Assembly: GCA_035504215.1 (NCBI GenBank)
Contig: DATJSI010000090.1
Span: forward strand, 1-56,288
Length of the DNA: 56,288 nucleotides
DNA from: Mycobacteriales bacterium
Lineage (GTDB): Bacteria > Actinomycetota > Actinomycetes > JAFAQI01
Reading direction: 5' to 3'
The notes beneath the pieces were generated by a model. That model worked only from the letters and a program-made list of their open reading frames with translations, made no database searches and had not been told where the DNA came from. Positions 1 through 56,288 of this stretch are shown here, piece by piece. Position 1 is the first letter of the stretch, and the number at the start of each line of letters is the position of its first letter. The position numbers were made by a program, and so were the translations under genes.

Positions 1-645
1 ACCGCGACCAACGCGGTCGGGACCGGTGCGGCGACCGCTCCGACGCACCCGGTGATGCCGACCATCCCGACGACGTTGGCGACGTCGGTGAAGTCCTCCA
101 CTGCGATCGGCGGCGCCATCCCATTGACCGCGACGCTGCAGCGCGCGGACACCCACGCGGCGCTGCCGAACCGGCGTGTCCTGGTCTTCCGCCGAGAGGC
201 GCCTTCGGACCGGTGGGTGCAGGTTCGCAAGCTGCGGACGAACTCCGACGGCGGGGTCTCGACCGTCCTGCGACCCAAGCGCAATGCCGAGCTCGAGGCG
301 GTCTTCCCGGGTACGGCGAACATCGCGAGGTCCTCGGCGTTCAAGAACTACGTGGTCCGGCCCGGCGTGCGGGCAAGTCTGTCGGCCTCAGCCGTCCGGT
401 CAGGGACCCGGGTGACGATCCGCGGCTCGGCATCGCCGTTCTCGGCCGGCCAGCGGGTGCTTCGTGAGGGCTACTTCGACGGCGGCTGGCACGTCTGGCA
501 GCGGTCGCGAATCGGTCGGCACGGCCATTACTCGTTCGCCTTCCGGCCGACCCTGAAGACCGTCGACGTCTACCGGATCGTGGTGGCTGCGACCGTCCGG
601 CACGGCTCGGGCCACTCGCGCACGCTGCGCCTCGTCGTCGGCTAG
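1..645 (+). CDS. C-terminal part of a probable secreted Ig-like protein (5' end outside window)
   Basis: The frame is open from the first base, so the start lies upstream; 214 codons are visible, ending at TAG 643-645. The sequence is rich in Thr, Ser, Val and Arg and contains two beta-sandwich-like stretches, about codons 20-118 and 120-214. Each alternates short hydrophobic strands with polar turns, a pattern I associate with Ig-like repeat domains of actinobacterial exported proteins. No catalytic motif or membrane anchor is visible. A first in-frame GTG at 52 exists, but the upstream frame has the same composition, so I read it as internal. Export and a cell-surface role are inferences from the fold-like pattern alone. 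Confidence 0.55.
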   Translation, partial: TATNAVGTGAATAPTHPVMPTIPTTLATSVKSSTAIGGAIPLTATLQRADTHAALPNRRVLVFRREAPSDRWVQVRKLRTNSDGGVSTVLRPKRNAELEAVFPGTANIARSSAFKNYVVRPGVRASLSASAVRSGTRVTIRGSASPFSAGQRVLREGYFDGGWHVWQRSRIGRHGHYSFAFRPTLKTVDVYRIVVAATVRHGSGHSRTLRLVVG

Positions 646-794
646 CCGCGTCGCGGTGAGTCGGCCCGCACTGGTCGACTCCGGCCAGACTCCGCGCGAC
701 TCCAGCCGGGGCTAGCCGTCCGCGGTTGCCCCGCGCACAATGTCAGGAGCGCGGACCGCCCGGCCGCCGCGACCTGCGATCCGTGGGAGACCGA

Positions 795-2426
795 GTGCGC
801 AGCACGATGCAGGACTTTCCGCTGACCATCGGCTCGATCATGCGCTTCGGTGCCGAGGTCTTCGGCGACAGCGAGGTCGTGACGCTGTGCGACGGCGGCG
901 AGCGTCGGCGGCGGTCCTTCGCGGAGACCGCGGAGCGTGCCGCGCGGCTCGCCAACGTTCTTAGGTGGCTAGGCATCGACGGCGACCAGCGGGTTGCCAC
1001 CTTCATGTGGAACAACGCCGAGCACTTCGAGACCTACCTCGCGGTTCCGTCGATGGGCGCGGTGCTGCACACGTTGAACATCCGGCTGTTCCCCGACCAG
1101 GTCACCTACATCGCGAACCACGCCGAGGACAGCGTGATCATCGCGAACTGCTCGCTCGTGCCGGTGCTGGCCAACGTGCTGGGCGACATGCCCACGGTCC
1201 ACACCGTCCTCGTCTGCGGCGAGGGAGATCGCAGCGCGCTCGAGTCCTCCGGTAAGGAGATCCTCTCCTACGAGGAGGTGGTCGGTGAGGCGTCGCCGAC
1301 CTTCGAGTGGCCGGACGACATCGACGAGCGCTCCGCGGCGGCGATGTGCTACACGAGCGGCACCACCGGCAACCCGAAAGGCGTGGTCTACTCGCATCGC
1401 TCGTGCTGGTTGCACTCGTTGTCCGCAACGACCGCGAACAACAACGGCCTCGGCGCCGACGACCGCACGATGCCGATCGTCCCGATGTTCCACGCGAACG
1501 CGTGGGGGACGCCGTACGCGGCTTTCATGTCGGGCGCCGACCTGATCCTGCCGGACCGGTTCCTGCAGGCCGCGCCGCTCGTCGGGTTGATCGAAGCCGA
1601 GCGGGTCACCATCTCGGCCGCGGTCCCGACGATCTGGAACGACATCCTCCAGTACCTGCGGGCAAACCCGGGTCACGATCTTTCGACCCTGCGCAACGTG
1701 CTGTGCGGCGGCTCGGCGGTCCCTCGGTCGTTGATCGCGGCGTTCGAGGCGGAGTTCGGGATCCACATCATCCAGGGCTGGGGCATGACCGAGACCTCTC
1801 CGGTCGCGGCGGTTGCGAAAGCGCCCACCGGCCTGACGGGAGAAGCGTCCTGGGACTACCAGGCGAAGGCCGGGCGGCTCCTGTTCGGTGTGGAGGGCCG
1901 CATCGTCGACGACGCCGGTGACGTGCAGCCGCGCGACGGCAAGGCGGTCGGCGAGCTGGAGGTTCGCGGGCCGTGGGTGACCGCGGCGTACTACAAGGAC
2001 GACGACCGGCAGCGCTTCGACGAGGGCTGGCTGCGCACGGGCGACGTCGGCACGATCGACCCACAGGGCTACATCACGCTCACCGACCGGTCCAAGGACG
2101 TGATCAAGTCCGGTGGCGAGTGGATCTCGTCGGTCGAGCTCGAAGTCGAGCTGATGGCCCATCCCGCGGTGCTCGAGGCTGCGGTTGTCGGCGTACCGGA
2201 CGAGCGCTGGCAGGAGCGACCCCTGGCGTGCGTCGTTCCGCTCGAGGGTCAGTCGCTGGACCCGGACGAGCTTCGTACGTGGCTGGCGGAGCGGGTGGCG
2301 AAGTGGTGGCTGCCCGAGCGGTGGGCGGTGATCGAGGCTGTCCCGAAGACCAGCGTTGGCAAGTTCGACAAGAAGGTGCTTCGCCGGGCATACGCCGATG
2401 GCGATCTCGACGTCACGACGTTGTGA
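795..2426 (+). CDS. Acyl-CoA ligase (AMP-forming; fatty-acyl-CoA synthetase family)
   Basis: This enzyme activates a carboxylic acid with ATP and CoA through an acyl-adenylate. The AMP-binding signature [12 protein letters not shown] lies near residue 185, the GWGMTETSP motif near 327, the hinge region GWLRTGDVG near 411 and the C-terminal lysine motif [10 protein letters not shown] near 516. The 543-residue length and motif spacing match medium/long-chain FadD or AlkK-type ligases; the exact acid cannot be read. I chose GTG 795, four bases after GGGAGA (785-790); ATG 807 is the alternative, and the frame extends further upstream to 726 without good initiation signals. It has no close functional partner here. 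Confidence 0.9.
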
Positions 2427-2470
2427 GTCAGGCGTAGCCGGTTGGCGGTCCAGCCGGATCGGCGCTACCA

Positions 2471-4018
2471 ATGAACCGACCCGGCGCGCCGGACGATCCA
2501 TCCGGTGAGGGACCGGCCGCGCTGCGGGCGGCGCCGGGCGCGGAGGATGTCGTGGAGCAACGGTTTGCCGACTACGTGCGCGAGCACTGGCCGGCGCTGG
2601 TTGACCAGGTCAGCGCCGAGTACGGCGACACGACTGCAGATCGCCAGCGGGCCGAACGCGTTCTGGTCAGGAGCCTGACCAGGCTCGGGTTGCGCTGGCG
2701 TCGCGTGCATGACGACCCGGACTCTGAGTTGCACCGCCTCCTTCTTCGAGACCCAGCCGGTCGGTCCGACCGGCAGCGAACCGATCCGGACGGATACCTC
2801 GTCATGGACGTGTCGCCGGCCGGCACGGATCGGGACGGCGTCGACGCCGCCGGCGACCCGATGTCGGTCGACGCCGCTCTCGCGAGCATCATGCGCGCGG
2901 TCCGGCGTACTCGTCAGCGCCAGGGCGCTGCGGTTGCTGTGGTCGTCGTGATTGCGGGTGCGGTGATCGCGTCGTCGATCGGACCCGGTTCGGCACGGCA
3001 CGGAGGCGGCAAGGCGGCCGCTGCGGTGGTGCTCGCCAGCGCGGTGCACTACCCGCAGGGCCCGACCGACTTCGCGAGCGACGTGACCGCAGGCGGCGGC
3101 TACATCTGGACCATCGAGACCCGCCCGACCCGGGCCGGGTCGCTGTCCTACGTCGTGAAACGCAACCCGGTCAACGGGCAGGTCGTCGGTCGCTACCGCG
3201 TCCCGCGGCCTGACGATCACATCGCCTACGGCTTCGGCAAGGCCTGGGCCTGGCACGACGACAACGACTACCCCTCGACCGCGATTGCGACGGTGGACGG
3301 TGCGGGTGGCGTGGACGTCGAGCGCTCGACGCCGTCGATCGCCATCGATGAGGTGACCTTCACCGACCGCTTCGTCTGGCTGACCGAGCCGCGCGCCAAC
3401 CAGGTCATGACGATGCGCGACGGCGTGCTCGGCGCGCAGGCGGTGTCATCGGTCAGCGGCGCGCGTTTCGTCGTACCACTCGGACCGAGCTCGGTCCTGG
3501 TCGCGGGCCGAAGCGGCCTGATGCGCGAGCTGCCGAGCGGGAACAGCGTCGTGATCGGCGGCACCCCCACGTTGGTCGCTCCGGCGCCGTCGTACGGGAT
3601 CTGGATCGTGACCGGCCGGCGGGCGTCGTACTTCCCGGCCATCAGCGATCGGGCGACCCTCACTTTGCCGCTGTCGCTCGAGGTCGGCGCCGTCATCGGC
3701 GACCCGAGCGACGGTGTCTACATCGCTACCCGCAGCCGAAACCCTCGGCATTACGACCCGTACCTCGTGTACTACTCGCCGGCGGCGCTCGAGAAGCACC
3801 ACCCGAAGCCGACCGCGAGGCTCGACGGGTTCGTCCAGGCCGAGACGATGACGGCGAACCCCGCCGGTGGCATCGTCTTCACCACGAACGAGGGTGCCGT
3901 CGACTCGTGGAATCCGGCGGGACACCCGGTGTCGGCGGGGAAAGCCCCGAACCGGGTCGACCACGCTGCGCTACCCTCGTTGCCGCGGCGGCTTCCGCCG
4001 CGGGGAGGCTTCGCCTAG
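2471..4018 (+). CDS. Membrane-anchored protein: sigma-factor-like N-terminus, one TM helix, extracellular propeller-like domain
   Basis: Residues about 28-100 (FADYVREHWPALV ... LRWRRVHDDPDSELHRLLLR) resemble region 2 of SigE-type ECF sigma factors, but no region 4 HTH follows. A single hydrophobic helix (about 153-172, AVAVVVVIAGAVIASS) leads to a roughly 330-residue exported domain with repeated short strands (WTIETR, VWLTEP, GIWIVTG), like a beta-propeller. The topology is therefore cytosolic N-terminus and outside C-terminus, as in transmembrane anti-sigma or sensor proteins. The final codons lie inside tRNA-Ser(GCT), overlapping by 15 bases, and pass through a GC hairpin, so the original stop may have been lost. 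The function is unknown; the sigma-like reading is by eye. Confidence 0.7.
   Translation: MNRPGAPDDPSGEGPAALRAAPGAEDVVEQRFADYVREHWPALVDQVSAEYGDTTADRQRAERVLVRSLTRLGLRWRRVHDDPDSELHRLLLRDPAGRSDRQRTDPDGYLVMDVSPAGTDRDGVDAAGDPMSVDAALASIMRAVRRTRQRQGAAVAVVVVIAGAVIASSIGPGSARHGGGKAAAAVVLASAVHYPQGPTDFASDVTAGGGYIWTIETRPTRAGSLSYVVKRNPVNGQVVGRYRVPRPDDHIAYGFGKAWAWHDDNDYPSTAIATVDGAGGVDVERSTPSIAIDEVTFTDRFVWLTEPRANQVMTMRDGVLGAQAVSSVSGARFVVPLGPSSVLVAGRSGLMRELPSGNSVVIGGTPTLVAPAPSYGIWIVTGRRASYFPAISDRATLTLPLSLEVGAVIGDPSDGVYIATRSRNPRHYDPYLVYYSPAALEKHHPKPTARLDGFVQAETMTANPAGGIVFTTNEGAVDSWNPAGHPVSAGKAPNRVDHAALPSLPRRLPPRGGFA
3983..4003 (+). terminator. GC-rich hairpin abutting the 5' end of tRNA-Ser
   Basis: CCGCGGCGG (3983-3991) and CCGCCGCGG (3995-4003) form a perfect 9-bp stem with a 3-base loop. 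The last stem base is directly next to the first tRNA base. It lies inside the 3' end of the upstream coding frame. It could end upstream transcription or assist tRNA 5' processing; there is no T-run. Confidence 0.5.
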
Positions 4019-4092
4019 TCCGGTCTATGGCGCCGCACTGCTAATGCGGTTTGGGTTCACCCCCATCCCGGGTTCAAATCCCGGAGCCTCCG
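4004..4092 (+). tRNA. tRNA-Ser(GCT)
   Basis: Acceptor stem GGAGGCT (4004-4010) pairs with AGCCTCC (4085-4091), with discriminator G at 4092. The anticodon arm is CCGCA-CTGCTAA-TGCGG, giving anticodon GCT for serine AGC/AGT codons. The long variable arm and T arm CCGGG-TTCAAAT-CCCGG are typical of a class II tRNA. CCA is not encoded. The gene is intact and its 3' half is the attachment site of the elements downstream. Confidence 0.95.
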
Positions 4093-4101
4093 CTGCTGAC
4101 C
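4035..4101 (+). repeat. Attachment-site core, copy 1 (attL, inside tRNA-Ser)
   Basis: This 67-bp stretch from the anticodon stem of tRNA-Ser to 9 bases past its end recurs perfectly at 14680-14746 and with differences at 8784-8851. Such duplication of a tRNA 3' half is the standard footprint of tyrosine-recombinase integration. Here the core is still joined to a complete tRNA 5' half, so this is the left, tRNA-restoring junction. Confidence 0.9.
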
Positions 4102-4162
4102 CGGCTCTGACCTGGGCCTTCACGTGTCTAAGTGGTGCGAGTCGCTACAGAAATTGACCGAG

Positions 4163-4185
4163 CCGCATTTTTTCAGTTGCAGTTG
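4163..4185 (+). other. Left arm-type sequence of element E1
   Basis: CCGCATTTTTT followed by AGTTGCAGTTG lies 61 bases after core copy 1. A closely similar CCGCATTTTT-AGTTGCA block lies 51 bases after core copy 2. The shared AGTTGCA word also builds the right-end arms, so these are candidate recombinase or accessory-protein binding sites. Confidence 0.6.
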
Positions 4186-4225
4186 TGAGACGCCCGAGGA
4201 TGGTGAGCCGGTCGCCGCTATGCGG

Positions 4226-4570
4226 TCAGTGGTGACCCGCGGCCGCGCGCGGTGGTGGTGAGATCTCCTGCTCGCCGGGATTCATGCCGCAGATCTCGAC
4301 TCCATTCCAGAACGCGATGTAGCCGGCAACGTCGGCAGCCGCTTCGTACGGCGCGGGGTAGTACCAGGCGGCATCGACGAGGCGGTCCCCGTCGACGGCG
4401 ACGTGGGAGTAGGCGGCGTCGCCTTTCCAGGTGCAGTGCGTAACCGTGCTGCTCAGTTCCAGGTAATTCTGATGGACATGGTGCGGCGGGAAGTAGTGGT
4501 TGCCTTCGACGAGCACGGTGTCCTCGCTTTCAGCGATTGTGACTCCCTTCCAGGAGGCAGTGATCGTCAT
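4226..4570 (-). CDS. DUF427 domain protein
   Basis: The 114-residue protein has the DUF427 pattern: an N-terminal WKGVTIAES strand, VEGNHYFPP, the central CTWKGDAAY and a late AAWYYPAPYEAA segment with a final AGYIAFW. The family is a small single-domain beta fold of unknown biochemical role. The start codon overlaps the stop of the SRPBCC gene upstream by four bases (ATGA, 4567-4570), indicating translational coupling. It is the last gene of the MFS-SRPBCC-DUF427 operon divergent from a TetR repressor. The short tail after the domain (PPPRAAAGHH) is low complexity. Confidence 0.9.
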   Translation of the reverse strand: MTITASWKGVTIAESEDTVLVEGNHYFPPHHVHQNYLELSSTVTHCTWKGDAAYSHVAVDGDRLVDAAWYYPAPYEAAADVAGYIAFWNGVEICGMNPGEQEISPPPRAAAGHH

Positions 4571-5037
4571 CGGGTCACCTGCTCCTCGCGGGCGGGATCA
4601 GCGGACGCCTCAAGATGAGCCTTCAGTCGCTGTAACGACTCGGGGAGGGTCTTGCGGATGCTGGCGGTCAGAAACGGTGCCATGAGGCGAAGGAGCCCGC
4701 GCAGTTCCGGGGACATCGTGAGCGTGACGATCGTGCCACCGTCGGCGTCATTCAGGATCCAGTTGCCGGCCGGTGCGACAGTGCCGGGGCCAGACCTCGC
4801 GGGCGGACCTTGCCAGGCGAGTTTCACATTGGGCTCGAAGACGACGTGCCGGAACGTGCCCTGCGCACCCCGCGTCATGCGGTAGGTGTAGACAGCGTCG
4901 GGGCCGGGTGCGGAGCCTTCGGTTCGCTGGACCCAGTCGAAGTCAGTGGCGTAGATGGGAAGAAGCTCCGCGTGGGCAAGAAAGTCGAAAACCTCGTGTC
5001 GCGATCGGGCGATCGTGACCTGCGACGTGACATTCAT
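4567..5037 (-). CDS. SRPBCC (START/Bet v1-like) family protein
   Basis: The 156-residue protein begins with the usual SRPBCC strand and helix (VTIARSRHEVFDFLAHAE) and ends with a long amphipathic helix carrying LPESLQRLKAHLEA. These alpha/beta helix-grip proteins bind hydrophobic ligands in a cavity; polyketide-cyclase-like members are common. I chose ATG 5037 because the domain starts there; the longer open frame upstream runs antisense to the MFS gene. The gene is 26 bases downstream of the pump and overlaps DUF427 by four bases. The ligand is unknown; context suggests the substance exported or sensed by the pump system. Confidence 0.88.
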   Translation of the reverse strand: MNVTSQVTIARSRHEVFDFLAHAELLPIYATDFDWVQRTEGSAPGPDAVYTYRMTRGAQGTFRHVVFEPNVKLAWQGPPARSGPGTVAPAGNWILNDADGGTIVTLTMSPELRGLLRLMAPFLTASIRKTLPESLQRLKAHLEASADPAREEQVTR

Positions 5038-5063
5038 GGCAATGGTCTCCTTCTTGGCGCTGG

Positions 5064-6539
5064 CTACGCGGCGAGGGGCGCGACGGGGACAGGCTCGAGG
5101 GTGGTCGGTTCGCCTCGGGTGTTGGTGGCCCGGACCGCTATCAGGGCCGCGGCGACCAGGAAGACTGCCGCGGCGATCAGCGCCCGGTGGAACCCAGAGG
5201 CAAGAGCCGACGGTTGGGCGATGTGCGTTGCGAGAAGCCGATTCGTGTGGGAGGTGGCGATCGCGGTGAAGATCGCGATACCGAGCGCCCCGCCGAGTTG
5301 TTGGGAGGCATTGATCAGTGCGGCGGCGAGCCCGGCCTGATCTGCTGGTACGCCGGCGTTGGCGGCGGTGGTCGCACCGACGAACACCGCGCCAAGCCCG
5401 AGCGACATGACGATCAGTCCTGGCAGCAGATCGGTTGGGTAGGTGCCGTGAAGCGGCAGCCGGGACAGATAACCCACGCCGCCCGCGGCGGCGAGAGCAC
5501 CAATGACGAGCACCGGTCGCGTGCCGGTGCGGGGGAACAGCTTGGAGCACACACCGGCCGCTACGATGACTCCGCCGGTCACCGGCAGATACGACAGGCC
5601 CGTGCGGATCGGCGAGTACCCGAGGACGTCTTGCATATACAGGGTCAGGAAGAAGAAGGTCGACAGAAATCCGGCGATCGCGATCAGCTGGGTTGCGTCG
5701 GCGGCGGCGAGTCCGTCGATCCTGAATACGGATAGCGGCAGCAGGGGTCGGTCCACTCGGCGTTCATTCACGACGAAGCCGGCCAGAATGATCGCCGCGG
5801 CGATCAGGCAGCACACGGTTGATGTCGCGCCCCACCCGACGATCGGCGCGCGCACGATCCCGTAGACCAGCAGCAGCATCCCGGCCGTGGACAGCAGGGC
5901 ACCGAGCAAGTCAAATCGCGCGACGCCAGCACGGGGGCGGTCACGATCGATCAGGAGAAGCGTGCCGGCAAGAATTCCGACGCAGGCCAGCGGGTTGACG
6001 AAGAACACCCAGCGCCATCCCGGTCCTTGAGTAAGGACACCGCCGAGCAGCACGCCGGCTGCCGACGCAACTCCTGCCATCGCGCCCCACGCGCCGAGGG
6101 CCTTCGTGCGATCAGTACCGGAACTGAAGCTCGTGGTGACCAGCGACAGTGCCGCCGGCAGCATCATGGCGGCACCCAGGCCCTGGACCAGCCGAGCAGC
6201 GACCAGTACGCCCGATTCGTTCGCGAGGCCGGCGCCCAGCGATGCGAGTGCGAACACGACCGTGCCGGCCACCAGCAGGCGGCGCCGTCCGAGCAGATCC
6301 GCCGCCCGACCACCGAGCAGCATGAAACCGCCGTAGGTCAGCAGGTACCCGCTGATCACCCATTGCACGTTCTGCACCGACACATGCAGGTCGTCGTGTA
6401 TCGAGGGCAGCGCCACATTGACGATCGAGGCGTCGACGTAATCGAGGAACGCCACCAAACAGAGCAACAGAAGTGTCAGTTTCCCCCGCCGCGAGGCCAG
6501 GAACGAGCTGCCGCCGGCCGCGACGGTGGAAGTGGCCAT
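5064..6539 (-). CDS. MFS transporter, DHA2 (14-TM) drug:H+ antiporter type
   Basis: A 491-residue membrane protein with about 14 hydrophobic helices. The first helix reads LTLLLLCLVAFLDYVDASIV, the DHA2 motif with an acidic residue pair. Between TM2 and TM3 lies the MFS motif A version GGRAADLLGRRR. Motif C-like GVASAAGVLLGG is near residue 160. The family exports drugs or cationic compounds using the proton gradient. Start ATG 6539 has AGGGAG seven bases upstream. It is divergent from a TetR regulator, with two palindromes between them, so it is probably the repressed target and is induced by its substrate. Confidence 0.92.
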   Translation of the reverse strand: MATSTVAAGGSSFLASRRGKLTLLLLCLVAFLDYVDASIVNVALPSIHDDLHVSVQNVQWVISGYLLTYGGFMLLGGRAADLLGRRRLLVAGTVVFALASLGAGLANESGVLVAARLVQGLGAAMMLPAALSLVTTSFSSGTDRTKALGAWGAMAGVASAAGVLLGGVLTQGPGWRWVFFVNPLACVGILAGTLLLIDRDRPRAGVARFDLLGALLSTAGMLLLVYGIVRAPIVGWGATSTVCCLIAAAIILAGFVVNERRVDRPLLPLSVFRIDGLAAADATQLIAIAGFLSTFFFLTLYMQDVLGYSPIRTGLSYLPVTGGVIVAAGVCSKLFPRTGTRPVLVIGALAAAGGVGYLSRLPLHGTYPTDLLPGLIVMSLGLGAVFVGATTAANAGVPADQAGLAAALINASQQLGGALGIAIFTAIATSHTNRLLATHIAQPSALASGFHRALIAAAVFLVAAALIAVRATNTRGEPTTLEPVPVAPLAA

Positions 6540-6562
6540 AGCACTGCTCCCTCTACAGACTT

Positions 6563-6578
6563 AGTTGGACTTCTAACT
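6563..6578. promoter_or_regulatory. Candidate TetR operator 1
   Basis: AGTTGGACTTCTAACT is a 16-bp imperfect palindrome 24 bases upstream of the MFS start. It shares spacing and half-sites (AGT..., ...AACT) with the palindrome at 6610-6625. It is a plausible site for the adjacent TetR protein controlling the pump operon. Confidence 0.65.
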
Positions 6579-6609
6579 CATATCATGCGGCCTTGATGTC
6601 TACAATGCA

Positions 6610-6625
6610 AGTCAGACGGCTAACT
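6610..6625. promoter_or_regulatory. Candidate TetR operator 2
   Basis: AGTCAGACGGCTAACT is the second 16-bp palindrome of the MFS-tetR gap. It ends directly before the AAGGAG ribosome binding site of tetR (6626-6631), so binding would block tetR expression as well, giving autoregulation. Centre-to-centre spacing to operator 1 is 47 bases. Confidence 0.65.
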
Positions 6626-6637
6626 AAGGAGACGGGC

Positions 6638-7198
6638 ATGGTCACGACCGGGCCTGTGCCAGGCAAACGGGAACGACTGGTTCACGCGGCGACTGAGCTC
6701 GTCCACCGACAAGGGGTTGAAAAGACCACGCTCGCTGACATCGCCGAGGTAGCCGACGTTCCGCTCGGCAACATCTACTACTACTTCAAGACGAAAGACG
6801 CGCTGGTCGCAGCCGTCGTCGAGGCGCATGTTCGCGGCGTACTCGACACCATTGAGTCCCTCGGTCAACACCGCACGCCGAAAGCGCGGCTGAAGGCCCT
6901 CACACGGACGCTTGCGGCTCGCGCGGATCTCATCGCTAAGTACGGCTGCCCGCACGGCACACTGTGCTCGGAACTCGACAAGAGCGAACAGAACCACGAC
7001 GTCGCCCGTCTGATGAACCTGCCGCTCGCATGGCTGGAGGACCAGTTCCGTACCCTGGGTCACCGCGACGCGCGCCAACTGGCGCTCACCTTCCTCGCGA
7101 GCTACCAGGGAACAGCTGTTCTGACCCACACCACCCGCGATCCATCAGTACTAACCGCCGAAGGCCGACGGTTAGAGCGCTGGATCGACTCGCTATGA
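6638..7198 (+). CDS. TetR/AcrR family repressor of the adjacent pump operon
   Basis: The N-terminal HTH reads KTTLADIAEVADVPLGNIYY followed by YFKTKDALV, the standard TetR recognition helix and tail. The C-terminal half contains GCPHGTLCSELDK, seen in the YxaF/LmrA-like subgroup that often controls multidrug exporters. I chose ATG 6638 because AAGGAG (6626-6631) sits six bases before it; the frame opens further upstream at 6593. The resulting protein is 186 residues. It is divergent from the MFS pump with two shared palindromes between them, so autorepression and pump repression are likely. The inducer is unknown. Confidence 0.9.
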   Translation: MVTTGPVPGKRERLVHAATELVHRQGVEKTTLADIAEVADVPLGNIYYYFKTKDALVAAVVEAHVRGVLDTIESLGQHRTPKARLKALTRTLAARADLIAKYGCPHGTLCSELDKSEQNHDVARLMNLPLAWLEDQFRTLGHRDARQLALTFLASYQGTAVLTHTTRDPSVLTAEGRRLERWIDSL

Positions 7199-7221
7199 CA
7201 CTTGGGTACTTGTGTAGGGCC

Positions 7222-7653
7222 TCAAGACGTGGCGAAGTCCCGACCTTGATCGGCTCGATACGTAGCGGCGATCGCGTCCAGTAGCGCGTTGCGGTCCGCT
7301 CTCGCTGCGGCGACGAACTCCGGGTCGGCGGCCGTCCGCGCGTCGTACTGAGCGCTCCAGATGATCATCTCGACGAGGACCGGAGCCAGGTCGATGCCCT
7401 TTGTGGTCAGGCAGTAGGTCACGCCGCCCTCATTGCGGGCCGCGACGTGCCGATCGACGATGCCCGCAGACTCAAGCGCGCGAAGGCGCTCCGCCAAGAT
7501 GTTCGACGCGATCCGCTCCTCGCTTCGACGAAAGTCCTGGAATCGTCGCTTCCCCTTGAACAATAGGTCGCGGATCACGAGAAGCGTCCAACGGTCGCCG
7601 AAGCAGTCGAGAGCAAAACCGATCGGGCAATCCGAACGACGAGCGGCTGCCAT
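7222..7653 (-). CDS. HxlR family transcriptional regulator
   Basis: The 143-residue protein carries the HxlR signature: Cys near the N-terminus (SDCPIGFALDCFGDRWTLL), a winged helix with RIASNILAERLRALESAGIV, and YCLTTKGIDLAPVL. Members are dimeric winged-helix regulators responding to small molecules or redox-active electrophiles. Two Cys residues (about 9 and 17) flank the first helix and could sense thiol chemistry. It is divergent from an SRPBCC gene over a 55-base gap with nested inverted repeats, so it probably regulates that gene and itself. Confidence 0.92.
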   Translation of the reverse strand: MAAARRSDCPIGFALDCFGDRWTLLVIRDLLFKGKRRFQDFRRSEERIASNILAERLRALESAGIVDRHVAARNEGGVTYCLTTKGIDLAPVLVEMIIWSAQYDARTAADPEFVAAARADRNALLDAIAATYRADQGRDFATS

Positions 7654-7660
7654 GGCTCGA

Positions 7661-7701
7661 AGCCTAGCAAGGTTGCAAAAGAAAACCTATCTCTCTAGGC
7701 T
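7661..7701. promoter_or_regulatory. Nested inverted repeats, candidate HxlR operator
   Basis: AGCCTAG (7661-7667) and CTAGGCT (7695-7701) are perfect inverted repeats, and inside them AGGTT and AACCT form another pair 9 bases apart. The block fills most of the gap between the divergent HxlR and SRPBCC genes and overlaps both likely promoters. Confidence 0.55.
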
Positions 7702-7708
7702 GCGACTC

Positions 7709-8176
7709 ATGACCCGCCTCACCAACGTGATATCCATCGATGCGTCGCCCGGAACAGTCTGGGCGATCGTCGCGGACCTGGGCGCTCTCGCCGACTACGA
7801 CCCGACCGTCAAGGCCGTCGAGGTCACGTGCGGTGCGCGAGCAGGCCAGGGGGCCACTCGCCGCGTGACCATGCGCGACGGGAAGCACTGGTTCGAAGAA
7901 CGATTGGCCGCCTTGGAGCCAGACGCGAGCCTCACGTATGAGTTGACAGCCTGCAACTTCCCGATCGCTCGGTTGCAGCACACCTATACCTTCGCGCACC
8001 AGAACGGATCGACGGTCGTCACGCAGGTAATGGAGTACACACCGAAATTCGGGTGGGCCGGAAGGCTCCTCGACGCCGCGATGCTCCGCCGCGGCTTCAA
8101 CGCCGGCGTCATCGCGTTTCTCGGCGGGTTGAAAGCGCGCAGTGAAGGGCCTACCCCAGCGGCAGACGCCCGCTGA
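7709..8176 (+). CDS. SRPBCC family protein (polyketide cyclase/dehydrase-like)
   Basis: The 155-residue protein starts with a helix-grip strand and helix (VISIDASPGTVWAIVADLGA) followed by ALADYDPTVKAVEV, typical of the polyketide_cyc2 branch. It ends with a C-terminal helix carrying RRGFNAGVIAFLGGLKA. These proteins bind hydrophobic ligands and sometimes catalyse cyclisation, but no catalytic residues are assignable. ATG 7709 is the first codon that gives the family's normal start; the longer frame is antisense to HxlR. It is a second SRPBCC gene in E1, unlike the first in sequence, and is probably controlled by HxlR. Confidence 0.88.
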   Translation: MTRLTNVISIDASPGTVWAIVADLGALADYDPTVKAVEVTCGARAGQGATRRVTMRDGKHWFEERLAALEPDASLTYELTACNFPIARLQHTYTFAHQNGSTVVTQVMEYTPKFGWAGRLLDAAMLRRGFNAGVIAFLGGLKARSEGPTPAADAR

Positions 8177-8197
8177 GTCTGCCGAAACGCGACAACG

Positions 8198-8533
8198 ATG
8201 TACGACGAAGCGCTCGCCGCCCGGGTCCGAGACATTCTCGCCAATGAACCGGACCTGGACGAGCGAAAGATGTTCGGCGGCCTATGCTTCACGCTTTCGG
8301 GCAACATGACCTGCGGCATCGTCGGCGACTCGCTCATGCTCCGGCTCAACGCGCAGCTCGCAGCCGCCGCTCTCCATGAACCGCATACCCGCCCGATGGA
8401 CTTCACCGGCCGACCAATGAAGGGCATGGTCTACGTCGCTCCCCTCGGCCTCAAAGAGCGAGCGCTGCAGCGATGGCTCGACGTGGCAATTGGCTACGTG
8501 CGCACCCTTCCCGCCAAACCCGTCAGACCGTGA
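8198..8533 (+). CDS. TfoX N-terminal domain protein
   Basis: The 111-residue protein matches the single TfoX_N domain: RKMFGGLCFTLSGNMTCGIV, then LMLRLN and a later MKGMVYV with a C-terminal helix ALQRWLDVAIGYV. In gamma-proteobacteria TfoX controls competence, but solitary TfoX_N proteins in actinobacteria have no established role. It follows the SRPBCC gene by 21 bases on the same strand and is probably cotranscribed. It is the last gene of E1 before the right-end arm sequence. Confidence 0.9.
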   Translation: MYDEALAARVRDILANEPDLDERKMFGGLCFTLSGNMTCGIVGDSLMLRLNAQLAAAALHEPHTRPMDFTGRPMKGMVYVAPLGLKERALQRWLDVAIGYVRTLPAKPVRP

Positions 8534-8625
8534 ACCCTCCGGGCGGATCTGGATCAACGCATGGCCTGGGCACCGGTCGCTGCAGGCCGCACCGGCGCAA
8601 CGGGTGCCGCCGTTTGCCCGTCCTG

Positions 8626-8652
8626 CCAGTTGCAGTTTCAGTTGCAGTTCGA
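8626..8652 (+). other. Right arm repeat of element E1
   Basis: The 27 bases are built from two direct AGTTGCAG words separated by TTTC and are identical to 14522-14548. Both copies end 131 bases before the first base of the next tRNA-Ser core. Conserved sequence plus conserved spacing points to arm-type binding sites of a shared recombinase. Confidence 0.75.
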
Positions 8653-8783
8653 ACGCCACTCCGCGTCGTCCATCCGGGTCCAGCCGCGTCCGCAGCCATC
8701 CGGCGCAAGGGACTGACGTGCACAAACGTTCGCCCCCCGGACGACTGCGGCCACGGGCGAACACCTACGGGCACGCTCACGGA

Positions 8784-8851
8784 GCACTGCTAATACGGTT
8801 TGGGTTCATCGCCCATCCGGGGTTCAAATCCCCGAGCCTCCGCTGCTGACC
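8784..8851 (+). repeat. Attachment-site core, copy 2 (junction between E1 and E2)
   Basis: This 68-base version of the tRNA-Ser 3' half has a complete T arm (CGGGG-TTCAAAT-CCCCG) and 3' acceptor strand AGCCTCC. It lacks the tRNA 5' half, so it is not a tRNA gene. Relative to copy 1 the T-stem bases differ in paired fashion and TGCGG has become TACGG. It may have come from a tRNA-Ser of another host. The region 8534-8926 otherwise contains only the arm sequences. Confidence 0.88.
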
Positions 8852-8902
8852 TGCGGTGTTGCACTTTCTGCTGCTTCTATCCGCTAGAGGACTATCTCCT
8901 AC

Positions 8903-8920
8903 CCGCATTTTTAGTTGCAA
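8903..8920 (+). other. Left arm-type sequence of element E2
   Basis: CCGCATTTTT-AGTTGCA mirrors the E1 left arm at 4163-4185. It begins 51 bases after core copy 2, against 61 in E1, a difference of about one helical turn. Confidence 0.55.
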
Positions 8921-8926
8921 TCGCGC

Positions 8927-11632
8927 TCACGCCGTCGCGGGCAGACCGAACAACCCCGGGCTCTGACGCGCCAGCTCGGTGAGCTCGTGTCGGGACGACA
9001 CGTCGGCTTTGGCGTAGATGTTGCCGAGGTGGTAGCCGACGGTGCTTTGTGTGATGAACAGATTGCGGGCGATCTGCGCGTAGCTCATGCCCGAGGTCAC
9101 CAAGGCGAGCACGTCTCGCTCACGGTCGGACAGTGAGAGTGTCGCGGTCTTGATCGCGGCGGTTGTTTTCCGTATCTCATCGACGTGTCGGAGGTAGGAC
9201 GCGGCGCCGAGCTGTTGGTAGGTGGTGGACGCAAGTTCGAGTGACCGGGCTGCGGCTGACGAGTCGTTCATCAGATGCGCGACCCGGGCGTGATCCACGT
9301 GGATGTGCGCGCCGTACAGCGGCATGGATTGAAGTGGTTGCGCGGTGGCCGCGCGCAGAGCCGCGAGCGCGGTCTTGCCGCCGCCGTTGGCCTCCGCTGC
9401 CAGTCCGCGGACCCAGGCACTCGCCGCTTCGGACCAGTCGGTGCGGCCGGCAGCAGCGGACAACCGTTGGGCACACAAGGCCGCGTCGTCGAGCGCCCTG
9501 GCCCACACCGCGGCCAGTCCGGCGTGGACGTGCCAGACCAGATTCTTGGTGAGCTCCCCGCGGCGAACCTTCTCCAGCGGTTCGCGGACCTGCGAGTGGA
9601 GCCCGGCGTCGATCGTGCCGGACGCGTGCTGCCGGATCACCTCGACCACCCACAGCTGGTCGACAGCTTCCAGCCATGGCGAGCGGGCGGTTATGTCCCG
9701 GCCGGTGGCGATCGCCTCGTCGGCCGCGTCGAAGTCGCCGACTCCGATGGCTGGGAGCGCAGCGCTGACCAGCAGTAGCGGCGCCGGCCAGTCACCGCCG
9801 AGTTCGAGGGCAAGCCGCATGTTGACTCGTGACATCGCCCAGTCGCCGGCGAACCACTGCGCCCGGGCCAGCGCCGCGTGATACGTCCCGCCTCCGAAGT
9901 CGGCCAGTCCGTGTTGCATCCGGTCGGTCATTTCGGTCAGGTCTGCGACCGCGAGGGCAAACTGTCCGGTGTTGGAGCGGACCAAGCCACGCCAGCCGAG
10001 CGTCAGCGTCTGGTCTGCCGGCACCGCACCCGGGCTGTTCGGCAACTCCGTGAGTCCAGCAACCTGGTCCGGGGTGCTCGCGTGCCGTGCGCTGAGCTGA
10101 GCGCCGGTGAGGATGGCGAGGCGCGTGAAGGTCGGGTCGTAACTGTCGTAGCACCGCATTCGCGTCAGCGCCTGCTCGATCAGCTTCTCCGGTTCACCGG
10201 CAGACAGCCGGGACCAAGCCAGAAGGGCTTCGATCCGGTGCTGGGTCCAGGCAGCGTCGGCTGCGACCGGCTGTGGGCTGGAACGCGGGGTGAGCAGCGT
10301 GACCGCGTCGCGGGCCCGGCGTTCCCATTGCGCCAACTGGGCGAGCACGAGGTCGCGTAGTGGGGTCGCCGGCAACTGGTCCAGTTCGTCGAGCTGGTCG
10401 CGCACCGTTGCCCGGTCGCCGTTGCTGAGGGTGTCGAGCAGCGACTCGAGCCGAAGCCGCTCGCGCTGGGCCGGGTCGCCCGTGACCGCGCTGGCCAACC
10501 GGTGGAAGTGCGCTGCCAGCCGATAAGAGAGCTGGTTGCGCAGCGACACCGCGTGGCTGTCGAGTTCGGCGGCGAGGTCCTCGTCGTACCCGGTGATCGC
10601 AGCGGCCCGGTGCTCGAGGGCGGCGCTGGTGCCGCTGACGACGGCCGAAGCGCGGCTGTGCAGCGTCTGCCGATCGGAAGCAGTCAGGGACCGGTACGTC
10701 GCGGCACGGATCAGGCTGTGCGCCAGGCGCATCTGCTCTCCGGTCGCGGTCGGCCGGCTCTCCGCAAGACCGGCGTCGACCAGGGCGGTGACTGACGCGG
10801 TCGGCTCGGACAGACCGGCCACGGTCGCCGCGTCGCGCAGTGGCCACCAGTCGCCGCCCAGCACCGACAATGCGGCAGCGAGGCGCCGGGCCGGCTCGGG
10901 CAGCCCGGCGACGTGGTCGGTCACCCACTGGCTGAACTCGGCCGGCGCCGGCAGCTCCCGCATCTGTGCGAGGTCACCCGCCGCGTACTCGTTGACCAAA
11001 CCGAATAGATAGAGCGGATTTCCAGCAGTGTGCTCCCAGAGCCGGGCGGCGGTGACGCGGTCGATGTCCGGCCGTCGCTCGCAGACCAGTTCGACCGCGA
11101 GCGTCTCCGACAGCCCGGCCAGCTCGATCCGCTCGACCCGGCCGGGCCGGGCTGACCATCGCCGCCACCCGGGATGCTGGCCGGCGTCGAGCGCGCGGCT
11201 AGCGAGCGCGATTAGCACTCGGTCGCCTGCGGAGCGGCTGACGACCGCGAGCAGCGCCTCGACCGACTCACTGTCCGCCCACTGCAGGTCGTCGATCGTG
11301 ACCAGCAGCGGGTTGTCGCCGGACAGCTCGTCGTCGATCCGGGCCCGCAGCCGCTGCGCCGCGAGCACCGTGGTGAGTTGGCCGCTCGCCGTGGCCGCCG
11401 TGGGGTCGACCCCGAGCCCGGCGAGGACGTCGTAGGGAAGTGCCGCCGAAGTCTCGAGGGCCTCGGTTGCGAGCCAGGTGAAACCAGCGGCCCGCTCACC
11501 GACTGTGTCCAGCAACGTCGACTTGCCGAGTCCGGCAGCGCCCTCGACCACCAGAACTGTCGGCGTGCCGCCGGCCGCTCGTGCGACGGCAGCGTCCAGG
11601 GTGCCGAGCACCTCCTCGCCCCACCGGATCAC
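8927..11632 (-). CDS. LAL-type LuxR family regulator (MalT-like STAND ATPase)
   Basis: The 901-residue protein has Walker A GAAGLGKST at residues 31-39 and Walker B-type LLVTIDDLQWAD near 115. A long helical, TPR-like middle follows, and a C-terminal LuxR HTH spans about 837-890 (LSDRERDVLALVTSGMSYAQ, then STVGYHLGNIYAKADV). LAL regulators are large ATP-dependent activators, frequent next to efflux or secondary-metabolite genes. Its start is 69 bases after the MFS stop, so it may be cotranscribed with the pump. The stop lies six bases from the E2 left arm. The signal is unknown. Confidence 0.92.
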   Translation of the reverse strand: MIRWGEEVLGTLDAAVARAAGGTPTVLVVEGAAGLGKSTLLDTVGERAAGFTWLATEALETSAALPYDVLAGLGVDPTAATASGQLTTVLAAQRLRARIDDELSGDNPLLVTIDDLQWADSESVEALLAVVSRSAGDRVLIALASRALDAGQHPGWRRWSARPGRVERIELAGLSETLAVELVCERRPDIDRVTAARLWEHTAGNPLYLFGLVNEYAAGDLAQMRELPAPAEFSQWVTDHVAGLPEPARRLAAALSVLGGDWWPLRDAATVAGLSEPTASVTALVDAGLAESRPTATGEQMRLAHSLIRAATYRSLTASDRQTLHSRASAVVSGTSAALEHRAAAITGYDEDLAAELDSHAVSLRNQLSYRLAAHFHRLASAVTGDPAQRERLRLESLLDTLSNGDRATVRDQLDELDQLPATPLRDLVLAQLAQWERRARDAVTLLTPRSSPQPVAADAAWTQHRIEALLAWSRLSAGEPEKLIEQALTRMRCYDSYDPTFTRLAILTGAQLSARHASTPDQVAGLTELPNSPGAVPADQTLTLGWRGLVRSNTGQFALAVADLTEMTDRMQHGLADFGGGTYHAALARAQWFAGDWAMSRVNMRLALELGGDWPAPLLLVSAALPAIGVGDFDAADEAIATGRDITARSPWLEAVDQLWVVEVIRQHASGTIDAGLHSQVREPLEKVRRGELTKNLVWHVHAGLAAVWARALDDAALCAQRLSAAAGRTDWSEAASAWVRGLAAEANGGGKTALAALRAATAQPLQSMPLYGAHIHVDHARVAHLMNDSSAAARSLELASTTYQQLGAASYLRHVDEIRKTTAAIKTATLSLSDRERDVLALVTSGMSYAQIARNLFITQSTVGYHLGNIYAKADVSSRHELTELARQSPGLFGLPATA

Positions 11633-11701
11633 CGCCGCGGCCCCTTCTCCGGGACTCGTTGGCTCAGCCCGTCCCGCGAGGGCAATTTATCCAAATGGTC
11701 T

Positions 11702-13720
11702 CTATGCCACCAGGCTGCGAGCGACGTGACGAAGGGCGTCGTCGAAGGCCGGGTCGTCCTCGGCGTTCCAGTCCGCGAGCCGCTCGGTCAACCAGTCGCG
11801 GATCGACGTACCGAGGTGTTCGAGCTCCTCGCGGCCGCGGTCGGTGACGGCAAGCGCACCGTCGTCACCGCTTAGGAAGCCCTGGGTCCGCGCGGTGTCG
11901 AAGGCGGGTCGCATCACCGGTGCCGGCACGCCGAATCGCGCGGCGATCGAGTGAAGGTCGGTCGGTAGACCCATCCGCGACCGTGCAGTCACGACGCCGA
12001 CGCTCCAGCCGGTGGCGCCGTCCAGGGAGGTGTCGGCAGTGGACCGGATCGTCGCGATATCGTCCGGCCCGGCGCTGCGCAGCATCCGGGAGATCGCCTG
12101 CTCGAGCTGCACCATTCGGTCCGGGCCAACCGGCGCGTTGAAGCCGTCGCCGACATCGCTGGCGCCGGCCTGTGCGGTGCTCCGCAGCGGTTGCTGCTTG
12201 AGGAACAACGAGACCGCGAAACCGACCAGAGCGACCGGCACTCCGGCCAAGAACAGCAGGTGCAGCGCGTGTGAGTAGGCGGCGACGATCGGGGTGATCT
12301 CGTGTGACGGGTAGGCGTGCAGCGTCTCTGGGGAACTGACGGCGGACGGATTCACACCCGGTGAGTGGACGAGCGCCTTGGCCAGCAGAGGCGCAAGCGC
12401 ATTAGCGAAGATCGTGCCGAAGATCGCCGTACCGAACGAGCTGCCGAGAGTGCGGAAGAAGCCGACTCCCGACGTCGCGACGCCGAGGTCGCGGAAGTCG
12501 ACGGTGCTCTGGACGACGGTGGTGAGGATCTGCATCGACAGGCCCACGCCGGCGCCGAACACGATCATGTAGGCGCACAGGGTCGGGTAGCCGGTGGTTG
12601 GCGTGAGCCGGGAGAACAGGTACAGCCCAACCGCCATCGTCAGAAAGCCAGTGATCGGGAAGAGCTTGTAGCGGCCGGTCTTGCTGACCACGGTGCCGGC
12701 CAGCATTGACGTCGCGAATAGCGCCACCACCATCGGGATGCCGCGGACGCCGGACATGGTTGGTGAGATGCCCTGGACGTACTGGCTGAAGGTCGGCATG
12801 AAGGTCAGTGCGCCGAGCATCACGAACCCGACGATGAAGGTCAGGACGACGGAGAAGCTGAACACCGGCTTGCTGAACAGGTGCAGCGGAAGCATCGGCT
12901 CCGCGGCACGGGACTCGACCCAGACGAACAGCGCGAAAGCGATCGCCGATCCGACGACCAGGCCGATGATCGTGCTCGAGCCCCAGGCGTAGGAGTTACC
13001 GCCCCAGCTCAGCGCGAGGGTTACGGCGGCAGCGCCGATCGAGACCAACATGATGCCGGCGTAGTCGATCGGCGCCCGCTTCGTAACGTTGATCTTCGGG
13101 ATGGTGATGGCGGCGAGCGCCATCAGGACGATGCCAATCGGCAAGTTGACAAGGAACACCCAACGCCAGCTGAGGTGATCGGTGAACAACCCACCCAGCA
13201 GCGGCCCGAGGACCAGCGCCACCCCGAAGACCGCGCCCAGCGCGCCCTGGTACTTCGAACGCTCCTTCAGCGGAATAACGTCCGCAATCACTGCACTGGC
13301 GGTGACGCCGAGCCCGCCTGCGCCGAGACCCTGGATCCCTCGCCATGCGATCAGCCAGGTCATGCTGTGCGCGAAGCCGCACATCGCCGAGGCCACGACG
13401 AACATCCCGGCCGAGAGTTGAAGCACAAGCTTTCGGCCGAACCGGTCTGAGAGCCGCCCGGTCAGGACGGTCGAGATCGTGTCGGCGAGCAGGTACGCCG
13501 ATACCACCCACGACAGATGGCCACCGCCGAGGTCACCGACGATCGTTGGCAGCGCAGTCGACACGATCGTCTGGTCGAGTGCAGAGAGCAGCATCGCGAC
13601 CATGACCGTGGCGAACACCATATTCATCTGGCTCCGGCTGATCGCGCCGGCTGCGGCGCTGCCAACCTCGGAAAGGTCGAGCTCCCTTGTCGGAGCTGCG
13701 GTTACGGCTGTGGTGGTCAT
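11702..13720 (-). CDS. MFS transporter (DHA2, EmrB/QacA type) with C-terminal winged-helix-like tail
   Basis: About 14 hydrophobic helices occupy residues 35-530, including MLLSALDQTIVSTALPTIVG in TM1 and the motif A version TGRLSDRFGRK. After the last helix a roughly 130-residue soluble domain follows, with helices and a wing-like strand (LSGDDGALAVTDRGREELEH), reminiscent of MarR-type folds but incomplete. Total length is 672 residues against about 500 for ordinary DHA2 pumps. ATG 13720 is preceded by AAAGGGG. Context with a LAL regulator suggests drug or metabolite export. What the tail senses is unknown. Confidence 0.88.
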   Translation of the reverse strand: MTTTAVTAAPTRELDLSEVGSAAAGAISRSQMNMVFATVMVAMLLSALDQTIVSTALPTIVGDLGGGHLSWVVSAYLLADTISTVLTGRLSDRFGRKLVLQLSAGMFVVASAMCGFAHSMTWLIAWRGIQGLGAGGLGVTASAVIADVIPLKERSKYQGALGAVFGVALVLGPLLGGLFTDHLSWRWVFLVNLPIGIVLMALAAITIPKINVTKRAPIDYAGIMLVSIGAAAVTLALSWGGNSYAWGSSTIIGLVVGSAIAFALFVWVESRAAEPMLPLHLFSKPVFSFSVVLTFIVGFVMLGALTFMPTFSQYVQGISPTMSGVRGIPMVVALFATSMLAGTVVSKTGRYKLFPITGFLTMAVGLYLFSRLTPTTGYPTLCAYMIVFGAGVGLSMQILTTVVQSTVDFRDLGVATSGVGFFRTLGSSFGTAIFGTIFANALAPLLAKALVHSPGVNPSAVSSPETLHAYPSHEITPIVAAYSHALHLLFLAGVPVALVGFAVSLFLKQQPLRSTAQAGASDVGDGFNAPVGPDRMVQLEQAISRMLRSAGPDDIATIRSTADTSLDGATGWSVGVVTARSRMGLPTDLHSIAARFGVPAPVMRPAFDTARTQGFLSGDDGALAVTDRGREELEHLGTSIRDWLTERLADWNAEDDPAFDDALRHVARSLVA

Positions 13721-13761
13721 CTCATGCCCCTTTGGTTGTTCCGGTCGGCCTGTCGCGCCGC

Positions 13762-14373
13762 TCAGGCGGTGACCGTCGGCGCCGCGGGGGCGTCGTCGCT
13801 GCTGGTGATGCGGCTGGTCTGCTTGAGCGCGAACAGGACCAACACGACCGGGAGCACCCAGTTGAGAGCCAGGTTGGTACGGCGGTGCAGCTCGCCAGCC
13901 GCCTGCAGATAACCGGAGAGGAAGTGCCCACCGGACATCACAATGATCGCCGCGGCCCACACTGCGGTGAGCTTGCGGTTAACGGCGTGAAAGATCGGCG
14001 AGGTCCAGTACTGCCGCGGCGTCGCCTCTCGCGCGTACTGCTCAGTGAACGGCGTGAACGCGAGCGAAGCCAGCATTACCAGACCGAGCACGAGAGCGCA
14101 GCCCCCGCGACCGTAGTCGACAATGTGCCGACGCACCGCGTCGTCGCCGACGAACGCGATCGCGGTCATCGCCGCGAAGGTCACCACGCCAGTCGCGTCG
14201 ATCAGCTTCAACTTCGAACCACGGGTGTTGAAGATCGTGATCGCGAGCGCGATCAGGCCTGCGATCGCCGCTGCCACCGGCACGAAGCCGGTGCCACCGT
14301 GGTCGGCCAGGATCGTGAACGCCGCCCACGAAATCAAGCTCAGAAACATCTTTTTGTTGCCCATGACGTCCAT
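13762..14373 (-). CDS. Multi-pass membrane protein of unknown function
   Basis: The 203-residue protein has five or six hydrophobic stretches: about 8-25, 30-48, 60-75, 90-110, 140-160 and 170-190. The first reads MFLSLISWAAFTILADHGG. I cannot assign a family; it has the look of small intracellular-septation or DUF3159-like membrane proteins, but without a decisive motif. It lies 41 bases upstream of the MFS gene on the same strand and is probably the first gene of the E2 operon. ATG 14364 is an alternative start. It could be an accessory subunit for the pump. Confidence 0.7.
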   Translation of the reverse strand: MDVMGNKKMFLSLISWAAFTILADHGGTGFVPVAAAIAGLIALAITIFNTRGSKLKLIDATGVVTFAAMTAIAFVGDDAVRRHIVDYGRGGCALVLGLVMLASLAFTPFTEQYAREATPRQYWTSPIFHAVNRKLTAVWAAAIIVMSGGHFLSGYLQAAGELHRRTNLALNWVLPVVLVLFALKQTSRITSSDDAPAAPTVTA

Positions 14374-14521
14374 CCCCTTCGTCGAGTCGCACCGCCGCTC
14401 TGGCGGCGACTGAACTCAGTAGATGGCCGATTGCCCCCAACTCACCTGTGAGCAATTCACAGTCTTCGGGCACCGCCGGCGGCACGACGCTACGGCTAGG
14501 TCGGGGTTCGGCGCGCGCAGC

Positions 14522-14548
14522 CCAGTTGCAGTTTCAGTTGCAGTTCGA
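14522..14548 (+). other. Right arm repeat of element E2
   Basis: It is identical over 27 bases to 8626-8652 and at the same distance (131 intervening bases) from the downstream core. The gap 14374-14679 holds this arm and no gene. A second conserved stretch (CCTACGG ... CACTGC) lies directly before the core in both elements. Confidence 0.75.
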
Positions 14549-14679
14549 TCGCTACTCGGAGCCGTCCGCACGAGTCCACTCAAGACCGTCGACGTCCGGT
14601 GCGGCGCACTGACCTGCGACAACGCAGATCCGGCGGACCGCTGGGGCCGACCCTGGACTCCTACGGACGCGCTGACGGG

Positions 14680-14746
14680 GCACTGCTAATGCGGTTTGGG
14701 TTCACCCCCATCCCGGGTTCAAATCCCGGAGCCTCCGCTGCTGACC
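14680..14746 (+). repeat. Attachment-site core, copy 3 (right end of the E1-E2 array)
   Basis: It is perfectly identical to 4035-4101 over 67 bases, covering the tRNA-Ser 3' half and nine further bases. The 5' half of a tRNA is absent upstream, so it is the attR-type scar and not a gene. Sequence to its right should be the original chromosome or an older insertion. Confidence 0.9.
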
Positions 14747-15310
14747 TGGGCTTTTGCATGTTTCACCCTTGTCATTCGGTGCGGGAAGCTGATCTCCAGT
14801 GGCACAGTCCGCAACGGAAGTGCCTCGGAGATCCGCTGAAGTCGGTCGACAAACGTCCGCATCGCAGTCGGCACACCGTCCGCGGTCGGGCTGGTAAAGG
14901 TCGTGTATGCGTACAGGTCGAGGCCCTTGGCAAGTAGCCGGCTGAAGAGGTCGAACTGTCGGGCGAACAGGTCCAGGGTCGCCTGGATGTTGAACGAGAA
15001 CGACTCATCGTCGAAACCTTTGAAACAACACACTCGCCCGTCGCCCGGTTACTCCGCCACCCGGCGACGAACGTCCGACGAGAGAGACTGCAAGAAGTAG
15101 TCGTTGGAGAGATTGTCGTCCGACCACAAGTAGACGTCGCCTGTCGCGGCTGCCTCGTCGAGGGCATCCATCATCCAGGGCACCCACTCGGGACCCAGAG
15201 ATGATCAGTTGGGTGCCTCGCTTCAGGGTGCGGCCCGCATCGATCTGAGTGGCTGTCCGGCCGGAGCCGACGCGCACTGCGTTTGCTGGAGCAGGCCGCG
15301 GATCCACCAC
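14747..15310 (-). pseudogene. Decayed gene, possibly radical-SAM-like
   Basis: Two or three minus-strand frames must be joined to read a continuous protein. A 5' piece containing GTQLIISG shifts frame near 15205 to GPEWVPWMMDALDEA and LYLWSDDNLSNDYF-like sequence. It then meets an in-frame stop just before VCCFKGFDDESFSFN, and continues through DLYAYTTFTSPT and RLQRISEALPLRTVPLE. The 3' end runs out at the tRNA-Ser core at 14746. The middle recalls actinobacterial radical-SAM-type proteins, from memory only. One frameshift, one nonsense codon and truncation at the element boundary support a pseudogene. Confidence 0.6.
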
Positions 15311-15451
15311 AGTGAACTCGAGCTACCCTGGCAGCCGCCGCTGCTCCCATGCCACTCGAGCCGACCGAGATCACCGGACGGGCCACCGCGCGACTGGCTG
15401 CCGGCGACCGCCAGGTCCGGTGAGCTCTCGGTCCCTGCCGGGTGCAGTCGG

Positions 15452-16138
15452 TCAGTTGCCGAAAGGCCGGACCTTGATCTTGTTGTTCACCTCGACCACA
15501 CCCGGGGCGCTCCAGGCCGCGCGCTCCGCCTCGCGTCGTTCCGCCCAGGAAGACACCTTGCCGCTCAGGGTCACGGTGCCGCCGTCGACCTGTACGTCGA
15601 TGTTTCGCGCTTCGGTCTCCGCGCTGCGCAAGAGCGCGCCCTCGACCTTGCTCTTCAAGGTGGCCGGTGACGGCTTCACGAGCGGCTTGACGGAGATCAG
15701 GTTGGTGACCCCCTTGACCCCCTTGAGTCGGCGTACTGCTCGCTCGGCATCGAGCCGCTGGAAGTGCCAGGGAACCTCGCCGCGCAGGGTCGCCCAGCCC
15801 TTGGAAACCGTGACCTGGACCTTGCCCTCCGGGATCGTGGTGTCCCAGTCGAGCGCTCGCGCGGCCTCGGCGGCGATTTCGGCGTCAGTGCGCTCAGCGC
15901 TGTGTGGCAGCTTCACCTCGATGTCGTTGGCGACCGCCACGACGCCACGCACCCGGCGCGCGGCTTTCTCCGCCGCCCACCTCTTGGTGTAGCTGTCGAC
16001 CCATCCTGTGAGCGACACGACTCCGTCCTTGACGATCACGCCGATCTCGTTGGGCTGCACGGGGGCATCCCACTTGAGCTCCTCGATCACGTCTTTCTGG
16101 ATCTGCTCGTCGGCCCGCGCTTCGACCGCAGTAGTCAT
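15452..16138 (-). CDS. Triple-BON-domain protein (OsmY-like)
   Basis: The 228-residue protein has three BON repeats at about 8-75, 83-150 and 152-222. Each has the pattern of a strand with VxxGxVxLxGxV and a helix ending in xxVxGVxxVxNxI ([36 protein letters not shown]). BON domains bind phospholipids or other hydrophobic surfaces and occur in osmotic-stress proteins. No signal peptide is present, so it is probably cytosolic. AAGGAG lies seven bases before ATG 16138. It is consistent with the stress-gene content to its right. Confidence 0.93.
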
Positions 16139-16332
16139 CTGCCTACTCCTTCCCTCGAGAATTTCTGCTTACGGACTCGACTGTCGCCTGGTAGCGCCGA
16201 CCGGGCATCCCCTGTCCGGGTAGACATCCGGCCGTCACGTCGGCGGTGTGTTAGGAACAGCGCCGCTATTCCTCGAGAATCGACAGCGCACGAGTCGCCA
16301 ACTGTGGAGGTTGAAGCGCGGGTTTGAGCTGT

Positions 16333-16620
16333 TCAGATCGGGCCCGAGATCTCCCGGAGCCGCGGGAGCCGGTAGCGCAGGGTGCTGCGGTGGATGGTCA
16401 GGGCTTTAGACGTCGCGTCGTAGGTCGCGCCGTGTTCGAGGTAGCCCGCGAGAGAGTCTCGCCGAGATTCGTCCCGTGCTCCTCGTCGTACTCGATAAGC
16501 GGCCGACCCACCGCGCGATCACGTCACCGACCGCCGATGAGTCACGACGGGTCGGCGGCCAGCCCGTAGATCCCGAGACCGACAAGCCCGTCGCCGTAGG
16601 GAATCGCAGTCAGGCTCGAT
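16333..16620 (-). pseudogene. Remnant of a PucR/CdaR-type regulator (C-terminal HTH)
   Basis: Reading the minus strand gives LIEYDEEHGTNLGETL, then, after a two-base frame slip near 16455, AGYLEHGATYDATSKAL and TIHRSTLRYRLPRLREISG. This is the PucR C-terminal HTH, ending prematurely shortly after REISG. Stop codons interrupt the frame before LIEYDEEHG. The intact PucR protein at 18916-20619 has the matching STLKYRLQRIRELSG. The region 16621-16899 contains no further readable gene, only possible debris of the same gene. Confidence 0.7.
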
Positions 16621-16899
16621 CCACTCGAGCGCGCGGTTGCCATGCGGGAGCAGTGCCGCAGACGCCGTGCCACCCGAGGATGTTGAGGAAGGACTGGTGC
16701 TCACCGGTGCGACGGACAACCCTTCGGCGCCGCCGCCGGGCAGGTCGAAGCGCACGCAGCTGGGTTGGAGTTCAGACCGTCAACCCTTCGGCGCGGGCGG
16801 CCTATCGCTCAAGCCGGCGCCGCTCTGCTGCGCGGCGGTGTAGTCCCTGTCCTTCCGAGGGTTGCGCGGACCGCGACCATCCGAGTGCTCCAAGAGGCG

Positions 16900-17409
16900 T
16901 CACTTGGCACGCTGACCGGGGGACGCGGTCGAGGATCGGGCCGGTGGACCGTCGAGACCGCCGTTGAGGGCCGTGATCGCATCGTTGATGTAAGGCTCGT
17001 CGACGAGGACATCGTACCGGCAAGCTTCGATCCTGGACGTCGACGCGAAGTCGCGCCGGTCGCCGGACAGCGCGTGACTGACGGCGCCGTAGATCGCGCC
17101 CATGATGAGGCCCAGGATGGCGCCGGAAAGCACCGCGCTGCCGGCCCATGGACTGACGATCCAGAATACGATTCCGACCAGGACGCCGAACCACGCACCG
17201 GCCGCCGCGCCGTAGAGCGTCGCCCTGGCCGCCGTCCAGCGGCCGGTCACCAGCTCCACCAGCCGCAGGTCGCTGCCGACGATGGCGACGTGCTCGACCG
17301 GGAACTTGTGATCGGCCAGCTTGTCGACATCCGCTTGCGCGAGCTCGTAGCTGCGGTAGTGGCCGAGTACCTGCTTGCGCATAGGTGAGTCCACTGCGTA
17401 GGTCGTCAC
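16900..17409 (-). CDS. General stress protein 17M-like membrane protein
   Basis: The 169-residue protein starts with a soluble ferredoxin-like half (GHYRSYELAQADVDKLADHK, then HVAIVGSDLRLVE). Two glycine-rich membrane helices follow (AAAGAWFGVLVGIVFWIV and SGAILGLIMGAIYGAVSHAL), and a short tail with RYDVLVDE repeats the sensing fold. This arrangement matches GSP17M-like proteins. GTG 17409 is chosen because GAGGAGG sits five bases before it and the family starts there. Its neighbours are stress genes, though no direct partner is visible. Confidence 0.85.
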   Translation of the reverse strand: MTTYAVDSPMRKQVLGHYRSYELAQADVDKLADHKFPVEHVAIVGSDLRLVELVTGRWTAARATLYGAAAGAWFGVLVGIVFWIVSPWAGSAVLSGAILGLIMGAIYGAVSHALSGDRRDFASTSRIEACRYDVLVDEPYINDAITALNGGLDGPPARSSTASPGQRAK

Positions 17410-17948
17410 GATTCCTCCTCTGGTAATCAAGTGGTCCCTTCGACGACAACACGAGCATTGGGGTCGGCGCACCGTCAGGTCGGTCAGTCTGCTGTCGCCG
17501 GTCAGCCTGCGACGCAGCCGCCGCCTGCACCACGTCGGCATCGGTCGAGACCATGCCGGAACCCCTGTCCCGGTACTGATCCCAGGACCTCGACCTCCGC
17601 ATCGGCTACGCCACCAGGCACGGGCCCGCGTCCTAGATGTCTCGTGAGATCGCAGAGGCGCGATCGGAGGTGGTCGGAGCGACTCGAACCCCAACCTTCT
17701 GATCCAGCGGTTGCAGTTGACGGTGTCATTCGCCTAACACGCTCGTGGCCACGCCTTGCACCACACTTGGCTACACGCCTCGTCCGCAGGCTGCTGACCT
17801 CCGCTTTTACCAGCGAGAAGCAACTCGCGAGCGTGATCGGCGGCACCGTGGCGACAGGCGGCAGTCCGATACTCATGAGGTCGTGGTGTCGTGGGCCGAA
17901 CGAAAAAGCAGAGGCGACGAATCGCCGCCGATGGGTTTCCGGTGCTGA
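17410..17948. other. 539-base region without a recognisable gene
   Basis: No frame here shows a family signature or a convincing start. The stretch contains a tRNA-Arg-like 3' fragment on the minus strand (17666-17700) and a GGTTGCAGTTG word at 17709-17719 like the E1/E2 arms. CTGCTGACCT followed by GCTTTT (17791-17816) resembles the tail of the tRNA-Ser cores. I read it as island debris. Confidence 0.5.
17666..17700 (-). repeat. tRNA-Arg-like 3' fragment
   Basis: On the minus strand the block reads GGATCAGAAGGTTGGGG, then TTCGAGTCGCTCC, matching the 3' anticodon stem, variable loop and T arm of an arginine tRNA. It has no 5' half or proper acceptor stem. Such fragments usually mark one end of an integrated element. 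It differs from tRNA-Arg(ACG) at 37245, so it may come from another isoacceptor. Confidence 0.55.
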
Positions 17949-18656
17949 TCACCCGACGTGGGCGGCGAGCAGATTGATCGCTACGGCAACGATGACAGCG
18001 CCGAACAGGTAGGAAAGCACCATGTGTTTCAGTGCCAGCCGCCGCAGCAGCGTGGTCTGCAGATCGGTGTCGGATACCTGGAACGTCATTCCGATTGTGA
18101 AGGCCAAGTAGGCGAAATCGCTCCAGGCCGGGGGCTGCTCCATGTTGAACTCAATGCCGCCGTCCTCGTCGAGGTAGTAGAGCCGGGCGTACTTGAGCGT
18201 GAAGATCGTGTGCACGAGGAACCAGGAGCAGACGATCGAGGCGACTCCCGCCACGATCCGGAACGCCCGCCCGAAGCCGTGGAAGCTCGCCGCGTCCGCG
18301 AGCGCGAACGTCACCGAGGCGATGCTGGCGACGGCCGCGACGAGCAGCAGACCGTCGGTCGCTGACCGGGATGGATCCTCGTGCACCGCGACCTCAGCTG
18401 TCAGTTCAGGCGTGAGCCGCCAACTGGTGACCCAGACGGCGACGCAGTAGGTCGTAGCGGCGACGTTCCAGCCGACCATGACGCCGTACGCCAGCTGGAG
18501 TCCGGTGCTTAGGCAGACGACGAGCGCGGCCCCGCCCCCGGCGGCTACCGCAGTCATGAGTTGGCGCCATGCAACCGCGGACCGCGGTACGTGGCTTCTC
18601 GGCAGGTCGCCCTGGCGACCGCCCGACCGTGGCTGCCGGGGCGTTTCGGTAGTCAC
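17949..18656 (-). CDS. DUF1345 family membrane protein
   Basis: The protein has about five hydrophobic helices and the DUF1345 core: a central helix leading to SWFLVHTIFTLKYARLYY, then an acidic DEDGGIEFN stretch and DFAYLAFTIGMTFQVSDTDL. The end carries LKHMVLSYLFGAVIVAVAIN. The role of the family is unknown. GTG 18656 gives 235 residues, near the family length; ATG 18731 is an alternative, and neither has a clear ribosome binding site. It is divergent from the PucR-type regulator. The gap 18657-18915 shows no other gene. Confidence 0.85.
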   Translation of the reverse strand: MTTETPRQPRSGGRQGDLPRSHVPRSAVAWRQLMTAVAAGGGAALVVCLSTGLQLAYGVMVGWNVAATTYCVAVWVTSWRLTPELTAEVAVHEDPSRSATDGLLLVAAVASIASVTFALADAASFHGFGRAFRIVAGVASIVCSWFLVHTIFTLKYARLYYLDEDGGIEFNMEQPPAWSDFAYLAFTIGMTFQVSDTDLQTTLLRRLALKHMVLSYLFGAVIVAVAINLLAAHVG

Positions 18657-18915
18657 GATGGGTGTCCGACGACGGTCGCTTGCGCGTCGTTCTCGTCCGC
18701 GACCCGCAGGGCCGGTGCACGGCGTGGCCATACCCGCATCAGCGTAGGGCGCGGGCGTCGGGTCCGCATCCCTCGAACGTGTGGGCATGACCTCGAGGCC
18801 GAATGCGGCGGCGCGCGTAGGGGCCCTGGGGACGGGTAGGCCAGGACCGTAAGGAGATACTGAGTCTCGTCGGGAGAACCCGGCGAGAGAGTGGCTCAAC
18901 TCGATCCAGCAGAGA

Positions 18916-20619
18916 ATGCTCGCTAGCCAGGCCATCCGCGCTGATTCTGTCTGCGCTGGAGGTGATACGGCGTTCGCTCCCACACGAATGCAACTGGCTT
19001 CATTGCGCGGCCTGCTCGCGCTGTCGCTGGTGCTCATCTCCGAACTCGACGAGAACCACATCATCGAGCTCGCTACCACGGCAAGTGTCTCGCTTGCCCA
19101 CGCCCAGACGGTGGCGGTTTATCTCGACGGCCGACGGCTCGAGCCCCCGGGCGGTAGCCCGTATGAGCCCGGCCATGCACTCGACCGTCAGGTGGCGGGC
19201 CTCACCGCCGCGGGCGGGGCCGTGACGGCCGCGCGCCACTCCTGGGCATGGGCGTACCCGCTGACCGGGCAGCAAGGCGCCTTTGGATTCTTCGTCATGG
19301 CCGCCGCGAAGGCGCCGGACGAGCACGAACAGTTCCTGCTGCGCGCGCTTGTGCAGGAAGCCGGGATCGCGATCGGGGTAGCCCGGTTACACGCGATGGA
19401 GCGGGCCGTTGCCGAGCAGCTACGGGTGGCGAACATGCAGCTCGAGCAGTCGCTGGACGCGCTGACGAGGAACATGGCCATGCACCGCACGCTCACCCAG
19501 GTTGCGCTCAGCGGCACCGGCGATCGTGGCGTCGCGGAGGCGCTCAACCAACTCACCGGGCATTCGGTCATCATCGAAGATCTCGCCGGTCGTCTCGGCG
19601 TTTGGATCGGCCCGGGGCAGCCGGATCCGTATCCGTCTACGCAGACGCGAACGAGGGAACGTGACATCAGCCGGTTGCTGAGGGCCGCGGGGGCACTCCC
19701 AGTGGACCGCGGTCTCGCGGCGTTGGCACGCGCACGCGCCGAACCGCTGGGGGTCATCACGTTGGTCGGTGCGGCGTCGCCTGTCGACGACTTCGAGCGG
19801 GTGGCGCTGGAATATGCCGCAACCGTGCTCAGCATCGAGCTGATGCGAGCCCGTAGCATCACGGAGACCGAGTTGCGTCTCGGCGGCGACCTCGCCGACC
19901 TCCTGGTGACCGGCACCACGCTGGCCGCCGTCCGCAGCCGCGTCGAGGCAGTGGGCGTCGACCCTTCAGCGCTGCAGGTCGTGGTTGTCGTCGAGGGCAG
20001 GACGCGGCGAGGAGACGACGAGACGTTCTTCCAGGCGGTGCGGCAGGCCGCGGTGGACTGCGACCTCGCCTGCCTGGTCGGCCAGCGCGAAGGCTTGGTC
20101 GTGCTGGTGTGTTCCACCGGGCAGCCGTGGAGGGACTTGCGCGACGCAGCCCTCGCGAAGATGCCCGGTGGCCGATGCCGCGTCGGTGTCGGCGGCCCGT
20201 GCGAGGGCATCCCGGAGCTGCCCCGCTCCTACCGGGAGGCTCAGCTCGGGTTGCGGCTTCAGCGTGACTCCGACGTCGGCGGCGTCACCGTCTTCGACGA
20301 GCTCGGCCTCTACCGGCTGGTCGGTGCGGGCGACACGGCCGCGGCGGAGCGGATTGTGCGGCAATGGCTCGGCGCATTGATCGACTACGACCAGCAGCGG
20401 AGCACCGATCTCACACTCACGCTGAGCGTCTACCTCGACTCCGGCGGTCACCAGGAGCGAGCCGCGACTGCCCTGTCGGTGCACCAGAGCACGCTGAAGT
20501 ACCGGCTGCAGCGGATCCGCGAGCTGTCCGGCTGTGATCTCCGTGATCCGGAGGTGCGGTTCAACCTCCAGATCGCTGCCCGCACCTGGCGCACGCTCCA
20601 GGAGATCCGCGATCTTTGA
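18916..20619 (+). CDS. GAF and PucR-type HTH transcriptional regulator
   Basis: The 567-residue protein has an N-terminal GAF-like domain (about 30-160, LISELDENHIIELATTASV), a helical linker and a second sensor region. A CdaR GGDEF-like part follows (about 330-440), then a PucR C-terminal HTH (HQSTLKYRLQRIRELSG, about 522-540). It is a one-component regulator binding a small ligand and DNA. A downstream in-frame ATG at 18988 is the main alternative start, since the first 24 residues are not conserved-looking. It is divergent from DUF1345. A related but broken PucR gene lies at 16333-16620, suggesting duplication and decay. Confidence 0.88.
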   Translation: MLASQAIRADSVCAGGDTAFAPTRMQLASLRGLLALSLVLISELDENHIIELATTASVSLAHAQTVAVYLDGRRLEPPGGSPYEPGHALDRQVAGLTAAGGAVTAARHSWAWAYPLTGQQGAFGFFVMAAAKAPDEHEQFLLRALVQEAGIAIGVARLHAMERAVAEQLRVANMQLEQSLDALTRNMAMHRTLTQVALSGTGDRGVAEALNQLTGHSVIIEDLAGRLGVWIGPGQPDPYPSTQTRTRERDISRLLRAAGALPVDRGLAALARARAEPLGVITLVGAASPVDDFERVALEYAATVLSIELMRARSITETELRLGGDLADLLVTGTTLAAVRSRVEAVGVDPSALQVVVVVEGRTRRGDDETFFQAVRQAAVDCDLACLVGQREGLVVLVCSTGQPWRDLRDAALAKMPGGRCRVGVGGPCEGIPELPRSYREAQLGLRLQRDSDVGGVTVFDELGLYRLVGAGDTAAAERIVRQWLGALIDYDQQRSTDLTLTLSVYLDSGGHQERAATALSVHQSTLKYRLQRIRELSGCDLRDPEVRFNLQIAARTWRTLQEIRDL

Positions 20620-20626
20620 TCAGCTC

Positions 20627-20643
20627 CTGTCCTGGGCGGACAG
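20627..20643 (+). terminator. Short hairpin after the PucR-type gene
   Basis: CTGTCC and GGACAG form a 6-bp stem with a 5-base loop eight bases after the stop codon. A second small stem (GGCGA/TCGCC) follows. No T-run is present, so termination is only plausible. Confidence 0.35.
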
Positions 20644-20730
20644 GCGAGTCGCCCGATTTGGTCGGGTCCGGACAAAGTATCCCCTCGGTCGCAGTGGGCA
20701 GGATGCTCCAGGAGAGAGCGAGGTGCCCGA

Positions 20731-21475
20731 ATGACGATGCGCGACGGCAACGACGCTCACGGCTACACGCGCTGCCTGGAGAAGCGGCTCGACACGGTGC
20801 TGTTCGACCTCGGTGGCCTCGTCCGCGACCCGACGTCGGCTGCATGGCTGGTCCGAGCCGCCATCGCCCTGTCCGATCGGGCGCGGGCCAAGGCCGTGGT
20901 GGCGGCGTCGGCGGCGCTCGCCGCGGACTGCCCGAACGAGCCTTGTTTGGCCACGGCGACCGAGCATGCGCGGGGGGTCCTCGACCGCGATCCGCAGCGG
21001 CTGATCGCCGCCTCGCTACGGTACGTGGACTGCTGGTCGCGCGGGTCGGCCGCTGAGGATGCAGCCATAGCCCTCGTCGAGCGCGGTGACGACGACGGTG
21101 CGCTCGAGCAGCTACGGCGCGCGCGCGGCGTATCAGCAGGTCGAGGCAGAGCACGACCTCGACCGGGTCCGCGCACGGATGCGCGCGCTCGGCGCGCGGC
21201 CGAGGCACTGGTCCTGCGCGGACCGGCCCCTCTTCGGCTGGGACAGCCTGACGGGCACCGAGCTGCGGGTGGTGGGCCTCGTTGTGGACGGTCTCACGAA
21301 CCGGCAGGCCGCAGCCAGGCTGTACCTGTCCCCGCACACCGTGGCGTTCCACCTTCGGCAGGTGTTCCGGAAGCTCGAGATCAGCAGTCGCGTGCAGCTC
21401 GTCCGACTGGCCAACGAGCATGGGCCCGATCGCGAGCCGACCTCGTCGCATCGGCTCGCCGCGGCGGGGCAATGA
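20731..21475 (+). pseudogene. Frameshifted LuxR-type regulator
   Basis: The first frame, from ATG 20731 to about 21120, encodes helical TPR-like sequence (LATATEHARGVLDRDPQRL, then ALVERGDDDGALEQL). The adjacent +1 frame continues it with YQQVEAEHDLDRVRARMRAL and a full LuxR HTH (GWDSLTGTELRVVGLVVDGL, TNRQAAARLYLSPHTVAFHL). Together they resemble the C-terminal third of LAL-type regulators. One frameshift near 21085-21125 separates the halves. The HTH frame stops at 21475 with an ATGA overlap to the STAS gene, so the old operon order is preserved. A sequencing error is possible. Confidence 0.7.
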
Positions 21476-21816
21476 GCGACCACTGGACGGAGGACGCATC
21501 GTTCGTCGTCAGGCGCTCCGGTGACCTGGCGGAGGTGCGGATCTGCGGAACACTGTGCCGCACCGACGCGTCGGCCGTGCGACGCCGCCTGGGCCATCTC
21601 ATCGACGCCGGTGTCACCTGCATCGACCTCGATCTCGGCGGGATCCAAGACGCTGACCCCGCGGGTCTCGCCACGTTGGTCATCGCCGCCCGGCGGCTGC
21701 GCGGAAGTCACGGTCGGCTCTCGTTCAGCGCACTGAGCGACGAGTCCGCAGAGATACTTTCGCGGCTGCACCTGTTCGTGGATGATGTTTCCGAGCGACG
21801 GCCGCAGGCCGTCTGA
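21472..21816 (+). CDS. STAS domain protein (anti-sigma factor antagonist-like)
   Basis: The 114-residue protein shows a STAS fold: a first strand AEVRICGTL, a central CIDLDLGGIQDADPAGLATL with the conserved loop before helix 2, then VIAARRLRGSHGRL and LHLFVDD. SpoIIAA-like proteins carry a phosphorylatable Ser in that loop (usually D-S-S/T-G); here the loop is QDADPAGL, without Ser or Thr, so phosphoswitching looks lost. It starts at ATG 21472 within the preceding stop. A MEDS-domain protein follows by 87 bases, a common pairing in actinobacteria. Confidence 0.82.
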   Translation: MSDHWTEDASFVVRRSGDLAEVRICGTLCRTDASAVRRRLGHLIDAGVTCIDLDLGGIQDADPAGLATLVIAARRLRGSHGRLSFSALSDESAEILSRLHLFVDDVSERRPQAV

Positions 21817-21903
21817 CATGGTCGTCGCGAGTGAGCAGGCAGCTACGCCCGGGACAGCAGCGCCCCGCGTGGCCGGTGGCATCCGCCTCCGACCTTCCAG
21901 CGA

Positions 21904-22617
21904 ATGCGGACGGGGGCTTTTGTGTCGAGTCCGTTCGACCTCGGCATCACCGCCCTCCAGGCGGAACCAGGAGACCACCTCTGCGGCTTGTACGCCGACA
22001 CGACGCAGCGTGATCAGGTGCTGATCCCCTTCCTGCGGGCCGGCCTGCGCAACGGCGACAAGTGCATCTGCGTCGTCGACGGGCTGGAACCGTTGGACGT
22101 GTCCAGGGCACTGCGCGACCACGACGGTGCTGGCGACGAACTGCAACCGTGGGACGACAAGCAGCTCGACATCATCCGCTCCGCGGACATGTACCTGCGC
22201 TCGGGCGACTTCTCCGCACCTGAGGTCATCAGCACGTGGAAGTCGGCGATATCAGAGGTGATGTACGACGCGCGTTATGACCTCGTGCGCGCGATCGAGG
22301 TCTGGTCGCTGCGCGACGTCGTGCCGGATACTCGTGAGCTGCTCGTTCTCGAATCCGAGATGAACCGCTACCTGCCCCTGTTTCCGCAGGTGATCATCTG
22401 CCTGTACGACGTCTCCCGGTTCGGCGGTGGCATCGTCGTCGACCTGCTGCGGACGCATCCGCGAGTGCTCGTCGGAACGATGGTGATGGAAAACCCATAC
22501 TGCCTCAGCCCGGACGAGCTGCTTGAGCTGAGCGACAGTGGCGGCCCTGACGCGCAGGAGGCGGAGCGAGAGGAGATGGCCGCGTGGTGCTTCGACGCGA
22601 CGACTGGCTCGACTTAG
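21904..22617 (+). CDS. MEDS (DcmR-type sensory) domain protein
   Basis: The 237-residue protein begins its domain with GDHLCGLYADTTQRDQVLIP and FLRAGLRNGDKCICVVDGL, the MEDS signature. It continues with YLRSGDFSAPEVISTWKSAI and YDLVRAIEVWSLRD. The fold resembles a RecA/KaiC-like sensor without a good Walker A; DcmR senses one-carbon halides in methylotrophs, but most MEDS proteins are uncharacterised. The conserved His/Cys of DHLCG is present. It follows the STAS gene and probably works in the same signal path. Its last 34 bases overlap the next, broken gene. Confidence 0.85.
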   Translation: MRTGAFVSSPFDLGITALQAEPGDHLCGLYADTTQRDQVLIPFLRAGLRNGDKCICVVDGLEPLDVSRALRDHDGAGDELQPWDDKQLDIIRSADMYLRSGDFSAPEVISTWKSAISEVMYDARYDLVRAIEVWSLRDVVPDTRELLVLESEMNRYLPLFPQVIICLYDVSRFGGGIVVDLLRTHPRVLVGTMVMENPYCLSPDELLELSDSGGPDAQEAEREEMAAWCFDATTGST

Positions 22618-22850
22618 CACGCAAGGTCGACTGGACCTACCGCTACGTCGATGAGCGCGAGGTCTTCCCGTCCGAGATCAGCGGCCATCCTTGGCTTGAC
22701 CACGCGGCGTGGGCCGAGTGGAACGAGGTCTACCGGACGACGTACCGCGAGTATGTCGCCAACCAGCGGGCCAAGGACGATGCGGTGCTGGGAGTCCGTT
22801 CGGCGCTAAGCAAGTCGCGGCTTCATGAGGGGTTGGACCCCGGTTGGCGC
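22584..22850 (+). pseudogene. N-terminal fragment of a multicomponent monooxygenase hydroxylase (TmoA/MmoX-like)
   Basis: About 88 codons encode DDWLDLARKVDWTYRYVDER, then EVFPSEISGHPWLDHAAW, YRTTYREYVANQRAKDDAV and HEGLDPGW. This is the start of the large subunit of toluene/alkane diiron monooxygenases. A normal protein is about 500 residues; here all iron ligands are missing. Near 22850 the frame passes into antisense of a truncated marP-like gene. The fragment is a deletion remnant, evidence that this genome or a donor once carried a hydrocarbon monooxygenase operon. Confidence 0.78.
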
Positions 22851-23460
22851 ACGACCCGTGCCGGAAGGACGCGGCCACCTGGGGACGGCAGCGCCACCTG
22901 CGGGTTACGGACGCCTGCCACAACGTGAGCGTTGGTCATCACATGGTCAGGCGCAAAGACAAACCCCGATCCTTCCTGCTGGCGACTGCAGGATGGCGCG
23001 ATGCCTGAAACCTTCACCAAAGACGCTCCCGCACGCCGCAGGGCTGGTGGTACAACACCCGCGTCAGGTGGCGGCATGGTGGCAGGCCGACCACGCCGAG
23101 GACGGCCCCGCCCGCCGAGTCGGCCCACCGGACGGGCGTGAACGACAGCACCCTTCGCAGTCGTACGCCGGCAATAGCGCCAACCCTTTCGCCGATCGCG
23201 GCGAAGATGACAACCACGGCAAGAGCCACCAGCCGTTGTCTGATCGCGCTCGGCCCGCCGGCTCCCATGATGCGTCGGGCGATGTCTGGCGCGGCGAGCG
23301 TGCCGACGTAGGCACCGAGCAGGAATCCGCCGAAGGACAGCGCGCCGGCGACGAGGCCGCGCCGGTAGCCGGCGTACGCGTACCCGACAGCAAGCGCAAT
23401 GAGGACCACGTCGAGCAGGTCACCGCGTCCGGGGTGAATGATAGGCGCAGGCGATGCACG
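22850..23460 (-). pseudogene. Truncated MarP-type membrane serine protease gene
   Basis: One minus-strand frame gives the CvpA-like membrane part (LLDVVLIALAVGYAYAGYRR, then ARRIMGAGGPSAIRQRLVAL). A second frame gives the start of the trypsin-like domain (ASLVKVSGIAPSCSRQQEGS, GFVFAPDHVMTNAHVVAG) with the catalytic His in TNAHVV. The segment between them is too short and the frame changes, so there is an internal deletion. The catalytic Asp and Ser are lost where the gene meets the monooxygenase fragment at about 22850. No start codon is clear. MarP normally maintains pH and oxidative resistance. Confidence 0.78.
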
Positions 23461-23476
23461 CAGCTGCCGGCCCACG

Positions 23477-24052
23477 TCAATCCGTCGTCGATGATGCCTT
23501 GATGGCGGATACGTCCAGGTCGAGCTGCACCTTGTCACCAACGAGCACGCCACCGGCTTCCAGGGGAGCGTTCCACTCGACTCCCCAGTCCCTGCGGTTG
23601 AGGGTGGACCGTCCGCTGAAGCCGACGCGGGTGTTGCCGAACGGATCGACCGCCGAGCCGAGGTACTCCCAGTCGATGGCCACCGGACGTTTCAGTCCCT
23701 TGAGAGTGAGATCGCCGGTCATCCGGTAGCAGTCGTCGCCCTGAATCTCGATCTTCGTGCTGCGGAACGTCATCTGCGGGTGGTTCTGCGCGTCGAAGAA
23801 GTCGTTCGCTCGTAGGTGGGCATCGCGGTCGGTGTTGCCGGTGTCGATGCTGGCGATGTCGACGGTCAGCTCGGCGGATGACTTGGTCGGGTCGGTGAAG
23901 TCGAGATGGGCCCGTCCTTGGTAGTCCCTGAAGTACCCGCGGACCTTGCTGACCATCGCGTGCCGCGCGACGAAGCCGATCCGGCTGTGCGCCGGGTCAA
24001 TGTCGTAATCGCCGGTCAGCTCCTGCTGTGGGACCTCCGTTGTCTGGGTCAT
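23477..24052 (-). CDS. YceI family lipid-binding protein
   Basis: The 191-residue protein has YceI hallmarks: GDYDIDPAHSRIGFVARHAM at the start, then VRGYFRDYQGRAH, the central LRANDFFDAQNHPQMTF, TGDLTLKGLKRPV and FSGRSTLNRRDWG. YceI proteins form a beta barrel that binds isoprenoid or other amphipathic lipids. No signal peptide is visible, so this is a cytosolic version. Its ATG overlaps the Hsp20 stop by four bases (ATGA), so the two are translationally coupled and probably stress-induced together. Confidence 0.93.
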   Translation of the reverse strand: MTQTTEVPQQELTGDYDIDPAHSRIGFVARHAMVSKVRGYFRDYQGRAHLDFTDPTKSSAELTVDIASIDTGNTDRDAHLRANDFFDAQNHPQMTFRSTKIEIQGDDCYRMTGDLTLKGLKRPVAIDWEYLGSAVDPFGNTRVGFSGRSTLNRRDWGVEWNAPLEAGGVLVGDKVQLDLDVSAIKASSTTD

Positions 24053-24522
24053 TGCGCATCCTTAGTGTCCTGGATCTCGACGCGCCGGGGACCTTCGGTC
24101 TGGTTCTTCGGGACCTCGAGATGCAACACACCGTCCTTCAGCGTGGCTTTGACGTTCCCGGGCTGCACGCGCTCCGGAAGGCGTACCTCGAAGTAGAACC
24201 GTCCCCAGCCGCGGGCACGGTGACGAAGCCGCCCGCTTCGGTCGGCCTCCCGCCGTTCCCCGCTGACGATAAGCCGCTGCTCCACCACCTCCACGTTGAT
24301 GTCGCTCTTGTTGGCCCCCGGCAGCTCGACGTCGACGACGTAAGCGCCGTCGTTGTCCTCGATGTCGGCGAGTGGGGTGAAGCCATCGCGGTTCAGCACC
24401 GCCGAGAAGTTTGGCCACTGCTCACCGAAAGGATCCGTCAACGGCTGCGTGAGGCGAGCGAACTCGGTCATGGGGTCGGAGCGCATCATCTCACCATGGT
24501 CGGTGCTGGTAGCTGTCGTCAT
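24049..24522 (-). CDS. Hsp20/alpha-crystallin small heat shock protein
   Basis: The 157-residue protein has a variable N-terminus and an alpha-crystallin domain at about 48-140, with YVVDVELPGANKSDINVEV, LIVSGERR, FYFEVRLPERVQPGNVKATL and KDGVLHLEVPK. It is an ATP-independent holdase that oligomerises and keeps unfolded proteins soluble until DnaK or ClpB act; both are encoded nearby. It leads the hsp20-yceI pair, with a 111-base gap upstream for a promoter. No HAIR or CIRCE palindrome was found in that gap. Confidence 0.94.
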   Translation of the reverse strand: MTTATSTDHGEMMRSDPMTEFARLTQPLTDPFGEQWPNFSAVLNRDGFTPLADIEDNDGAYVVDVELPGANKSDINVEVVEQRLIVSGERREADRSGRLRHRARGWGRFYFEVRLPERVQPGNVKATLKDGVLHLEVPKNQTEGPRRVEIQDTKDAQ

Positions 24523-24633
24523 GTCAACTCCTCATAGACCTCTCGACGTGATGCCGATACGGCATTGCGCCCTTATGACCAGCGTCCGGCATTCAACTGC
24601 GGCGGACATCCCACGAATGACTAGCAGGGACGG

Positions 24634-25569
24634 TCAGTGCGTCCGCCACAGCTGCAGCAGTGCCTCCGCTCCCGATCCCTCGTCCTGGGTGAGCCAGGTT
24701 CCATCACCTGCGGTCCGGATCGGTCCGTGCGGTGTGGCATCGGGGTAGTCGAGCAGGTCCGTGAACCGCAGGTCGTCCGCCTGCAGGACGAGCTGCGATT
24801 CCATCGCGAGAGAGCCTGCCAGCACGATGTCGTCGGTGACGTAGCCCGCTAGGGCGTCGAAGCTGATGTCCTCTCCCCATGACGGCGGCGGATGCTGCTC
24901 CGCGGTGGCCCGCCCGTCGGCCACATCGTGGACAGCGACGTCCGCCTTGTCCGTCGCGAGGGTGAGGAACTGGTGACCGCTCGGACGAATGTCGACCATG
25001 CGCCGCCCGGTTGCCTCGCCAATCTGCTGGGCGGTGGCGCACCCGCTCTGCCAGCCACCCCACCAGACGCGTGTCGCGCTGTCACCTTCCTCGAGGGTCA
25101 GACCCACCCGCCTGCCGTCAGGGTGTCGGGTCAGATCGGCCGACGCGGCGGTGGGGCCGAGCGGACAGACATCGATGAGCCGACCGTCCTTCGCGTCGAG
25201 CACGTGCCAACTCTCGGCCCCGGCCTCGTCCGGCACCGTCGCCCACGCCACCGCGTCATCGACGGGGATCCAGCAGGCGCCGGCCGCACCGTGTGCTCGC
25301 CTCGGATGCCGCGCCTCCCAAATGATTTCTTCCTGCCTGCTCAGGCGGCAGATGCGATCCGTCAGGGCGATGACTATGAACTCGCGGTCATGGCTGACCG
25401 CATGGACACCGACGGAGGGAGCGGGCAGCCGGACGAGGATCTCGGCCTCCAGCCTCGGCCCGAGAACGCGCAGGTCGTTGGCCGAGCTCACCAGCCAGCC
25501 GGACGGGAACGCGCGCTGCGTTCGCGTTCCGGTCGGCACGAGCGCCTCGGCGACAAGCCGTGCTCTCAC
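24634..25569 (-). CDS. Hypothetical propeller-like protein coupled to thioredoxin
   Basis: The 311-residue protein has recurrent WD-like strands (GWLVSSANDLRVLGP, DREFIVIALTDRICRL, WHVLDAKDGRLIDV, ADVAVHDVADGRAT), suggesting a beta-propeller without a clear repeat signature. No signal or membrane helix is seen. I chose GTG 25569 because it overlaps the thioredoxin stop (GTGA) and the sequence further upstream is antisense-like. It is the last gene of the dnaK-to-trx run. A role in redox or protein quality control is inferred only from position. I do not recognise a family. Confidence 0.7.
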   Translation of the reverse strand: MRARLVAEALVPTGTRTQRAFPSGWLVSSANDLRVLGPRLEAEILVRLPAPSVGVHAVSHDREFIVIALTDRICRLSRQEEIIWEARHPRRAHGAAGACWIPVDDAVAWATVPDEAGAESWHVLDAKDGRLIDVCPLGPTAASADLTRHPDGRRVGLTLEEGDSATRVWWGGWQSGCATAQQIGEATGRRMVDIRPSGHQFLTLATDKADVAVHDVADGRATAEQHPPPSWGEDISFDALAGYVTDDIVLAGSLAMESQLVLQADDLRFTDLLDYPDATPHGPIRTAGDGTWLTQDEGSGAEALLQLWRTH

Positions 25570-26027
25570 GACCCGGCCAACGTGCGTTCCACCCACGCCT
25601 CGAGCGCCTGTGCCGATGCGGCGCCGGCCTGACGTCCCACCGCGTTGCCATCCTTCAGGACGAGCAGTGTCGGGACGGCCTGGACCTCGAATCGCTGTGC
25701 GACCGACGGCGACGAATCGACGTTGACCTTCACCAGCTTGAGCCGCCCGGCGAGCCGGCGCGCGACCTGCTCCAGCGCCGGACTCACGGCCCGACACGGG
25801 CCGCACCATGGCGCCCACAGGTCGACGAGGACCGGCACACGGACGTGTGTCGCGGTCGCTTCGAAGGTGGCATCGTCCGCATCTGCGATCCAGGGCAGCG
25901 GACTACGGCACTGGCCGCATCGGGGGATACCGTCCGCGACCGCCGGCACCCGGTTGTTCTTGCCGCAGTTCTCGCAGCGGACGATCCGGGAGGCGCTCAC
26001 TGTCGCCGTGCTTGCGGCGGGGGTCAT
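25566..26027 (-). CDS. Thioredoxin with N-terminal zinc ribbon (Trx2/TrxC type)
   Basis: Residues 18-40 carry C18-x2-C21 and C37-x2-C40, the zinc-binding ribbon of thioredoxin 2. The thioredoxin fold follows with active site PWCGPCR near residues 72-78 and the cis-Pro segment VQAVPTLLVLKDG. It reduces disulfides in cytosolic proteins; zinc-ribbon thioredoxins are oxidation-responsive. The start is 15 bases after the clpB stop and the end overlaps the propeller-like gene. Its location in a chaperone operon suggests joint induction by heat or oxidative stress. Confidence 0.94.
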   Translation of the reverse strand: MTPAASTATVSASRIVRCENCGKNNRVPAVADGIPRCGQCRSPLPWIADADDATFEATATHVRVPVLVDLWAPWCGPCRAVSPALEQVARRLAGRLKLVKVNVDSSPSVAQRFEVQAVPTLLVLKDGNAVGRQAGAASAQALEAWVERTLAGS

Positions 26028-26042
26028 GACACGCTCCTCGGG

Positions 26043-28676
26043 TCAGGCCGCAGCGGCCGGAGCCGGGGCATCGAACGTGATCGTGAGCTCGCCGTTCGAG
26101 AGCTCGACGCGAATCGTCGAGCCGTCGGGGACGTTGCCCTGTAGTAGGGCTCGACCGATGCGTGTTTCGACCTCGCGCGCGATGAACCGCCGCAATGGCC
26201 TGGCGCCGAAGACGGGATCGAAGCCTTGATTGGCGATGAAGCGCTGCGCGGCCTCCGTGACCTCGAGTGTCATTCGCCTCTCGTCGAGCCTGGCTCGGAG
26301 GTCGTTGAACATGAGGTCGACGATGCGTTCGATCTCGCCCAGCGTGAGCGGCTTGAACAGCACGATCTCGTCGACGCGATTGAGGAACTCTGGACGGAAG
26401 TGGTTTCGCATCGCACCCATCACGGTGTCGCGGACGTCCGGCTTGATCTCGCCGGCTGCGGACACGCCTTCGATGAGGTACTGCGAGCCGATGTTCGAGG
26501 TCATGATGATAACGGTGTTGCGGAAGTCGACTGTGCGGCCCTGCGAGTCGGTGAGACGCCCGTCGTCGAGCACCTGCAGCAACGTGTTGAAGACGTCGGT
26601 GTGGGCCTTCTCGATCTCGTCGAAGAGCACCACAGAGTAAGGCTTCCGGCGCACTGCCTCCGTCAGCTGACCGCCCTCGTCGTACCCGACGTAACCGGGC
26701 GGGGCGCCGACGAGGCGGCTGACGGTGTGCCGCTCCTGGTATTCGCTCATGTCGATGCGGACCATGTTGTCCTCGGCGTCGAAGAGCGTCGCTGCAAGTG
26801 TCTTGGCGAGCTCGGTCTTGCCGACACCGGTTGGGCCGAGGAAGATGAACGACCCGACGGGTCGGCGCGGGTCTTTGATACCGGAACGCGCCCGGATGAT
26901 CGCGTCCGCGACGAGCTGCACTGCCTCGTCCTGGCCCACGACGCGCTCGTGGAGGATCTGGTCGAGTCGCAGCAGCTTCTCGCGCTCACCCTCCTGGAGC
27001 CGACTCACCGGGATCCCGGTCCATCGCGACACGATTGCCGCGATCTCATCCTCGGTGACAACCTCGCGGAGCAGTCGCCTGCCGCCGAGGCGTTCGTCCA
27101 GCCGCCGCTCCTCCGCCTGCAGCTGCCGCTCGAGCTCGGGCAGGCGACTGTGCCGGAGCTCCGCCGCCTGGTTGAGGTCGTAGTTGCGTTCTGCCCGCTC
27201 GGCCTCCTGTCGAACGCTTTCGAGCTCCTGACGCAGTTCCTGCACCCGCCGCAGAGCCTGCCGTTCGGTCTCCCACTGTGCACGCATCGCGTCGGCCTCC
27301 GCCCGCAGGTCGGCGAGTTCCTTACGCAGCTCCTCGAGTCGAGCCTTGCTAGCGGCATCCGTCTCCTTCGCCAGCGCGGTCTCCTCGATCTCAAGCCGCA
27401 TCACGCGTCGGGTGAGCTCATCCAGGTCTGCCGGCATGGAGTCGATCTCGGTTCGGAGCATGGCGCAGGCCTCGTCGACGAGGTCGATCGCCTTGTCGGG
27501 CAGGAACCTGTCGGAGATGTAGCGATAGCTCAGCACGACTGAAGAGACCAACGCGCTGTCCTGAATCTTTACGCCGTGGAACACCTCGAACCGCTCCCGC
27601 AGCCCGCGCAGGATTGAGATTGCGTCTTCCACGGACGGCTCGTCGACGAGGACCGGTTGGAAGCGGCGCTCGAGGGCGGCGTCCTTTTCGACGTGTTTGC
27701 GGTACTCATCGACCGTCGTCGCACCGATCATGTGCAGCTCACCGCGGGCGAGCATCGGCTTGAGCATGTTGCCGGCGTCCATCGCGCCTTCCGGCCCACC
27801 GCCCGCACCGACGACCGTGTGCAGTTCGTCAACGAACAGCAGGATCCGACCGTCGGCGGCCTTCACCTCGTTGAGCACACTCTTGAGCCGCTCCTCGAAC
27901 TCGCCGCGATACTTCGCGCCTGCGACCAGCGATCCCATGTCCAGCGCGAAGATCGTCCTGTCGCGCAGTCCCTCCGGCACGTCGCCGTTCGCGACCCGCT
28001 GCGCCAGGCCCTCGACGATCGCGGTCTTGCCGACACCGGGGTCGCCGACGAGGACCGGGTTGTTCTTCGTCTTGCGGGAGAGGATCTGCACCACCCGGCG
28101 GATCTCGGAGTCCCGCCCGATGACCGGATCGATCTTGCCGGCCCTCGCGTCAGCGACCAGGTCGCGTCCGTACTTCTCCAACGCCTCGTAGGTCACTTCG
28201 GGCATCGCCGAGGTGACCCGCTGGTTCCCGCGGATCGAGGTGAGAGCCTGCAGGAACCGATCCCTGGTCACGCCCTGTTCGCGCAGCGCGCGGCCGGCGC
28301 CGGTTTCCGCTCCTTCTTCGACCAGCGCGATCAGCAGGTGCTCCACTGAGACGTACTCGTCCTTGAGTCGCTTCGCCTCGCGGTCAGCCGTGTCGAGCAA
28401 TCGGCTCAGGCGCTGGGTCACGTACACGTGGCCGGGTGCCGCGCCGGGCCCGGTCACCCGTGGCCGGCGTGACAGCTCCGCCTCGGTCGCCGCCTGCAAC
28501 TGCTCGACGTCTGCCCCGGCCTGCAGGAGCAGCCGCGGCGCGAGCCCGTTCGCCTGATCGAGCAACGCCAGCAGCAGATGCTCGCCGTCGACCTCGGTGT
28601 GACCGAACCGCAGCGCTTTCGTCTGCGCGTCGTGCAGCGCCTCCTGCGACTTCTGCGTGAGTCGATTCATGTCCAT
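26043..28676 (-). CDS. clpB: ClpB disaggregase (Hsp100)
   Basis: The 877-residue protein has a Clp N-domain (about 1-145), AAA1 with Walker A GDPGVGKT near 207, a long coiled-coil middle domain (about 410-530) and AAA2 with Walker A GPTGVGKT near 611. It ends with the C-terminal small domain ([18 protein letters not shown]). With DnaK, DnaJ and GrpE it resolubilises protein aggregates by threading polypeptides through its ring. ATG 28676 starts the canonical [14 protein letters not shown]. The gene overlaps the cbpM stop by ten bases, so it belongs to the dnaK operon. Confidence 0.97.
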
Positions 28677-28987
28677 GACGGGCCTCCGCGGGACTGGTGG
28701 ACTCGGCGGGCTCGGGTAGTCGCCTCGAGCTCGGCGATGCGGTCGAGCAGGTCGACGACGAGACCGAGGGCGGCGTAGTTGAGCGAGAATCCGGCCCGCA
28801 ACCTGCGAAGTCTCGCCGCGACGAGGACCTGTTCGGGGGTGAACCACAGGTCGACGGATGACGACGACGCGGCGTCGAGAAGGCCCAGGTCCACCAGCTG
28901 CAGGACGAACTCCGGGTGGCAGCCGGTGGCGCGAGCGAACGCGTCAAGGTCGAGTCGCAACGGCCGGGTCAATGCGTAGGTCGTCAT
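28667..28987 (-). CDS. Chaperone modulator CbpM-like MerR-type protein
   Basis: The 106-residue protein has a short MerR-like HTH (LDLDAFARATGCHPEFVLQL, then LVDLGLLDA) and a helical tail (NYAALGLVVDLLDRIAELEA), the layout of CbpM. CbpM binds the J-domain of CbpA-type cochaperones and inhibits them. It sits where HspR, the MerR-type repressor, would be in a standard actinobacterial dnaK operon. It overlaps dnaJ by four bases (ATGA) and clpB by ten. Whether it modulates DnaJ or represses the operon like HspR is undecided; the short tail favours CbpM. Confidence 0.82.
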   Translation of the reverse strand: MTTYALTRPLRLDLDAFARATGCHPEFVLQLVDLGLLDAASSSSVDLWFTPEQVLVAARLRRLRAGFSLNYAALGLVVDLLDRIAELEATTRARRVHQSRGGPSWT

Positions 28988-29925
28988 CGCCGACTCCGCG
29001 GGTCGAAGGTCGAAGCGGTGGCGAGCTCTTCGAACAGCCGGCGCTCGTCCGCCGAGAGTCGCTTCGGAACCAGGATCTTTGCCTCCGCATAGAGGTCGCC
29101 AGGTTCGCCGCGTGGGTTCGGCAGCCCTCGCCCGCGTAGTCGCAACCGGCGCCCGCACGACGTGCCCGAAGGCACCTTGACCTTCGCCTCGCCACCGGGC
29201 GTGTCGACTGCGACGGAGGTACCCAACGCGGCCTCCCAGGGCGTCAGCGGCGCGTCGACGTAGATGTTGCGTCCCTCGACGCGGTACTGCGGATGCGGCG
29301 CCAGCCGTACCACGAGGTAAAGATCTCCAGCAGCGGCCCCGCCGCTGCCCTGGCCGCCCTGACCGGCGAGCCGAATCCGTTGGCCGTCCGTGACGCCGGC
29401 GGGGATCGTCACCTCGACGGTTCGCGGGCCCTCGGGACCGCTGATGCTCAGCTTCCGGCGTCCCCCGTGGTAAGCCTCCTCCACGCTGACCTCGATCTCG
29501 GTCTCTTGGTCGGCCCCGCGGACGGTGCCCCAGCCGCGCCGGCCGCGGCGCCCGAAGATCCCGCTGAGGAGGTCGTCGATGTCGACGTCGCCGCCGAACC
29601 GAATGTCCTCGAAACCGTCTGCTGCGCCCCGCGACGTTCCGGGCTGCGGTCCACGCTGCGCCCGCGCCCAGGTGTCGGGATCGACTCCTTCGGGTACGCG
29701 GCGGAAGTCGGGGCCGAAGGCGTCGTACCTGCGTCGTGCGTCCGGATCGGACAGGACGTCGTAGGCCTCAGAGATCTCCTTGAACCGTTCCTCCGCCGCT
29801 GGGTCCTTGTTGACGTCCGGGTGGAACTGCCGGGCGAGTTTGCGGTACGTCCGCTGGATCTGCTTCGCATCGGCGTTGCGCGGGACACCGAGAACGTCGT
29901 AGAAGTCACGGGTCGTAGTGGCCAT
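28984..29925 (-). CDS. dnaJ: DnaJ/CbpA-type cochaperone lacking the zinc finger
   Basis: The 313-residue protein has a J-domain with HPD at residues 35-37, then a Gly-rich linker and two C-terminal substrate-binding domains (IPAGVTDGQRIRLAGQGG; PLTPWEAALGTSVAV). The four CxxCxGxG zinc repeats of type I DnaJ are absent, so this is a CbpA-like type II J-protein. It stimulates DnaK ATPase and delivers clients. It shares one base with the grpE stop and is followed by its probable modulator CbpM. Length and layout match CbpA. Confidence 0.94.
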   Translation of the reverse strand: MATTTRDFYDVLGVPRNADAKQIQRTYRKLARQFHPDVNKDPAAEERFKEISEAYDVLSDPDARRRYDAFGPDFRRVPEGVDPDTWARAQRGPQPGTSRGAADGFEDIRFGGDVDIDDLLSGIFGRRGRRGWGTVRGADQETEIEVSVEEAYHGGRRKLSISGPEGPRTVEVTIPAGVTDGQRIRLAGQGGQGSGGAAAGDLYLVVRLAPHPQYRVEGRNIYVDAPLTPWEAALGTSVAVDTPGGEAKVKVPSGTSCGRRLRLRGRGLPNPRGEPGDLYAEAKILVPKRLSADERRLFEELATASTFDPRSRR

Positions 29926-30443
29926 CAGCCCGGCCTCGAAGCCACCACCACGGAAGCCGGCCGCAGCTGTCGCGCGTCGTCGCCGTAACCGGGCCGGACG
30001 ACGTGCACGACCGTGCCCTCCGGAACCTCGTCGGTCGGCACCGTGCTCACCGCCTCGTGGTGCGTCGGGTCGAAGCTCTGGCCGACGTCGTCCCGGCGCG
30101 GGTAGCCGAGCCGCTCAAGCAGGTCGACGGCGAGGGAGAGCACGGCCTGGACGCCCGGCACGATCGCCGCCGGGTCCGCGTCAGCGTGCTGCAACGCGAG
30201 CTCGAGGTTGTCAACCACGGGTAACCACTGCGCGGTGAGCCGAGCACGATCCTCGGCCAAGGCACGTTGGGTGTCGCGCGCAGTTCGCCTTCGCAGGTTG
30301 TCGAGGTCGGCGAGAGCGCGTCGCCACTTGTCGTCGAGGTCGGCGACGCGCGCTCGCAGTTCAGCCACCTCCGGGCTGGACTGGTCAGTCTGGGCTTCGA
30401 TGCTCGGTGGCTGCTGTTCGGTCGGTAGCTGGTTGCCGGTCAT
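29925..30443 (-). CDS. grpE: GrpE nucleotide exchange factor
   Basis: The 172-residue protein has the long N-terminal coiled coil (VAELRARVADLDDKWRRALA, then DLDNLRRRTARDTQRA) and the C-terminal beta domain with PRRDDVGQSFDPTHHEAVST and VVRPGYGDDARQLRPASVVV. It releases ADP from DnaK. Start ATG 30443 is five bases after dnaK. The conserved 'VxxPGY' segment is intact. Confidence 0.95.
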   Translation of the reverse strand: MTGNQLPTEQQPPSIEAQTDQSSPEVAELRARVADLDDKWRRALADLDNLRRRTARDTQRALAEDRARLTAQWLPVVDNLELALQHADADPAAIVPGVQAVLSLAVDLLERLGYPRRDDVGQSFDPTHHEAVSTVPTDEVPEGTVVHVVRPGYGDDARQLRPASVVVASRPG

Positions 30444-30448
30444 CGGCT

Positions 30449-32341
30449 CTAGCTGGTGGTGAACTCGGCGTCGATGACGTCGTCGTCCTCGGCCCGCGCC
30501 TCACCGCCCGAAGGACCCGCGCCGTCCGCCTCGTCGGGATAGGGCTCGCGTCCGGATGCGCCGATGCTCTGGTACACCTGCTGGAGCTCCGAGGTGAGCG
30601 AGCGCAACCGGTCGAGTGGTGCTTCGTCCTGCACCGCCTGCCGGGCATCCTGGATCAACATCTCCGCCCGCGCCTTCTCATTCGTCGGGACGGCATCCCC
30701 AAGCTCCCCTAGTCGGCGTTCCACCTGGTATGCCGCCGCATCCAGCGCGTTGCGGGCGTCGACCTCCTGCCGGATCCGCTCATCCTCCGAGCGGTGCTGC
30801 TCGGCGTCGCGGACCATCCGCTCGACCTCGGTCTTGTCGAGATTGCTGCTCTCGCTGACCGTGATGCTCTGCTCAGCCCCAGTGTCCTTGTCACGAGCGG
30901 AGACGTGGAGGATGCCGTTTGCGTCGATGTCGAACGTGACCTCGATCTGAGGTTCCCCGCGTGGAGCCGGGCGGATGTTCTCGAGCCGGAACCTCCCGAG
31001 CACGCGGTTGTCGGCAGCTCGCTCGCGCTCTCCCTGCAAGATGACGACATCGACGGCCGTCTGGTTGTCCTCCGCGGTGCTGAACGTCTCGGTGCGCCGA
31101 GCGGGGATGGTCGTGTTCCGCTCGATTACCTTCGTCATGACCCCGCCGAGCGTCTCGATCCCGAGCGACAGCGGCGTGACGTCGAGGAGTACGACGTCCT
31201 TGACCTCGCCCTTCAGCACTCCCGCCTGGATCGCCGCACCGATCGCGACGACCTCGTCGGGGTTGACCGACATGTTTGGGTCCTTGCCACCGGTGAGCCG
31301 GCGTACGACGTCCTGCACCGCCGGGATGCGCGTCGACCCGCCGACGAGGATGACCTCGTCGATGTCGTTGGCCGTCAGCTTGGCGTCGGCCATCGCCTGC
31401 CGGACCGGTTCCATCGTGCGCTCGACGAGGTCCGAGGTGATCTTCTCGAATGTCGATCGCATTAGCGTCGTGTTGAGGTGCTGCGGCCCAGACGCGTCGG
31501 CTGTGATGAATGGCAGGTTGATCGTGGTCTGCGTGACGGAGGACAGCTCGACCTTCGCCTTCTCCGCCGCCTCGAACAGCCGCTGCAAGCCCTGTGGGTC
31601 CTTGCGCAGGTCGATGCCGTTGCTCTTCTGGAACTCATCGGCGAGGTAGTCGACGATGCGCCGATCGAAGTCGTCCCCGCCGAGGTGGGTATCGCCTGAG
31701 GTCGACCGGACCTCCACAACCCCGTCACCAACGTCGAGGATGCTCACGTCGAACGTTCCGCCACCCAGGTCGAACACGAGCACGGTCTCGTGCTCACGCT
31801 TGTCCAGCCCGTATGCCAGCGCTGCCGCGGTCGGTTCGTTGATGATGCGGAGAACCTCGAGCCCGGCGATCCGGCCGGCATCCTTCGTGGCCTGCCGTTG
31901 CGCGTCGTTGAAGTAGGCCGGAACCGTAATGACCACCTCGGTGACCTTCTCACCCAACTGCTTCGACGCGTCGTCCGCGAGCTTGCGCAGCACCATGGCG
32001 GAGATCTCTTCGGGGGCATACAGCTTGTCGCGGATCTTGAACCTCGCGGCCCCGTCCGGCCCCTGCGCGACCTCGAAAGTCACGGCGTTCATCTCGCTCG
32101 TGACCTCGTCGTACCTGCGCCCGATGAAGCGTTTGGCCGAGTAGATCGTGCCCTTCGGGTTGAGGATCGCTTGCCGGCGGGCGAGTTGTCCGACGAGGCG
32201 GTCACCCCGTTCGGTGAACGCGACGACGGAGGGCGTTGTCCGTGAACCCTCCGCGTTCGGGAGCACCCTTGCCTCGCCGTTCTCGACGGCGGCGATCACC
32301 GAGTTGGTGGTTCCGAGGTCGATGCCTGCTGCTTTGGCCAT
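30449..32341 (-). CDS. dnaK: Chaperone DnaK (Hsp70)
   Basis: The 630-residue protein has the ATPase domain with [20 protein letters not shown], the phosphate loop [15 protein letters not shown] and [12 protein letters not shown]. The substrate-binding domain ([20 protein letters not shown]) and a lid follow, ending in an acidic DDDVIDAEF tail. ATG 32341 gives the canonical start; the frame extends upstream without support. It heads the operon dnaK-grpE-dnaJ-cbpM-clpB-trx-propeller. Compared with housekeeping DnaK the sequence reads as a second, accessory copy ([12 protein letters not shown]), but that needs comparison to the rest of the genome. Confidence 0.96.
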
Positions 32342-32419
32342 ACCGCCCACCCTGCGGACATCGACCCGTGTCCGCATCCCCCGGGTTGGTAGGTCCGGAT
32401 ACAGCAACAACCAATACGT
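32342..32419. promoter_or_regulatory. Divergent promoter region of dnaK and the peroxiredoxin gene
   Basis: This 78-base gap must hold the promoters of both gene sets. It contains a loose inverted pair GTTGGT/AACCAAT. I see no HAIR (CTTGAGT-N7-ACTCAAG) and no CIRCE palindrome, so the usual HspR or HrcA control is not evident. Confidence 0.5.
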
Positions 32420-32944
32420 GTGGTGTGCGCGGAAGCGGTCAGCGTTGCACTGTCCTCGGCCACCAGCGTGCTGCCGAATGGCGCGCAGGCGCCCGACTTC
32501 TCGCTGCCGAGCACGCCTGACCAGAAGGTCACCCTTTCCGACTTCCGTGGTCAGCCGGTTGTGCTTGCGTTCTATCCGGCCGACTGGAGCCCGGTCTGCG
32601 GCGACGAGATGGTCCTGTTCCAGGAGGTGCTTCCTGAGATCCGCCGGTTCAACGCCGAGTTGCTCGGCATCTCGGTCGATGGAGCGTGGTGCCATTTCGC
32701 GTTTGCGAAGGACCGGAAGCTGACCTATCCGCTGTTGGCGGACTTCGAGCCGAAAGGTGAGGTGTCGCGCGCGTACGGCGCATATCGGGAGAGCGAGGGG
32801 ACGAGCGCGCGCGCACTGTTCGTACTCGACCGTAACGGTGTTGTCGACTGGAGTTACGTCGCGCCGGTCGGCGTGAACCCCGGCGCCGACGGGGTTCTGC
32901 GCGCGCTCGAGTCGCTGTCCCAGCGAGCGAAGGTGATGGCATGA
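32420..32944 (+). CDS. Peroxiredoxin (AhpC/TSA family, AhpE/PrxQ-like)
   Basis: The 174-residue protein has a thioredoxin fold with the peroxidatic cysteine at residue 60 in [14 protein letters not shown], preceded by [14 protein letters not shown] second Cys near 96 (DGAWCHF) could resolve the sulfenic acid, though the spacing is unusual for PrxQ. It reduces peroxides using thiols, probably thioredoxin. GTG 32420 starts the longest plausible form; a slightly shorter start cannot be excluded. Its stop overlaps the DsbA-like gene by four bases, so the two are coupled. Confidence 0.9.
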
Positions 32945-33519
32945 CGACGCAGTGGGCGGACTACGAGGAGGTGACGGGCGGCCTCACCGACCCGGTCGAC
33001 CCTTCCCGCGACCACATCACCGGCGCGGCCAACGCCCCGGTGACGCTGGTCGAGTACGGCGACTACCAGTGTCCGTTCTGCGTGCAGGCGCACCCGATGG
33101 TCGCAGCGTTGCTGCAGGCAGACCGGCCGCCGATCCGGTACGTCTTCCGGCACTTCCCGCTCACGACGGTACATCCGCGCGCCGAGCCCGCGGCAGAAGC
33201 GGCAGAGGCGGCAAACGCGCAAGGTCGGTTCTGGCCGATGCACGACCTGCTGTTCTCGAACAGCCCCGCCCTCGAGGACGAGGACCTGCTCGCGTCCGCG
33301 CGCGCTCTCGGGCTGGATGAGCGAAGGTTTGCCCGGGACTTGGTGGAAAGGGTGCACGCGCCACGAGTCCGAGCCGACTTCCTGACCGGTGTCCGCAGCG
33401 GGGTCAATGGCACCCCGACCTTTTTCATTAACGGCGTACGCCATAACGGTGCGTTCGAATACCCGGTACTGCGTGCTGCCATTGAGGCAACTGCCCGCAC
33501 GGAGGCGGGCCGACGGTGA
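32941..33519 (+). CDS. DsbA-like thioredoxin-fold oxidoreductase
   Basis: The 192-residue protein has the active site C44-P-F-C47 in [13 protein letters not shown], an inserted helical domain and the cis-Pro loop [13 protein letters not shown]. It has no signal peptide, unlike exported DsbA, so it works in the cytosol, like FrnE or DsbA-like disulfide isomerases. ATG 32941 overlaps the peroxiredoxin stop. The pair is divergent from dnaK and with thioredoxin forms a redox-repair group. Confidence 0.92.
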
Positions 33520-33579
33520 TTGTTCTTCGGCGCGTGCTCACTCCGCCTGAGAGGGAATTCGCCGATGGGCACTCGCGTC

Positions 33580-33911
33580 GGAGGCGCCCACCGGCCGGCG
33601 CCCGAGCAACGGCCTGGCGAGTGTGTGGTCGTGCCGTGCACGATGTCGTCTTCGTGGTCGAGGGCCGCATAGCTGGTGAGGACGTGGCGAAGTTTGGTCG
33701 CGACGTCGGTGCAGAGACTTGCCCGGTCAGGAGCATGCTCGGTGCCCGGCACCCGTGGGACCGGGCAGGAGCTGTTGTTGGCAGCGGCGAGCACCACCTC
33801 ATGGCCACTGCCCAGGAGACCACGGACGAGACGGTCGATGACCGCCTCCGTTCCCCCGTATGCGGGCGGCGGGACAGCCACCCATGGCGGTGCGATCAGA
33901 GCCACACGCAT
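33580..33911 (-). pseudogene. N-terminal remnant of a family-4 glycosyltransferase
   Basis: From ATG 33911 the minus strand reads MRVALIAPPWVAVPPPAYGG, then TEAVIDRLVRGLLGSGHEVV and later ALDHEDDIVHGTTTHSPG. That is the start of a GT-B glycosyltransferase with its nucleotide-sugar glycine loop. After about 105 residues similarity ends and the frame runs antisense to the DsbA-like gene. The UDP-sugar domain is missing, so the gene is dead. The DIVHDHT-type motif has already degenerated. The remainder of 33520-34174 shows no gene. Confidence 0.7.
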
Positions 33912-34174
33912 CGTCCCGATCCCCCCGTCGACTCCGGTCTCGAACGCTCGATGCGTCGCGCTGGTCGCGATCGTCGGCGCGCGTTCACTTGGTCGTCGTC
34001 CACTACGTTCGCCTCCGGGCTACTCGCCTCGTTGTCAGTGAACGAGTCCGGCACGGGGCGGTCACTTCCCCAGTTCGAGTAGCAGCTCGAATGTTCGCCT
34101 TCTCGTCGGCGCGGGTAAGCCTGGAGGATTCCGATCCGGAGATCAGGTCGTCTGGAGCCACCCGGGAGGTCATC

Positions 34175-34897
34175 GTGAGTTCAGACATTCTGTCGGGAGC
34201 GGCGCACGGGCTCCGATTCTGGGCCACGCCGCTCGCGATGATGGGTGTCGGCTCCTACGATGGGTTCCTCATCGCCACAAACGCGGCCTACACCGACGCG
34301 CTGGGCTGGACCGAGGACGAGCTCCGGGCGGTGCCTTACTGGGAGTTGCTGCACCCCGAGGATCAACATGCGATGGTCGAGGACGGCGACCGCTTGATGA
34401 GCACGGGTGGCACGCGCTTCGGCTATGACGTCCGCGTCCTCTGCCGTAACGGCACGTTCAAGTGGACACGCTGGAGCACAGTCGCCGACGAGGACGCGAA
34501 CTTGCTGTACGGCCTAGGCATCGACATCTCAGACCTGAAGCCGCTGATCGCTGACGCACCCCTCGCGATCGGTACCTGGCTCCGCCACATACCGACCAGG
34601 ACACTCAAGTGGTCCGACGAGCTCCACGCGATGTTCGACCTTCCGGCAGGTGAGCCGCTCGACGACGAGCGAATCCTTGAGCGGATCCACCCCGACGACC
34701 GGCTCACGCTCATAGTCGAGTGGCCGGCCGCGATGGCCGAGGCGGGGTATTTCGCCGGCACGTTCCGAGTGAACCGGGTGGACGGTCGTGTCCGAGTTCT
34801 GTACAGCAGCGGTCGCGTCACGGAGTTCGACAGCGCTGAGAGCCCAGTCAGCATCAGGGGGCTCACGATCGACGTGACGGACCAGCGCACGCCCTAG
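34175..34897 (+). CDS. Dual PAS domain sensor protein
   Basis: The 240-residue protein has two PAS/PAC units. The first (about 20-125) includes TNAAYTDALGWTEDELRAVP, then LLHPEDQHAMVEDG and VRVLCRNGTFKWTRWSTV. The second (about 135-238) includes WSDELHAMFDLPAG and RIHPDDRLTLIVEW. No kinase, GGDEF or HTH follows, so it must signal through a partner. GTG 34175 follows GGGAGGT by four bases; an ATG at 34091 is weaker. A flavin, heme or small-molecule ligand is possible but not readable. Confidence 0.85.
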   Translation: MSSDILSGAAHGLRFWATPLAMMGVGSYDGFLIATNAAYTDALGWTEDELRAVPYWELLHPEDQHAMVEDGDRLMSTGGTRFGYDVRVLCRNGTFKWTRWSTVADEDANLLYGLGIDISDLKPLIADAPLAIGTWLRHIPTRTLKWSDELHAMFDLPAGEPLDDERILERIHPDDRLTLIVEWPAAMAEAGYFAGTFRVNRVDGRVRVLYSSGRVTEFDSAESPVSIRGLTIDVTDQRTP

Positions 34898-35042
34898 CCT
34901 GATCTGGATCTCGTCCTCGACGGTGGGCTGCCAAACCATCCATACGAGGGATGCGCGACGGCGCCGGCGGAAGCAGGATGACGCTCGGCGCAACCGCGCC
35001 GTCAGGCAGTCGCGACGTACGGGATTAGGCGGTGACTGTGAG

Positions 35043-35765
35043 GTGACGCGCTCGAAGCAGGTCGATAGGACTGGCTGGACAAGGCGGTCGATGCGTCGCA
35101 GCTGGCTGGTGCCGCTGATCGCCGGAATCGTGTCGGTGGCCGCGGGGCTGATCGTGTTGTCGACGCCGTGGACGGTGGCGCAACTGGCCGTGTTCGCGGC
35201 GTTCATTTTCATATTTCGGGGCGTGGCGATCGGCCTTAACGCAGCCGAGGGTCGAGCGCCGACCTGGCTCGGCGTCCTCGCCGGCGTCGCGGGTGTGATT
35301 GCCGGCTTCTGGCTGCTTGCCTGGCCGGGGCCCTCGTTGCTGGTGTTGGCGATCTTCATCGGCGCGTGGCTGACGGTGTCCGGGGTATTCAACGCGGTCG
35401 GCGCGGTCGTTGCGCGGCGCGAGATTCGGCACTGGGGACTGGTCCTCGCGATCGGGATCATCGAGGTACTGCTCGGGATGTGGGCGATGCGCCGTCCGGC
35501 CTTCAGCCTGGGGCTGGCGATTACAGTGCTTGGTTTCTGGGCGATCATCACCGGCGCGCTCTACATCGCGGTCGCCCTCGAGCTTCGCAGCCTGGTTCGC
35601 AGCGTTTCTGAGACCGCCCTGCCCTATAGCGCCCACCGAAGCGGTGCGGCCTCGCGATCGGATAGTCCGGTCTTCCTGCTCCAGCGGTTGCACCAAGCGG
35701 GCTTGCTCGCCGATCCCGACCTGGCGCTGCTGCTGGCCGCTGTCGCAGACGTGCCCGCGCGCTAG
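35043..35765 (+). CDS. HdeD family (DUF308) membrane protein
   Basis: Six hydrophobic helices in about 190 residues match HdeD: RRSWLVPLIAGIVSVAAG, WTVAQLAVFAAFIFIFRGVA, GVIAGFWLLAWPGPSLL and so on. A soluble tail of about 55 residues ends in LLQRLHQAGLLADPDLALLL. HdeD is an acid-resistance protein in E. coli; its mechanism is not known. GTG 35043 and ATG 35091 (AAGGCGG upstream) are both possible starts. It belongs to the general stress content of this region but has no operon partner. Confidence 0.85.
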   Translation: MTRSKQVDRTGWTRRSMRRSWLVPLIAGIVSVAAGLIVLSTPWTVAQLAVFAAFIFIFRGVAIGLNAAEGRAPTWLGVLAGVAGVIAGFWLLAWPGPSLLVLAIFIGAWLTVSGVFNAVGAVVARREIRHWGLVLAIGIIEVLLGMWAMRRPAFSLGLAITVLGFWAIITGALYIAVALELRSLVRSVSETALPYSAHRSGAASRSDSPVFLLQRLHQAGLLADPDLALLLAAVADVPAR

Positions 35766-35773
35766 CCCGGATG

Positions 35774-35857
35774 CACATCTGTGGCCCATCGGTGGTGCTC
35801 GGCCACACCTGTGGCCCATCGGTAGTGTTATCGCCCCACGCATGGGCCATTGGTGCG
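35774..35857. repeat. Three imperfect tandem repeats before the deacetylase stop
   Basis: Units at 35774-35797, 35804-35827 and 35837-35857 share GTGGCCCATCGGT or its variant ATGGGCCATTGGT. Start-to-start distances are 30 and 33 bases. They occupy the convergent gap between HdeD and the polysaccharide deacetylase. No coding function is visible; protein binding or RNA folding is possible. Confidence 0.7.
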
Positions 35858-35907
35858 AGCCTTTGCGCGCGCACCGGACGGCCGAGACGGCCTGGCTGGC
35901 CGCGGGG

Positions 35908-37032
35908 CTAGGGAGTTGCGCTCGAGGTCGGTGATTCGGACGGCCCCGACGACGGGGAGGGCAAGTCCGACGGCGGCGGCATCGATCGAGCCGGCGGCAC
36001 CAGCGCCTCGGCAGGGACGACCAGCGGGATGGTCACGTAGCCGCGGTGCTTCCACTCGGGCAGCACTTTGCGCAGCGCCCGGACCGTTTCGCTCCGGTTA
36101 CCCCCGCCGTCGTGGCACAGCACGATGTCGTTCGGGCGACCCTGCAGCATCCGGTGCTCGATCCGGCGGGTGCCGGGCATGGCCCAGTCCATCGGGTCGA
36201 TGTCCCAGTCGAGCGGGATGAGCTCGTACGACGCGATCGCGCGGAAGATGAACGGTGACCATGCCCCGCCCGGCGCACGGAACAACCGCGGGGTGACCTT
36301 CGTCGCCTGTTCGATCGCGCGCTGGGTGCGGGTGATCTCGTTCACGATCCGGCGCTGGGTCTGCCGGTTGAACGGCTGGACGTGCGTGAAGGTGTGGTTG
36401 ACGATGACGTGCCCGGCTCGGTGGATGTCCCGGATCAGTTTCGGGTAGGCCTCAGCATGGGCTCCGACGATGCAGAACGACGCCTGCATCCGGTACTTGT
36501 CGAGCAGCCGGAGCACCTTCGGCGTGTAGAGCGGATCCGGCCCGTCGTCGACGGTGAGGGCGATCGCATGCGGCGGAGCGTCGTGGACGAGTTGGTCGAC
36601 GTAGTAGACGGGGCGGGTGCGGACCCGCACCTTGGCCGGCGGGAGCACGACCTGGTCGACGACGTGCGCGTGCGCCGCGTCGCCGGACTCATGACCATGG
36701 ACCTCAACGTGATGTCGAGGCTTTGTGCTGTCGGTGTGAGCATGTGGCGGGGGCGCGTCGCCGGATCCGTGGTGCGCCGGCACGCTCGAGTGGGTCGACG
36801 GGCGGTGGCTGCCGGAGCTCACAGGTGGTTCGGAACCGTCGCTCACGTGCGTGTTCAGCCCGGTCTTTGACGCTGCGGAGGCTCGCGGTGTCCCCTTTGA
36901 CCCACCTCGGTGCAGGAGGTCGGCGACGCCCGCGCCCGTGATCACCGCGGCGGCGCCGAGCAGACCACGACGGGTCAGATCGAGGCGGTTCTTGCGGGCA
37001 GCCGGATAGCGACCGAACTCGTTGCGCGGCAT
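35908..37032 (-). CDS. Exported polysaccharide deacetylase (NodB domain, CE4)
   Basis: The 374-residue protein has a twin-arginine-like signal (LTRRGLLGAAAVITGAGVAD, about 18-45) and a low-complexity His/Ser/Pro linker to about 140. The NodB domain follows, with TVDDGPD (metal-binding Asp pair), HTFTH (two His ligands) and RAPGGAW. It removes acetyl groups from cell-wall or exopolysaccharide amino sugars with a divalent metal. A Pro/Ser-rich tail ends the protein. It is transcribed away from tRNA-Arg and separated from it by 212 bases. Confidence 0.92.
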   Translation of the reverse strand: MPRNEFGRYPAARKNRLDLTRRGLLGAAAVITGAGVADLLHRGGSKGTPRASAASKTGLNTHVSDGSEPPVSSGSHRPSTHSSVPAHHGSGDAPPPHAHTDSTKPRHHVEVHGHESGDAAHAHVVDQVVLPPAKVRVRTRPVYYVDQLVHDAPPHAIALTVDDGPDPLYTPKVLRLLDKYRMQASFCIVGAHAEAYPKLIRDIHRAGHVIVNHTFTHVQPFNRQTQRRIVNEITRTQRAIEQATKVTPRLFRAPGGAWSPFIFRAIASYELIPLDWDIDPMDWAMPGTRRIEHRMLQGRPNDIVLCHDGGGNRSETVRALRKVLPEWKHRGYVTIPLVVPAEALVPPARSMPPPSDLPSPSSGPSESPTSSATP

Positions 37033-37244
37033 GTCGACTTTCGTTCGTCGGGACGGGGAAGGACGTGGACGCTTAGTCAGACGACAGTAGAGGCAGTTTG
37101 GTTGTGTACCGCGGCAAGGTCAATGTTTTCTTTTGCCGCAAAGGCTTTGCGCTCGCAGAGACTAGCCGTCGATCTGCGTTCGACGCGAGGACGAGCAGGT
37201 CCGGTAGGCTGGCTCGATGCCGGTGGCGGGTCCGCCGGAACCCA

Positions 37245-37317
37245 GCGCTCGTAGCTCAACGGATAGAGCACTTGACTACGGATCAAGAGGTTGGGGGTTC
37301 GAATCCCTCCGAGCGCG
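37245..37317 (+). tRNA. tRNA-Arg(ACG)
   Basis: Acceptor GCGCTCG (37245-37251) pairs with CGAGCGC (37310-37316), with discriminator G at 37317. The anticodon stem-loop CTTGA-CTACGGA-TCAAG gives anticodon ACG. T arm GGGGG-TTCGAAT-CCCTC is normal. CCA is not encoded. An insertion element starts 13 bases after its end. Confidence 0.95.
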
Positions 37318-37329
37318 CAATTGTGGTGT
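37312..37329. repeat. Left 18-bp direct repeat flanking the IS
   Basis: AGCGCGCAATTGTGGTGT overlaps the last bases of tRNA-Arg and recurs at 38689-38706. It is either an unusually long target-site duplication or an attachment-type duplication at the tRNA 3' end. Confidence 0.85.
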
Positions 37330-37334
37330 GAAGG

Positions 37335-37422
37335 TTCGGCTGACGCTTGACGTTTGGGCTTCGGCTGATGCTTTACATGTCTTCGGCTGATGCTTGACAG
37401 CTACTTCGGTTGATTCTTGACA
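37335..37422 (+). repeat. Four left-end repeats of the IS
   Basis: Units begin at 37335, 37360, 37382 and 37405 with consensus TTCGGCTGATGCTTGACA; the last is TTCGGTTGATTCTTGACA. Spacing is 25, 22 and 23 bases, about two helical turns, so they face one side of the DNA. Each ends in TTGACA or a variant, which is also a -35 hexamer. Confidence 0.88.
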
Positions 37423-37432
37423 CTCCCTCGGC

Positions 37433-38623
37433 ATGAGGGAGATGAGCGTGGCTGAGCAGCGCTATCAGGCGGTTCTCGCGGTGATCGCGGAGGGCCGCAC
37501 GATTAAGGAAGTCGCGGCGCAGTGGCGGGTGAGCCGGCAGACGGTTCACAGCTGGCTGGCGCGGTATGAGCAGGCCGGGTTGGAGGGGTTGCCGGACCGG
37601 TCGCATCGGCCGGTGTCGTGTCCGCATCAGATGCCGGCGGTGGTGGAGGCGGCGGTGTTGGAGCTGCGCCGGTCGCGTCCGTATTGGGGAGCGCGACGGA
37701 TCACTCTCGAGCTTGCCCGGCGCAAGCTCGCGGATCCGGTGCCGTCGGAGTCCGCGGTCTATCGGGCGTTGGTGCGGGCGGGGGTGATCGAACCGGTGCG
37801 CCGTCATCAACGCTGCGAGCATTGGCGGCGGTGGGAGCGCGGCGTGGCGAACGAGTTGTGGCAGATGGATGTCGTGGGTGGGTTCGCGCTCGCTGATGGG
37901 TCGACCGCGAAGGCGTTGACCGGGATTGATGATCATTCACGGTTCTGCGTGTCGGCGCGGCTGATGCCCAAGGAGCGGACGCAGGCGGTCTGTGACGGGC
38001 TGGCGGCGGCGATGCGCAGCTACGGGGTGCCGGAGCAGATCCTGACCGATAACGGGAGGGTGTTTACCGGCCGGTTCGCCTCGCCGCCGGTGGAGGTGCT
38101 CTTCGACCGGATCTGCCGGGAGAACGGGGTCGAGCATCTTCTGACTGCACCCAGATCACCGACCACGACCGGGAAGGTGGAGCGGTTCCACCGCACGCTG
38201 CGGGTCGAGTTCGACACCACCCAGGTGTTCACGACGCTCAAGGTCGCGCAGCAGGCACTGGATGAGTGGGTGGACTACTACAACACCGAACGTGGTCATT
38301 CCTCGATCGGTGACCTCACCCCAGCCAGCCGGTTCCATCACCCCGGCGGCGCGACACCGGGCGGGACCCGGGTCCCGGTCGAGCACCGCCCCGACCGCGG
38401 CGGTGAGCAGTGGGTCTCACGCAAGGTCGCACCGAACGGGCTGGTCTGCGTGTCCTGGCAGCAGGTCTCGGTCGGCAAGCATTGGGCCGGCTCCCGCTGC
38501 GATGTCCTGGTCACCGACCGGGTGCTGCAATTCTGGGTCGACAACCAACTCCTGAAGACCGTCGCTCGGACCAGCACCGGCGATGTCCGCAAGAAACGAG
38601 CCCAGGCCAGCAAGACGACATAA
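37433..38623 (+). CDS. IS481-like transposase (DDE, rve core)
   Basis: The 396-residue protein starts with an HTH (EGRTIKEVAAQWRVSRQTVH, then SWLARYEQAGLEGL). The integrase core follows with catalytic D146 (WQMDVVGG), D206 (ILTDNG) and E250 (GKVERFH). The C-terminal part (YYNTERGHSSIGDLTPASRF) and a beta-rich tail complete it. The frame is intact, so the element may be active. ATG 37433 lacks a ribosome site; GTG 37448, about five bases after GAGGGAGA, is a realistic alternative. It cuts and joins element ends through the repeated terminal sites. Confidence 0.93.
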   Translation: MREMSVAEQRYQAVLAVIAEGRTIKEVAAQWRVSRQTVHSWLARYEQAGLEGLPDRSHRPVSCPHQMPAVVEAAVLELRRSRPYWGARRITLELARRKLADPVPSESAVYRALVRAGVIEPVRRHQRCEHWRRWERGVANELWQMDVVGGFALADGSTAKALTGIDDHSRFCVSARLMPKERTQAVCDGLAAAMRSYGVPEQILTDNGRVFTGRFASPPVEVLFDRICRENGVEHLLTAPRSPTTTGKVERFHRTLRVEFDTTQVFTTLKVAQQALDEWVDYYNTERGHSSIGDLTPASRFHHPGGATPGGTRVPVEHRPDRGGEQWVSRKVAPNGLVCVSWQQVSVGKHWAGSRCDVLVTDRVLQFWVDNQLLKTVARTSTGDVRKKRAQASKTT

Positions 38624-38637
38624 GTTCAGATTCGGAG

Positions 38638-38680
38638 TGTCAAGGATCAACCGACTGACGAACGTCAGGCATCAACCGGA
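38638..38680 (-). repeat. Two right-end repeats of the IS (inverted)
   Basis: Units at 38638-38655 and 38663-38680 are the reverse complement of the left consensus, with 14 to 17 of 18 positions matching. Start spacing is 25 bases, as for the first two left units. Confidence 0.85.
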
Positions 38681-38688
38681 GGTCCACA

Positions 38689-38706
38689 AGCGCGCAATTG
38701 TGGTGT
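38689..38706. repeat. Right 18-bp direct repeat flanking the IS
   Basis: It is an exact copy of 37312-37329. It contains the last six bases of tRNA-Arg, including the discriminator, but nothing further of the tRNA. Confidence 0.85.
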
Positions 38707-38787
38707 CGCGAGACATCGTTGCCACCTGTCTCGCGACCCAGTGTCCGCCTAGGTGAATCGCCGGGGCGGTTCAGGAGAGCCGTTTGG

Positions 38788-39600
38788 CTAGTACGACCGG
38801 CTGCCGAACAGGCCGGGGGTCGTGCCGGTGAACTTGGCGAAGTGGCGATGGAGATGGGCTTGGTCGAAGAAGCCGGAGGCGGTTGCGGCCGCCGCTGTGG
38901 TCCACCCGTCCAGTAACAGCCTTCTCGCGTGATCGACCCGTCGGCCGATGACATAGGCGTGAGGCGAGAGACCGTAGGCAACCCGGAAGCTGCGTGAGAG
39001 GTAGCCAATCGACCGGCCGAGCGCACTGCTTGCCTCGTTGAGGGTCACTGCCCTCGTCGCGTTTGAGTCCAAGAACTCCCTGAGGCGCTCGGCGTCTCCC
39101 TTGCTCGTGGAGAAGGAGCTTCGAGGTCCGTTCGGAGCAGCAGCGAGGTGTCGACGCAGTCCTCGAGCGACTCGATCGAGGCGCTCCTCGCCATCCAACG
39201 CTTCGTCGCGACCGCGGATCGCGTCGTGCAAGGCAACAAGCTCCTGTTTGAGTGCGACGTCGGAGATCTCCGAGCAGTCGACCGCGGGTCCGGTCAACTC
39301 GGCGGACAAGACGGTCTCGTCGAGATACAGCACCCGCTTGGTGAAGCCGGCCGCAGTCGCCGCGCGTCCGTCGTGCACAGTATGCGGCGGGAGCACAGAA
39401 ACCGTGCGGGTGGAGCCACTTCTACGGCGGTGCTCAAGGTCGTACCTGATCGAACCCTCGTCCAGAACAATCACGGTCCACGCGTCGTGGGTGTGAGGCG
39501 GGTAGGCGTAGTCGACGAAGTGTGCGTGGAAGACCTCGGTCACGCCGGCGAGGGATGGACGCCATGCTTCAACTCGCTCAAGTGAGCTACCCACGATCAC
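38788..39600 (-). CDS. AraC family transcriptional regulator
   Basis: The 270-residue protein has an N-terminal cupin-like ligand domain (HFVDYAYPPHTHDAWTVIVL, then SVLPPHTVHDG) and a C-terminal double HTH (LNEASSALGRSIGYLSRSFR, then DHARRLLLDGWTTAAAATAS and FFDQAHLHRHFAKFTGTTPG). It is divergent from the DUF2000 gene over only 43 bases, so it probably controls it. The stop is about 100 bases from the IS right repeat, so its terminator region may have been disturbed. The inducer is unknown. Confidence 0.93.
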   Translation of the reverse strand: MIVGSSLERVEAWRPSLAGVTEVFHAHFVDYAYPPHTHDAWTVIVLDEGSIRYDLEHRRRSGSTRTVSVLPPHTVHDGRAATAAGFTKRVLYLDETVLSAELTGPAVDCSEISDVALKQELVALHDAIRGRDEALDGEERLDRVARGLRRHLAAAPNGPRSSFSTSKGDAERLREFLDSNATRAVTLNEASSALGRSIGYLSRSFRVAYGLSPHAYVIGRRVDHARRLLLDGWTTAAAATASGFFDQAHLHRHFAKFTGTTPGLFGSRSY

Positions 39601-39643
39601 GAACGTACAAGACCGCGACCCCCGGCCGAATCACACTTCAGCC

Positions 39644-40078
39644 ATGAACGACCTGGTCGACGCGCCGATCTGGATCGCTGAAAAGGCTGCCGTGGTGGTG
39701 CGTGACGACCTCGAAACCTGGCAGAAGCTCAACGTCTGCGGATTCCTCACCAGTGGTCTCGGAACCGTGCGTCCAGAGCTGATCGGACCGCCCTACCGAG
39801 ACGCATCCGGTCGCGAATACACCCCAATGCTCGTCATGCCACTTCGAGTCTTCGCAGCCGATGCTGCAGGATTGCGCCGCGCGTTCGATCGAGCGACGGC
39901 ACGGGATCTGCAGGTCGCCGTGTTCAGCAAGGAGATGTTCGAGACCGGCGACGACCCGAGCAACCGGGCCGCCGTCGCGACAGTTGCCACCACAGCTCTC
40001 GACCTTGTGGGCATCGCGGTGATCGGTCCACGGCGTGAGGTCGACAAAGCCCTCGACCGAGCGCGCCTCCACAACTAA
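39644..40078 (+). CDS. DUF2000 family protein
   Basis: The 144-residue protein matches DUF2000: an early VVVRDDLETWQKLNVCGFLT, a mid YRDASGREYTPMLVMPLRVF and a late VAVFSKEMFETGDDPSNRAA. The fold resembles peptidyl-tRNA hydrolase 2, but the family has no established activity. It is a single gene divergent from AraC, with start ATG 39644. AraC-DUF2000 pairs recur in actinobacteria as far as I recall, which suggests direct regulation. Confidence 0.88.
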   Translation: MNDLVDAPIWIAEKAAVVVRDDLETWQKLNVCGFLTSGLGTVRPELIGPPYRDASGREYTPMLVMPLRVFAADAAGLRRAFDRATARDLQVAVFSKEMFETGDDPSNRAAVATVATTALDLVGIAVIGPRREVDKALDRARLHN

Positions 40079-40220
40079 CTCCGACGCGTGTCGAGACCGC
40101 ACGCGCCCACCGGTCTCGCGTCGGCCACCTTCCTGCCGGTCACGGCTGGTATCTACACGAGGCCTCTGCTCTCCGCCGGATGCCCCTGCGCTGCTGGTTG
40201 GCGTGGCGTACCGTTCGGGC

Positions 40221-41417
40221 ATGATCGACAGTCGGCCTCGCGTTGTGGCGTTGGCAGCCGGCTGTGCTGTGGTCACGGTCGCCGCCATCGCTCCGTCCTC
40301 ATTTGCGGCGACGGGCCGACATAGGCATCCGCGCACGGTCGTGACGATCAAGGTCGGCAAGGACCCGCAGGCGCTGGCGTTCACGCCGAACAGCAAGCAC
40401 CTTTACGTCGTCAACGAGGCTTCGGACACCGTGACTCCGATCAGCATGCGCTCGTTCAAGGCGAGCCATGCGATTTCGGTGGGAAGCGATCCGGACGCAA
40501 TCGTGATCACAGCCAACGGCAAGACGGCGCTGGTCGCCAACGCCGGGTCAGCGTCAGTGACCCCGATCGCCACGGGTACCGATAAGGCGGGTAAGCCGAT
40601 CCCGGTCGGCACCGGGCCGTCCGCGATCACGATCTCGCAGGCGACCAGACGCGCCTACGTGGTCGACAGCGGCTCCGGCGGTGTGACCCCGATCAGCTTG
40701 TCCTCCCACCGGCCGTTGACGGAGATTCCCACCGGATCCGGAGCCGATGCCATCACCGTGCTACCTGGCGGGCGGACCGGCTATGTCGCGAACTTCATCG
40801 CCGACACCGTCACTCCCCTCGACCTCGCCCATGACACGGCCGCCGCCCCAATCCCTGTGGGCAGTCATCCCGATGCAATCGTGGCCACCCCCAACGGGAA
40901 GAAGGTGTACGCCGCGAACTTCGACTCGGGCACTGTCACACCGATCAACACCGTTACAGACAAGGCGGGGTCACCGATCTCCGTGGGGAAGGAACCCGTT
41001 CAGTTGGCGGTCACCCCGAATGGGAAGGAGCTGCTGGTCGCGAACTATCAGTCGAACACCGTTTCGATCGTCAGCACCGCCTCGAACCGGGTCCGCAAGA
41101 CCCTCAAGGTCGGCAAAGAGCCGATGGCGCTAGCCATTGAAAGGCATCACAATCTCGCCATCGTCGCCGCAGACGGGTCAGAGACCATGACCGTCATCGA
41201 CATGTCGAAGAACCGAAAGAAGAAGACAATCAAAACGGGCGGTGGCACCGACGGCATTGCCTTCTCCCCAAACGCCTCGCTGAACGCGGGCTACCTGGCG
41301 TCGATCATCCCGACCCCAGGGCTGACAACGAGCACGGTCATAGGCACGGCCGCCGTCAGGTGTGCCGCCGACGCAAGCAGAGCGACCGCAGGGCAAGGCG
41401 AGTGCCTCAATCAGTAG
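40221..41417 (+). CDS. Exported YVTN/YncE-like beta-propeller protein
   Basis: The 398-residue protein begins with a Sec signal (VVALAAGCAVVTVAAIAPSS, cleavage near FAATG). It then has seven or eight repeats of about 45 residues, each with a strand like TPNGKKVYAANFDSGTVTPI and a VGxxPxAI turn. This is the YVTN repeat propeller, usually a surface or periplasmic scaffold. Start ATG 40221 fits the signal; the frame extends upstream into the DUF2000 gene without meaning. There is no enzymatic motif. Confidence 0.9.
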   Translation: MIDSRPRVVALAAGCAVVTVAAIAPSSFAATGRHRHPRTVVTIKVGKDPQALAFTPNSKHLYVVNEASDTVTPISMRSFKASHAISVGSDPDAIVITANGKTALVANAGSASVTPIATGTDKAGKPIPVGTGPSAITISQATRRAYVVDSGSGGVTPISLSSHRPLTEIPTGSGADAITVLPGGRTGYVANFIADTVTPLDLAHDTAAAPIPVGSHPDAIVATPNGKKVYAANFDSGTVTPINTVTDKAGSPISVGKEPVQLAVTPNGKELLVANYQSNTVSIVSTASNRVRKTLKVGKEPMALAIERHHNLAIVAADGSETMTVIDMSKNRKKKTIKTGGGTDGIAFSPNASLNAGYLASIIPTPGLTTSTVIGTAAVRCAADASRATAGQGECLNQ

Positions 41418-41428
41418 CCGCGTTCCCA

Positions 41429-41443
41429 CGCCGCCGGGCGGCG
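41429..41443. terminator. Small bidirectional hairpin between convergent genes
   Basis: CGCCG (41429-41433) and CGGCG (41439-41443) enclose a 5-base loop between the propeller stop and the cNMP-domain stop. It is short, so termination is tentative. Confidence 0.4.
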
Positions 41444-41451
41444 CGCCCTAG

Positions 41452-41877
41452 CTAGGAGCTTGCTGCCGCCTCGGAGCGGCGGAACCGCGCGCACATACCG
41501 AGCAGCAACGCTTTAGCGATGGAAGGCTCCTCGTCGAGCAGCGGCCGGAAGTCCCAGGACGTGAGCGCAACGGTCGTCATCGGGGTGTCGACCGTCACCG
41601 TCGCCGACCGGGGCTGGCCGTCGATCATCGAGATCTCGCCGAAGTAGTCACCGGGGCCGAGCTTGTCCCGGGCTTGGCCGCGGATGTCCACGGTGGCTGT
41701 GCCCTCGAGGATCAGATGGAAGGCCACGCCCTCCTGTCCCTCCGTGGTCAGCTGCTTGCCGGCGTCGTGATGAACGGTGCGCGTGGCTTCGGCCACTCGG
41801 TTCAGCGCGCGGCGGTTGAGTTGTCCGAACAGGTCGGTCGAACTGAGCGCCTCGACGACCGCGGGATCCGGTGCCAT
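41452..41877 (-). CDS. Stand-alone cyclic-nucleotide-binding domain protein
   Basis: The 141-residue protein is one cNMP-binding beta-barrel: TDLFGQLNRRALNRVAEATR at the start, LTTEGQEGVAFHLILEGTAT, the phosphate-binding cassette GPGDYFGEISMIDGQPRSAT and a C-terminal helix LLLGMCARFRRSE. The cassette keeps G-E and R-S, so cAMP or a related ligand is possible. No HTH or enzyme domain is attached. ATG 41877 starts the domain. It is divergent from the GAF-protease-Crp operon and resembles the sensor half of the Crp protein there. Confidence 0.9.
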   Translation of the reverse strand: MAPDPAVVEALSSTDLFGQLNRRALNRVAEATRTVHHDAGKQLTTEGQEGVAFHLILEGTATVDIRGQARDKLGPGDYFGEISMIDGQPRSATVTVDTPMTTVALTSWDFRPLLDEEPSIAKALLLGMCARFRRSEAAASS

Positions 41878-41998
41878 GTCTGCTCCTCGCGAGGAATGGT
41901 TCTCGAACTCTAGCGGCCGATCCCGCCGCGTGCGCAAGATCGGCGGAGCAGACGGATCGGTGGCGAGCGGCGTGCGGCACGCACATAATGAGCCCGCT

Positions 41999-42751
41999 AT
42001 GACGACACCCGAGGACCTGCTCGCCGAGTTGGGGCGGGTTGCCACCGATCTCGCGCCGGCCGTGCGACCGGTCGGCAGCGAAGACCTGCTGCGTGCTTTG
42101 ACCGACACTGCCCGTCAGCTCTTCGGTGCTGCCGCGTGCTCGCTCGCCCTGCTCAGCGACGACGAGTCGGAGTTGGTCTACACGACCGCCGCCGGGGAGG
42201 GCGCCGATGACATCACCGGGATGCGGATGCCGGTGAGCGAAGGCGTGGCGGGCTGGGTTGTGCAGTCGGGCCAGCCGATCGCGATCGGCGACCTCGCGAA
42301 CGACCCGCGTTTCTCGCTGCAGACTGCCCAACGAACGGGATACGTGCCGCAGGCCATCCTCGCCGTACCCGTCAACTCGCCGCGTCGCACGTTGGGCGTG
42401 CTGACCCTGCTGGACCGGGATGCGCGCCGCCCGGGCGCCGAGCACGACATGACGCTGCTGAGCCTGTTCGCCGATCAGGCGGCGATCGCGCTGGAAAGCG
42501 TGCTGGCGTTCGGCGACCTCGGCCGCGTGCTGCTGCAGAGCGTTGCGGTGGCCGCGGGCGACGGCACCGATCTGGCCGGTGCCGCCGACAGGAGCGCCGC
42601 AGAGCTCACCGGCGCCGATGCCGACCTGGCTGGACTCGCGGCCGCCTTCGCGACCCTGTCCCGGCGGGGAGCCGCGGAGCGCCGGCTCGCCCACGACGTG
42701 ATGCACAGCATCGCGACCTACGCCGAGCGACGGTCCCCACGGACCCGCTGA
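41999..42751 (+). CDS. GAF domain protein, first gene of the protease cassette
   Basis: The 250-residue protein has a GAF domain at about 25-165 (LLRALTDTARQLFGAAACSL, then GMRMPVSEGVAGWVVQSGQP and GYVPQAILAVPVNSPRRTLG). A long Ala-rich helical tail ends in ERRLAHDVMHSIATYAERR. GAF binds cyclic nucleotides, heme or other small molecules; the ligand is unknown. No output domain is present. The protease gene follows by 44 bases and may even start earlier, so the two are probably cotranslated. The helical tail could dock onto the protease. Confidence 0.88.
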   Translation: MTTPEDLLAELGRVATDLAPAVRPVGSEDLLRALTDTARQLFGAAACSLALLSDDESELVYTTAAGEGADDITGMRMPVSEGVAGWVVQSGQPIAIGDLANDPRFSLQTAQRTGYVPQAILAVPVNSPRRTLGVLTLLDRDARRPGAEHDMTLLSLFADQAAIALESVLAFGDLGRVLLQSVAVAAGDGTDLAGAADRSAAELTGADADLAGLAAAFATLSRRGAAERRLAHDVMHSIATYAERRSPRTR

Positions 42752-42795
42752 GACCGGCCTGGTCCGAGGCGTTCGCGCCGGAGGTCCTGCGGCCG

Positions 42796-43563
42796 GTGCT
42801 GCGGATCGACCAGCCGATCACGAAGGACTGGGCGTGGGGTGATGCCACCGGAGCCGGGGTGAGCGTTGCCGTCGTCGACAGCGGGATCGACGCTGCGCAT
42901 CCGGCCGTCGGTTCGGTCGAGGACGCGGTCGCCCTGACCTGGGACCGCGACGAGGAGGAGGTGCAGTACGCGCCCGGGCCGCACGACGACCTCTACGGCC
43001 ACGGCACCGCCTGTGCGGGGATCATCCGGCGGGTCGCTCCGCAGGCTCGGCTGGTCTCGGTTCGAGTACTCGGCGAGCGACTGACCGGCAAGGGGTTGGT
43101 CTTTGCCGCCGGCCTGCGCTGGGCCATCGACCATGGCGCTCGCGTCGTCAACCTGTCGTTGAGCACCGGGCGCGAGGACTACTTCGGATTGTTCCACGAG
43201 ATCGCCGATGCCGCTGCGTTCGCCGGCGTCGTGCTGGTGTGTGCCACCAACAACGTCCCCGCTCCGACCTATCCCAGCCAGTTCTCCTCGGTCGTCTCGG
43301 TCGCGGCGCACGACGGCACGGATCCGTTCTCGCTCGATGCAAATCCTTCCCCGCCGGTCGACTTCGGCGCACCCGGCATCGATCTCGAGGTGCCGTGGCT
43401 CGGCGGTCGCACGATCGTGAGCACCGGCAACTCCTTCGCTGCACCGCACATCACGGGTCTGGTGGCCAGGATCCTCAGCAAGCACCCGCAGTTGACGCCG
43501 TACGACGTGAAGACCGTCCTGCGCGCGATTGCGTCGAACAGCGAGCCGATGACCGATGGCTGA
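42796..43563 (+). CDS. Cytosolic subtilisin-like serine protease (S8 family), minimal catalytic domain
   Basis: The 255-residue protein keeps the catalytic triad D28 (VAVVDSGID), H69 (YGHGTACAG) and S213 (STGNSFAAPHI), plus the oxyanion Asn near 152 (CATNN). There is no signal peptide and no I9 propeptide, so it is expected to stay in the cytosol and not to be auto-activated in the usual way. GTG 42796 is used, but the frame is open further upstream and a CTG at 42748 overlaps the GAF stop. The stop overlaps the crp-like gene by eight bases. Control by the GAF partner is inferred. Confidence 0.88.
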   Translation: MLRIDQPITKDWAWGDATGAGVSVAVVDSGIDAAHPAVGSVEDAVALTWDRDEEEVQYAPGPHDDLYGHGTACAGIIRRVAPQARLVSVRVLGERLTGKGLVFAAGLRWAIDHGARVVNLSLSTGREDYFGLFHEIADAAAFAGVVLVCATNNVPAPTYPSQFSSVVSVAAHDGTDPFSLDANPSPPVDFGAPGIDLEVPWLGGRTIVSTGNSFAAPHITGLVARILSKHPQLTPYDVKTVLRAIASNSEPMTDG

Positions 43564-44245
43564 GCAGGTGCCGGTCGATCAGCTGGCCGAGGTCTCGATG
43601 CTCTCCGAGCTGCCGCGTGACGTGCTCGAGCAGGTGGTCGCGGCGTCGCGGCATCGCAGCTACCCCCGTGGCCAGGTGATGTTCAGCGCAGGCGACCCCA
43701 GCGACACCCTCGTCATCGTGTTGTCGGGGCGGATCAAGGTGTTACTCAGGTCGGCCGACGGAGGGGTGCTCACGCTCTCGGTGGTCGGCGCCGGAGGCTT
43801 GATCGGCGAGCTCAGCATGATCGACGGTGGCAGTCGGTCGGCGGACGCAGAGGTCCTCGAGGCGGTCGAGGTTCTGCTCGTCCCTGCAGCCGTCGTCGCG
43901 GATCTCCAACAGCGGTATCCCGCGGTGACGGCGGCGATGCTCAGGTCGGTGGCGGCCGGCTTCCGGCGGCTGACCGACGCGGTTGCGGACCTGGTGTTCC
44001 TCGACCTGCCGCGCCGGGTGGCCAAGCAGCTGTTGGACCAGCCACGCGACGCCGACGGCGTCGTGGATCTCGGGCTGAGCCAGAGCGAGCTGTCGCAGCA
44101 GGTAGCCGGGACTCGGCAGAGCGTCAACCAGGCATTGCGCGGATTCGAACGCCGCGGTTGGATTTACCTGCGCGGTCGCTTGGTCGTGCTTCGGGACCCG
44201 GTCGCGCTCGCCAATTTTGCCGGCGAAGAGGTGTCGGCAACTTGA
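43556..44245 (+). CDS. Crp/Fnr family transcriptional regulator
   Basis: The 229-residue protein has a cNMP-binding domain (GQVMFSAGDPSDTLVIVLSG, then GAGGLIGELSMIDGGSRSAD) and a C-terminal winged HTH (LGLSQSELSQQVAGTRQSVN, then QALRGFERRGWI). The cassette GELSMIDGGSRSA is close to that of cAMP-type sensors. It overlaps the protease gene by eight bases, so all three genes are one transcription unit. It could report on the same signal as the GAF protein and control the cassette or the stand-alone cNMP gene. Its operator is not identified. Confidence 0.92.
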   Translation: MAEQVPVDQLAEVSMLSELPRDVLEQVVAASRHRSYPRGQVMFSAGDPSDTLVIVLSGRIKVLLRSADGGVLTLSVVGAGGLIGELSMIDGGSRSADAEVLEAVEVLLVPAAVVADLQQRYPAVTAAMLRSVAAGFRRLTDAVADLVFLDLPRRVAKQLLDQPRDADGVVDLGLSQSELSQQVAGTRQSVNQALRGFERRGWIYLRGRLVVLRDPVALANFAGEEVSAT

Positions 44246-44284
44246 CAGGGCGGGCGTCATCGGCGCGACGGACAACGGGGGGTG

Positions 44285-44313
44285 TGACCGGCACGCTGTG
44301 AAGCGTCCGGTCA
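44285..44313 (+). terminator. Strong hairpin with GTGA loop between crp-like and His-His-repeat genes
   Basis: TGACCGG-C-ACGCT (44285-44297) and AGCGT-CCGGTCA (44302-44313) form a 12-bp stem with one bulged C and a GTGA (GNRA-type) tetraloop. It may end the crp-like transcript or lie in the leader of the small repeat gene, whose start is 27 bases further on. Confidence 0.6.
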
Positions 44314-44340
44314 TCGGAACCGGGAGGCAGAGGAGTCGAC

Positions 44341-44598
44341 ATGACTGAGGACATCAACACCAGCGAGGACGAGACCAGCGGCCATCGGTTCCTCGCTCCG
44401 AGCGCCACCGACAACGACGACGTCGCCGGTCACCACCGGGAGCCCCCGGGTGCCACCGAGGACGACGATGTTGCGGGTCACCACCGGGAGCCCCCGGGCG
44501 CGACCGAGGACGACGACGTCGCGGGTCACCACCGGGAGCCTCCGGGCGCGACCGACGGCGACGACGACGTTGCGGGACACGTGCGGTTCCAGCCGTAG
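44341..44598 (+). CDS. Small acidic protein with tandem His-His repeats
   Basis: The 85-residue protein has three 16-residue repeats DDVAGHHREPPGATED from residue 26 to 73 and a partial fourth ending DDVAGHVRFQP. DNA units are 48 bases. The protein is strongly acidic, with three HH pairs spaced 16 residues apart, and has no hydrophobic core or signal. It could bind metal, act as a disordered spacer, or be a peptide precursor with leader residues 1-25; none is shown. GAGGAG lies six bases before ATG 44341. Two hairpins follow the stop. Confidence 0.75.
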   Translation: MTEDINTSEDETSGHRFLAPSATDNDDVAGHHREPPGATEDDDVAGHHREPPGATEDDDVAGHHREPPGATDGDDDVAGHVRFQP

Positions 44599-44605
44599 CG
44601 CAACC

Positions 44606-44639
44606 GCGGGCCGGCGCGCCTTCACACCGACCGGCCCGC
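44606..44639 (+). terminator. Hairpin terminator 1 after the repeat-protein gene
   Basis: GCGGGCCGG (44606-44614) and CCGGCCCGC (44631-44639) form a perfect 9-bp stem with a 16-base loop, starting seven bases after the stop codon. Confidence 0.6.
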
Positions 44640-44646
44640 ACGAGAT

Positions 44647-44678
44647 GGGCGGACCATGGGCTTGGCCCTGGTCCGCCC
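44647..44678 (+). terminator. Hairpin terminator 2 after the repeat-protein gene
   Basis: GGGCGGACCA-T-GGGC pairs with GCCC-TGGTCCGCCC, a 14-bp stem with one bulge and a short TTG-type loop. It is the strongest hairpin in the neighbourhood and separates the signalling cassette from the next gene. Confidence 0.7.
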
Positions 44679-44715
44679 ACCTGTGTCGCCACCGCACGGC
44701 CGTTAGGTTGTGGCG

Positions 44716-45516
44716 ATGCGCTTCGGCGTCTCGCTGCCGATCTTCGACCGGCTCGCCGACCCGGTCGTCCTCGCCGAGCTTGCCGCTGTCGCTGAGCAGG
44801 CCGGCTGGGACGGAGTGTTCGTCTGGGACCACCTGCAGTACCGGCCTCCGATCACCTCGGCCACCGATCCCTGGATCGCTCTAGCGGCGATGGCGGCCCG
44901 CACCGAGCGGGTATTGCTCGGGCCGATGGTCACACCGCTCGCCCGTCGAAGACCGCAGGTCGTGGCCCGCCAGCTGGTCGCGCTCGACCAGCTCGCCCGC
45001 GGCCGCGTGATCTTCGGGGCCGGTCTCGGCCTCGACGCCAGCGGTGAGGAGTTCAGCCGGTTCGGCGAACCCACCAATGTCCGGCTCCGCGCAGAGATGT
45101 TCGATGAGGCCCTGACCGTCCTCGGCGCCCTTCTCACCGGCGAGCCGGTGAACCATGAGGGCCGGCACTATGCCGCGAGCAATGTGCAGTTCCGTCCGCC
45201 GCCGTACCGCGACCGCATTCCGATCTGGATCGCCGCCCGGTGGCCGAACCGCGCACCGATGCGACGGGCGGCCCGGTTCGACGGAGTCAACGTGATCGAC
45301 CTCGGCGTCGAGCACCTGCCGGCCGTCCTTGCAACCATCGGCGCCGAGCGGCCGGAGGGTACGGCGGGGTTCGACGTGGTCGTCGGAGCCGGACCCGGCG
45401 CCGATCCCCGCCCGTGGGCGGACGCGGGCGCGACCTGGCTGCTAACCGGGTTCGATGCGTTCACGGTGACCGTCGCCGGTGTCGAGGCGGTGCTAAGGAA
45501 TGGCCCACGACGGTGA
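44716..45516 (+). CDS. LLM-class flavin-dependent oxidoreductase (luciferase-like)
   Basis: The 266-residue protein begins with MRFGVSLPIFDRLADPVVLA and continues EQAGWDGVFVWDHLQYRPPI, then TERVLLGPMVTPLARRRPQV and GRVIFGAGLGLDASGEEFSR. This is the luciferase-like monooxygenase TIM barrel, in the F420/FMN-dependent subgroup. The substrate cannot be read; the family reduces or oxygenates many compounds, in actinobacteria often with coenzyme F420. ATG 44716 is preferred over GTG 44710, since it starts the first strand. It is monocistronic between terminators. Confidence 0.92.
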   Translation: MRFGVSLPIFDRLADPVVLAELAAVAEQAGWDGVFVWDHLQYRPPITSATDPWIALAAMAARTERVLLGPMVTPLARRRPQVVARQLVALDQLARGRVIFGAGLGLDASGEEFSRFGEPTNVRLRAEMFDEALTVLGALLTGEPVNHEGRHYAASNVQFRPPPYRDRIPIWIAARWPNRAPMRRAARFDGVNVIDLGVEHLPAVLATIGAERPEGTAGFDVVVGAGPGADPRPWADAGATWLLTGFDAFTVTVAGVEAVLRNGPRR

Positions 45517-45595
45517 GAGTGCGCAGGCTCCGGACGCGACGCGGAAGCTGTCGATCACCGTGGCCGGCTGACCTGCCGGTTGCGGTGGCCGGCCC

Positions 45596-45627
45596 GGGCC
45601 GGGTAGCCGCCGAGCCCAACCCGGCCC
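45596..45627. terminator. Bidirectional terminator between convergent genes
   Basis: GGGCCGGGT (45596-45604) and ACCCGGCCC (45619-45627) form a perfect 9-bp stem with a 14-base loop. It lies between the LLM oxidoreductase and the minus-strand membrane protein. Confidence 0.6.
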
Positions 45628-45636
45628 AGGCCGGCG

Positions 45637-46332
45637 CTACGGCTGGGTCGTGGTATTGGTCGTGGTGTTGGCGCTGTAGGCGGGGTCCGACGGAATCGTC
45701 TCCGTCGTCGCCGTCGGCTTGCGCCAGCTCGACGACGCTCGCCGCCCGGTCGTGGTGGCGCCGGTGGTTGCCGGCTGCGGCTCCGTGGTGCCCTCCGGGT
45801 ACGCCGGCAGCTGGACCACCTCGACGTCCGGGTCGGCGACGGGCGCGGCTGTCACGACTCCGGAGACACTCGCTCGCCCGCTCGCAGCCGCGGCCAGGAA
45901 GATGATCACCAGGCCCAGACCAGTGAACATTCCGATCCGCTCGAGCACGGCGTGATCGGTCGACCCGATCGGCGTACCGATGTTCCCGGCGCTCCACAAC
46001 GGCGCGATCACCGTGCCGAGCACGAACCAGGCGCCCGCGGCAGCGGCCAGCCAGCTGCCGAGCATCGCCATGCCGCGGTGCGCGGTGCCCAGAAGCATCA
46101 ACCCGCCGAGGAAGGTAGCGCCGCCCGGGAGTACCTCGAGCCAACCGCGAGCGGCGGTCCACGTCCAGGTGTTGTCCGGAGTGAAGCCATAGCCGAACGA
46201 GTGGCCGAAGAAGGGGATCAAAGCGCCCCAGGCGCCCAGCAGGATCAGCAGGAACCCGATGAAGCCGCCTCGGCTGCGTGGCATCGCGAGCCGACTGGGA
46301 GTGGTGGCAGCATGCGTTACTCGCGTGGACAT
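45637..46332 (-). CDS. Hypothetical four-helix membrane protein with Thr-rich tail
   Basis: The 231-residue protein has hydrophobic helices at about 22-42, 60-80, 85-110 and 135-155 (GGFIGFLLILLGAWGALIPF, then GMFTGLGLVIIFLAAAASG). Its last 75 residues are soluble and Thr/Pro rich. I do not recognise a family; four-helix bundles with Trp-rich loops resemble DUF4383- or DoxX-like proteins only in outline. ATG 46332 is the start before the basic N-terminus. It follows the APC permease on the same strand by 153 bases but may be independent. Confidence 0.7.
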   Translation of the reverse strand: MSTRVTHAATTPSRLAMPRSRGGFIGFLLILLGAWGALIPFFGHSFGYGFTPDNTWTWTAARGWLEVLPGGATFLGGLMLLGTAHRGMAMLGSWLAAAAGAWFVLGTVIAPLWSAGNIGTPIGSTDHAVLERIGMFTGLGLVIIFLAAAASGRASVSGVVTAAPVADPDVEVVQLPAYPEGTTEPQPATTGATTTGRRASSSWRKPTATTETIPSDPAYSANTTTNTTTQP

Positions 46333-46485
46333 CCGTCTGCTCCTCACGCCGGCCGATCCGATGGCCGACACTTGTTTTGTTCCCCGTGGAGCGCGGGTTA
46401 TGCCCGGAACGCGCGTCGACCGCGACCGCGGTGCCGAATCGAGGGGAGATCCGGACGCCGCCGTCGCGGTCGACGATGTCGGTGG

Positions 46486-48051
46486 TCAGTCGGCGGGTGC
46501 CGGCTGCTCCGGTAGGTCGATCGTGTGTTTCGGGCCGGTGAACCAGTTCTTCACCGACAGGTGCCACCACGCCCACAGGATCAACAGCGCACCCGGCACC
46601 ACAAGGATCGTGTAGTTCACGTACTTCATGGCGAAGCCGGTTTCGCCTGGTACGCCGCCAAGTGATGTGGGTAGCAGCGCGATGATCGACGTGAGTGTGA
46701 TCTCGACGAGCGCCACGATGCACATCCACTTGTACTTCGAGCCGAGCGTCCAGTCGCCGCCCTGGAAGCTGTCGCCTGCCTTCCAGCGGTAGTAGATCGG
46801 AATGGCAAACGCGACATAGAGCCCGATGACGCCGATCGAGACGACTGCGAAGAACGCGACCGGGACAGGCGCGCCCCCGATGTCGACCTTGGCAAGGGCA
46901 GGAAGGGTCAGGATGACGCTGATGACCGCGGAAGCGAGCACGGCGTAAACCGGGACCTTGTTGGCGTTGAGCGTTCGCCAGTACCTGCCACCCGGCACGG
47001 CGCCGTCCCGACTGAACGCGAACATCATCCGGGTGGTGCTGGTCATGCACGCAACCGTGCAGAAGAACTGCCCGGCGGTGGAGATGAGCAGCACGGTGCC
47101 GTGCCAGTTCGTGCCGAGCGCCTCCGTGAAGATCTCGTTGACCGCGCCACCCGCTGCGGTGACCTTGCTGACGTCCTGAACCGCGAACAGGAAGGACAGC
47201 AGCAGGATCCAGCCGCCGATCGCCGAGTAGAAGATCGAGCGCCAGAGGCCTTTCGCAGCGCTGTTGGCCGCGCTCTTGGTTTCCTCGGACAGGTGGGCGG
47301 ATGCGTCGTAGCCGGTGATCGTGTACTGGGTGAGAATCGCGGCCAGCGGGAGGACGTAGAAGATGAATCCGGCTCCGCCGACCCGCCCGCTGAAGAATCC
47401 GGTGTTATTCACCCTGGTGGTTGCCACCGTGTGCAGGCTCGCGTGATGGCCCGGCACAAAGATCAGGATCGCGACGACGGTGAGTGCGCCGAACACGTGC
47501 CACCAGACAGAGACATTGTTCAGGATGGCGAGTAGGTGGCTGGAGAAGATGTTGATGAGCGAGGCAAGGATGAGGACCACCATGAACTCGACGAACACGC
47601 GGTTCAGCGAGTAGTGGCTCGCCCACGAACTGCTGAACGTCGACATCGTGAGGTCGAAGAAGGTCGCGCAGCCGTAGGCAACGGACGCGACGATCGCGAG
47701 CAGCCCGATCAGGTTCAGCCAGCCGGTGTAGTAGCCGGCCTTCGCGCCGCCGAGCTTCGAGGCCCACCAGTAGATGCCACCCGAGGTCGGGAAGGCGGAC
47801 ACCAGCTCGGACATGCAGAAGCCGATGATCAGGATGAAGCCGCCGATGATCGGCCAGCTCCAGAAGATCGCGGCCGGGCCGCCGTTGTTCCAGCCCACGC
47901 CGAAGGTGGTGAAGCAACCCGCCAGGATCGAGATGATCGAGAACGAGATCGCGAAGTTCGAGAAGCCTGACCAGGTGCGGCTCAGCTCCTGTTTGTAGCC
48001 GAGCTCAGCGAGCCGTCGTTCGTCCTCGCTGAGCTGTGCGATATCCGTCAC
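46486..48051 (-). CDS. APC superfamily amino acid/amine permease
   Basis: The 521-residue membrane protein has about 12 helices, with the APC start LSRTWSGFSNFAISFSIISI, then FPTSGGIYWWASKLGG in the TM2-3 loop and ATRMMFAFSRDGAVPG-like sequence near helix 8. The family imports amino acids, GABA, choline or polyamines with protons. The gene is close to the phosphotransferase (20 bases apart, same strand) and divergent from the oxidoreductase-glutamine synthetase operon, so it is probably the importer for the amine catabolised there. Confidence 0.93.
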   Translation of the reverse strand: MTDIAQLSEDERRLAELGYKQELSRTWSGFSNFAISFSIISILAGCFTTFGVGWNNGGPAAIFWSWPIIGGFILIIGFCMSELVSAFPTSGGIYWWASKLGGAKAGYYTGWLNLIGLLAIVASVAYGCATFFDLTMSTFSSSWASHYSLNRVFVEFMVVLILASLINIFSSHLLAILNNVSVWWHVFGALTVVAILIFVPGHHASLHTVATTRVNNTGFFSGRVGGAGFIFYVLPLAAILTQYTITGYDASAHLSEETKSAANSAAKGLWRSIFYSAIGGWILLLSFLFAVQDVSKVTAAGGAVNEIFTEALGTNWHGTVLLISTAGQFFCTVACMTSTTRMMFAFSRDGAVPGGRYWRTLNANKVPVYAVLASAVISVILTLPALAKVDIGGAPVPVAFFAVVSIGVIGLYVAFAIPIYYRWKAGDSFQGGDWTLGSKYKWMCIVALVEITLTSIIALLPTSLGGVPGETGFAMKYVNYTILVVPGALLILWAWWHLSVKNWFTGPKHTIDLPEQPAPAD

Positions 48052-48071
48052 GGACGCTCTTCCCCTCTAGC

Positions 48072-49016
48072 TCACGGTTCTTGGACATCAGTTATCAGGT
48101 CTTGCAGGTCAGGATCTTTGAAGAACATGAGCGCGCGCTCGTACTTGTCCATCCCCCACGCCCAGAAGTCGAAGTCGAGATCGCTGGTCGCGGCCTGGAT
48201 CGATGCCCAGAGCGTCCAGCCGTAGTTCGACATCAGGCCGAGCAGCTGGGCCCGCGCGATCTTTCCCGGTGTCGCCGTCCCGTAGTAGGCGGCGATCAGC
48301 TCGACCAGTCGATCGGTCGAAAGGTGTGACTCGCTGCACAGGTTGCCGAGCTCGAAGCACGGGTCGCCGTTGCCGGAGTACTCGTAGTCGATGAACCACA
48401 GCCGCTTGCCCTTGGACATGAGGTTGGCCGCGAGCAGGTCGTTGTGGCACGGCACGGTCGGCTCGGCGCGCACACTGAGGGCGGTTCGGATCACCGACAC
48501 GATCGGCATGAACTCGAGGTAGTCATCAGGCAGCCGGTAGCCGCGGCTGCGGACCACGTCGAGATAGCGACGCTGAACCTCGAACATGTCGAAGTCGGTG
48601 GCGAACCGCGGGCCGGCGTGCAGTCGCCGGCAGGTCTCGGCGACCCGGACGAGCGTCGCGCTGTCGTCCAGGTCTGCGGCGTCGAAGGTGTGCCCGTCGA
48701 TCCATTCGATGGCCAGCGCGCTGACCTCGGGGGCGTAGGCGAGCACGGCCGGCGCGACGCCGGTCGAGGCCGCGGCGACGGCGTTGTGGTGCTCGGCGTC
48801 GCGATCGATGGTCAGCGCGGCGGACTGCGATGACGACAGGCGTACGACGAGCGGGCGGCCGCCGGCGGTGGTCACCTTGTAGTTGCGATTGGTGAGGCCG
48901 CCCGGGAGCAGGTCGGCCGTGAACGGCTCCATGCCGACACCGGGGATCAGGGACACCGCGACCGACAGCCGCGCGGCGTCGTCGAGCTCCGAGTCGGGCG
49001 GGCTGGCAGTCGTCAT
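48072..49016 (-). CDS. Choline/ethanolamine kinase-like phosphotransferase
   Basis: The 314-residue protein has an APH fold: LPGGLTNRNYKVTTAGGRPL in the nucleotide region, the Brenner motif PCHNDLLAANLM and the metal-binding LWFIDYEYSGNGDPCFELGN. The exact D-Y-E-Y-S pattern and the following ELGN are typical of choline and ethanolamine kinases and of LicA. It phosphorylates a hydroxylated amine with ATP. ATG 49016 starts the mature form; the frame continues upstream without signals. With the permease, it suggests that an amino alcohol is taken up and trapped or tagged. Confidence 0.88.
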   Translation of the reverse strand: MTTASPPDSELDDAARLSVAVSLIPGVGMEPFTADLLPGGLTNRNYKVTTAGGRPLVVRLSSSQSAALTIDRDAEHHNAVAAASTGVAPAVLAYAPEVSALAIEWIDGHTFDAADLDDSATLVRVAETCRRLHAGPRFATDFDMFEVQRRYLDVVRSRGYRLPDDYLEFMPIVSVIRTALSVRAEPTVPCHNDLLAANLMSKGKRLWFIDYEYSGNGDPCFELGNLCSESHLSTDRLVELIAAYYGTATPGKIARAQLLGLMSNYGWTLWASIQAATSDLDFDFWAWGMDKYERALMFFKDPDLQDLITDVQEP

Positions 49017-49189
49017 GAGGGAGCGCGTCGCAGCGGTCACGACCCTCCCTAGTCCGCGTGCTCGCACAAGGCGCCGATCCCATCCGTCGCGCGCGCTTGG
49101 CAGAGGTTGGAGGGATGCTAGGGCCTACCGGCCGGAAGGTCTATACCCCGGACCTTTTCCTCGCGCAGCCGAGAGGACATGATGTCGGC

Positions 49190-51670
49190 GTGACCGCGCC
49201 GCGTGACCTGCCCCAAGCCGCGCGAGTCGTGATCATCGGCGGCGGCGTCGGTGGAACGAGCGTCGCCTACCACCTCGCCGAGCTCGGCGAGCATGACGTG
49301 GTGCTGGTCGACCGCGCCGAGCTCACGAGCGGATCGACCTTCCACTCCGCCGGCCTGGTCGGCCAGCTGCGCGCCGACCCGACGCTCACCCGCATGAACA
49401 TGTACTCGGTCGAGCTCTACCGCAAGCTCGCCGCCGGCGAGCACAGCCCCGGGTGGACGGAGTCGGGCGGGATCAAGCTGGCCTCCAGCCAGGAGCGGCT
49501 GGCCGAGATCCGCCGGCAGATCAGCTGGGCGCGCACTTACGACCTGCCGCTGCACGAGATCTCGGTGGCCGAGGCGGCTGAGCTGTTCCCACTGATCGAC
49601 CCGGATGGGGTCGTGGGTGCGGCGTACCTGGACTCGGACGGGTACCTCGACCCGTCGCAGCTGACCTACGCCCTTGCCGCCGGCGCGCGGTCGGGCGGGG
49701 TGCGGACCTTCACGCACACCCGGGTAACGGCCGTCGAGGTGGACAACGGCCGCGTGCGGCGCGTGCGGACCGATCGCGGTGACGTCGAGTGCGAGGTCGT
49801 CGTGAACTGCGGCGGCATCTTCGCGGCCGAGATCGGCCGGCTCGCCGGGGTCCGCATCCCGCTCGTCCCGATGTCCCACCAGTACCTCGTGACCGACGCG
49901 TTCCTGCCGCGTCGCGAGCGCCCGCTGCCGACTCTGCGCGACCCCGACCTGCTGGTCTACTTCCGCCAGGAGGTCGACGGGCTGGTCATGGGCGGGTACG
50001 AGCGTGACCCTGCGGCCTACACCGCAACGTCAATCGCGTACGACGCGGTCCCCGGCGACTTCAACGGACAGCTGCTCAAGGAGGACTGGCCGCGGTTCGA
50101 GGAGATCGCGACCAACTCGCAGCGCCGCGTCCCTGCCATGGCCGAGGTCGGCGTGCGCCGGATCATCAACGGGCCGGAGGCGTTCACACCGGACAACGAG
50201 TTCTGCCTCGGCGAGACCGAGGTCGCCGGTTTCTTCGTCGCCGCCGGCTTCTGCGCCCATGGCATCGCCGGCGCCGGCGGCATCGGCAAGATCATGGCCG
50301 AGTGGATCGTCGAGGGGGAACCGAGCCTCGACGTCTGGCACATGGACATCAACCGCTTCGGCCGCCAGTGGCGGTCTCCCGGATACACCCTGTCCCGAAC
50401 CGTCGAGAGCTACCAGCGCTACTACGACATCCCGTACCCCGGCCTGCAGCGTCAAGCCGGACGGCCGTTGCGCACGAGCCCGGCGTACGAGTGGCACCGC
50501 GCACATGACGCCGAGTTCGGCGAGAAGTCCGGCTGGGAGCGGGTCGACTACTACCGGTCGAACGAGACGGATGACGAGACCGAGCGGCCGCCCGGTTGGG
50601 CGGGTCGCTACTGGTCCTCCGCGATCGGTGCCGAGCATCGCGCGACCCGGGCGAGCGCCGGCTGGTTCGACGAAACGTCTTTCGCGAAGCTCGAAGTGAG
50701 CGGGCCGGAGGCCGCGACGTTTCTCGACTGGGTGTGCGACAACCGGGTTGCCCGGGAGGTCGGTGCCGTCACCTATACGCAGGCGCTGAACCATCGCGGC
50801 GGGATAGAGGCGGACTTCACCGTGACCCGCACCGCCCAGGACGTGTTCCTCATCGTCACCGGAACTGCCTACGGCACGCACGATCTGGCCTGGCTGCGCA
50901 AGCAGGCGCGGCGCCGTTTGGCCGCGGTGCGCATCGCCGACGTCACCGGTCTCTACAGCTGCTTCGCGCTCTGGGGGCCGAGCGCCCGAGGCATCCTCGG
51001 CGCGCTGACCTCTGCCGACCTCAGCCGCGAGGCGTTCGGCTTCATGACCTCGCAGGAGCTGACCATCGCCGACGTACCCGTGCGTGCCCTGCAGGTGACC
51101 TTCGTCGGCGAGCACGGTTGGGAGCTCTACGCGCCTTCCGAGTACGGCGCCCGGCTCTGGTCGCAGGTCTGGGAAGCGGGGCAAGACTTCGGGCTGGTGG
51201 CGGCCGGCTATCGCGCGATCGAGAGCATGCGGCTGGAGAAGGGCTACCGGGTGTGGAGCACGGACATCACGCCCGAGACCACGCCGTACGAAGCCGGTCT
51301 CGGGTTCTGCGTGAAGCTCGACAAGGAGGGCGGCTTCGAAGGCAGGGATGCGCTCGTGGCGGCGAAGGCGCGCGGTCTCGAGCGGAAGCTGTGTGCAATC
51401 GTCCTGGACGACCCGGCCGACGTCGTGCTGGGCAGCGAGCCGGTCGCCATCGACGGCCGGGTCGCCGGGCGGGTCACCTCGGGAGGTTACGGATACACGG
51501 TGCGCCGATCGATCGCCTACGCCTACCTCGGCGTCGAGCACGCCGTCCCGGGCACCACGGTGACCGTCGACCTGTTCGGCCGGTGGGCCCCCGGCGCAGT
51601 CGTGAAAGAGCCGGTTCTCGCTGCGGCGGCGCCGGCGACCGCCGGTTCGGCCACCGGGGGGATGTCATGA
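49190..51670 (+). CDS. FAD-dependent oxidoreductase fused to GcvT (dimethylglycine/sarcosine dehydrogenase-like)
   Basis: The 826-residue protein has an FAD-binding DAO domain (VVIIGGGVGGTSVAYHLAEL near residue 13; SGSTFHSAGLVGQLRADPT) to about 365, and an FAO_M domain to about 425. GcvT and GcvT_C modules follow from about 430 to 815 (TYTQALNHRGGIEADFTVTR; RAIESMRLEKGYRVW). It oxidatively demethylates a secondary or tertiary N-methyl amine and passes the C1 unit to tetrahydrofolate. GTG 49190 is chosen to begin just before the first strand; ATG 49115 would add 25 unusual residues. It overlaps the next gene by four bases. Confidence 0.9.
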   Translation: MTAPRDLPQAARVVIIGGGVGGTSVAYHLAELGEHDVVLVDRAELTSGSTFHSAGLVGQLRADPTLTRMNMYSVELYRKLAAGEHSPGWTESGGIKLASSQERLAEIRRQISWARTYDLPLHEISVAEAAELFPLIDPDGVVGAAYLDSDGYLDPSQLTYALAAGARSGGVRTFTHTRVTAVEVDNGRVRRVRTDRGDVECEVVVNCGGIFAAEIGRLAGVRIPLVPMSHQYLVTDAFLPRRERPLPTLRDPDLLVYFRQEVDGLVMGGYERDPAAYTATSIAYDAVPGDFNGQLLKEDWPRFEEIATNSQRRVPAMAEVGVRRIINGPEAFTPDNEFCLGETEVAGFFVAAGFCAHGIAGAGGIGKIMAEWIVEGEPSLDVWHMDINRFGRQWRSPGYTLSRTVESYQRYYDIPYPGLQRQAGRPLRTSPAYEWHRAHDAEFGEKSGWERVDYYRSNETDDETERPPGWAGRYWSSAIGAEHRATRASAGWFDETSFAKLEVSGPEAATFLDWVCDNRVAREVGAVTYTQALNHRGGIEADFTVTRTAQDVFLIVTGTAYGTHDLAWLRKQARRRLAAVRIADVTGLYSCFALWGPSARGILGALTSADLSREAFGFMTSQELTIADVPVRALQVTFVGEHGWELYAPSEYGARLWSQVWEAGQDFGLVAAGYRAIESMRLEKGYRVWSTDITPETTPYEAGLGFCVKLDKEGGFEGRDALVAAKARGLERKLCAIVLDDPADVVLGSEPVAIDGRVAGRVTSGGYGYTVRRSIAYAYLGVEHAVPGTTVTVDLFGRWAPGAVVKEPVLAAAAPATAGSATGGMS

Positions 51671-52407
51671 CGGCGCGCCCGCGAATCGGGCTGACGACGT
51701 ATCGCGAACGCGCGGTGTTCGGGGTCTGGGACGAGACCGCCGACATGTTGCCGGCGATCTATGCGGACGCGATCGAGGTCGCGGGTGGCTTGCCGATCCT
51801 CTTGCCGCCGGCGATCTGCGACGACGAGGTCGACGCAGCCGCGGAGGCGGTCCTCGACGGCGTACACGGCCTGGTGCTCTCCGGCGGTGCCGACGTCGAC
51901 CCCGAGCGGTACGCCGCAAAGCGGCACGAGCGCACCGGGCCGCCGCGCCACGACAGGGACGCCTGGGAGATCGCGCTGGTCGGTGCTGCCCTCCGGCGCG
52001 ATCTTCCGCTGCTCGGCGTGTGCCGCGGTATGCAGGTGCTCGCGGTCGCCCTCGGCGGCACGCTCGAGCAGCACCTGCCCGACCGGGTCGGTCACGAGGA
52101 CCATGCGCACACGCCAGGCGTCCACGGGCGGCACGAGGTCCGGCTGGCCCCCGAAAGCCGGCTGGCCGGCATCGTCGGACCCGTGGCCGAGGTCGCTACC
52201 TATCACCATCAAGCGGTGGACCGGTTGCCCGACGGCGTGGTGGCGAGCGGCTGGGCAGAGGACGGCACGGTCGAGGCCTTCGACGTCTGCGACTCGACCT
52301 GGGCGGTCGGCGTCCAGTGGCACCCGGAGGTCTACAACGGGCAGTCGCTGTTTGCTGCCTTCGTCGCAGCGAGCGCCGCCTGGCGGGATGCGGAGGTGGC
52401 TGAGTGA
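51667..52407 (+). CDS. Class C26 glutamine amidotransferase (gamma-glutamyl-GABA hydrolase, PuuD-like)
   Basis: The 246-residue protein has the nucleophile Cys in LLGVCRGMQVLAVALGG and the His-Glu pair in VGVQWHPEVY. A typical start PRIGLTTYRERAVFG and LVLSGGADVDPERYA are present. PuuD hydrolyses gamma-glutamyl amines, releasing the free carboxylate or GABA. ATG 51667 overlaps the oxidoreductase stop (ATGA), and its own stop overlaps the regulator start, giving tight coupling. With glutamine synthetase and aldehyde dehydrogenase it reconstructs a gamma-glutamylated amine route. Confidence 0.92.
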   Translation: MTARPRIGLTTYRERAVFGVWDETADMLPAIYADAIEVAGGLPILLPPAICDDEVDAAAEAVLDGVHGLVLSGGADVDPERYAAKRHERTGPPRHDRDAWEIALVGAALRRDLPLLGVCRGMQVLAVALGGTLEQHLPDRVGHEDHAHTPGVHGRHEVRLAPESRLAGIVGPVAEVATYHHQAVDRLPDGVVASGWAEDGTVEAFDVCDSTWAVGVQWHPEVYNGQSLFAAFVAASAAWRDAEVAE

Positions 52408-53135
52408 CGTCCGGCAGTGTGGAGCGGTTATGGGCCAGGTCGGTTTTCTCACCGGTGCCGGTCCGCAACGCCTTCGAGGTGACGGTCGAGCGGCTGGCTC
52501 GGTCGATCCGGCTCGGTGTGCTCGCCGGCGGGGAGCAGCTGCCACCGGAGCGCGAGCTCGCAGAGACCTTCGGGGTGTCCCGGGTGACCCTGCGGGAGGC
52601 GATCAAGGCGCTGCGGGCCGCGGACCTGGTCGAGTCCCGGCGCGGGCGTGGCGGCGGCACCTTCGTCGTGGCCCCGCGCGCCGCGTCGCCCGCGCGCACC
52701 AACCAGATCGATCCCTCGGTCATGCCTGCGCTGAACGACACCCTGGAGCTGCGCCGAATCGTCGAGCCCGGAGCCGCCGCGCTGGCGGCCGGCCGGGCCT
52801 TGTCCGCTGCGGACCGCGCGACCCTCGCCCGTTGCCTTCGGGAGTCGACCGAGTGCAGCCCGGAAGCGCGGCGGCTCGCGGACAGCCGGCTGCACATGGC
52901 GATCGCGGCGGCGGGCGAGAGCGCTTCGGTCGCGGCCGTGGTGGCCGACGTTCAGATGCGCCTCACCGAGCTGCTGCGCGCGATTCCGGTCATTCCGGCA
53001 AACATCCAGCACTCCGACCGGCAGCACGCCGCGATCGTGGCGGCCATCCTGGCCGGTCAGCCGGAGCTGGCGCGGACCGAGATGGAGGAGCACGTCGACG
53101 GCACCGCCGCGCTGCTGCGCGGCCTGCTGAGCTGA
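52404..53135 (+). CDS. FadR/GntR family regulator
   Basis: The 243-residue protein has a GntR HTH (LPPERELAETFGVSRVTLRE followed by AIKALRAADLVESRRGRGGG) and an FCD-type helical C-terminal domain (LNDTLELRRIVEPGAAALAA; later MEEHVDGTAALLRG). FCD domains bind carboxylates, often with a metal. GTG 52404 overlaps the amidotransferase stop by four bases. It is likely the local repressor of this cluster, answering to an intermediate of the amine pathway. Confidence 0.92.
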   Translation: MTSGSVERLWARSVFSPVPVRNAFEVTVERLARSIRLGVLAGGEQLPPERELAETFGVSRVTLREAIKALRAADLVESRRGRGGGTFVVAPRAASPARTNQIDPSVMPALNDTLELRRIVEPGAAALAAGRALSAADRATLARCLRESTECSPEARRLADSRLHMAIAAAGESASVAAVVADVQMRLTELLRAIPVIPANIQHSDRQHAAIVAAILAGQPELARTEMEEHVDGTAALLRGLLS

Positions 53136-53211
53136 GCCCGATCGGATCGCGGCGTACCGACTCCGGTCGCGGAGAGGTACGGTCAGCAGACCTTCAGGAG
53201 GGGAGACGGCG

Positions 53212-54570
53212 ATGCCGGTAGCACCGCTGACGCTGGACGAGTTGCGGGCGGACGTGGCGGGCGGGGCGATCGACACCGTCATCGTCGCCATCATCGACAT
53301 GCAAGGCCGGTTGCAGGGCAAGCGCTGCGACGCCGAGTTCTTCCTCGACGCAGTGGCCGGACACGGCACCGAAGGTTGCAACTACCTGCTCGCCGTCGAC
53401 GTCGAGATGAACACCGTCGACGGCTACGCGATGTCGTCCTGGGAGCGCGGCTACGGCGACCTTGTCATGGCGCCAGACTTCGCAACGCTGCGCCGGGTGC
53501 CGTGGATGCCGGGTACGGCGATGGTGCTCGCCGACGTCGAGTGGCTGGACGGCCAGCCGGTGCTCGAGTCACCCCGGCAGGTGCTCAAACGCCAGCTCGA
53601 CCGGCTGGCCGAGCGCGGCTGGGTGGCGATGGTCGGGACAGAGCTCGAGTTCATCGTGTTCGAGGACAGCTACGAGCAGGCGTGGGACAAGCGCTACGTC
53701 GACCTCATCCCGTCGAACCAGTACAACGTCGATTACTCGATCCTCGGCACGAGCCGGATCGAGCCGCTGCTGCGAGCGATCCGGCTGGGCATGCGTGGTG
53801 CGGGGATGGAGGTCGAGTCGGCGAAGGGCGAGTGCAACCCCGGCCAGCACGAGATCGCATTCCGCTATGCGGATGCGCTCAAGACGTGCGACAACCACTC
53901 GATCTACAAGACCGGTGCGAAGGAGATCGCCTCGCAGCAGGGGTCGTCGCTCACCTTCATGGCCAAGTACAACGAGCGCGAAGGCAACTCGTGCCACATC
54001 CACCTGTCGCTGCGGACGGTGGACGGCGAGCCGGTCTTCGCCGGCGACCGAGAGCACGGCGTGTCCGAGGTGTTCCAGCACTTTCTCGCCGGCCAGCTTG
54101 CCGGGCTGCGCGAGATGGCCTACTTCCTCGCGCCGAACATCAACTCCTACAAGCGCTACCAGGCCGGCACGTTCGCGCCGACGGCGGTCATGTGGGGTTT
54201 CGACAACCGAACCTGCTCGATCCGCCTGGTCGGCCACGGCTCCAGCCTCCGGTACGAGAACCGCGTGCCCGGAGGCGACGTCAACCCGTACCTCGCGGTG
54301 GCGGCAATGATCGCCGCCGGCCTGCACGGGGTCGAGAACGAGCTCGCGCTCGAGCCCGCCTTCGCCGGCAACGCCTACGTCGCCGACGCGCCCCGGGTGC
54401 CGACCTCGCTCGCGGAAGCGGCCAAGCTGTTGGAGGCCAGCTACATCGCCCGTGAGGCGATGGGAGATGTGGTCGTCGACCACTACACCAACGCCGCCAA
54501 CGTCGAGATCGCTGCGTTCAACGCGGCGGTGACCGACTGGGAGCGGATCCGCAGCTTCGAGCGCATGTAA
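53212..54570 (+). CDS. Type III-like glutamine synthetase family protein (gamma-glutamylamine ligase)
   Basis: The 452-residue protein has the GS beta-grasp N-terminus and catalytic domain: VAMVGTELEFIVFED (metal-binding Glu residues), ECNPGQHEIAFRYADALKTC, then EGNSCHIHLSLRTVDGEP, with the nucleotide-binding His, and RYQAGTFAPTAVMWGFDNR. Residues deviate from GlnA type I in the substrate region, as in PuuA, GlnA3 and GlnA4 enzymes that ligate glutamate to amines. A GGAGGGGAG ribosome site lies upstream. Start ATG 53212. The amine (ethanolamine, putrescine or another) cannot be read from sequence. Confidence 0.9.
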   Translation: MPVAPLTLDELRADVAGGAIDTVIVAIIDMQGRLQGKRCDAEFFLDAVAGHGTEGCNYLLAVDVEMNTVDGYAMSSWERGYGDLVMAPDFATLRRVPWMPGTAMVLADVEWLDGQPVLESPRQVLKRQLDRLAERGWVAMVGTELEFIVFEDSYEQAWDKRYVDLIPSNQYNVDYSILGTSRIEPLLRAIRLGMRGAGMEVESAKGECNPGQHEIAFRYADALKTCDNHSIYKTGAKEIASQQGSSLTFMAKYNEREGNSCHIHLSLRTVDGEPVFAGDREHGVSEVFQHFLAGQLAGLREMAYFLAPNINSYKRYQAGTFAPTAVMWGFDNRTCSIRLVGHGSSLRYENRVPGGDVNPYLAVAAMIAAGLHGVENELALEPAFAGNAYVADAPRVPTSLAEAAKLLEASYIAREAMGDVVVDHYTNAANVEIAAFNAAVTDWERIRSFERM

Positions 54571-54584
54571 GGACGAGCCGAACA

Positions 54585-55949
54585 GTGACCACGACGTACG
54601 ACGTCATCAATCCCGCGACCGAGGCAGTCGTCACGACGGTCGAGCTGACCGACGCTGCGACGACCGATGCCGCGATCGCGAGGGGCCGCAAGGCGTTCGA
54701 CCGCTGGCGGGGGATGAGCCCAGGGGACCGCGCGAGGCTGCTGCGCCGGTTCGCCGAAGCGGTCGACGCCGACCGCGAGCACCTGGCCGAGCTCGAGGTT
54801 GCGAACTCCGGCCACACGATCGGCAACGCGCGGTGGGAAGCGGGCAACGTGCGCGATGTGATCGCGTACTACTCGGCGACACCGGAGCGCCTGATCGGCC
54901 AGCAGATTCCGGTGCCCGACGGCATCGACATCACCTTCTACGAGCCGCTCGGTGTCGTCGGCGTGATCGTCCCGTGGAACTTCCCGATGCCGATCGCGTC
55001 GTGGGGATTCGCGCCCGCGCTCGCGGCCGGCAACACGGTGGTGCTGAAGCCGGCCGAGGTCACGCCGCTGACCGCGATCCGGCTCGGTGAGCTCGCGCTC
55101 GAGGCCGGGATCCCGGAGGGCGTCTTCCAGGTCCTGCCCGGCAAGGGCAGTGTCGTCGGTCAGCGCTTCATCGACTCGCCGGACGTCGCGAAGCTGGTCT
55201 TCACCGGATCGACCGAAGTCGGTCGGGCCGTCATGGTCGGATGCGCGGCGCACGTGAAGCCGGTTACCCTCGAGCTGGGCGGCAAGAGCGCGAACGTGGT
55301 TTTTGCGGACGCCGACCTCGAGCGGGCGGCCGCGACCGCGCCGTACGCCGTCTTCGACAACGCCGGTCAGGACTGCTGTGCGCGGTCACGGATCCTGGTC
55401 GAGCGCAGCGCGTACGACGCGTTCATGGCGAACTTCGAGGTCGCGGTGCGCGGAGTCGTCGTGACCGACCCGAGCGACGAGAAGGCCGAGATGGGTCCGC
55501 TGATCACAGCGGCGCATCGGGAGACGGTCGCGTCGTTCGTTCCGGACGAGTCGCTGGTCGCGTTCCGCGGGTCGGCGCCCGAGGGTCCCGGTTTCTGGTA
55601 CCCGCCGACAGTGCTCACGCCGACCGACCCGCGGGACCGGGTGATGCGCGAGGAGATCTTCGGGCCGGTGGTTGCCGTCGTACCGTTCGACGACGAGGCG
55701 GACGCGATCCGGATCGCCAACGACAGCGAGTTCGGGCTGTCGGGCTCGATCTGGACCAACGACGTCGGCAAGGCGATCCGCGTGAGTCGCGGTATCGAGT
55801 CGGGCAACCTGTCGGTCAACTCGCACTCGTCGGTGCGCTACTGGACGCCGTTCGGCGGCTACAAGTCCTCCGGCCTCGGTCGCGAGCTGGGCCCGGACGC
55901 GCCGTTGGCCTTCACCGAGACCAAGAACGTCTTCATCTCGACCACCTGA
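54585..55949 (+). CDS. NAD(P)+-dependent aldehyde dehydrogenase
   Basis: The 454-residue protein has NAD-binding VIVPWNFPMPIASWGFAPAL, the catalytic Glu motif LELGGKSAN and the Cys motif FDNAGQDCCARSR, where the first Cys is the nucleophile. EEIFGPVVAVVPF and YWTPFGGYKSSGLGRE complete the C-terminus. It oxidises an aldehyde to a carboxylate, as PuuC does for gamma-glutamyl aldehydes. GTG 54585 follows the synthetase by 14 bases. It is slightly shorter than the usual 475-500 residues but lacks no motif. Confidence 0.95.
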   Translation: MTTTYDVINPATEAVVTTVELTDAATTDAAIARGRKAFDRWRGMSPGDRARLLRRFAEAVDADREHLAELEVANSGHTIGNARWEAGNVRDVIAYYSATPERLIGQQIPVPDGIDITFYEPLGVVGVIVPWNFPMPIASWGFAPALAAGNTVVLKPAEVTPLTAIRLGELALEAGIPEGVFQVLPGKGSVVGQRFIDSPDVAKLVFTGSTEVGRAVMVGCAAHVKPVTLELGGKSANVVFADADLERAAATAPYAVFDNAGQDCCARSRILVERSAYDAFMANFEVAVRGVVVTDPSDEKAEMGPLITAAHRETVASFVPDESLVAFRGSAPEGPGFWYPPTVLTPTDPRDRVMREEIFGPVVAVVPFDDEADAIRIANDSEFGLSGSIWTNDVGKAIRVSRGIESGNLSVNSHSSVRYWTPFGGYKSSGLGRELGPDAPLAFTETKNVFISTT

Positions 55950-55968
55950 CGCGTTAAGGAGCGTGGAC

Positions 55969-56288
55969 ATGCCAGAAGGGTCCGGCCGGCTGGCCGGCAA
56001 GGTCGCCGTTGTGACCGGCGCGGGCAGCGGAATCGGCTTGGCCACCGTTCGACGCTTCTCGACCGAGGGCGCGAAGGTCGTCTGCGCAGACGTCGACCCG
56101 ACGTCGGGTCAAGCGGCAGCCGACGAGGTGGGCGGCCTGTTCGTGCCCGTCGACGTGACCTCGGAGTCCGACGTGCGCCGGATGTTCGACACTGCCGTGC
56201 AGACCTTCGGCGGCCTGGACGTCGTGTTCAACAACGCCGGCATCTCGCCGCCCGACGATGACTCGATCCTGACCACCGGCATGGACGC
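55969..56288 (+). CDS. SDR family oxidoreductase (3' end outside window)
   Basis: The visible 106 codons show the classical SDR Rossmann start: VAVVTGAGSGIGLATVRRF, the acidic VVCADVD that selects NAD(H) and the NNAG motif in VVFNNAGISPPD. The catalytic Ser-Tyr-Lys are beyond the window. AAGGAG precedes ATG 55969. It is 19 bases after the aldehyde dehydrogenase and is the next step of the operon, oxidising an alcohol or reducing a ketone. Confidence 0.9.
   Translation, partial: MPEGSGRLAGKVAVVTGAGSGIGLATVRRFSTEGAKVVCADVDPTSGQAAADEVGGLFVPVDVTSESDVRRMFDTAVQTFGGLDVVFNNAGISPPDDDSILTTGMD

Follow-up and report, generated by a model that had tools for sequence, protein, structure and literature searches.

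Two units stacked in a tRNA-Ser(GCT) gene of an actinomycete, best read as integrase-less CIME-like elements

The window, i.e., the whole stretch of 56,288 bp that was analysed, contains two adjacent units, E1 and E2, which are best read as relatives of tRNA-Ser-specific actinomycete ICEs that resemble cis-mobilisable elements (CIMEs). This reading is based on the copies of the attachment core, the attP-type arms, the lack of mobility genes, the occurrence of the same ends with other cargo elsewhere and the integrase-bearing relatives in another family, f17. That E1 and E2 are integrase-less CIME-like integrative elements stacked in tRNA-Ser(GCT) is given a probability of about 0.82. As both have docking sites and no moving enzyme of their own, they most likely travel with the help of another element.

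Attachment gene, core copies and cargo

An intact tRNA-Ser(GCT), the attachment gene, was identified by ARAGORN at 4004-4093 (+). Its 3′ half from the anticodon stem onward, together with the following 8 bp, forms core copy 1 (4035-4101, +; sequence search), which is attL of E1. Core copy 2 (8784-8851, +) is both attR of E1 and attL of E2, and core copy 3 (14680-14746, +) is attR of E2. A search of the whole host genome (3.47 Mb, 150 contigs, 96% complete) with the 98 bases of 4004-4101 gave three matches, namely the query itself, core copy 3 (100% identity, E 6.4e-29) and core copy 2 (93%, E 1.2e-21). A chance origin of the three copies is excluded. Together, ARAGORN and the genome search bear out the earlier sequence-only reading that the tRNA 3′ half occurs three times and is joined to a complete tRNA only at the first copy. 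Core copy 2 shares 59 of 60 tRNA bases with its nearest counterpart, the tRNA-Ser of a genome from another genus of the host family (G007). Since no arm was seen 3′ of core copy 3 by sequence, motif count or end alignment, the chromosome probably resumes at this copy. The host is an actinomycete known from draft sequence only.

E1 spans 4,749 bp, bounded by core copies 1 and 2. It encodes a DUF427 protein (4226-4570, -; PF04248), a SRPBCC/polyketide cyclase-like protein (4567-5046, -; PF10604), a DHA2/EmrB-type MFS efflux transporter (5064-6539, -; PF07690 and TIGR00711, the latter with 230.5 bits against a cut-off of 230.2), a TetR regulator (6593-7198, +; PF00440), an HxlR regulator (7222-7653, -; PF01638), a second SRPBCC protein (7718-8176, +; PF10604) and a protein with a TfoX N-terminal domain (TfoX_N; 8198-8533, +; PF04993). 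E2, bounded by core copies 2 and 3, spans 5,896 bp. Its cargo consists of a large AAA/LuxR-type regulator (8927-11632, -; PF13191, PF00196), another DHA2/EmrB-type MFS efflux transporter (11702-13960 as the ORF is listed, -; PF07690, TIGR00711 above cut-off), whose true start, judged by eye, is probably near 13.72 kb, and a membrane-protein-like ORF (13762-14373, -) with a weak VC0807-family match below cut-off and no Pfam match. The description of both modules as efflux-plus-regulator cargo is thus confirmed by Pfam.

The Pfam scan took in these 10 cargo ORFs and left out smaller ones. Nine belong to families unrelated to transfer and one has no match; no recombinase, replication or transfer family was matched among them. 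In the host genome, PF00589 has four matches, on contigs 22, 81, 99 and 120, and none on contig 90, which carries the window. A tblastn search of the window with one related integrase, P0001, gave no integrase remnant (best E 1.6), and RepSA was not found in the host genome. Serine recombinases were covered solely by the Pfam scan of the 10 ORFs. Within this scope, the earlier claim that the modules contain no integrase, excisionase, replicase or transfer gene holds, and an overlooked recombinase, looked for by PF00589 on contig 90 and by P0001 in the window, was not found. In terms of known element classes, E1 and E2 have the attL and attR flanks of CIMEs (core copies, arms), no functional integration genes (PF00589; Pfam of 10 ORFs) and no transfer or mobilisation genes (10 cargo ORFs; no RepSA in the host genome). 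The own int, rep and tra of AICEs are not found in them. As for phage satellites, the 10 cargo ORFs include no phage-derived or packaging family, and no viral contig with these ends was seen.

Arm-type repeats and the layout of the ends

Short repeats, absent from the earlier reading, lie at the ends of both units and would represent arm-type sites of a tyrosine-integrase attP. A single P′ arm follows each proximal core, and tandem P arms precede each distal core. The P′ arm of E1 is CAGTTGCAGTTG at 4174-4185 (+), and that of E2 is the degenerate AGTTGCAAT at 8913-8921 (+; sequence and end alignment). The P-side tandem arms were located by end alignment at 8626-8650 (+) in E1 and at 14522-14546 (+) in E2, with CAGTTGCAGTTTCAGTTGCAGTT at 8627-8649 and 14523-14545. 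These are the only two sites of CAGTTGCAGTTTCAGTTGCAGTT in the host genome, even with up to 3 mismatches allowed. In both units CAGTTGC starts 157 bp before the core, i.e., core copy 2 for E1 and core copy 3 for E2. The motif TTGCAGTT occurs seven times in the window, where 0.37 occurrences are expected, and none of 100 shuffles reached seven; five of the occurrences lie at the ends of E1 and E2.

At the right ends, E1 and E2 have 196-227 bp in common. Including the unit of genome G001, the right ends are 74-85% identical over 218-227 bp; compared with genome G008, those of E1, E2 and G001 are 83-89% identical over 99-100 bp, with a separate arm match of 28-32 bp. In all four, the similarity begins at the arm, and none was detected on the cargo side of the arm at E 0.01. 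The left ends of E1 and G001 are 87% identical over 151 bp, and this homology stops at the P′ arm. The arm-core spacing is equal in E1, E2 and G001, whereas in G008 it is about 68 instead of the 157 of E1 and E2.

Relatives in the host family and beyond

Units with the same ends in the same tRNA and with unrelated cargo are present in two other genera of the host family; the one in G008 is a 1.6-kb unit with HigB- and HigA-family genes. Right ends of the E1/E2 type were found in 3 of 393 genomes of the class, all from the host family. In comparison with the 11 other family genomes, the longest match to E1 DNA is 443 bp, and matches above 100 bp have 64-73% identity. Long matches to E2 DNA (up to 1.24 kb, 65-70%) concern solely its MFS gene. 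Five relatives carry an MFS gene a few kb upstream of tRNA-Ser. This conserved gene was rejected as the E2 gene, because its host counterpart lies on contig 105, collinear with the relatives, and the E2 protein is only 44-47% identical to the five MFS proteins. Fixed synteny of the cargo, the finding named beforehand as fatal to the proposal, was not seen in these 11 genomes, all of other genera. This, the same ends around other cargo and the f17 relatives support the proposal that the units borrow a recombinase.

Neither the host draft nor the 11 other family genomes yielded an integrase with the E1/E2 arms (CAGTTGCAGTT), so that a helper there is hypothetical. Contigs of the host family that bear arms have no P0001-like match. 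The P0001-like integrases of G004 (C12) and G008 (C213) were rejected as helpers, since they occupy tRNA-Phe and tRNA-Lys and inspection by eye showed other arms. In G006, G009, G011 and G022, the elements at the same tRNA-Ser were set aside as well, as their arms differ by eye; those of G006 and G009 adjoin an integrase match and that of G022 an integrase-like ORF, judged by eye. In the class, the tandem-arm pattern by itself lacks specificity: it occurs in 14 of 393 genomes, and the reversed control gives 6. In 7 of the 14 (G283, G301, G192, G263, G140, G251 and G362) the stretch examined contains no tRNA-Ser core, and these arm matches were dropped. A count of 10 in 393 genomes with a tRNA-Ser end plus a short arm (G198 left out of inspection) was not used because the control was noisy (about 40 genomes).

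In f17, by contrast with the host family, integrase-bearing relatives do occur. The tRNA-Ser(GCT) end with this arm was found in 21 of 297 genomes, and the reversed-pattern control gave no match among the matches listed. At 24 distinct sites, an end-to-end integrase match lies directly behind 8, a partial or broken one behind 11, and none within about 1.5 kb at 5. All 8 sites with an end-to-end tyrosine integrase have two exact arms; the 5 without integrase have one exact arm, with a second, mismatched arm at two of them. One integrase-bearing element also carries RepSA. These integrase-bearing relatives have the same core as E1 and E2 and similar arms, and belong to another family. As to an origin of CIMEs by decay of ICEs or IMEs, similar arms and the same core occur in integrase-bearing and decayed f17 elements, and no remnant was found inside E1 or E2.

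Competing explanations, mechanism and known systems

The alternative to be taken most seriously is that E1 and E2 are relics of AICEs whose int, rep and transfer genes were deleted, with fossil ends that nothing moves. The integrase is partial, broken or missing at 16 of the 24 f17 sites with these arms, E1 and E2 each have one P′ arm, as do the 5 f17 sites that lack an integrase if exact arms are counted, and no helper was found in 12 family genomes. On the other hand, the P arms are intact in E1, E2 and G001, and those of E1 and E2 are identical at 25 of 25 positions although their spacer has diverged to 84 of 133 (63%; one-sided Fisher p 3.5e-5). All 10 cargo ORFs are open, with no broken integrase detected in this set, and the core of E2 matches the tRNA of another genus. 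Dead remnants are a possible but rather doubtful explanation. It differs from the CIME-like reading on present mobility, not on identity, and the two confidences overlap. Packaging and movement by a helper phage would suit the small size and the cargo ORFs without a transfer family, but is very improbable given that no phage-type family occurs among the 10 ORFs and that a viral contig collection gave 0 matches to the strict arm pattern. A looser pattern gave 45 viral loci, one with a weak integrase match (25%) about 6 kb from the arm; all were dropped, as none has a tRNA-Ser core. Least credible of all is copying of the tRNA 3′ half with adjacent DNA without site-specific recombination. It would account for three direct copies on one contig, but E1 and E2 share their right ends while their genes otherwise differ except for MFS and regulators, and the same ends surround other cargo in other genera.

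On the CIME-like reading, integration would have split the attP, so that the P′ arm now follows the proximal core and the tandem P arms lie 157 bp ahead of the distal one. The helper would be a tyrosine integrase of the tRNA-Ser(GCT)-specific AICE type, acting in trans or from an element landing alongside. It would bind the arms and cleave the core within its anticodon stem-loop portion, the presumed crossover point, and each unit would be excised or inserted with the tRNA gene left intact. Such an integrase presumably still moves E1 and E2, and E2 presumably came from another genus. The presence of just one P′ arm per unit hints at decay; considering that the one of E2 is degenerate, and in view of the f17 arm and integrase pattern, decay may have affected part of the ends and left the units stranded. 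Rather unlikely is a tRNA-anchored cassette system, i.e., a lasting class of integrase-free units (P′ arm, cargo, tandem P arm) that would spread between genera, exchange cargo freely (efflux, toxin-antitoxin, ubiquitin-like defence operon), stack at the tRNA gene and depend on a foreign AICE integrase.

Integrons, CALINs included, rely on attC sites and an integron integrase and are a different system; the sites of E1 and E2 consist of a tRNA core and arm-type repeats. Common to both, going by the account cited, are cargo units with recombination sites and a recombinase from elsewhere (PMC11389934). Classical CIMEs are given as 1.2-13 kb (PMC7563491), and those of Streptococcus are described as accreting in tandem; like E1 and E2, they are att-flanked, carry cargo without integration or transfer genes and are stacked at a gene end (PMC5704250, PMC7563491). 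Compared with them as described there, the E1/E2 array has no integrase-bearing partner, none with these arms having been found in the draft, and an actinomycete host. Actinomycete islands have also been termed CIMEs, namely XSAM1 (42 kb), adjoining pSAM2 (PMC4891641), and TR1 (20 kb) of scab-causing Streptomyces (PMC8369830). According to these reports, both adjoin an integrative element thought to help, unlike E1 (4.7 kb) and E2 (5.9 kb), which have no adjoining helper. AICEs of the pSAM2 type and of Frankia, where tandem AICEs within one tRNA are reported, share the tRNA 3′-end target and the tyrosine integrase, and RepSA in the f17 relative; unlike AICEs as described there, E1 and E2 yielded no int, rep or tra families (PMC3218068). 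Nothing among the titles and abstract starts listed describes an integrase-less array that bears these arms, although this does not prove that none has been published.

E1 and E2 would offer a clean case of islands probably mobile solely through a borrowed recombinase, and suggest which DNA each island has to retain, about 220 bp at one end and 150 bp at the other. With the arm motif beside a tRNA 3′ copy as a guide, integrase-less islands missed by integrase-first searches could be found. Relatives of the f17 integrase P0001, all less than 60% identical to it, occur in 254 records of plasmids and 838 of phages.

Core copies and putative attachment arms at the tRNA-Ser(GCT) locus

The tRNA-Ser(GCT) gene is intact at 4004–4093 and, as the sequence-only reading had claimed, is the sole complete one of three copies. 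A search of the 3.47-Mb draft genome returned two other matches and no further one, both being 3′ copies, at 8784–8851 (93% identity) and 14680–14746 (100%). With the 3′ half of the intact gene (core copy 1, 4035–4101), these core copies 2 and 3 bound two integrase-less units, E1 (4,749 bp) and E2 (5,896 bp), which would be released by recombination of adjacent copies. The anticodon arm is the cut site of some tyrosine integrases, and the core identity, which starts on the 5′ side of the anticodon stem, fits this. According to the standard model, E1 would have brought core copy 1 and E2 copy 2, and the original end of the chromosome would survive as copy 3. Over 67 bp, copy 1 is identical to copy 3. 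Copy 2 departs from both, with paired changes in the T stem among its differences, and agrees with the tRNA-Ser of G007, from another genus of the host family, at 59 of 60 positions and that of a further family genome (G005) at 53 of 54. This one short stretch would fit an arrival of E2 from another genus.

A tandem repeat, the P arm CAGTTGCAGTTTCAGTTGCAGTT, lies 157 bp before the distal core of both E1 (8627–8649) and E2 (14523–14545), and is absent elsewhere in the draft genome, even when three mismatches are allowed. A single P′ arm follows the proximal core, at 4174–4185 in E1 (CAGTTGCAGTTG, after copy 1) and, in a weaker form, at 8913–8921 in E2 (AGTTGCAAT, after copy 2); in the sequence after copy 3 none was seen. 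This arm-core-arm arrangement is a split attP layout. The arms, predicted to be integrase-binding repeats, are the feature that appears to point to the mechanism.

The satellite reading would fail if the cargo stood in fixed synteny at this locus. Six relatives (G001, G004, G005, G006, G008, G009) share the locus itself: an AMP-binding ligase gene, 70–78% identical in protein to that of the window, lies upstream of their tRNA-Ser, and the stretch between the two varies. In all of these except G008, an MFS gene to which E2 DNA has a match stands a few kb upstream of tRNA-Ser. The host's own counterpart of this EmrB-type gene is found at 1700–3180 of contig 105, with collinear neighbours and 70–78% DNA identity to the genes of these relatives, and the E2 MFS protein is just 44–47% identical to the relatives' upstream proteins. 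The E2 gene is therefore a separate relative and not the syntenic gene. The E1 MFS gene had no match at E 1e-20 in the tRNA-Ser stretches of the same five relatives. Fixed synteny of the cargo was not seen in this comparison. Contig 105 may be a neighbour of the window's contig.

Shared ends around different cargo

The same ends enclose different contents in the family relatives G001 and G008. The right ends (P arm side) of E1, E2 and G001 are 74–85% identical over 218–227 bp. That of G008 contig 121 reaches 83–89% over 99–100 bp plus the arm match, with an arm-core spacing of about 68, against 157 in the others. The similarity begins at the arm, and on its cargo side none was found between right ends at E 0.01. 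Likewise, E1 and G001 agree at 87% over 151 bp on the left side, where the similarity ends at the arm. Between E1 and E2, the arms agree at 25/25 positions and the spacer at 84/133 (one-sided Fisher p 3.5e-5). Among five ends, eight of the ten non-independent pairs gave a raw p < 0.05 for arm vs spacer identity, the exceptions being E2 vs G008 contig 121 and G008 contig 193 vs contig 121. Right-end DNA was present in 3 of 393 class genomes, namely the own genome, G001 and G008.

The unit that G008 carries within the same tRNA-Ser is 1.6 kb long and holds genes of the HigB and HigA families. The G001 unit has both ends, on two contigs, and its assembled parts hold a ParE-like gene (just below the cut-off), a PIN-domain gene and unknown genes. 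On G008 contig 193 (849–5172), a right end lies beside IrrE-like, HTH, JAB-like (BilC match) and ThiF genes, probably a ubiquitin-like defence operon; no left end is present on the contig. The sequence that arm and spacer run into contains no tRNA gene and keeps 15 of 17 anticodon stem-loop bases (by eye). From its sequence, this right end reads as a secondary-site insertion.

In G004 (5790–6990, locus L038), two ORFs, VapBC-like by eye, lie between tRNA-Ser and a P′ arm, with no second tRNA copy found in between. Beyond them follows an antitoxin-like ORF resembling one in the G001 element. Other loci (L025, L028, L029, L030, L033) combine the same tRNA-Ser with other tandem arms, by eye of the GCGGTCACAC or TTGCTCACAT type, and in G009 and G006 such elements adjoin an integrase match.

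Integrase-bearing relatives

The tandem arm was searched in 393 class genomes with at most two mismatches, the reversed pattern serving as control; it was matched in 14 genomes and the control in 6. The 14 comprise G000 (the own genome), G001 and G008 of the host family, G027, G094 and G298 of family f17, G078 of family f14, and seven others, which were dropped as the stretch around their match has no tRNA-Ser core. The sequence-only reading had called for an integrase-bearing relative with the same arms; one with similar arms behind tRNA-Ser(GCT) was found in f17. In the 12 family genomes, no integrase like that of f17 was found on an arm-bearing contig. Such an absence is weak evidence, because the host draft is 96% complete and drafts easily lose mobile elements.

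The f17 sites have the arm directly after tRNA-Ser(GCT), and a tyrosine integrase (P0001 in G298) comes next. The G298 element also has RepSA and is therefore AICE-like, i.e., similar to actinomycete integrative conjugative elements. The tRNA-Ser end with arm occurs in 21 of 297 f17 genomes; in the list from these 297, no match to the control pattern was seen. The 26 rows represent 24 distinct sites (two rows are double), of which 8 have an end-to-end integrase match (stop codons examined for P0001 only), 11 a partial or broken one and 5 no match over about 1.5 kb. In these three groups, 8/8, 3/11 and 0/5 sites, respectively, have two exact P′ arms, and two of the last five have a second, mismatched P′ arm. 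Decay of the attachment end seems to accompany decay of the enzyme in f17.

G078 carries a tandem array with similar arms in tRNA-Leu(TAA) (contig 342, 2987–13600). Its first unit has an integrase-like gene that is spread over two reading frames. The second, behind it, has a gene of the CopD family; its P arms are the same, an exact P′ arm is lacking, and the stretch from 4.7 to 13.3 kb gave no integrase match.

The tRNA-Ser site serves several integrases as a hot spot. The own genome has no RepSA and four PF00589 matches. Two of these resemble XerC and XerD by eye, a third stands beside tmRNA, and the fourth is near tRNA-Met. The latter two tyrosine integrases (contigs 81 and 120) may belong to other islands.

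Class assignment and mobility

Cis-mobilisable elements (CIMEs) are described as keeping att sites, being without integration and transfer genes and accreting in tandem (PMC5704250, PMC7563491), at sizes of 1.2–13 kb (PMC7563491). E1 and E2 share these testable features: they keep att sites, have no integration or transfer genes among the ten cargo ORFs scanned, stand in tandem and, at 4,749 and 5,896 bp, fall inside this size range. Judged from sequence, the fully kept P arms would speak for units that still move, and the single P′ arm, degenerate in E2, against it. CIME-type elements are already reported from actinomycetes (PMC4891641, PMC8369830). As far as the searches go, what appears to be new is the host lineage, an array that has no integrase-bearing partner, and the sharp boundary, from arm to arm, that encloses interchangeable cargo in three genera.

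Follow-up and report, generated by a model that had tools for sequence, protein, structure and literature searches.

What does a subtilisin without a signal peptide do when it is encoded in a tight operon between a GAF-domain protein and a Crp/Fnr-type regulator? The question is raised by a locus of a Mycobacteriales bacterium (GCA_035504215.1, contig DATJSI010000090.1, positions 1–56,288, forward strand), and we hereafter call “the window” this whole stretch of 56,288 nt. The original prediction, made from the letters of the window alone, featured a stand-alone cNMP domain protein and a GAF–S8–Crp operon, interpreted as a signal-gated intracellular protease possibly devoted to defence or to regulated proteolysis. 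Here, we examine its gene content, its conservation in other genomes and its likeness to known systems, and we argue that the locus probably encodes a system for the maturation and export of a peptide that had been overlooked.

Gene Content of the Locus

The features of the locus are collected in Table 1. The four predicted genes are real, each domain being recovered by Pfam, and the cNMP gene, which runs divergent from the GAF–S8–Crp operon, encodes a protein in which the phosphate-binding signature (FGE...PRSATV) is kept. As for the extent of the unit, initially given as 41452–44245, the four genes stand, while the end falls one gene too early, since the repeat-peptide gene that follows Crp is part of the cassette.

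Table 1. Coordinates of the features of the locus in the window.
Feature	Position	Strand	Evidence
Stand-alone cNMP domain protein, 141 aa	41452..41877	-	Pfam PF00027 cNMP_binding E 3e-13
GAF-domain protein, 250 aa, with C-terminal helical region	41999..42751	+	Pfam PF01590 E 4e-21; AlphaFold pLDDT 92.5
S8 subtilisin, ~271 aa, probable CTG start	42748..43563	+	Pfam PF00082 E 6e-30; start comparison
Crp/Fnr-type regulator	43556..44245	+	Pfam cNMP_binding 7e-20 and HTH_Crp_2 3e-12
Shine-Dalgarno-like GAGGAG, 5 nt ahead of the peptide ATG	44330..44335	+	Sequence
Repeat peptide of 85 aa, a putative precursor, with five [DE][DE][VT]xGH units	44341..44598	+	Sequence; homologous peptides at other S8 loci
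Peptide motif copy 1, DETSGH	44368..44385	+	Sequence
Peptide motif copy 2, DDVAGH	44416..44433	+	Sequence
Peptide motif copy 3, DDVAGH	44464..44481	+	Sequence
Peptide motif copy 4, DDVAGH	44512..44529	+	Sequence
Peptide motif copy 5, DDVAGH	44563..44580	+	Sequence

The 8-base overlap announced between the S8 and Crp genes is borne out by the sequence. In contrast, the 44-base gap between GAF and S8 probably stems from a wrong start, the first GTG (42796). An N-terminal [RKL]PAWSxxF segment is common to homologous proteases, and in the window it is encoded 5' of this GTG. Because an in-frame CTG overlapping the GAF stop as CTGA occurs in the same way in the window and in three other loci (L005, L006 and L007), and because in-frame GTG starts lie immediately 5' of the PAW segment at two others (L008 and L010), the gene most likely begins at CTG 42748 and overlaps the end of GAF by 4 bases. 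The protease first read from the GTG as a minimal one thus carries a conserved N-terminal PAW extension that had been missed, even though the rest of its description holds: it looks cytosolic, without signal peptide, and its catalytic triad (D28-H69-S213 when numbered from the GTG, D44-H85-S229 from the CTG) is intact and invariant in 55 aligned orthologues.

The AlphaFold model of the protease is a confident subtilisin (pLDDT 96) with an ordered N-terminus, for which the top match in the PDB is subtilisin BPN' (Z 29.5), so that fold, D-H-S triad and Pfam profile agree on its membership of Peptidase S8. Among the NCBIfam models, the best match is the QhpE model NF049966, with 120.6 bits for a cut-off of 165, and neither the mycosins of type VII secretion (TIGR03921; 119.1 bits, cut-off 278.75) nor the cyanobactin proteases PatA/PatG (26 bits, cut-off 421) reach their thresholds. 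The matches include an intracellular serine protease (7y6m); ISP families are absent among the fold matches listed, which carries no evidential weight.

Conservation of the Gene Neighbourhood

A scan of a GTDB collection with an S8 profile returned at least 528 relatives, of which the best 80 were fetched. Together with loci from other searches, and once duplicates were removed, they make up a comparison set of 90 loci, mainly from Actinomycetota and Chloroflexota, plus one MAG each of Armatimonadetes and Spirochaetaceae (the latter possibly mis-binned). Many bacteria of soil and water carry the cluster. A GAF gene adjoins S8 on the same strand in 84 of the 90 loci (75 upstream and 9 downstream), and in 45 of the 47 loci having at least 3.5 kb of flank on both sides; no GAF–S8 fusion was found. 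Crp and cNMP genes gather within 3 kb of S8 and fall to background further out. Within 3.5 kb, they are present at 38 of the 47 well-flanked loci with MFS fusions and long ORFs included, and at 29 according to a stricter count of separate genes. This neighbourhood is far beyond chance, and the survey of GAF–S8–Crp conservation that had been set as a test of the original prediction comes out in favour of a conserved unit. In an all-against-all clustering of the neighbours, the only broad families are S8, Crp/cNMP and GAF. A cluster resembling cyclases, present at 13 loci at a median distance of 3.5 kb, was not counted as part of the system, because a direct adenylate-cyclase query matched just 4 of the 90 loci.

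A Repeat Peptide Linked to the Protease

The gene absent from the first reading encodes a multicore repeat peptide, in which each of five tandem [DE]-[DE]-[VT]-x-G-H units is followed by a divergent segment. It includes three identical copies of DDVAGHHREPPGAT, and reads, with the predicted cuts as hyphens, MTEDINTSEDETSGH-RFLAPSATDNDDVAGH-HREPPGATEDDDVAGH-HREPPGATEDDDVAGH-HREPPGATDGDDDVAGH-VRFQP. When these three copies and the last DDVAGH are compared, all 7 variable nucleotide sites (7/7) occupy third codon positions, and the protein sequence is therefore under selection. In the two closest relatives (L005 and L006), a homologous peptide of like design but with other spacers is encoded at the same position (DDDDVQGHTRLNHGAA and DEDDTQGHRASHAVP).

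Across the 90 loci, repeat peptides, defined either by strict multiple motifs or by a leader, lie within 4.5 kb of S8 at 43 loci (26 of the 47 well-flanked ones). The density of [DE][DE][VT]x[GA]H reaches 0.20–0.42 per kilobase-side up to 2 kb from S8 and is near zero, at background level, beyond 5 kb, while ORFs with at least two copies near S8 number 36, against 1 after residue shuffling. The peptides are acidic, contain few aromatic residues and not a single cysteine (0 in 34 peptides), and their repeat units are 13–38 aa long, most commonly 16. From species to species, the motif alone is constant; the segment that follows it varies, yet is nearly identical among the units of one gene. In Anaerolineae, the peptides have a common helical leader (LxRLxKKLxALRATLxKDERxLLDxxxxG), then repeated EVxxH units. 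No meaningful match was obtained against Pfam, NCBIfam or PADLOC models. Units that break the motif exist (e.g., DDTQGQ in one locus), and a recognisable peptide was not found at the Ktedonobacter, Mycolicibacterium and Thermomicrobiales loci, nor at some more distant actinobacterial ones (L014 and L015).

In whole genomes, the association between peptide and protease is also observable. Out of 394 genomes of the class, 26 have S8 and 19 match the tandem-motif DNA pattern; an inspection by eye left a short in-frame DD[VT]xGH repeat gene in 7 of the 394, and S8 is present in 7/7 (hypergeometric p 2e-9, phylogeny being ignored). The DDTAGH repeats of one S8-negative genome (G284) sit within a 714-aa ORF and are a different thing. 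The genome of the window itself has 21 further DNA matches to DD[VT]xGH, and the 18 that were inspected yielded no convincing short repeat gene. Among 199 Anaerolineae genomes, 6 carry the leader, 5 carry S8 and 4 carry both, so the peptide can occur without the protease. Since the two S8-free leader peptides that we inspected (L190 and L191) directly follow a Crp gene, the Crp–peptide pair is a sub-unit of its own.

A Candidate Exporter with a cNMP Domain

The first reading also missed a putative exporter. An MFS gene, which mostly bears a cNMP domain, lies within 5 kb of S8 in 34 of the 90 loci, its distance to the protease peaking at 1–3 kb and its frequency being near background beyond 5 kb; such an exporter is found at about half of the well-flanked loci. 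Pfam recovers MFS_3 (PF05977, above cut-off) followed by a C-terminal cNMP_binding domain at four distant loci (L031, L042, L087 and L194), and in one relative an MFS protein with a C-terminal cNMP domain is encoded immediately upstream of GAF. Among the 394 genomes, 11 of the 21 carriers of MFS-cNMP also have S8, whereas 1.4 would be expected. The window holds no such gene; its orthologue in the same genome lies on another contig (59% identity).

Likely Nature of the Small Signal

All regulatory modules of the system (Crp, stand-alone cNMP, MFS-cNMP and GAF) belong to families with cyclic-nucleotide-binding members. By profile, the GAF protein is related to GAFs proven to bind cAMP or cGMP, with CyaB2 (1ykd, E 5e-41) and cAMP-bound Lcd1 (5w10, E 3e-34) as PDB matches. 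When profile and Foldseek searches are combined, the closest solved structures are led by the cyclic-nucleotide GAFs Lcd1, CyaB2, PDE2A and PDE10A (matches 1ykd, 5w10, 2zmf and 1mc0). The NKFDE motif is partly kept only. Because other GAFs, such as DosS (heme) and PtsP, reach Z scores against the model similar to those of the cyclic-nucleotide GAFs, a cyclic nucleotide is best regarded as the most likely candidate ligand, as judged from profiles and predicted structure. Control by a small signal, already plausible in the original prediction, is strengthened by these structural matches and by the cNMP domain on the neighbouring exporter.

Proposed Mechanism and Alternatives

Taken together, the GAF protein, the S8 protease, Crp, the repeat peptide and, at about half of the well-flanked loci, MFS-cNMP probably form a peptide maturation-and-export system. 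According to this model, the repeat peptide would be the substrate of the cytosolic subtilisin, which would cleave on the C-terminal side of the His in D-D-[VT]-x-[GA]-H (read as P6 to P1). Subtilisins mainly read P1 and P4, prefer a small P2 and leave P3 free. The cut is proposed because the V/T at P4, the free P3 and the G/A at P2 fit this reading: in the motif, P4 is V or T, P3 is mixed (E in 71%), P2 is G or A and P1 is H, the conservation of H, G/A and V/T being in part by construction since the search pattern fixed those positions. In the window, the predicted products are three peptides of 16–17 residues starting with HREPPGAT, plus RFLAPSATDNDDVAGH. The GAF partner, perhaps along with the PAW extension, would restrain S8 for as long as no small signal, most likely a cyclic nucleotide, is bound; Crp would tie expression to the same signal as GAF, and the MFS-cNMP protein would export the products.

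The motif being constant and the segments both lineage-specific and internally identical, the sequences suggest that the products are the variable segments, which could serve, e.g., as signals or antagonists particular to a lineage. More tentatively, as we would not give this narrower claim even chances, the system may represent a widespread and so far undescribed class of bacterial peptide signalling or antagonism based on unmodified multicore precursors, with a D-D-[VT]-x-[GA]-H processing code, a cytosolic subtilisin gated by a cyclic-nucleotide GAF protein and a cNMP-domain exporter. If so, expression, maturation and export would all answer to one second messenger.

Four other readings were weighed, in decreasing order of probability. 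It is unlikely that the repeat peptide is a regulator rather than a product, whether it serves the subtilisin as a decoy or a substrate-like inhibitor or pairs with Crp. At face value, the adjacency of Crp and peptide even without S8, the acidic and cysteine-free composition, and the inhibitory peptides that hold intracellular subtilisins elsewhere (PMC6220982) would agree with such a role. However, 2 to 9 motif copies with a constant motif and homogenised, fast-diverging spacers look like a precursor, whereas an inhibitor needs none of these, and the association with an exporter would be left unexplained.

That the peptide is in addition modified chemically by enzymes encoded elsewhere, as in a RiPP system, strikes us as improbable: no modifying enzyme recurs among the clustered neighbours and the peptides offer no cysteine and few aromatic residues, even though the Anaerolineae leader with its repeated cores is reminiscent of RiPP precursors and S8 domains do work in RiPP pathways, in one case with an MFS permease (PMC13174530).

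We give little credence to a general regulated intracellular protease akin to the Bacillus ISPs, next to which the peptide and the exporter would be separate genes sharing Crp control by chance. The linkage of peptide, MFS-cNMP and S8, which is strong, dependent on distance and accompanied by co-occurrence in genomes, speaks against this reading; in its favour are an N-terminal extension recalling the ISP propeptide, the match to 7y6m and the many loci missing a recognisable peptide.

Finally, the least credible reading, which finds no support here, develops the defence role raised as possible in the original prediction: a protease switched on by a nucleotide in the manner of CBASS or Pycsar, which would kill or arrest infected cells. 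In its favour are matches of S8 to a generic subtilase model of PADLOC and of the cNMP domains to the sensor portion of Pycsar TIR effectors. However, the PADLOC matches are only generic subtilase and cNMP-domain ones, no CD-NTase, Pycsar cyclase, other nucleotide-signal synthase or effector domain recurs among the neighbours (the class III adenylate cyclase query matching 4 of 90 loci only), a scan of viral contigs returned matches at 28–31% only and no close relatives, and both peptide and exporter fit poorly. Peptide maturation and export thus remains our preferred reading, since the multicore peptide, the MFS-cNMP protein and the N-terminal extension together argue for it and against a suicide or defence protease.

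This protease has at least 528 relatives in one species-level genome collection, and yet its most likely substrate peptide has no model in Pfam, NCBIfam or PADLOC. If true, the proposed system would give Actinomycetota and Chloroflexota common in soil a peptide family whose processing code can be read, supply a function for a family of orphan cytosolic subtilisins and provide an unusual case in which cyclic nucleotides govern how a peptide is matured and exported. The proposal lends itself readily to testing, as several hosts are in culture (Naasia lichenicola, Nocardioides islandensis, Aeromicrobium terrae and Phycicoccus flavus).

Comparison with Known Systems

A literature search that covered few subscription journals yielded no description of the gene set, and the cluster thus appears to be undescribed. 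The nearest parallel by profile is QhpE, which acts in the biosynthesis of quinohemoprotein amine dehydrogenase; this proven cytosolic subtilisin cleaves a leader peptide whose gene lies in the qhpE operon (PMC7876137). Both systems associate a cytosolic S8 protease with a small precursor substrate (here a candidate one) from the same operon, but the candidate substrate of our system is multi-repeat and its partners are GAF, Crp and MFS-cNMP; neither QhpC nor the radical SAM QhpD is found among the recurring neighbour clusters or the neighbouring ORFs of the window. Cyanobactin pathways combine the S8 proteases PatA/PatG with a precursor in which repeated recognition motifs flank several cores. 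The likeness lies in the repeated cores and the constant recognition motif, i.e., in architecture only and at the level of sequence, whereas macrocyclase domain and modifying enzymes are lacking here.

In Bacillus ISPs, a short N-terminal extension can replace the propeptide domain (PMC6220982). The protease of the window likewise has no signal peptide and bears, instead of a propeptide domain, a short conserved extension that may play such a role; its motif is PAW, in contrast with the inhibitory LIPY/F of ISPs. To our knowledge, no ISP operon includes GAF, Crp and a repeat peptide. The Std RiPP cluster of Streptomyces encodes a precursor peptide together with an MFS permease and an S8/S53 domain, the latter acting on the precursor (PMC13174530); there, however, S8 is fused to a carbamoyltransferase and accompanied by YcaO and MNIO, with no GAF or cNMP modules described. 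With Pycsar and CBASS, the system has cNMP-type sensor domains in common, but it has neither a linked cyclase nor a TIR or other killing domain, and no virus association. Altogether, on our reading, the system is of the kind in which a protease and its precursor peptide are encoded together, here wrapped in an unusual cyclic-nucleotide regulatory coat.

Additional motif peptides and candidate substrates

One protease may serve several precursors, since genome G055 (that of locus L012) holds two DDVEGH peptide genes some 12 kb apart. In Naasia lichenicola (L032), three motif peptides surround the protease. At two further loci, S8 is adjoined, on the opposite strand, by a long Ala-rich protein with one N-terminal DDVEAHGL[RK] motif; the neighbouring protease may cut these large proteins at that single site. 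The pair formed by Crp and the peptide can occur without S8 in Anaerolineae: in two genomes lacking this protease, the Crp gene is directly followed by a leader-type peptide (helical leader, then repeated EVxxH units), near recA. In the window itself, the open frame antisense to the repeat-peptide gene is probably spurious, a by-product of high GC content that can mislead gene callers.

Features of the window and of the compared loci
Sequence	Positions	Strand	Feature
Window	26043-32695	-	Apparent ClpB, DnaJ, GrpE, DnaK chaperone genes (by eye)
Window	37433-38623	+	Read by eye: apparent integrase/transposase, including a helix-turn-helix; ~3 kb from cassette
Window	44311-44832	-	Antisense open frame, 173 codons
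L192 (G055)	1480-1704	-	Second DDVEGH peptide gene
L010	2327-3412	-	Ala-rich protein
L013	295-1398	+	Ala-rich protein
L190	4441-5502		Crp, leader-type peptide
L191	8539-9645		Crp, leader-type peptide
L003	5654-7513		Miltoncostaea plasmid locus
L199 (contig C61)	6640-12067		Cyclase-like gene, MFS-cNMP orthologue

Surroundings of the putative exporter

On the Miltoncostaea plasmid, the genes after S8-GAF encode, in this order, a protein of 88 aa that lacks the motif, a hydrolase of the MBL fold and an MFS transporter that gives a cNMP-like match. In the window's own genome, the orthologue of MFS-cNMP, the putative exporter with a C-terminal cyclic-nucleotide-binding domain, adjoins a gene that resembles a class III adenylate cyclase on reading by eye rather than by profile; control by cAMP would fit such a neighbour.
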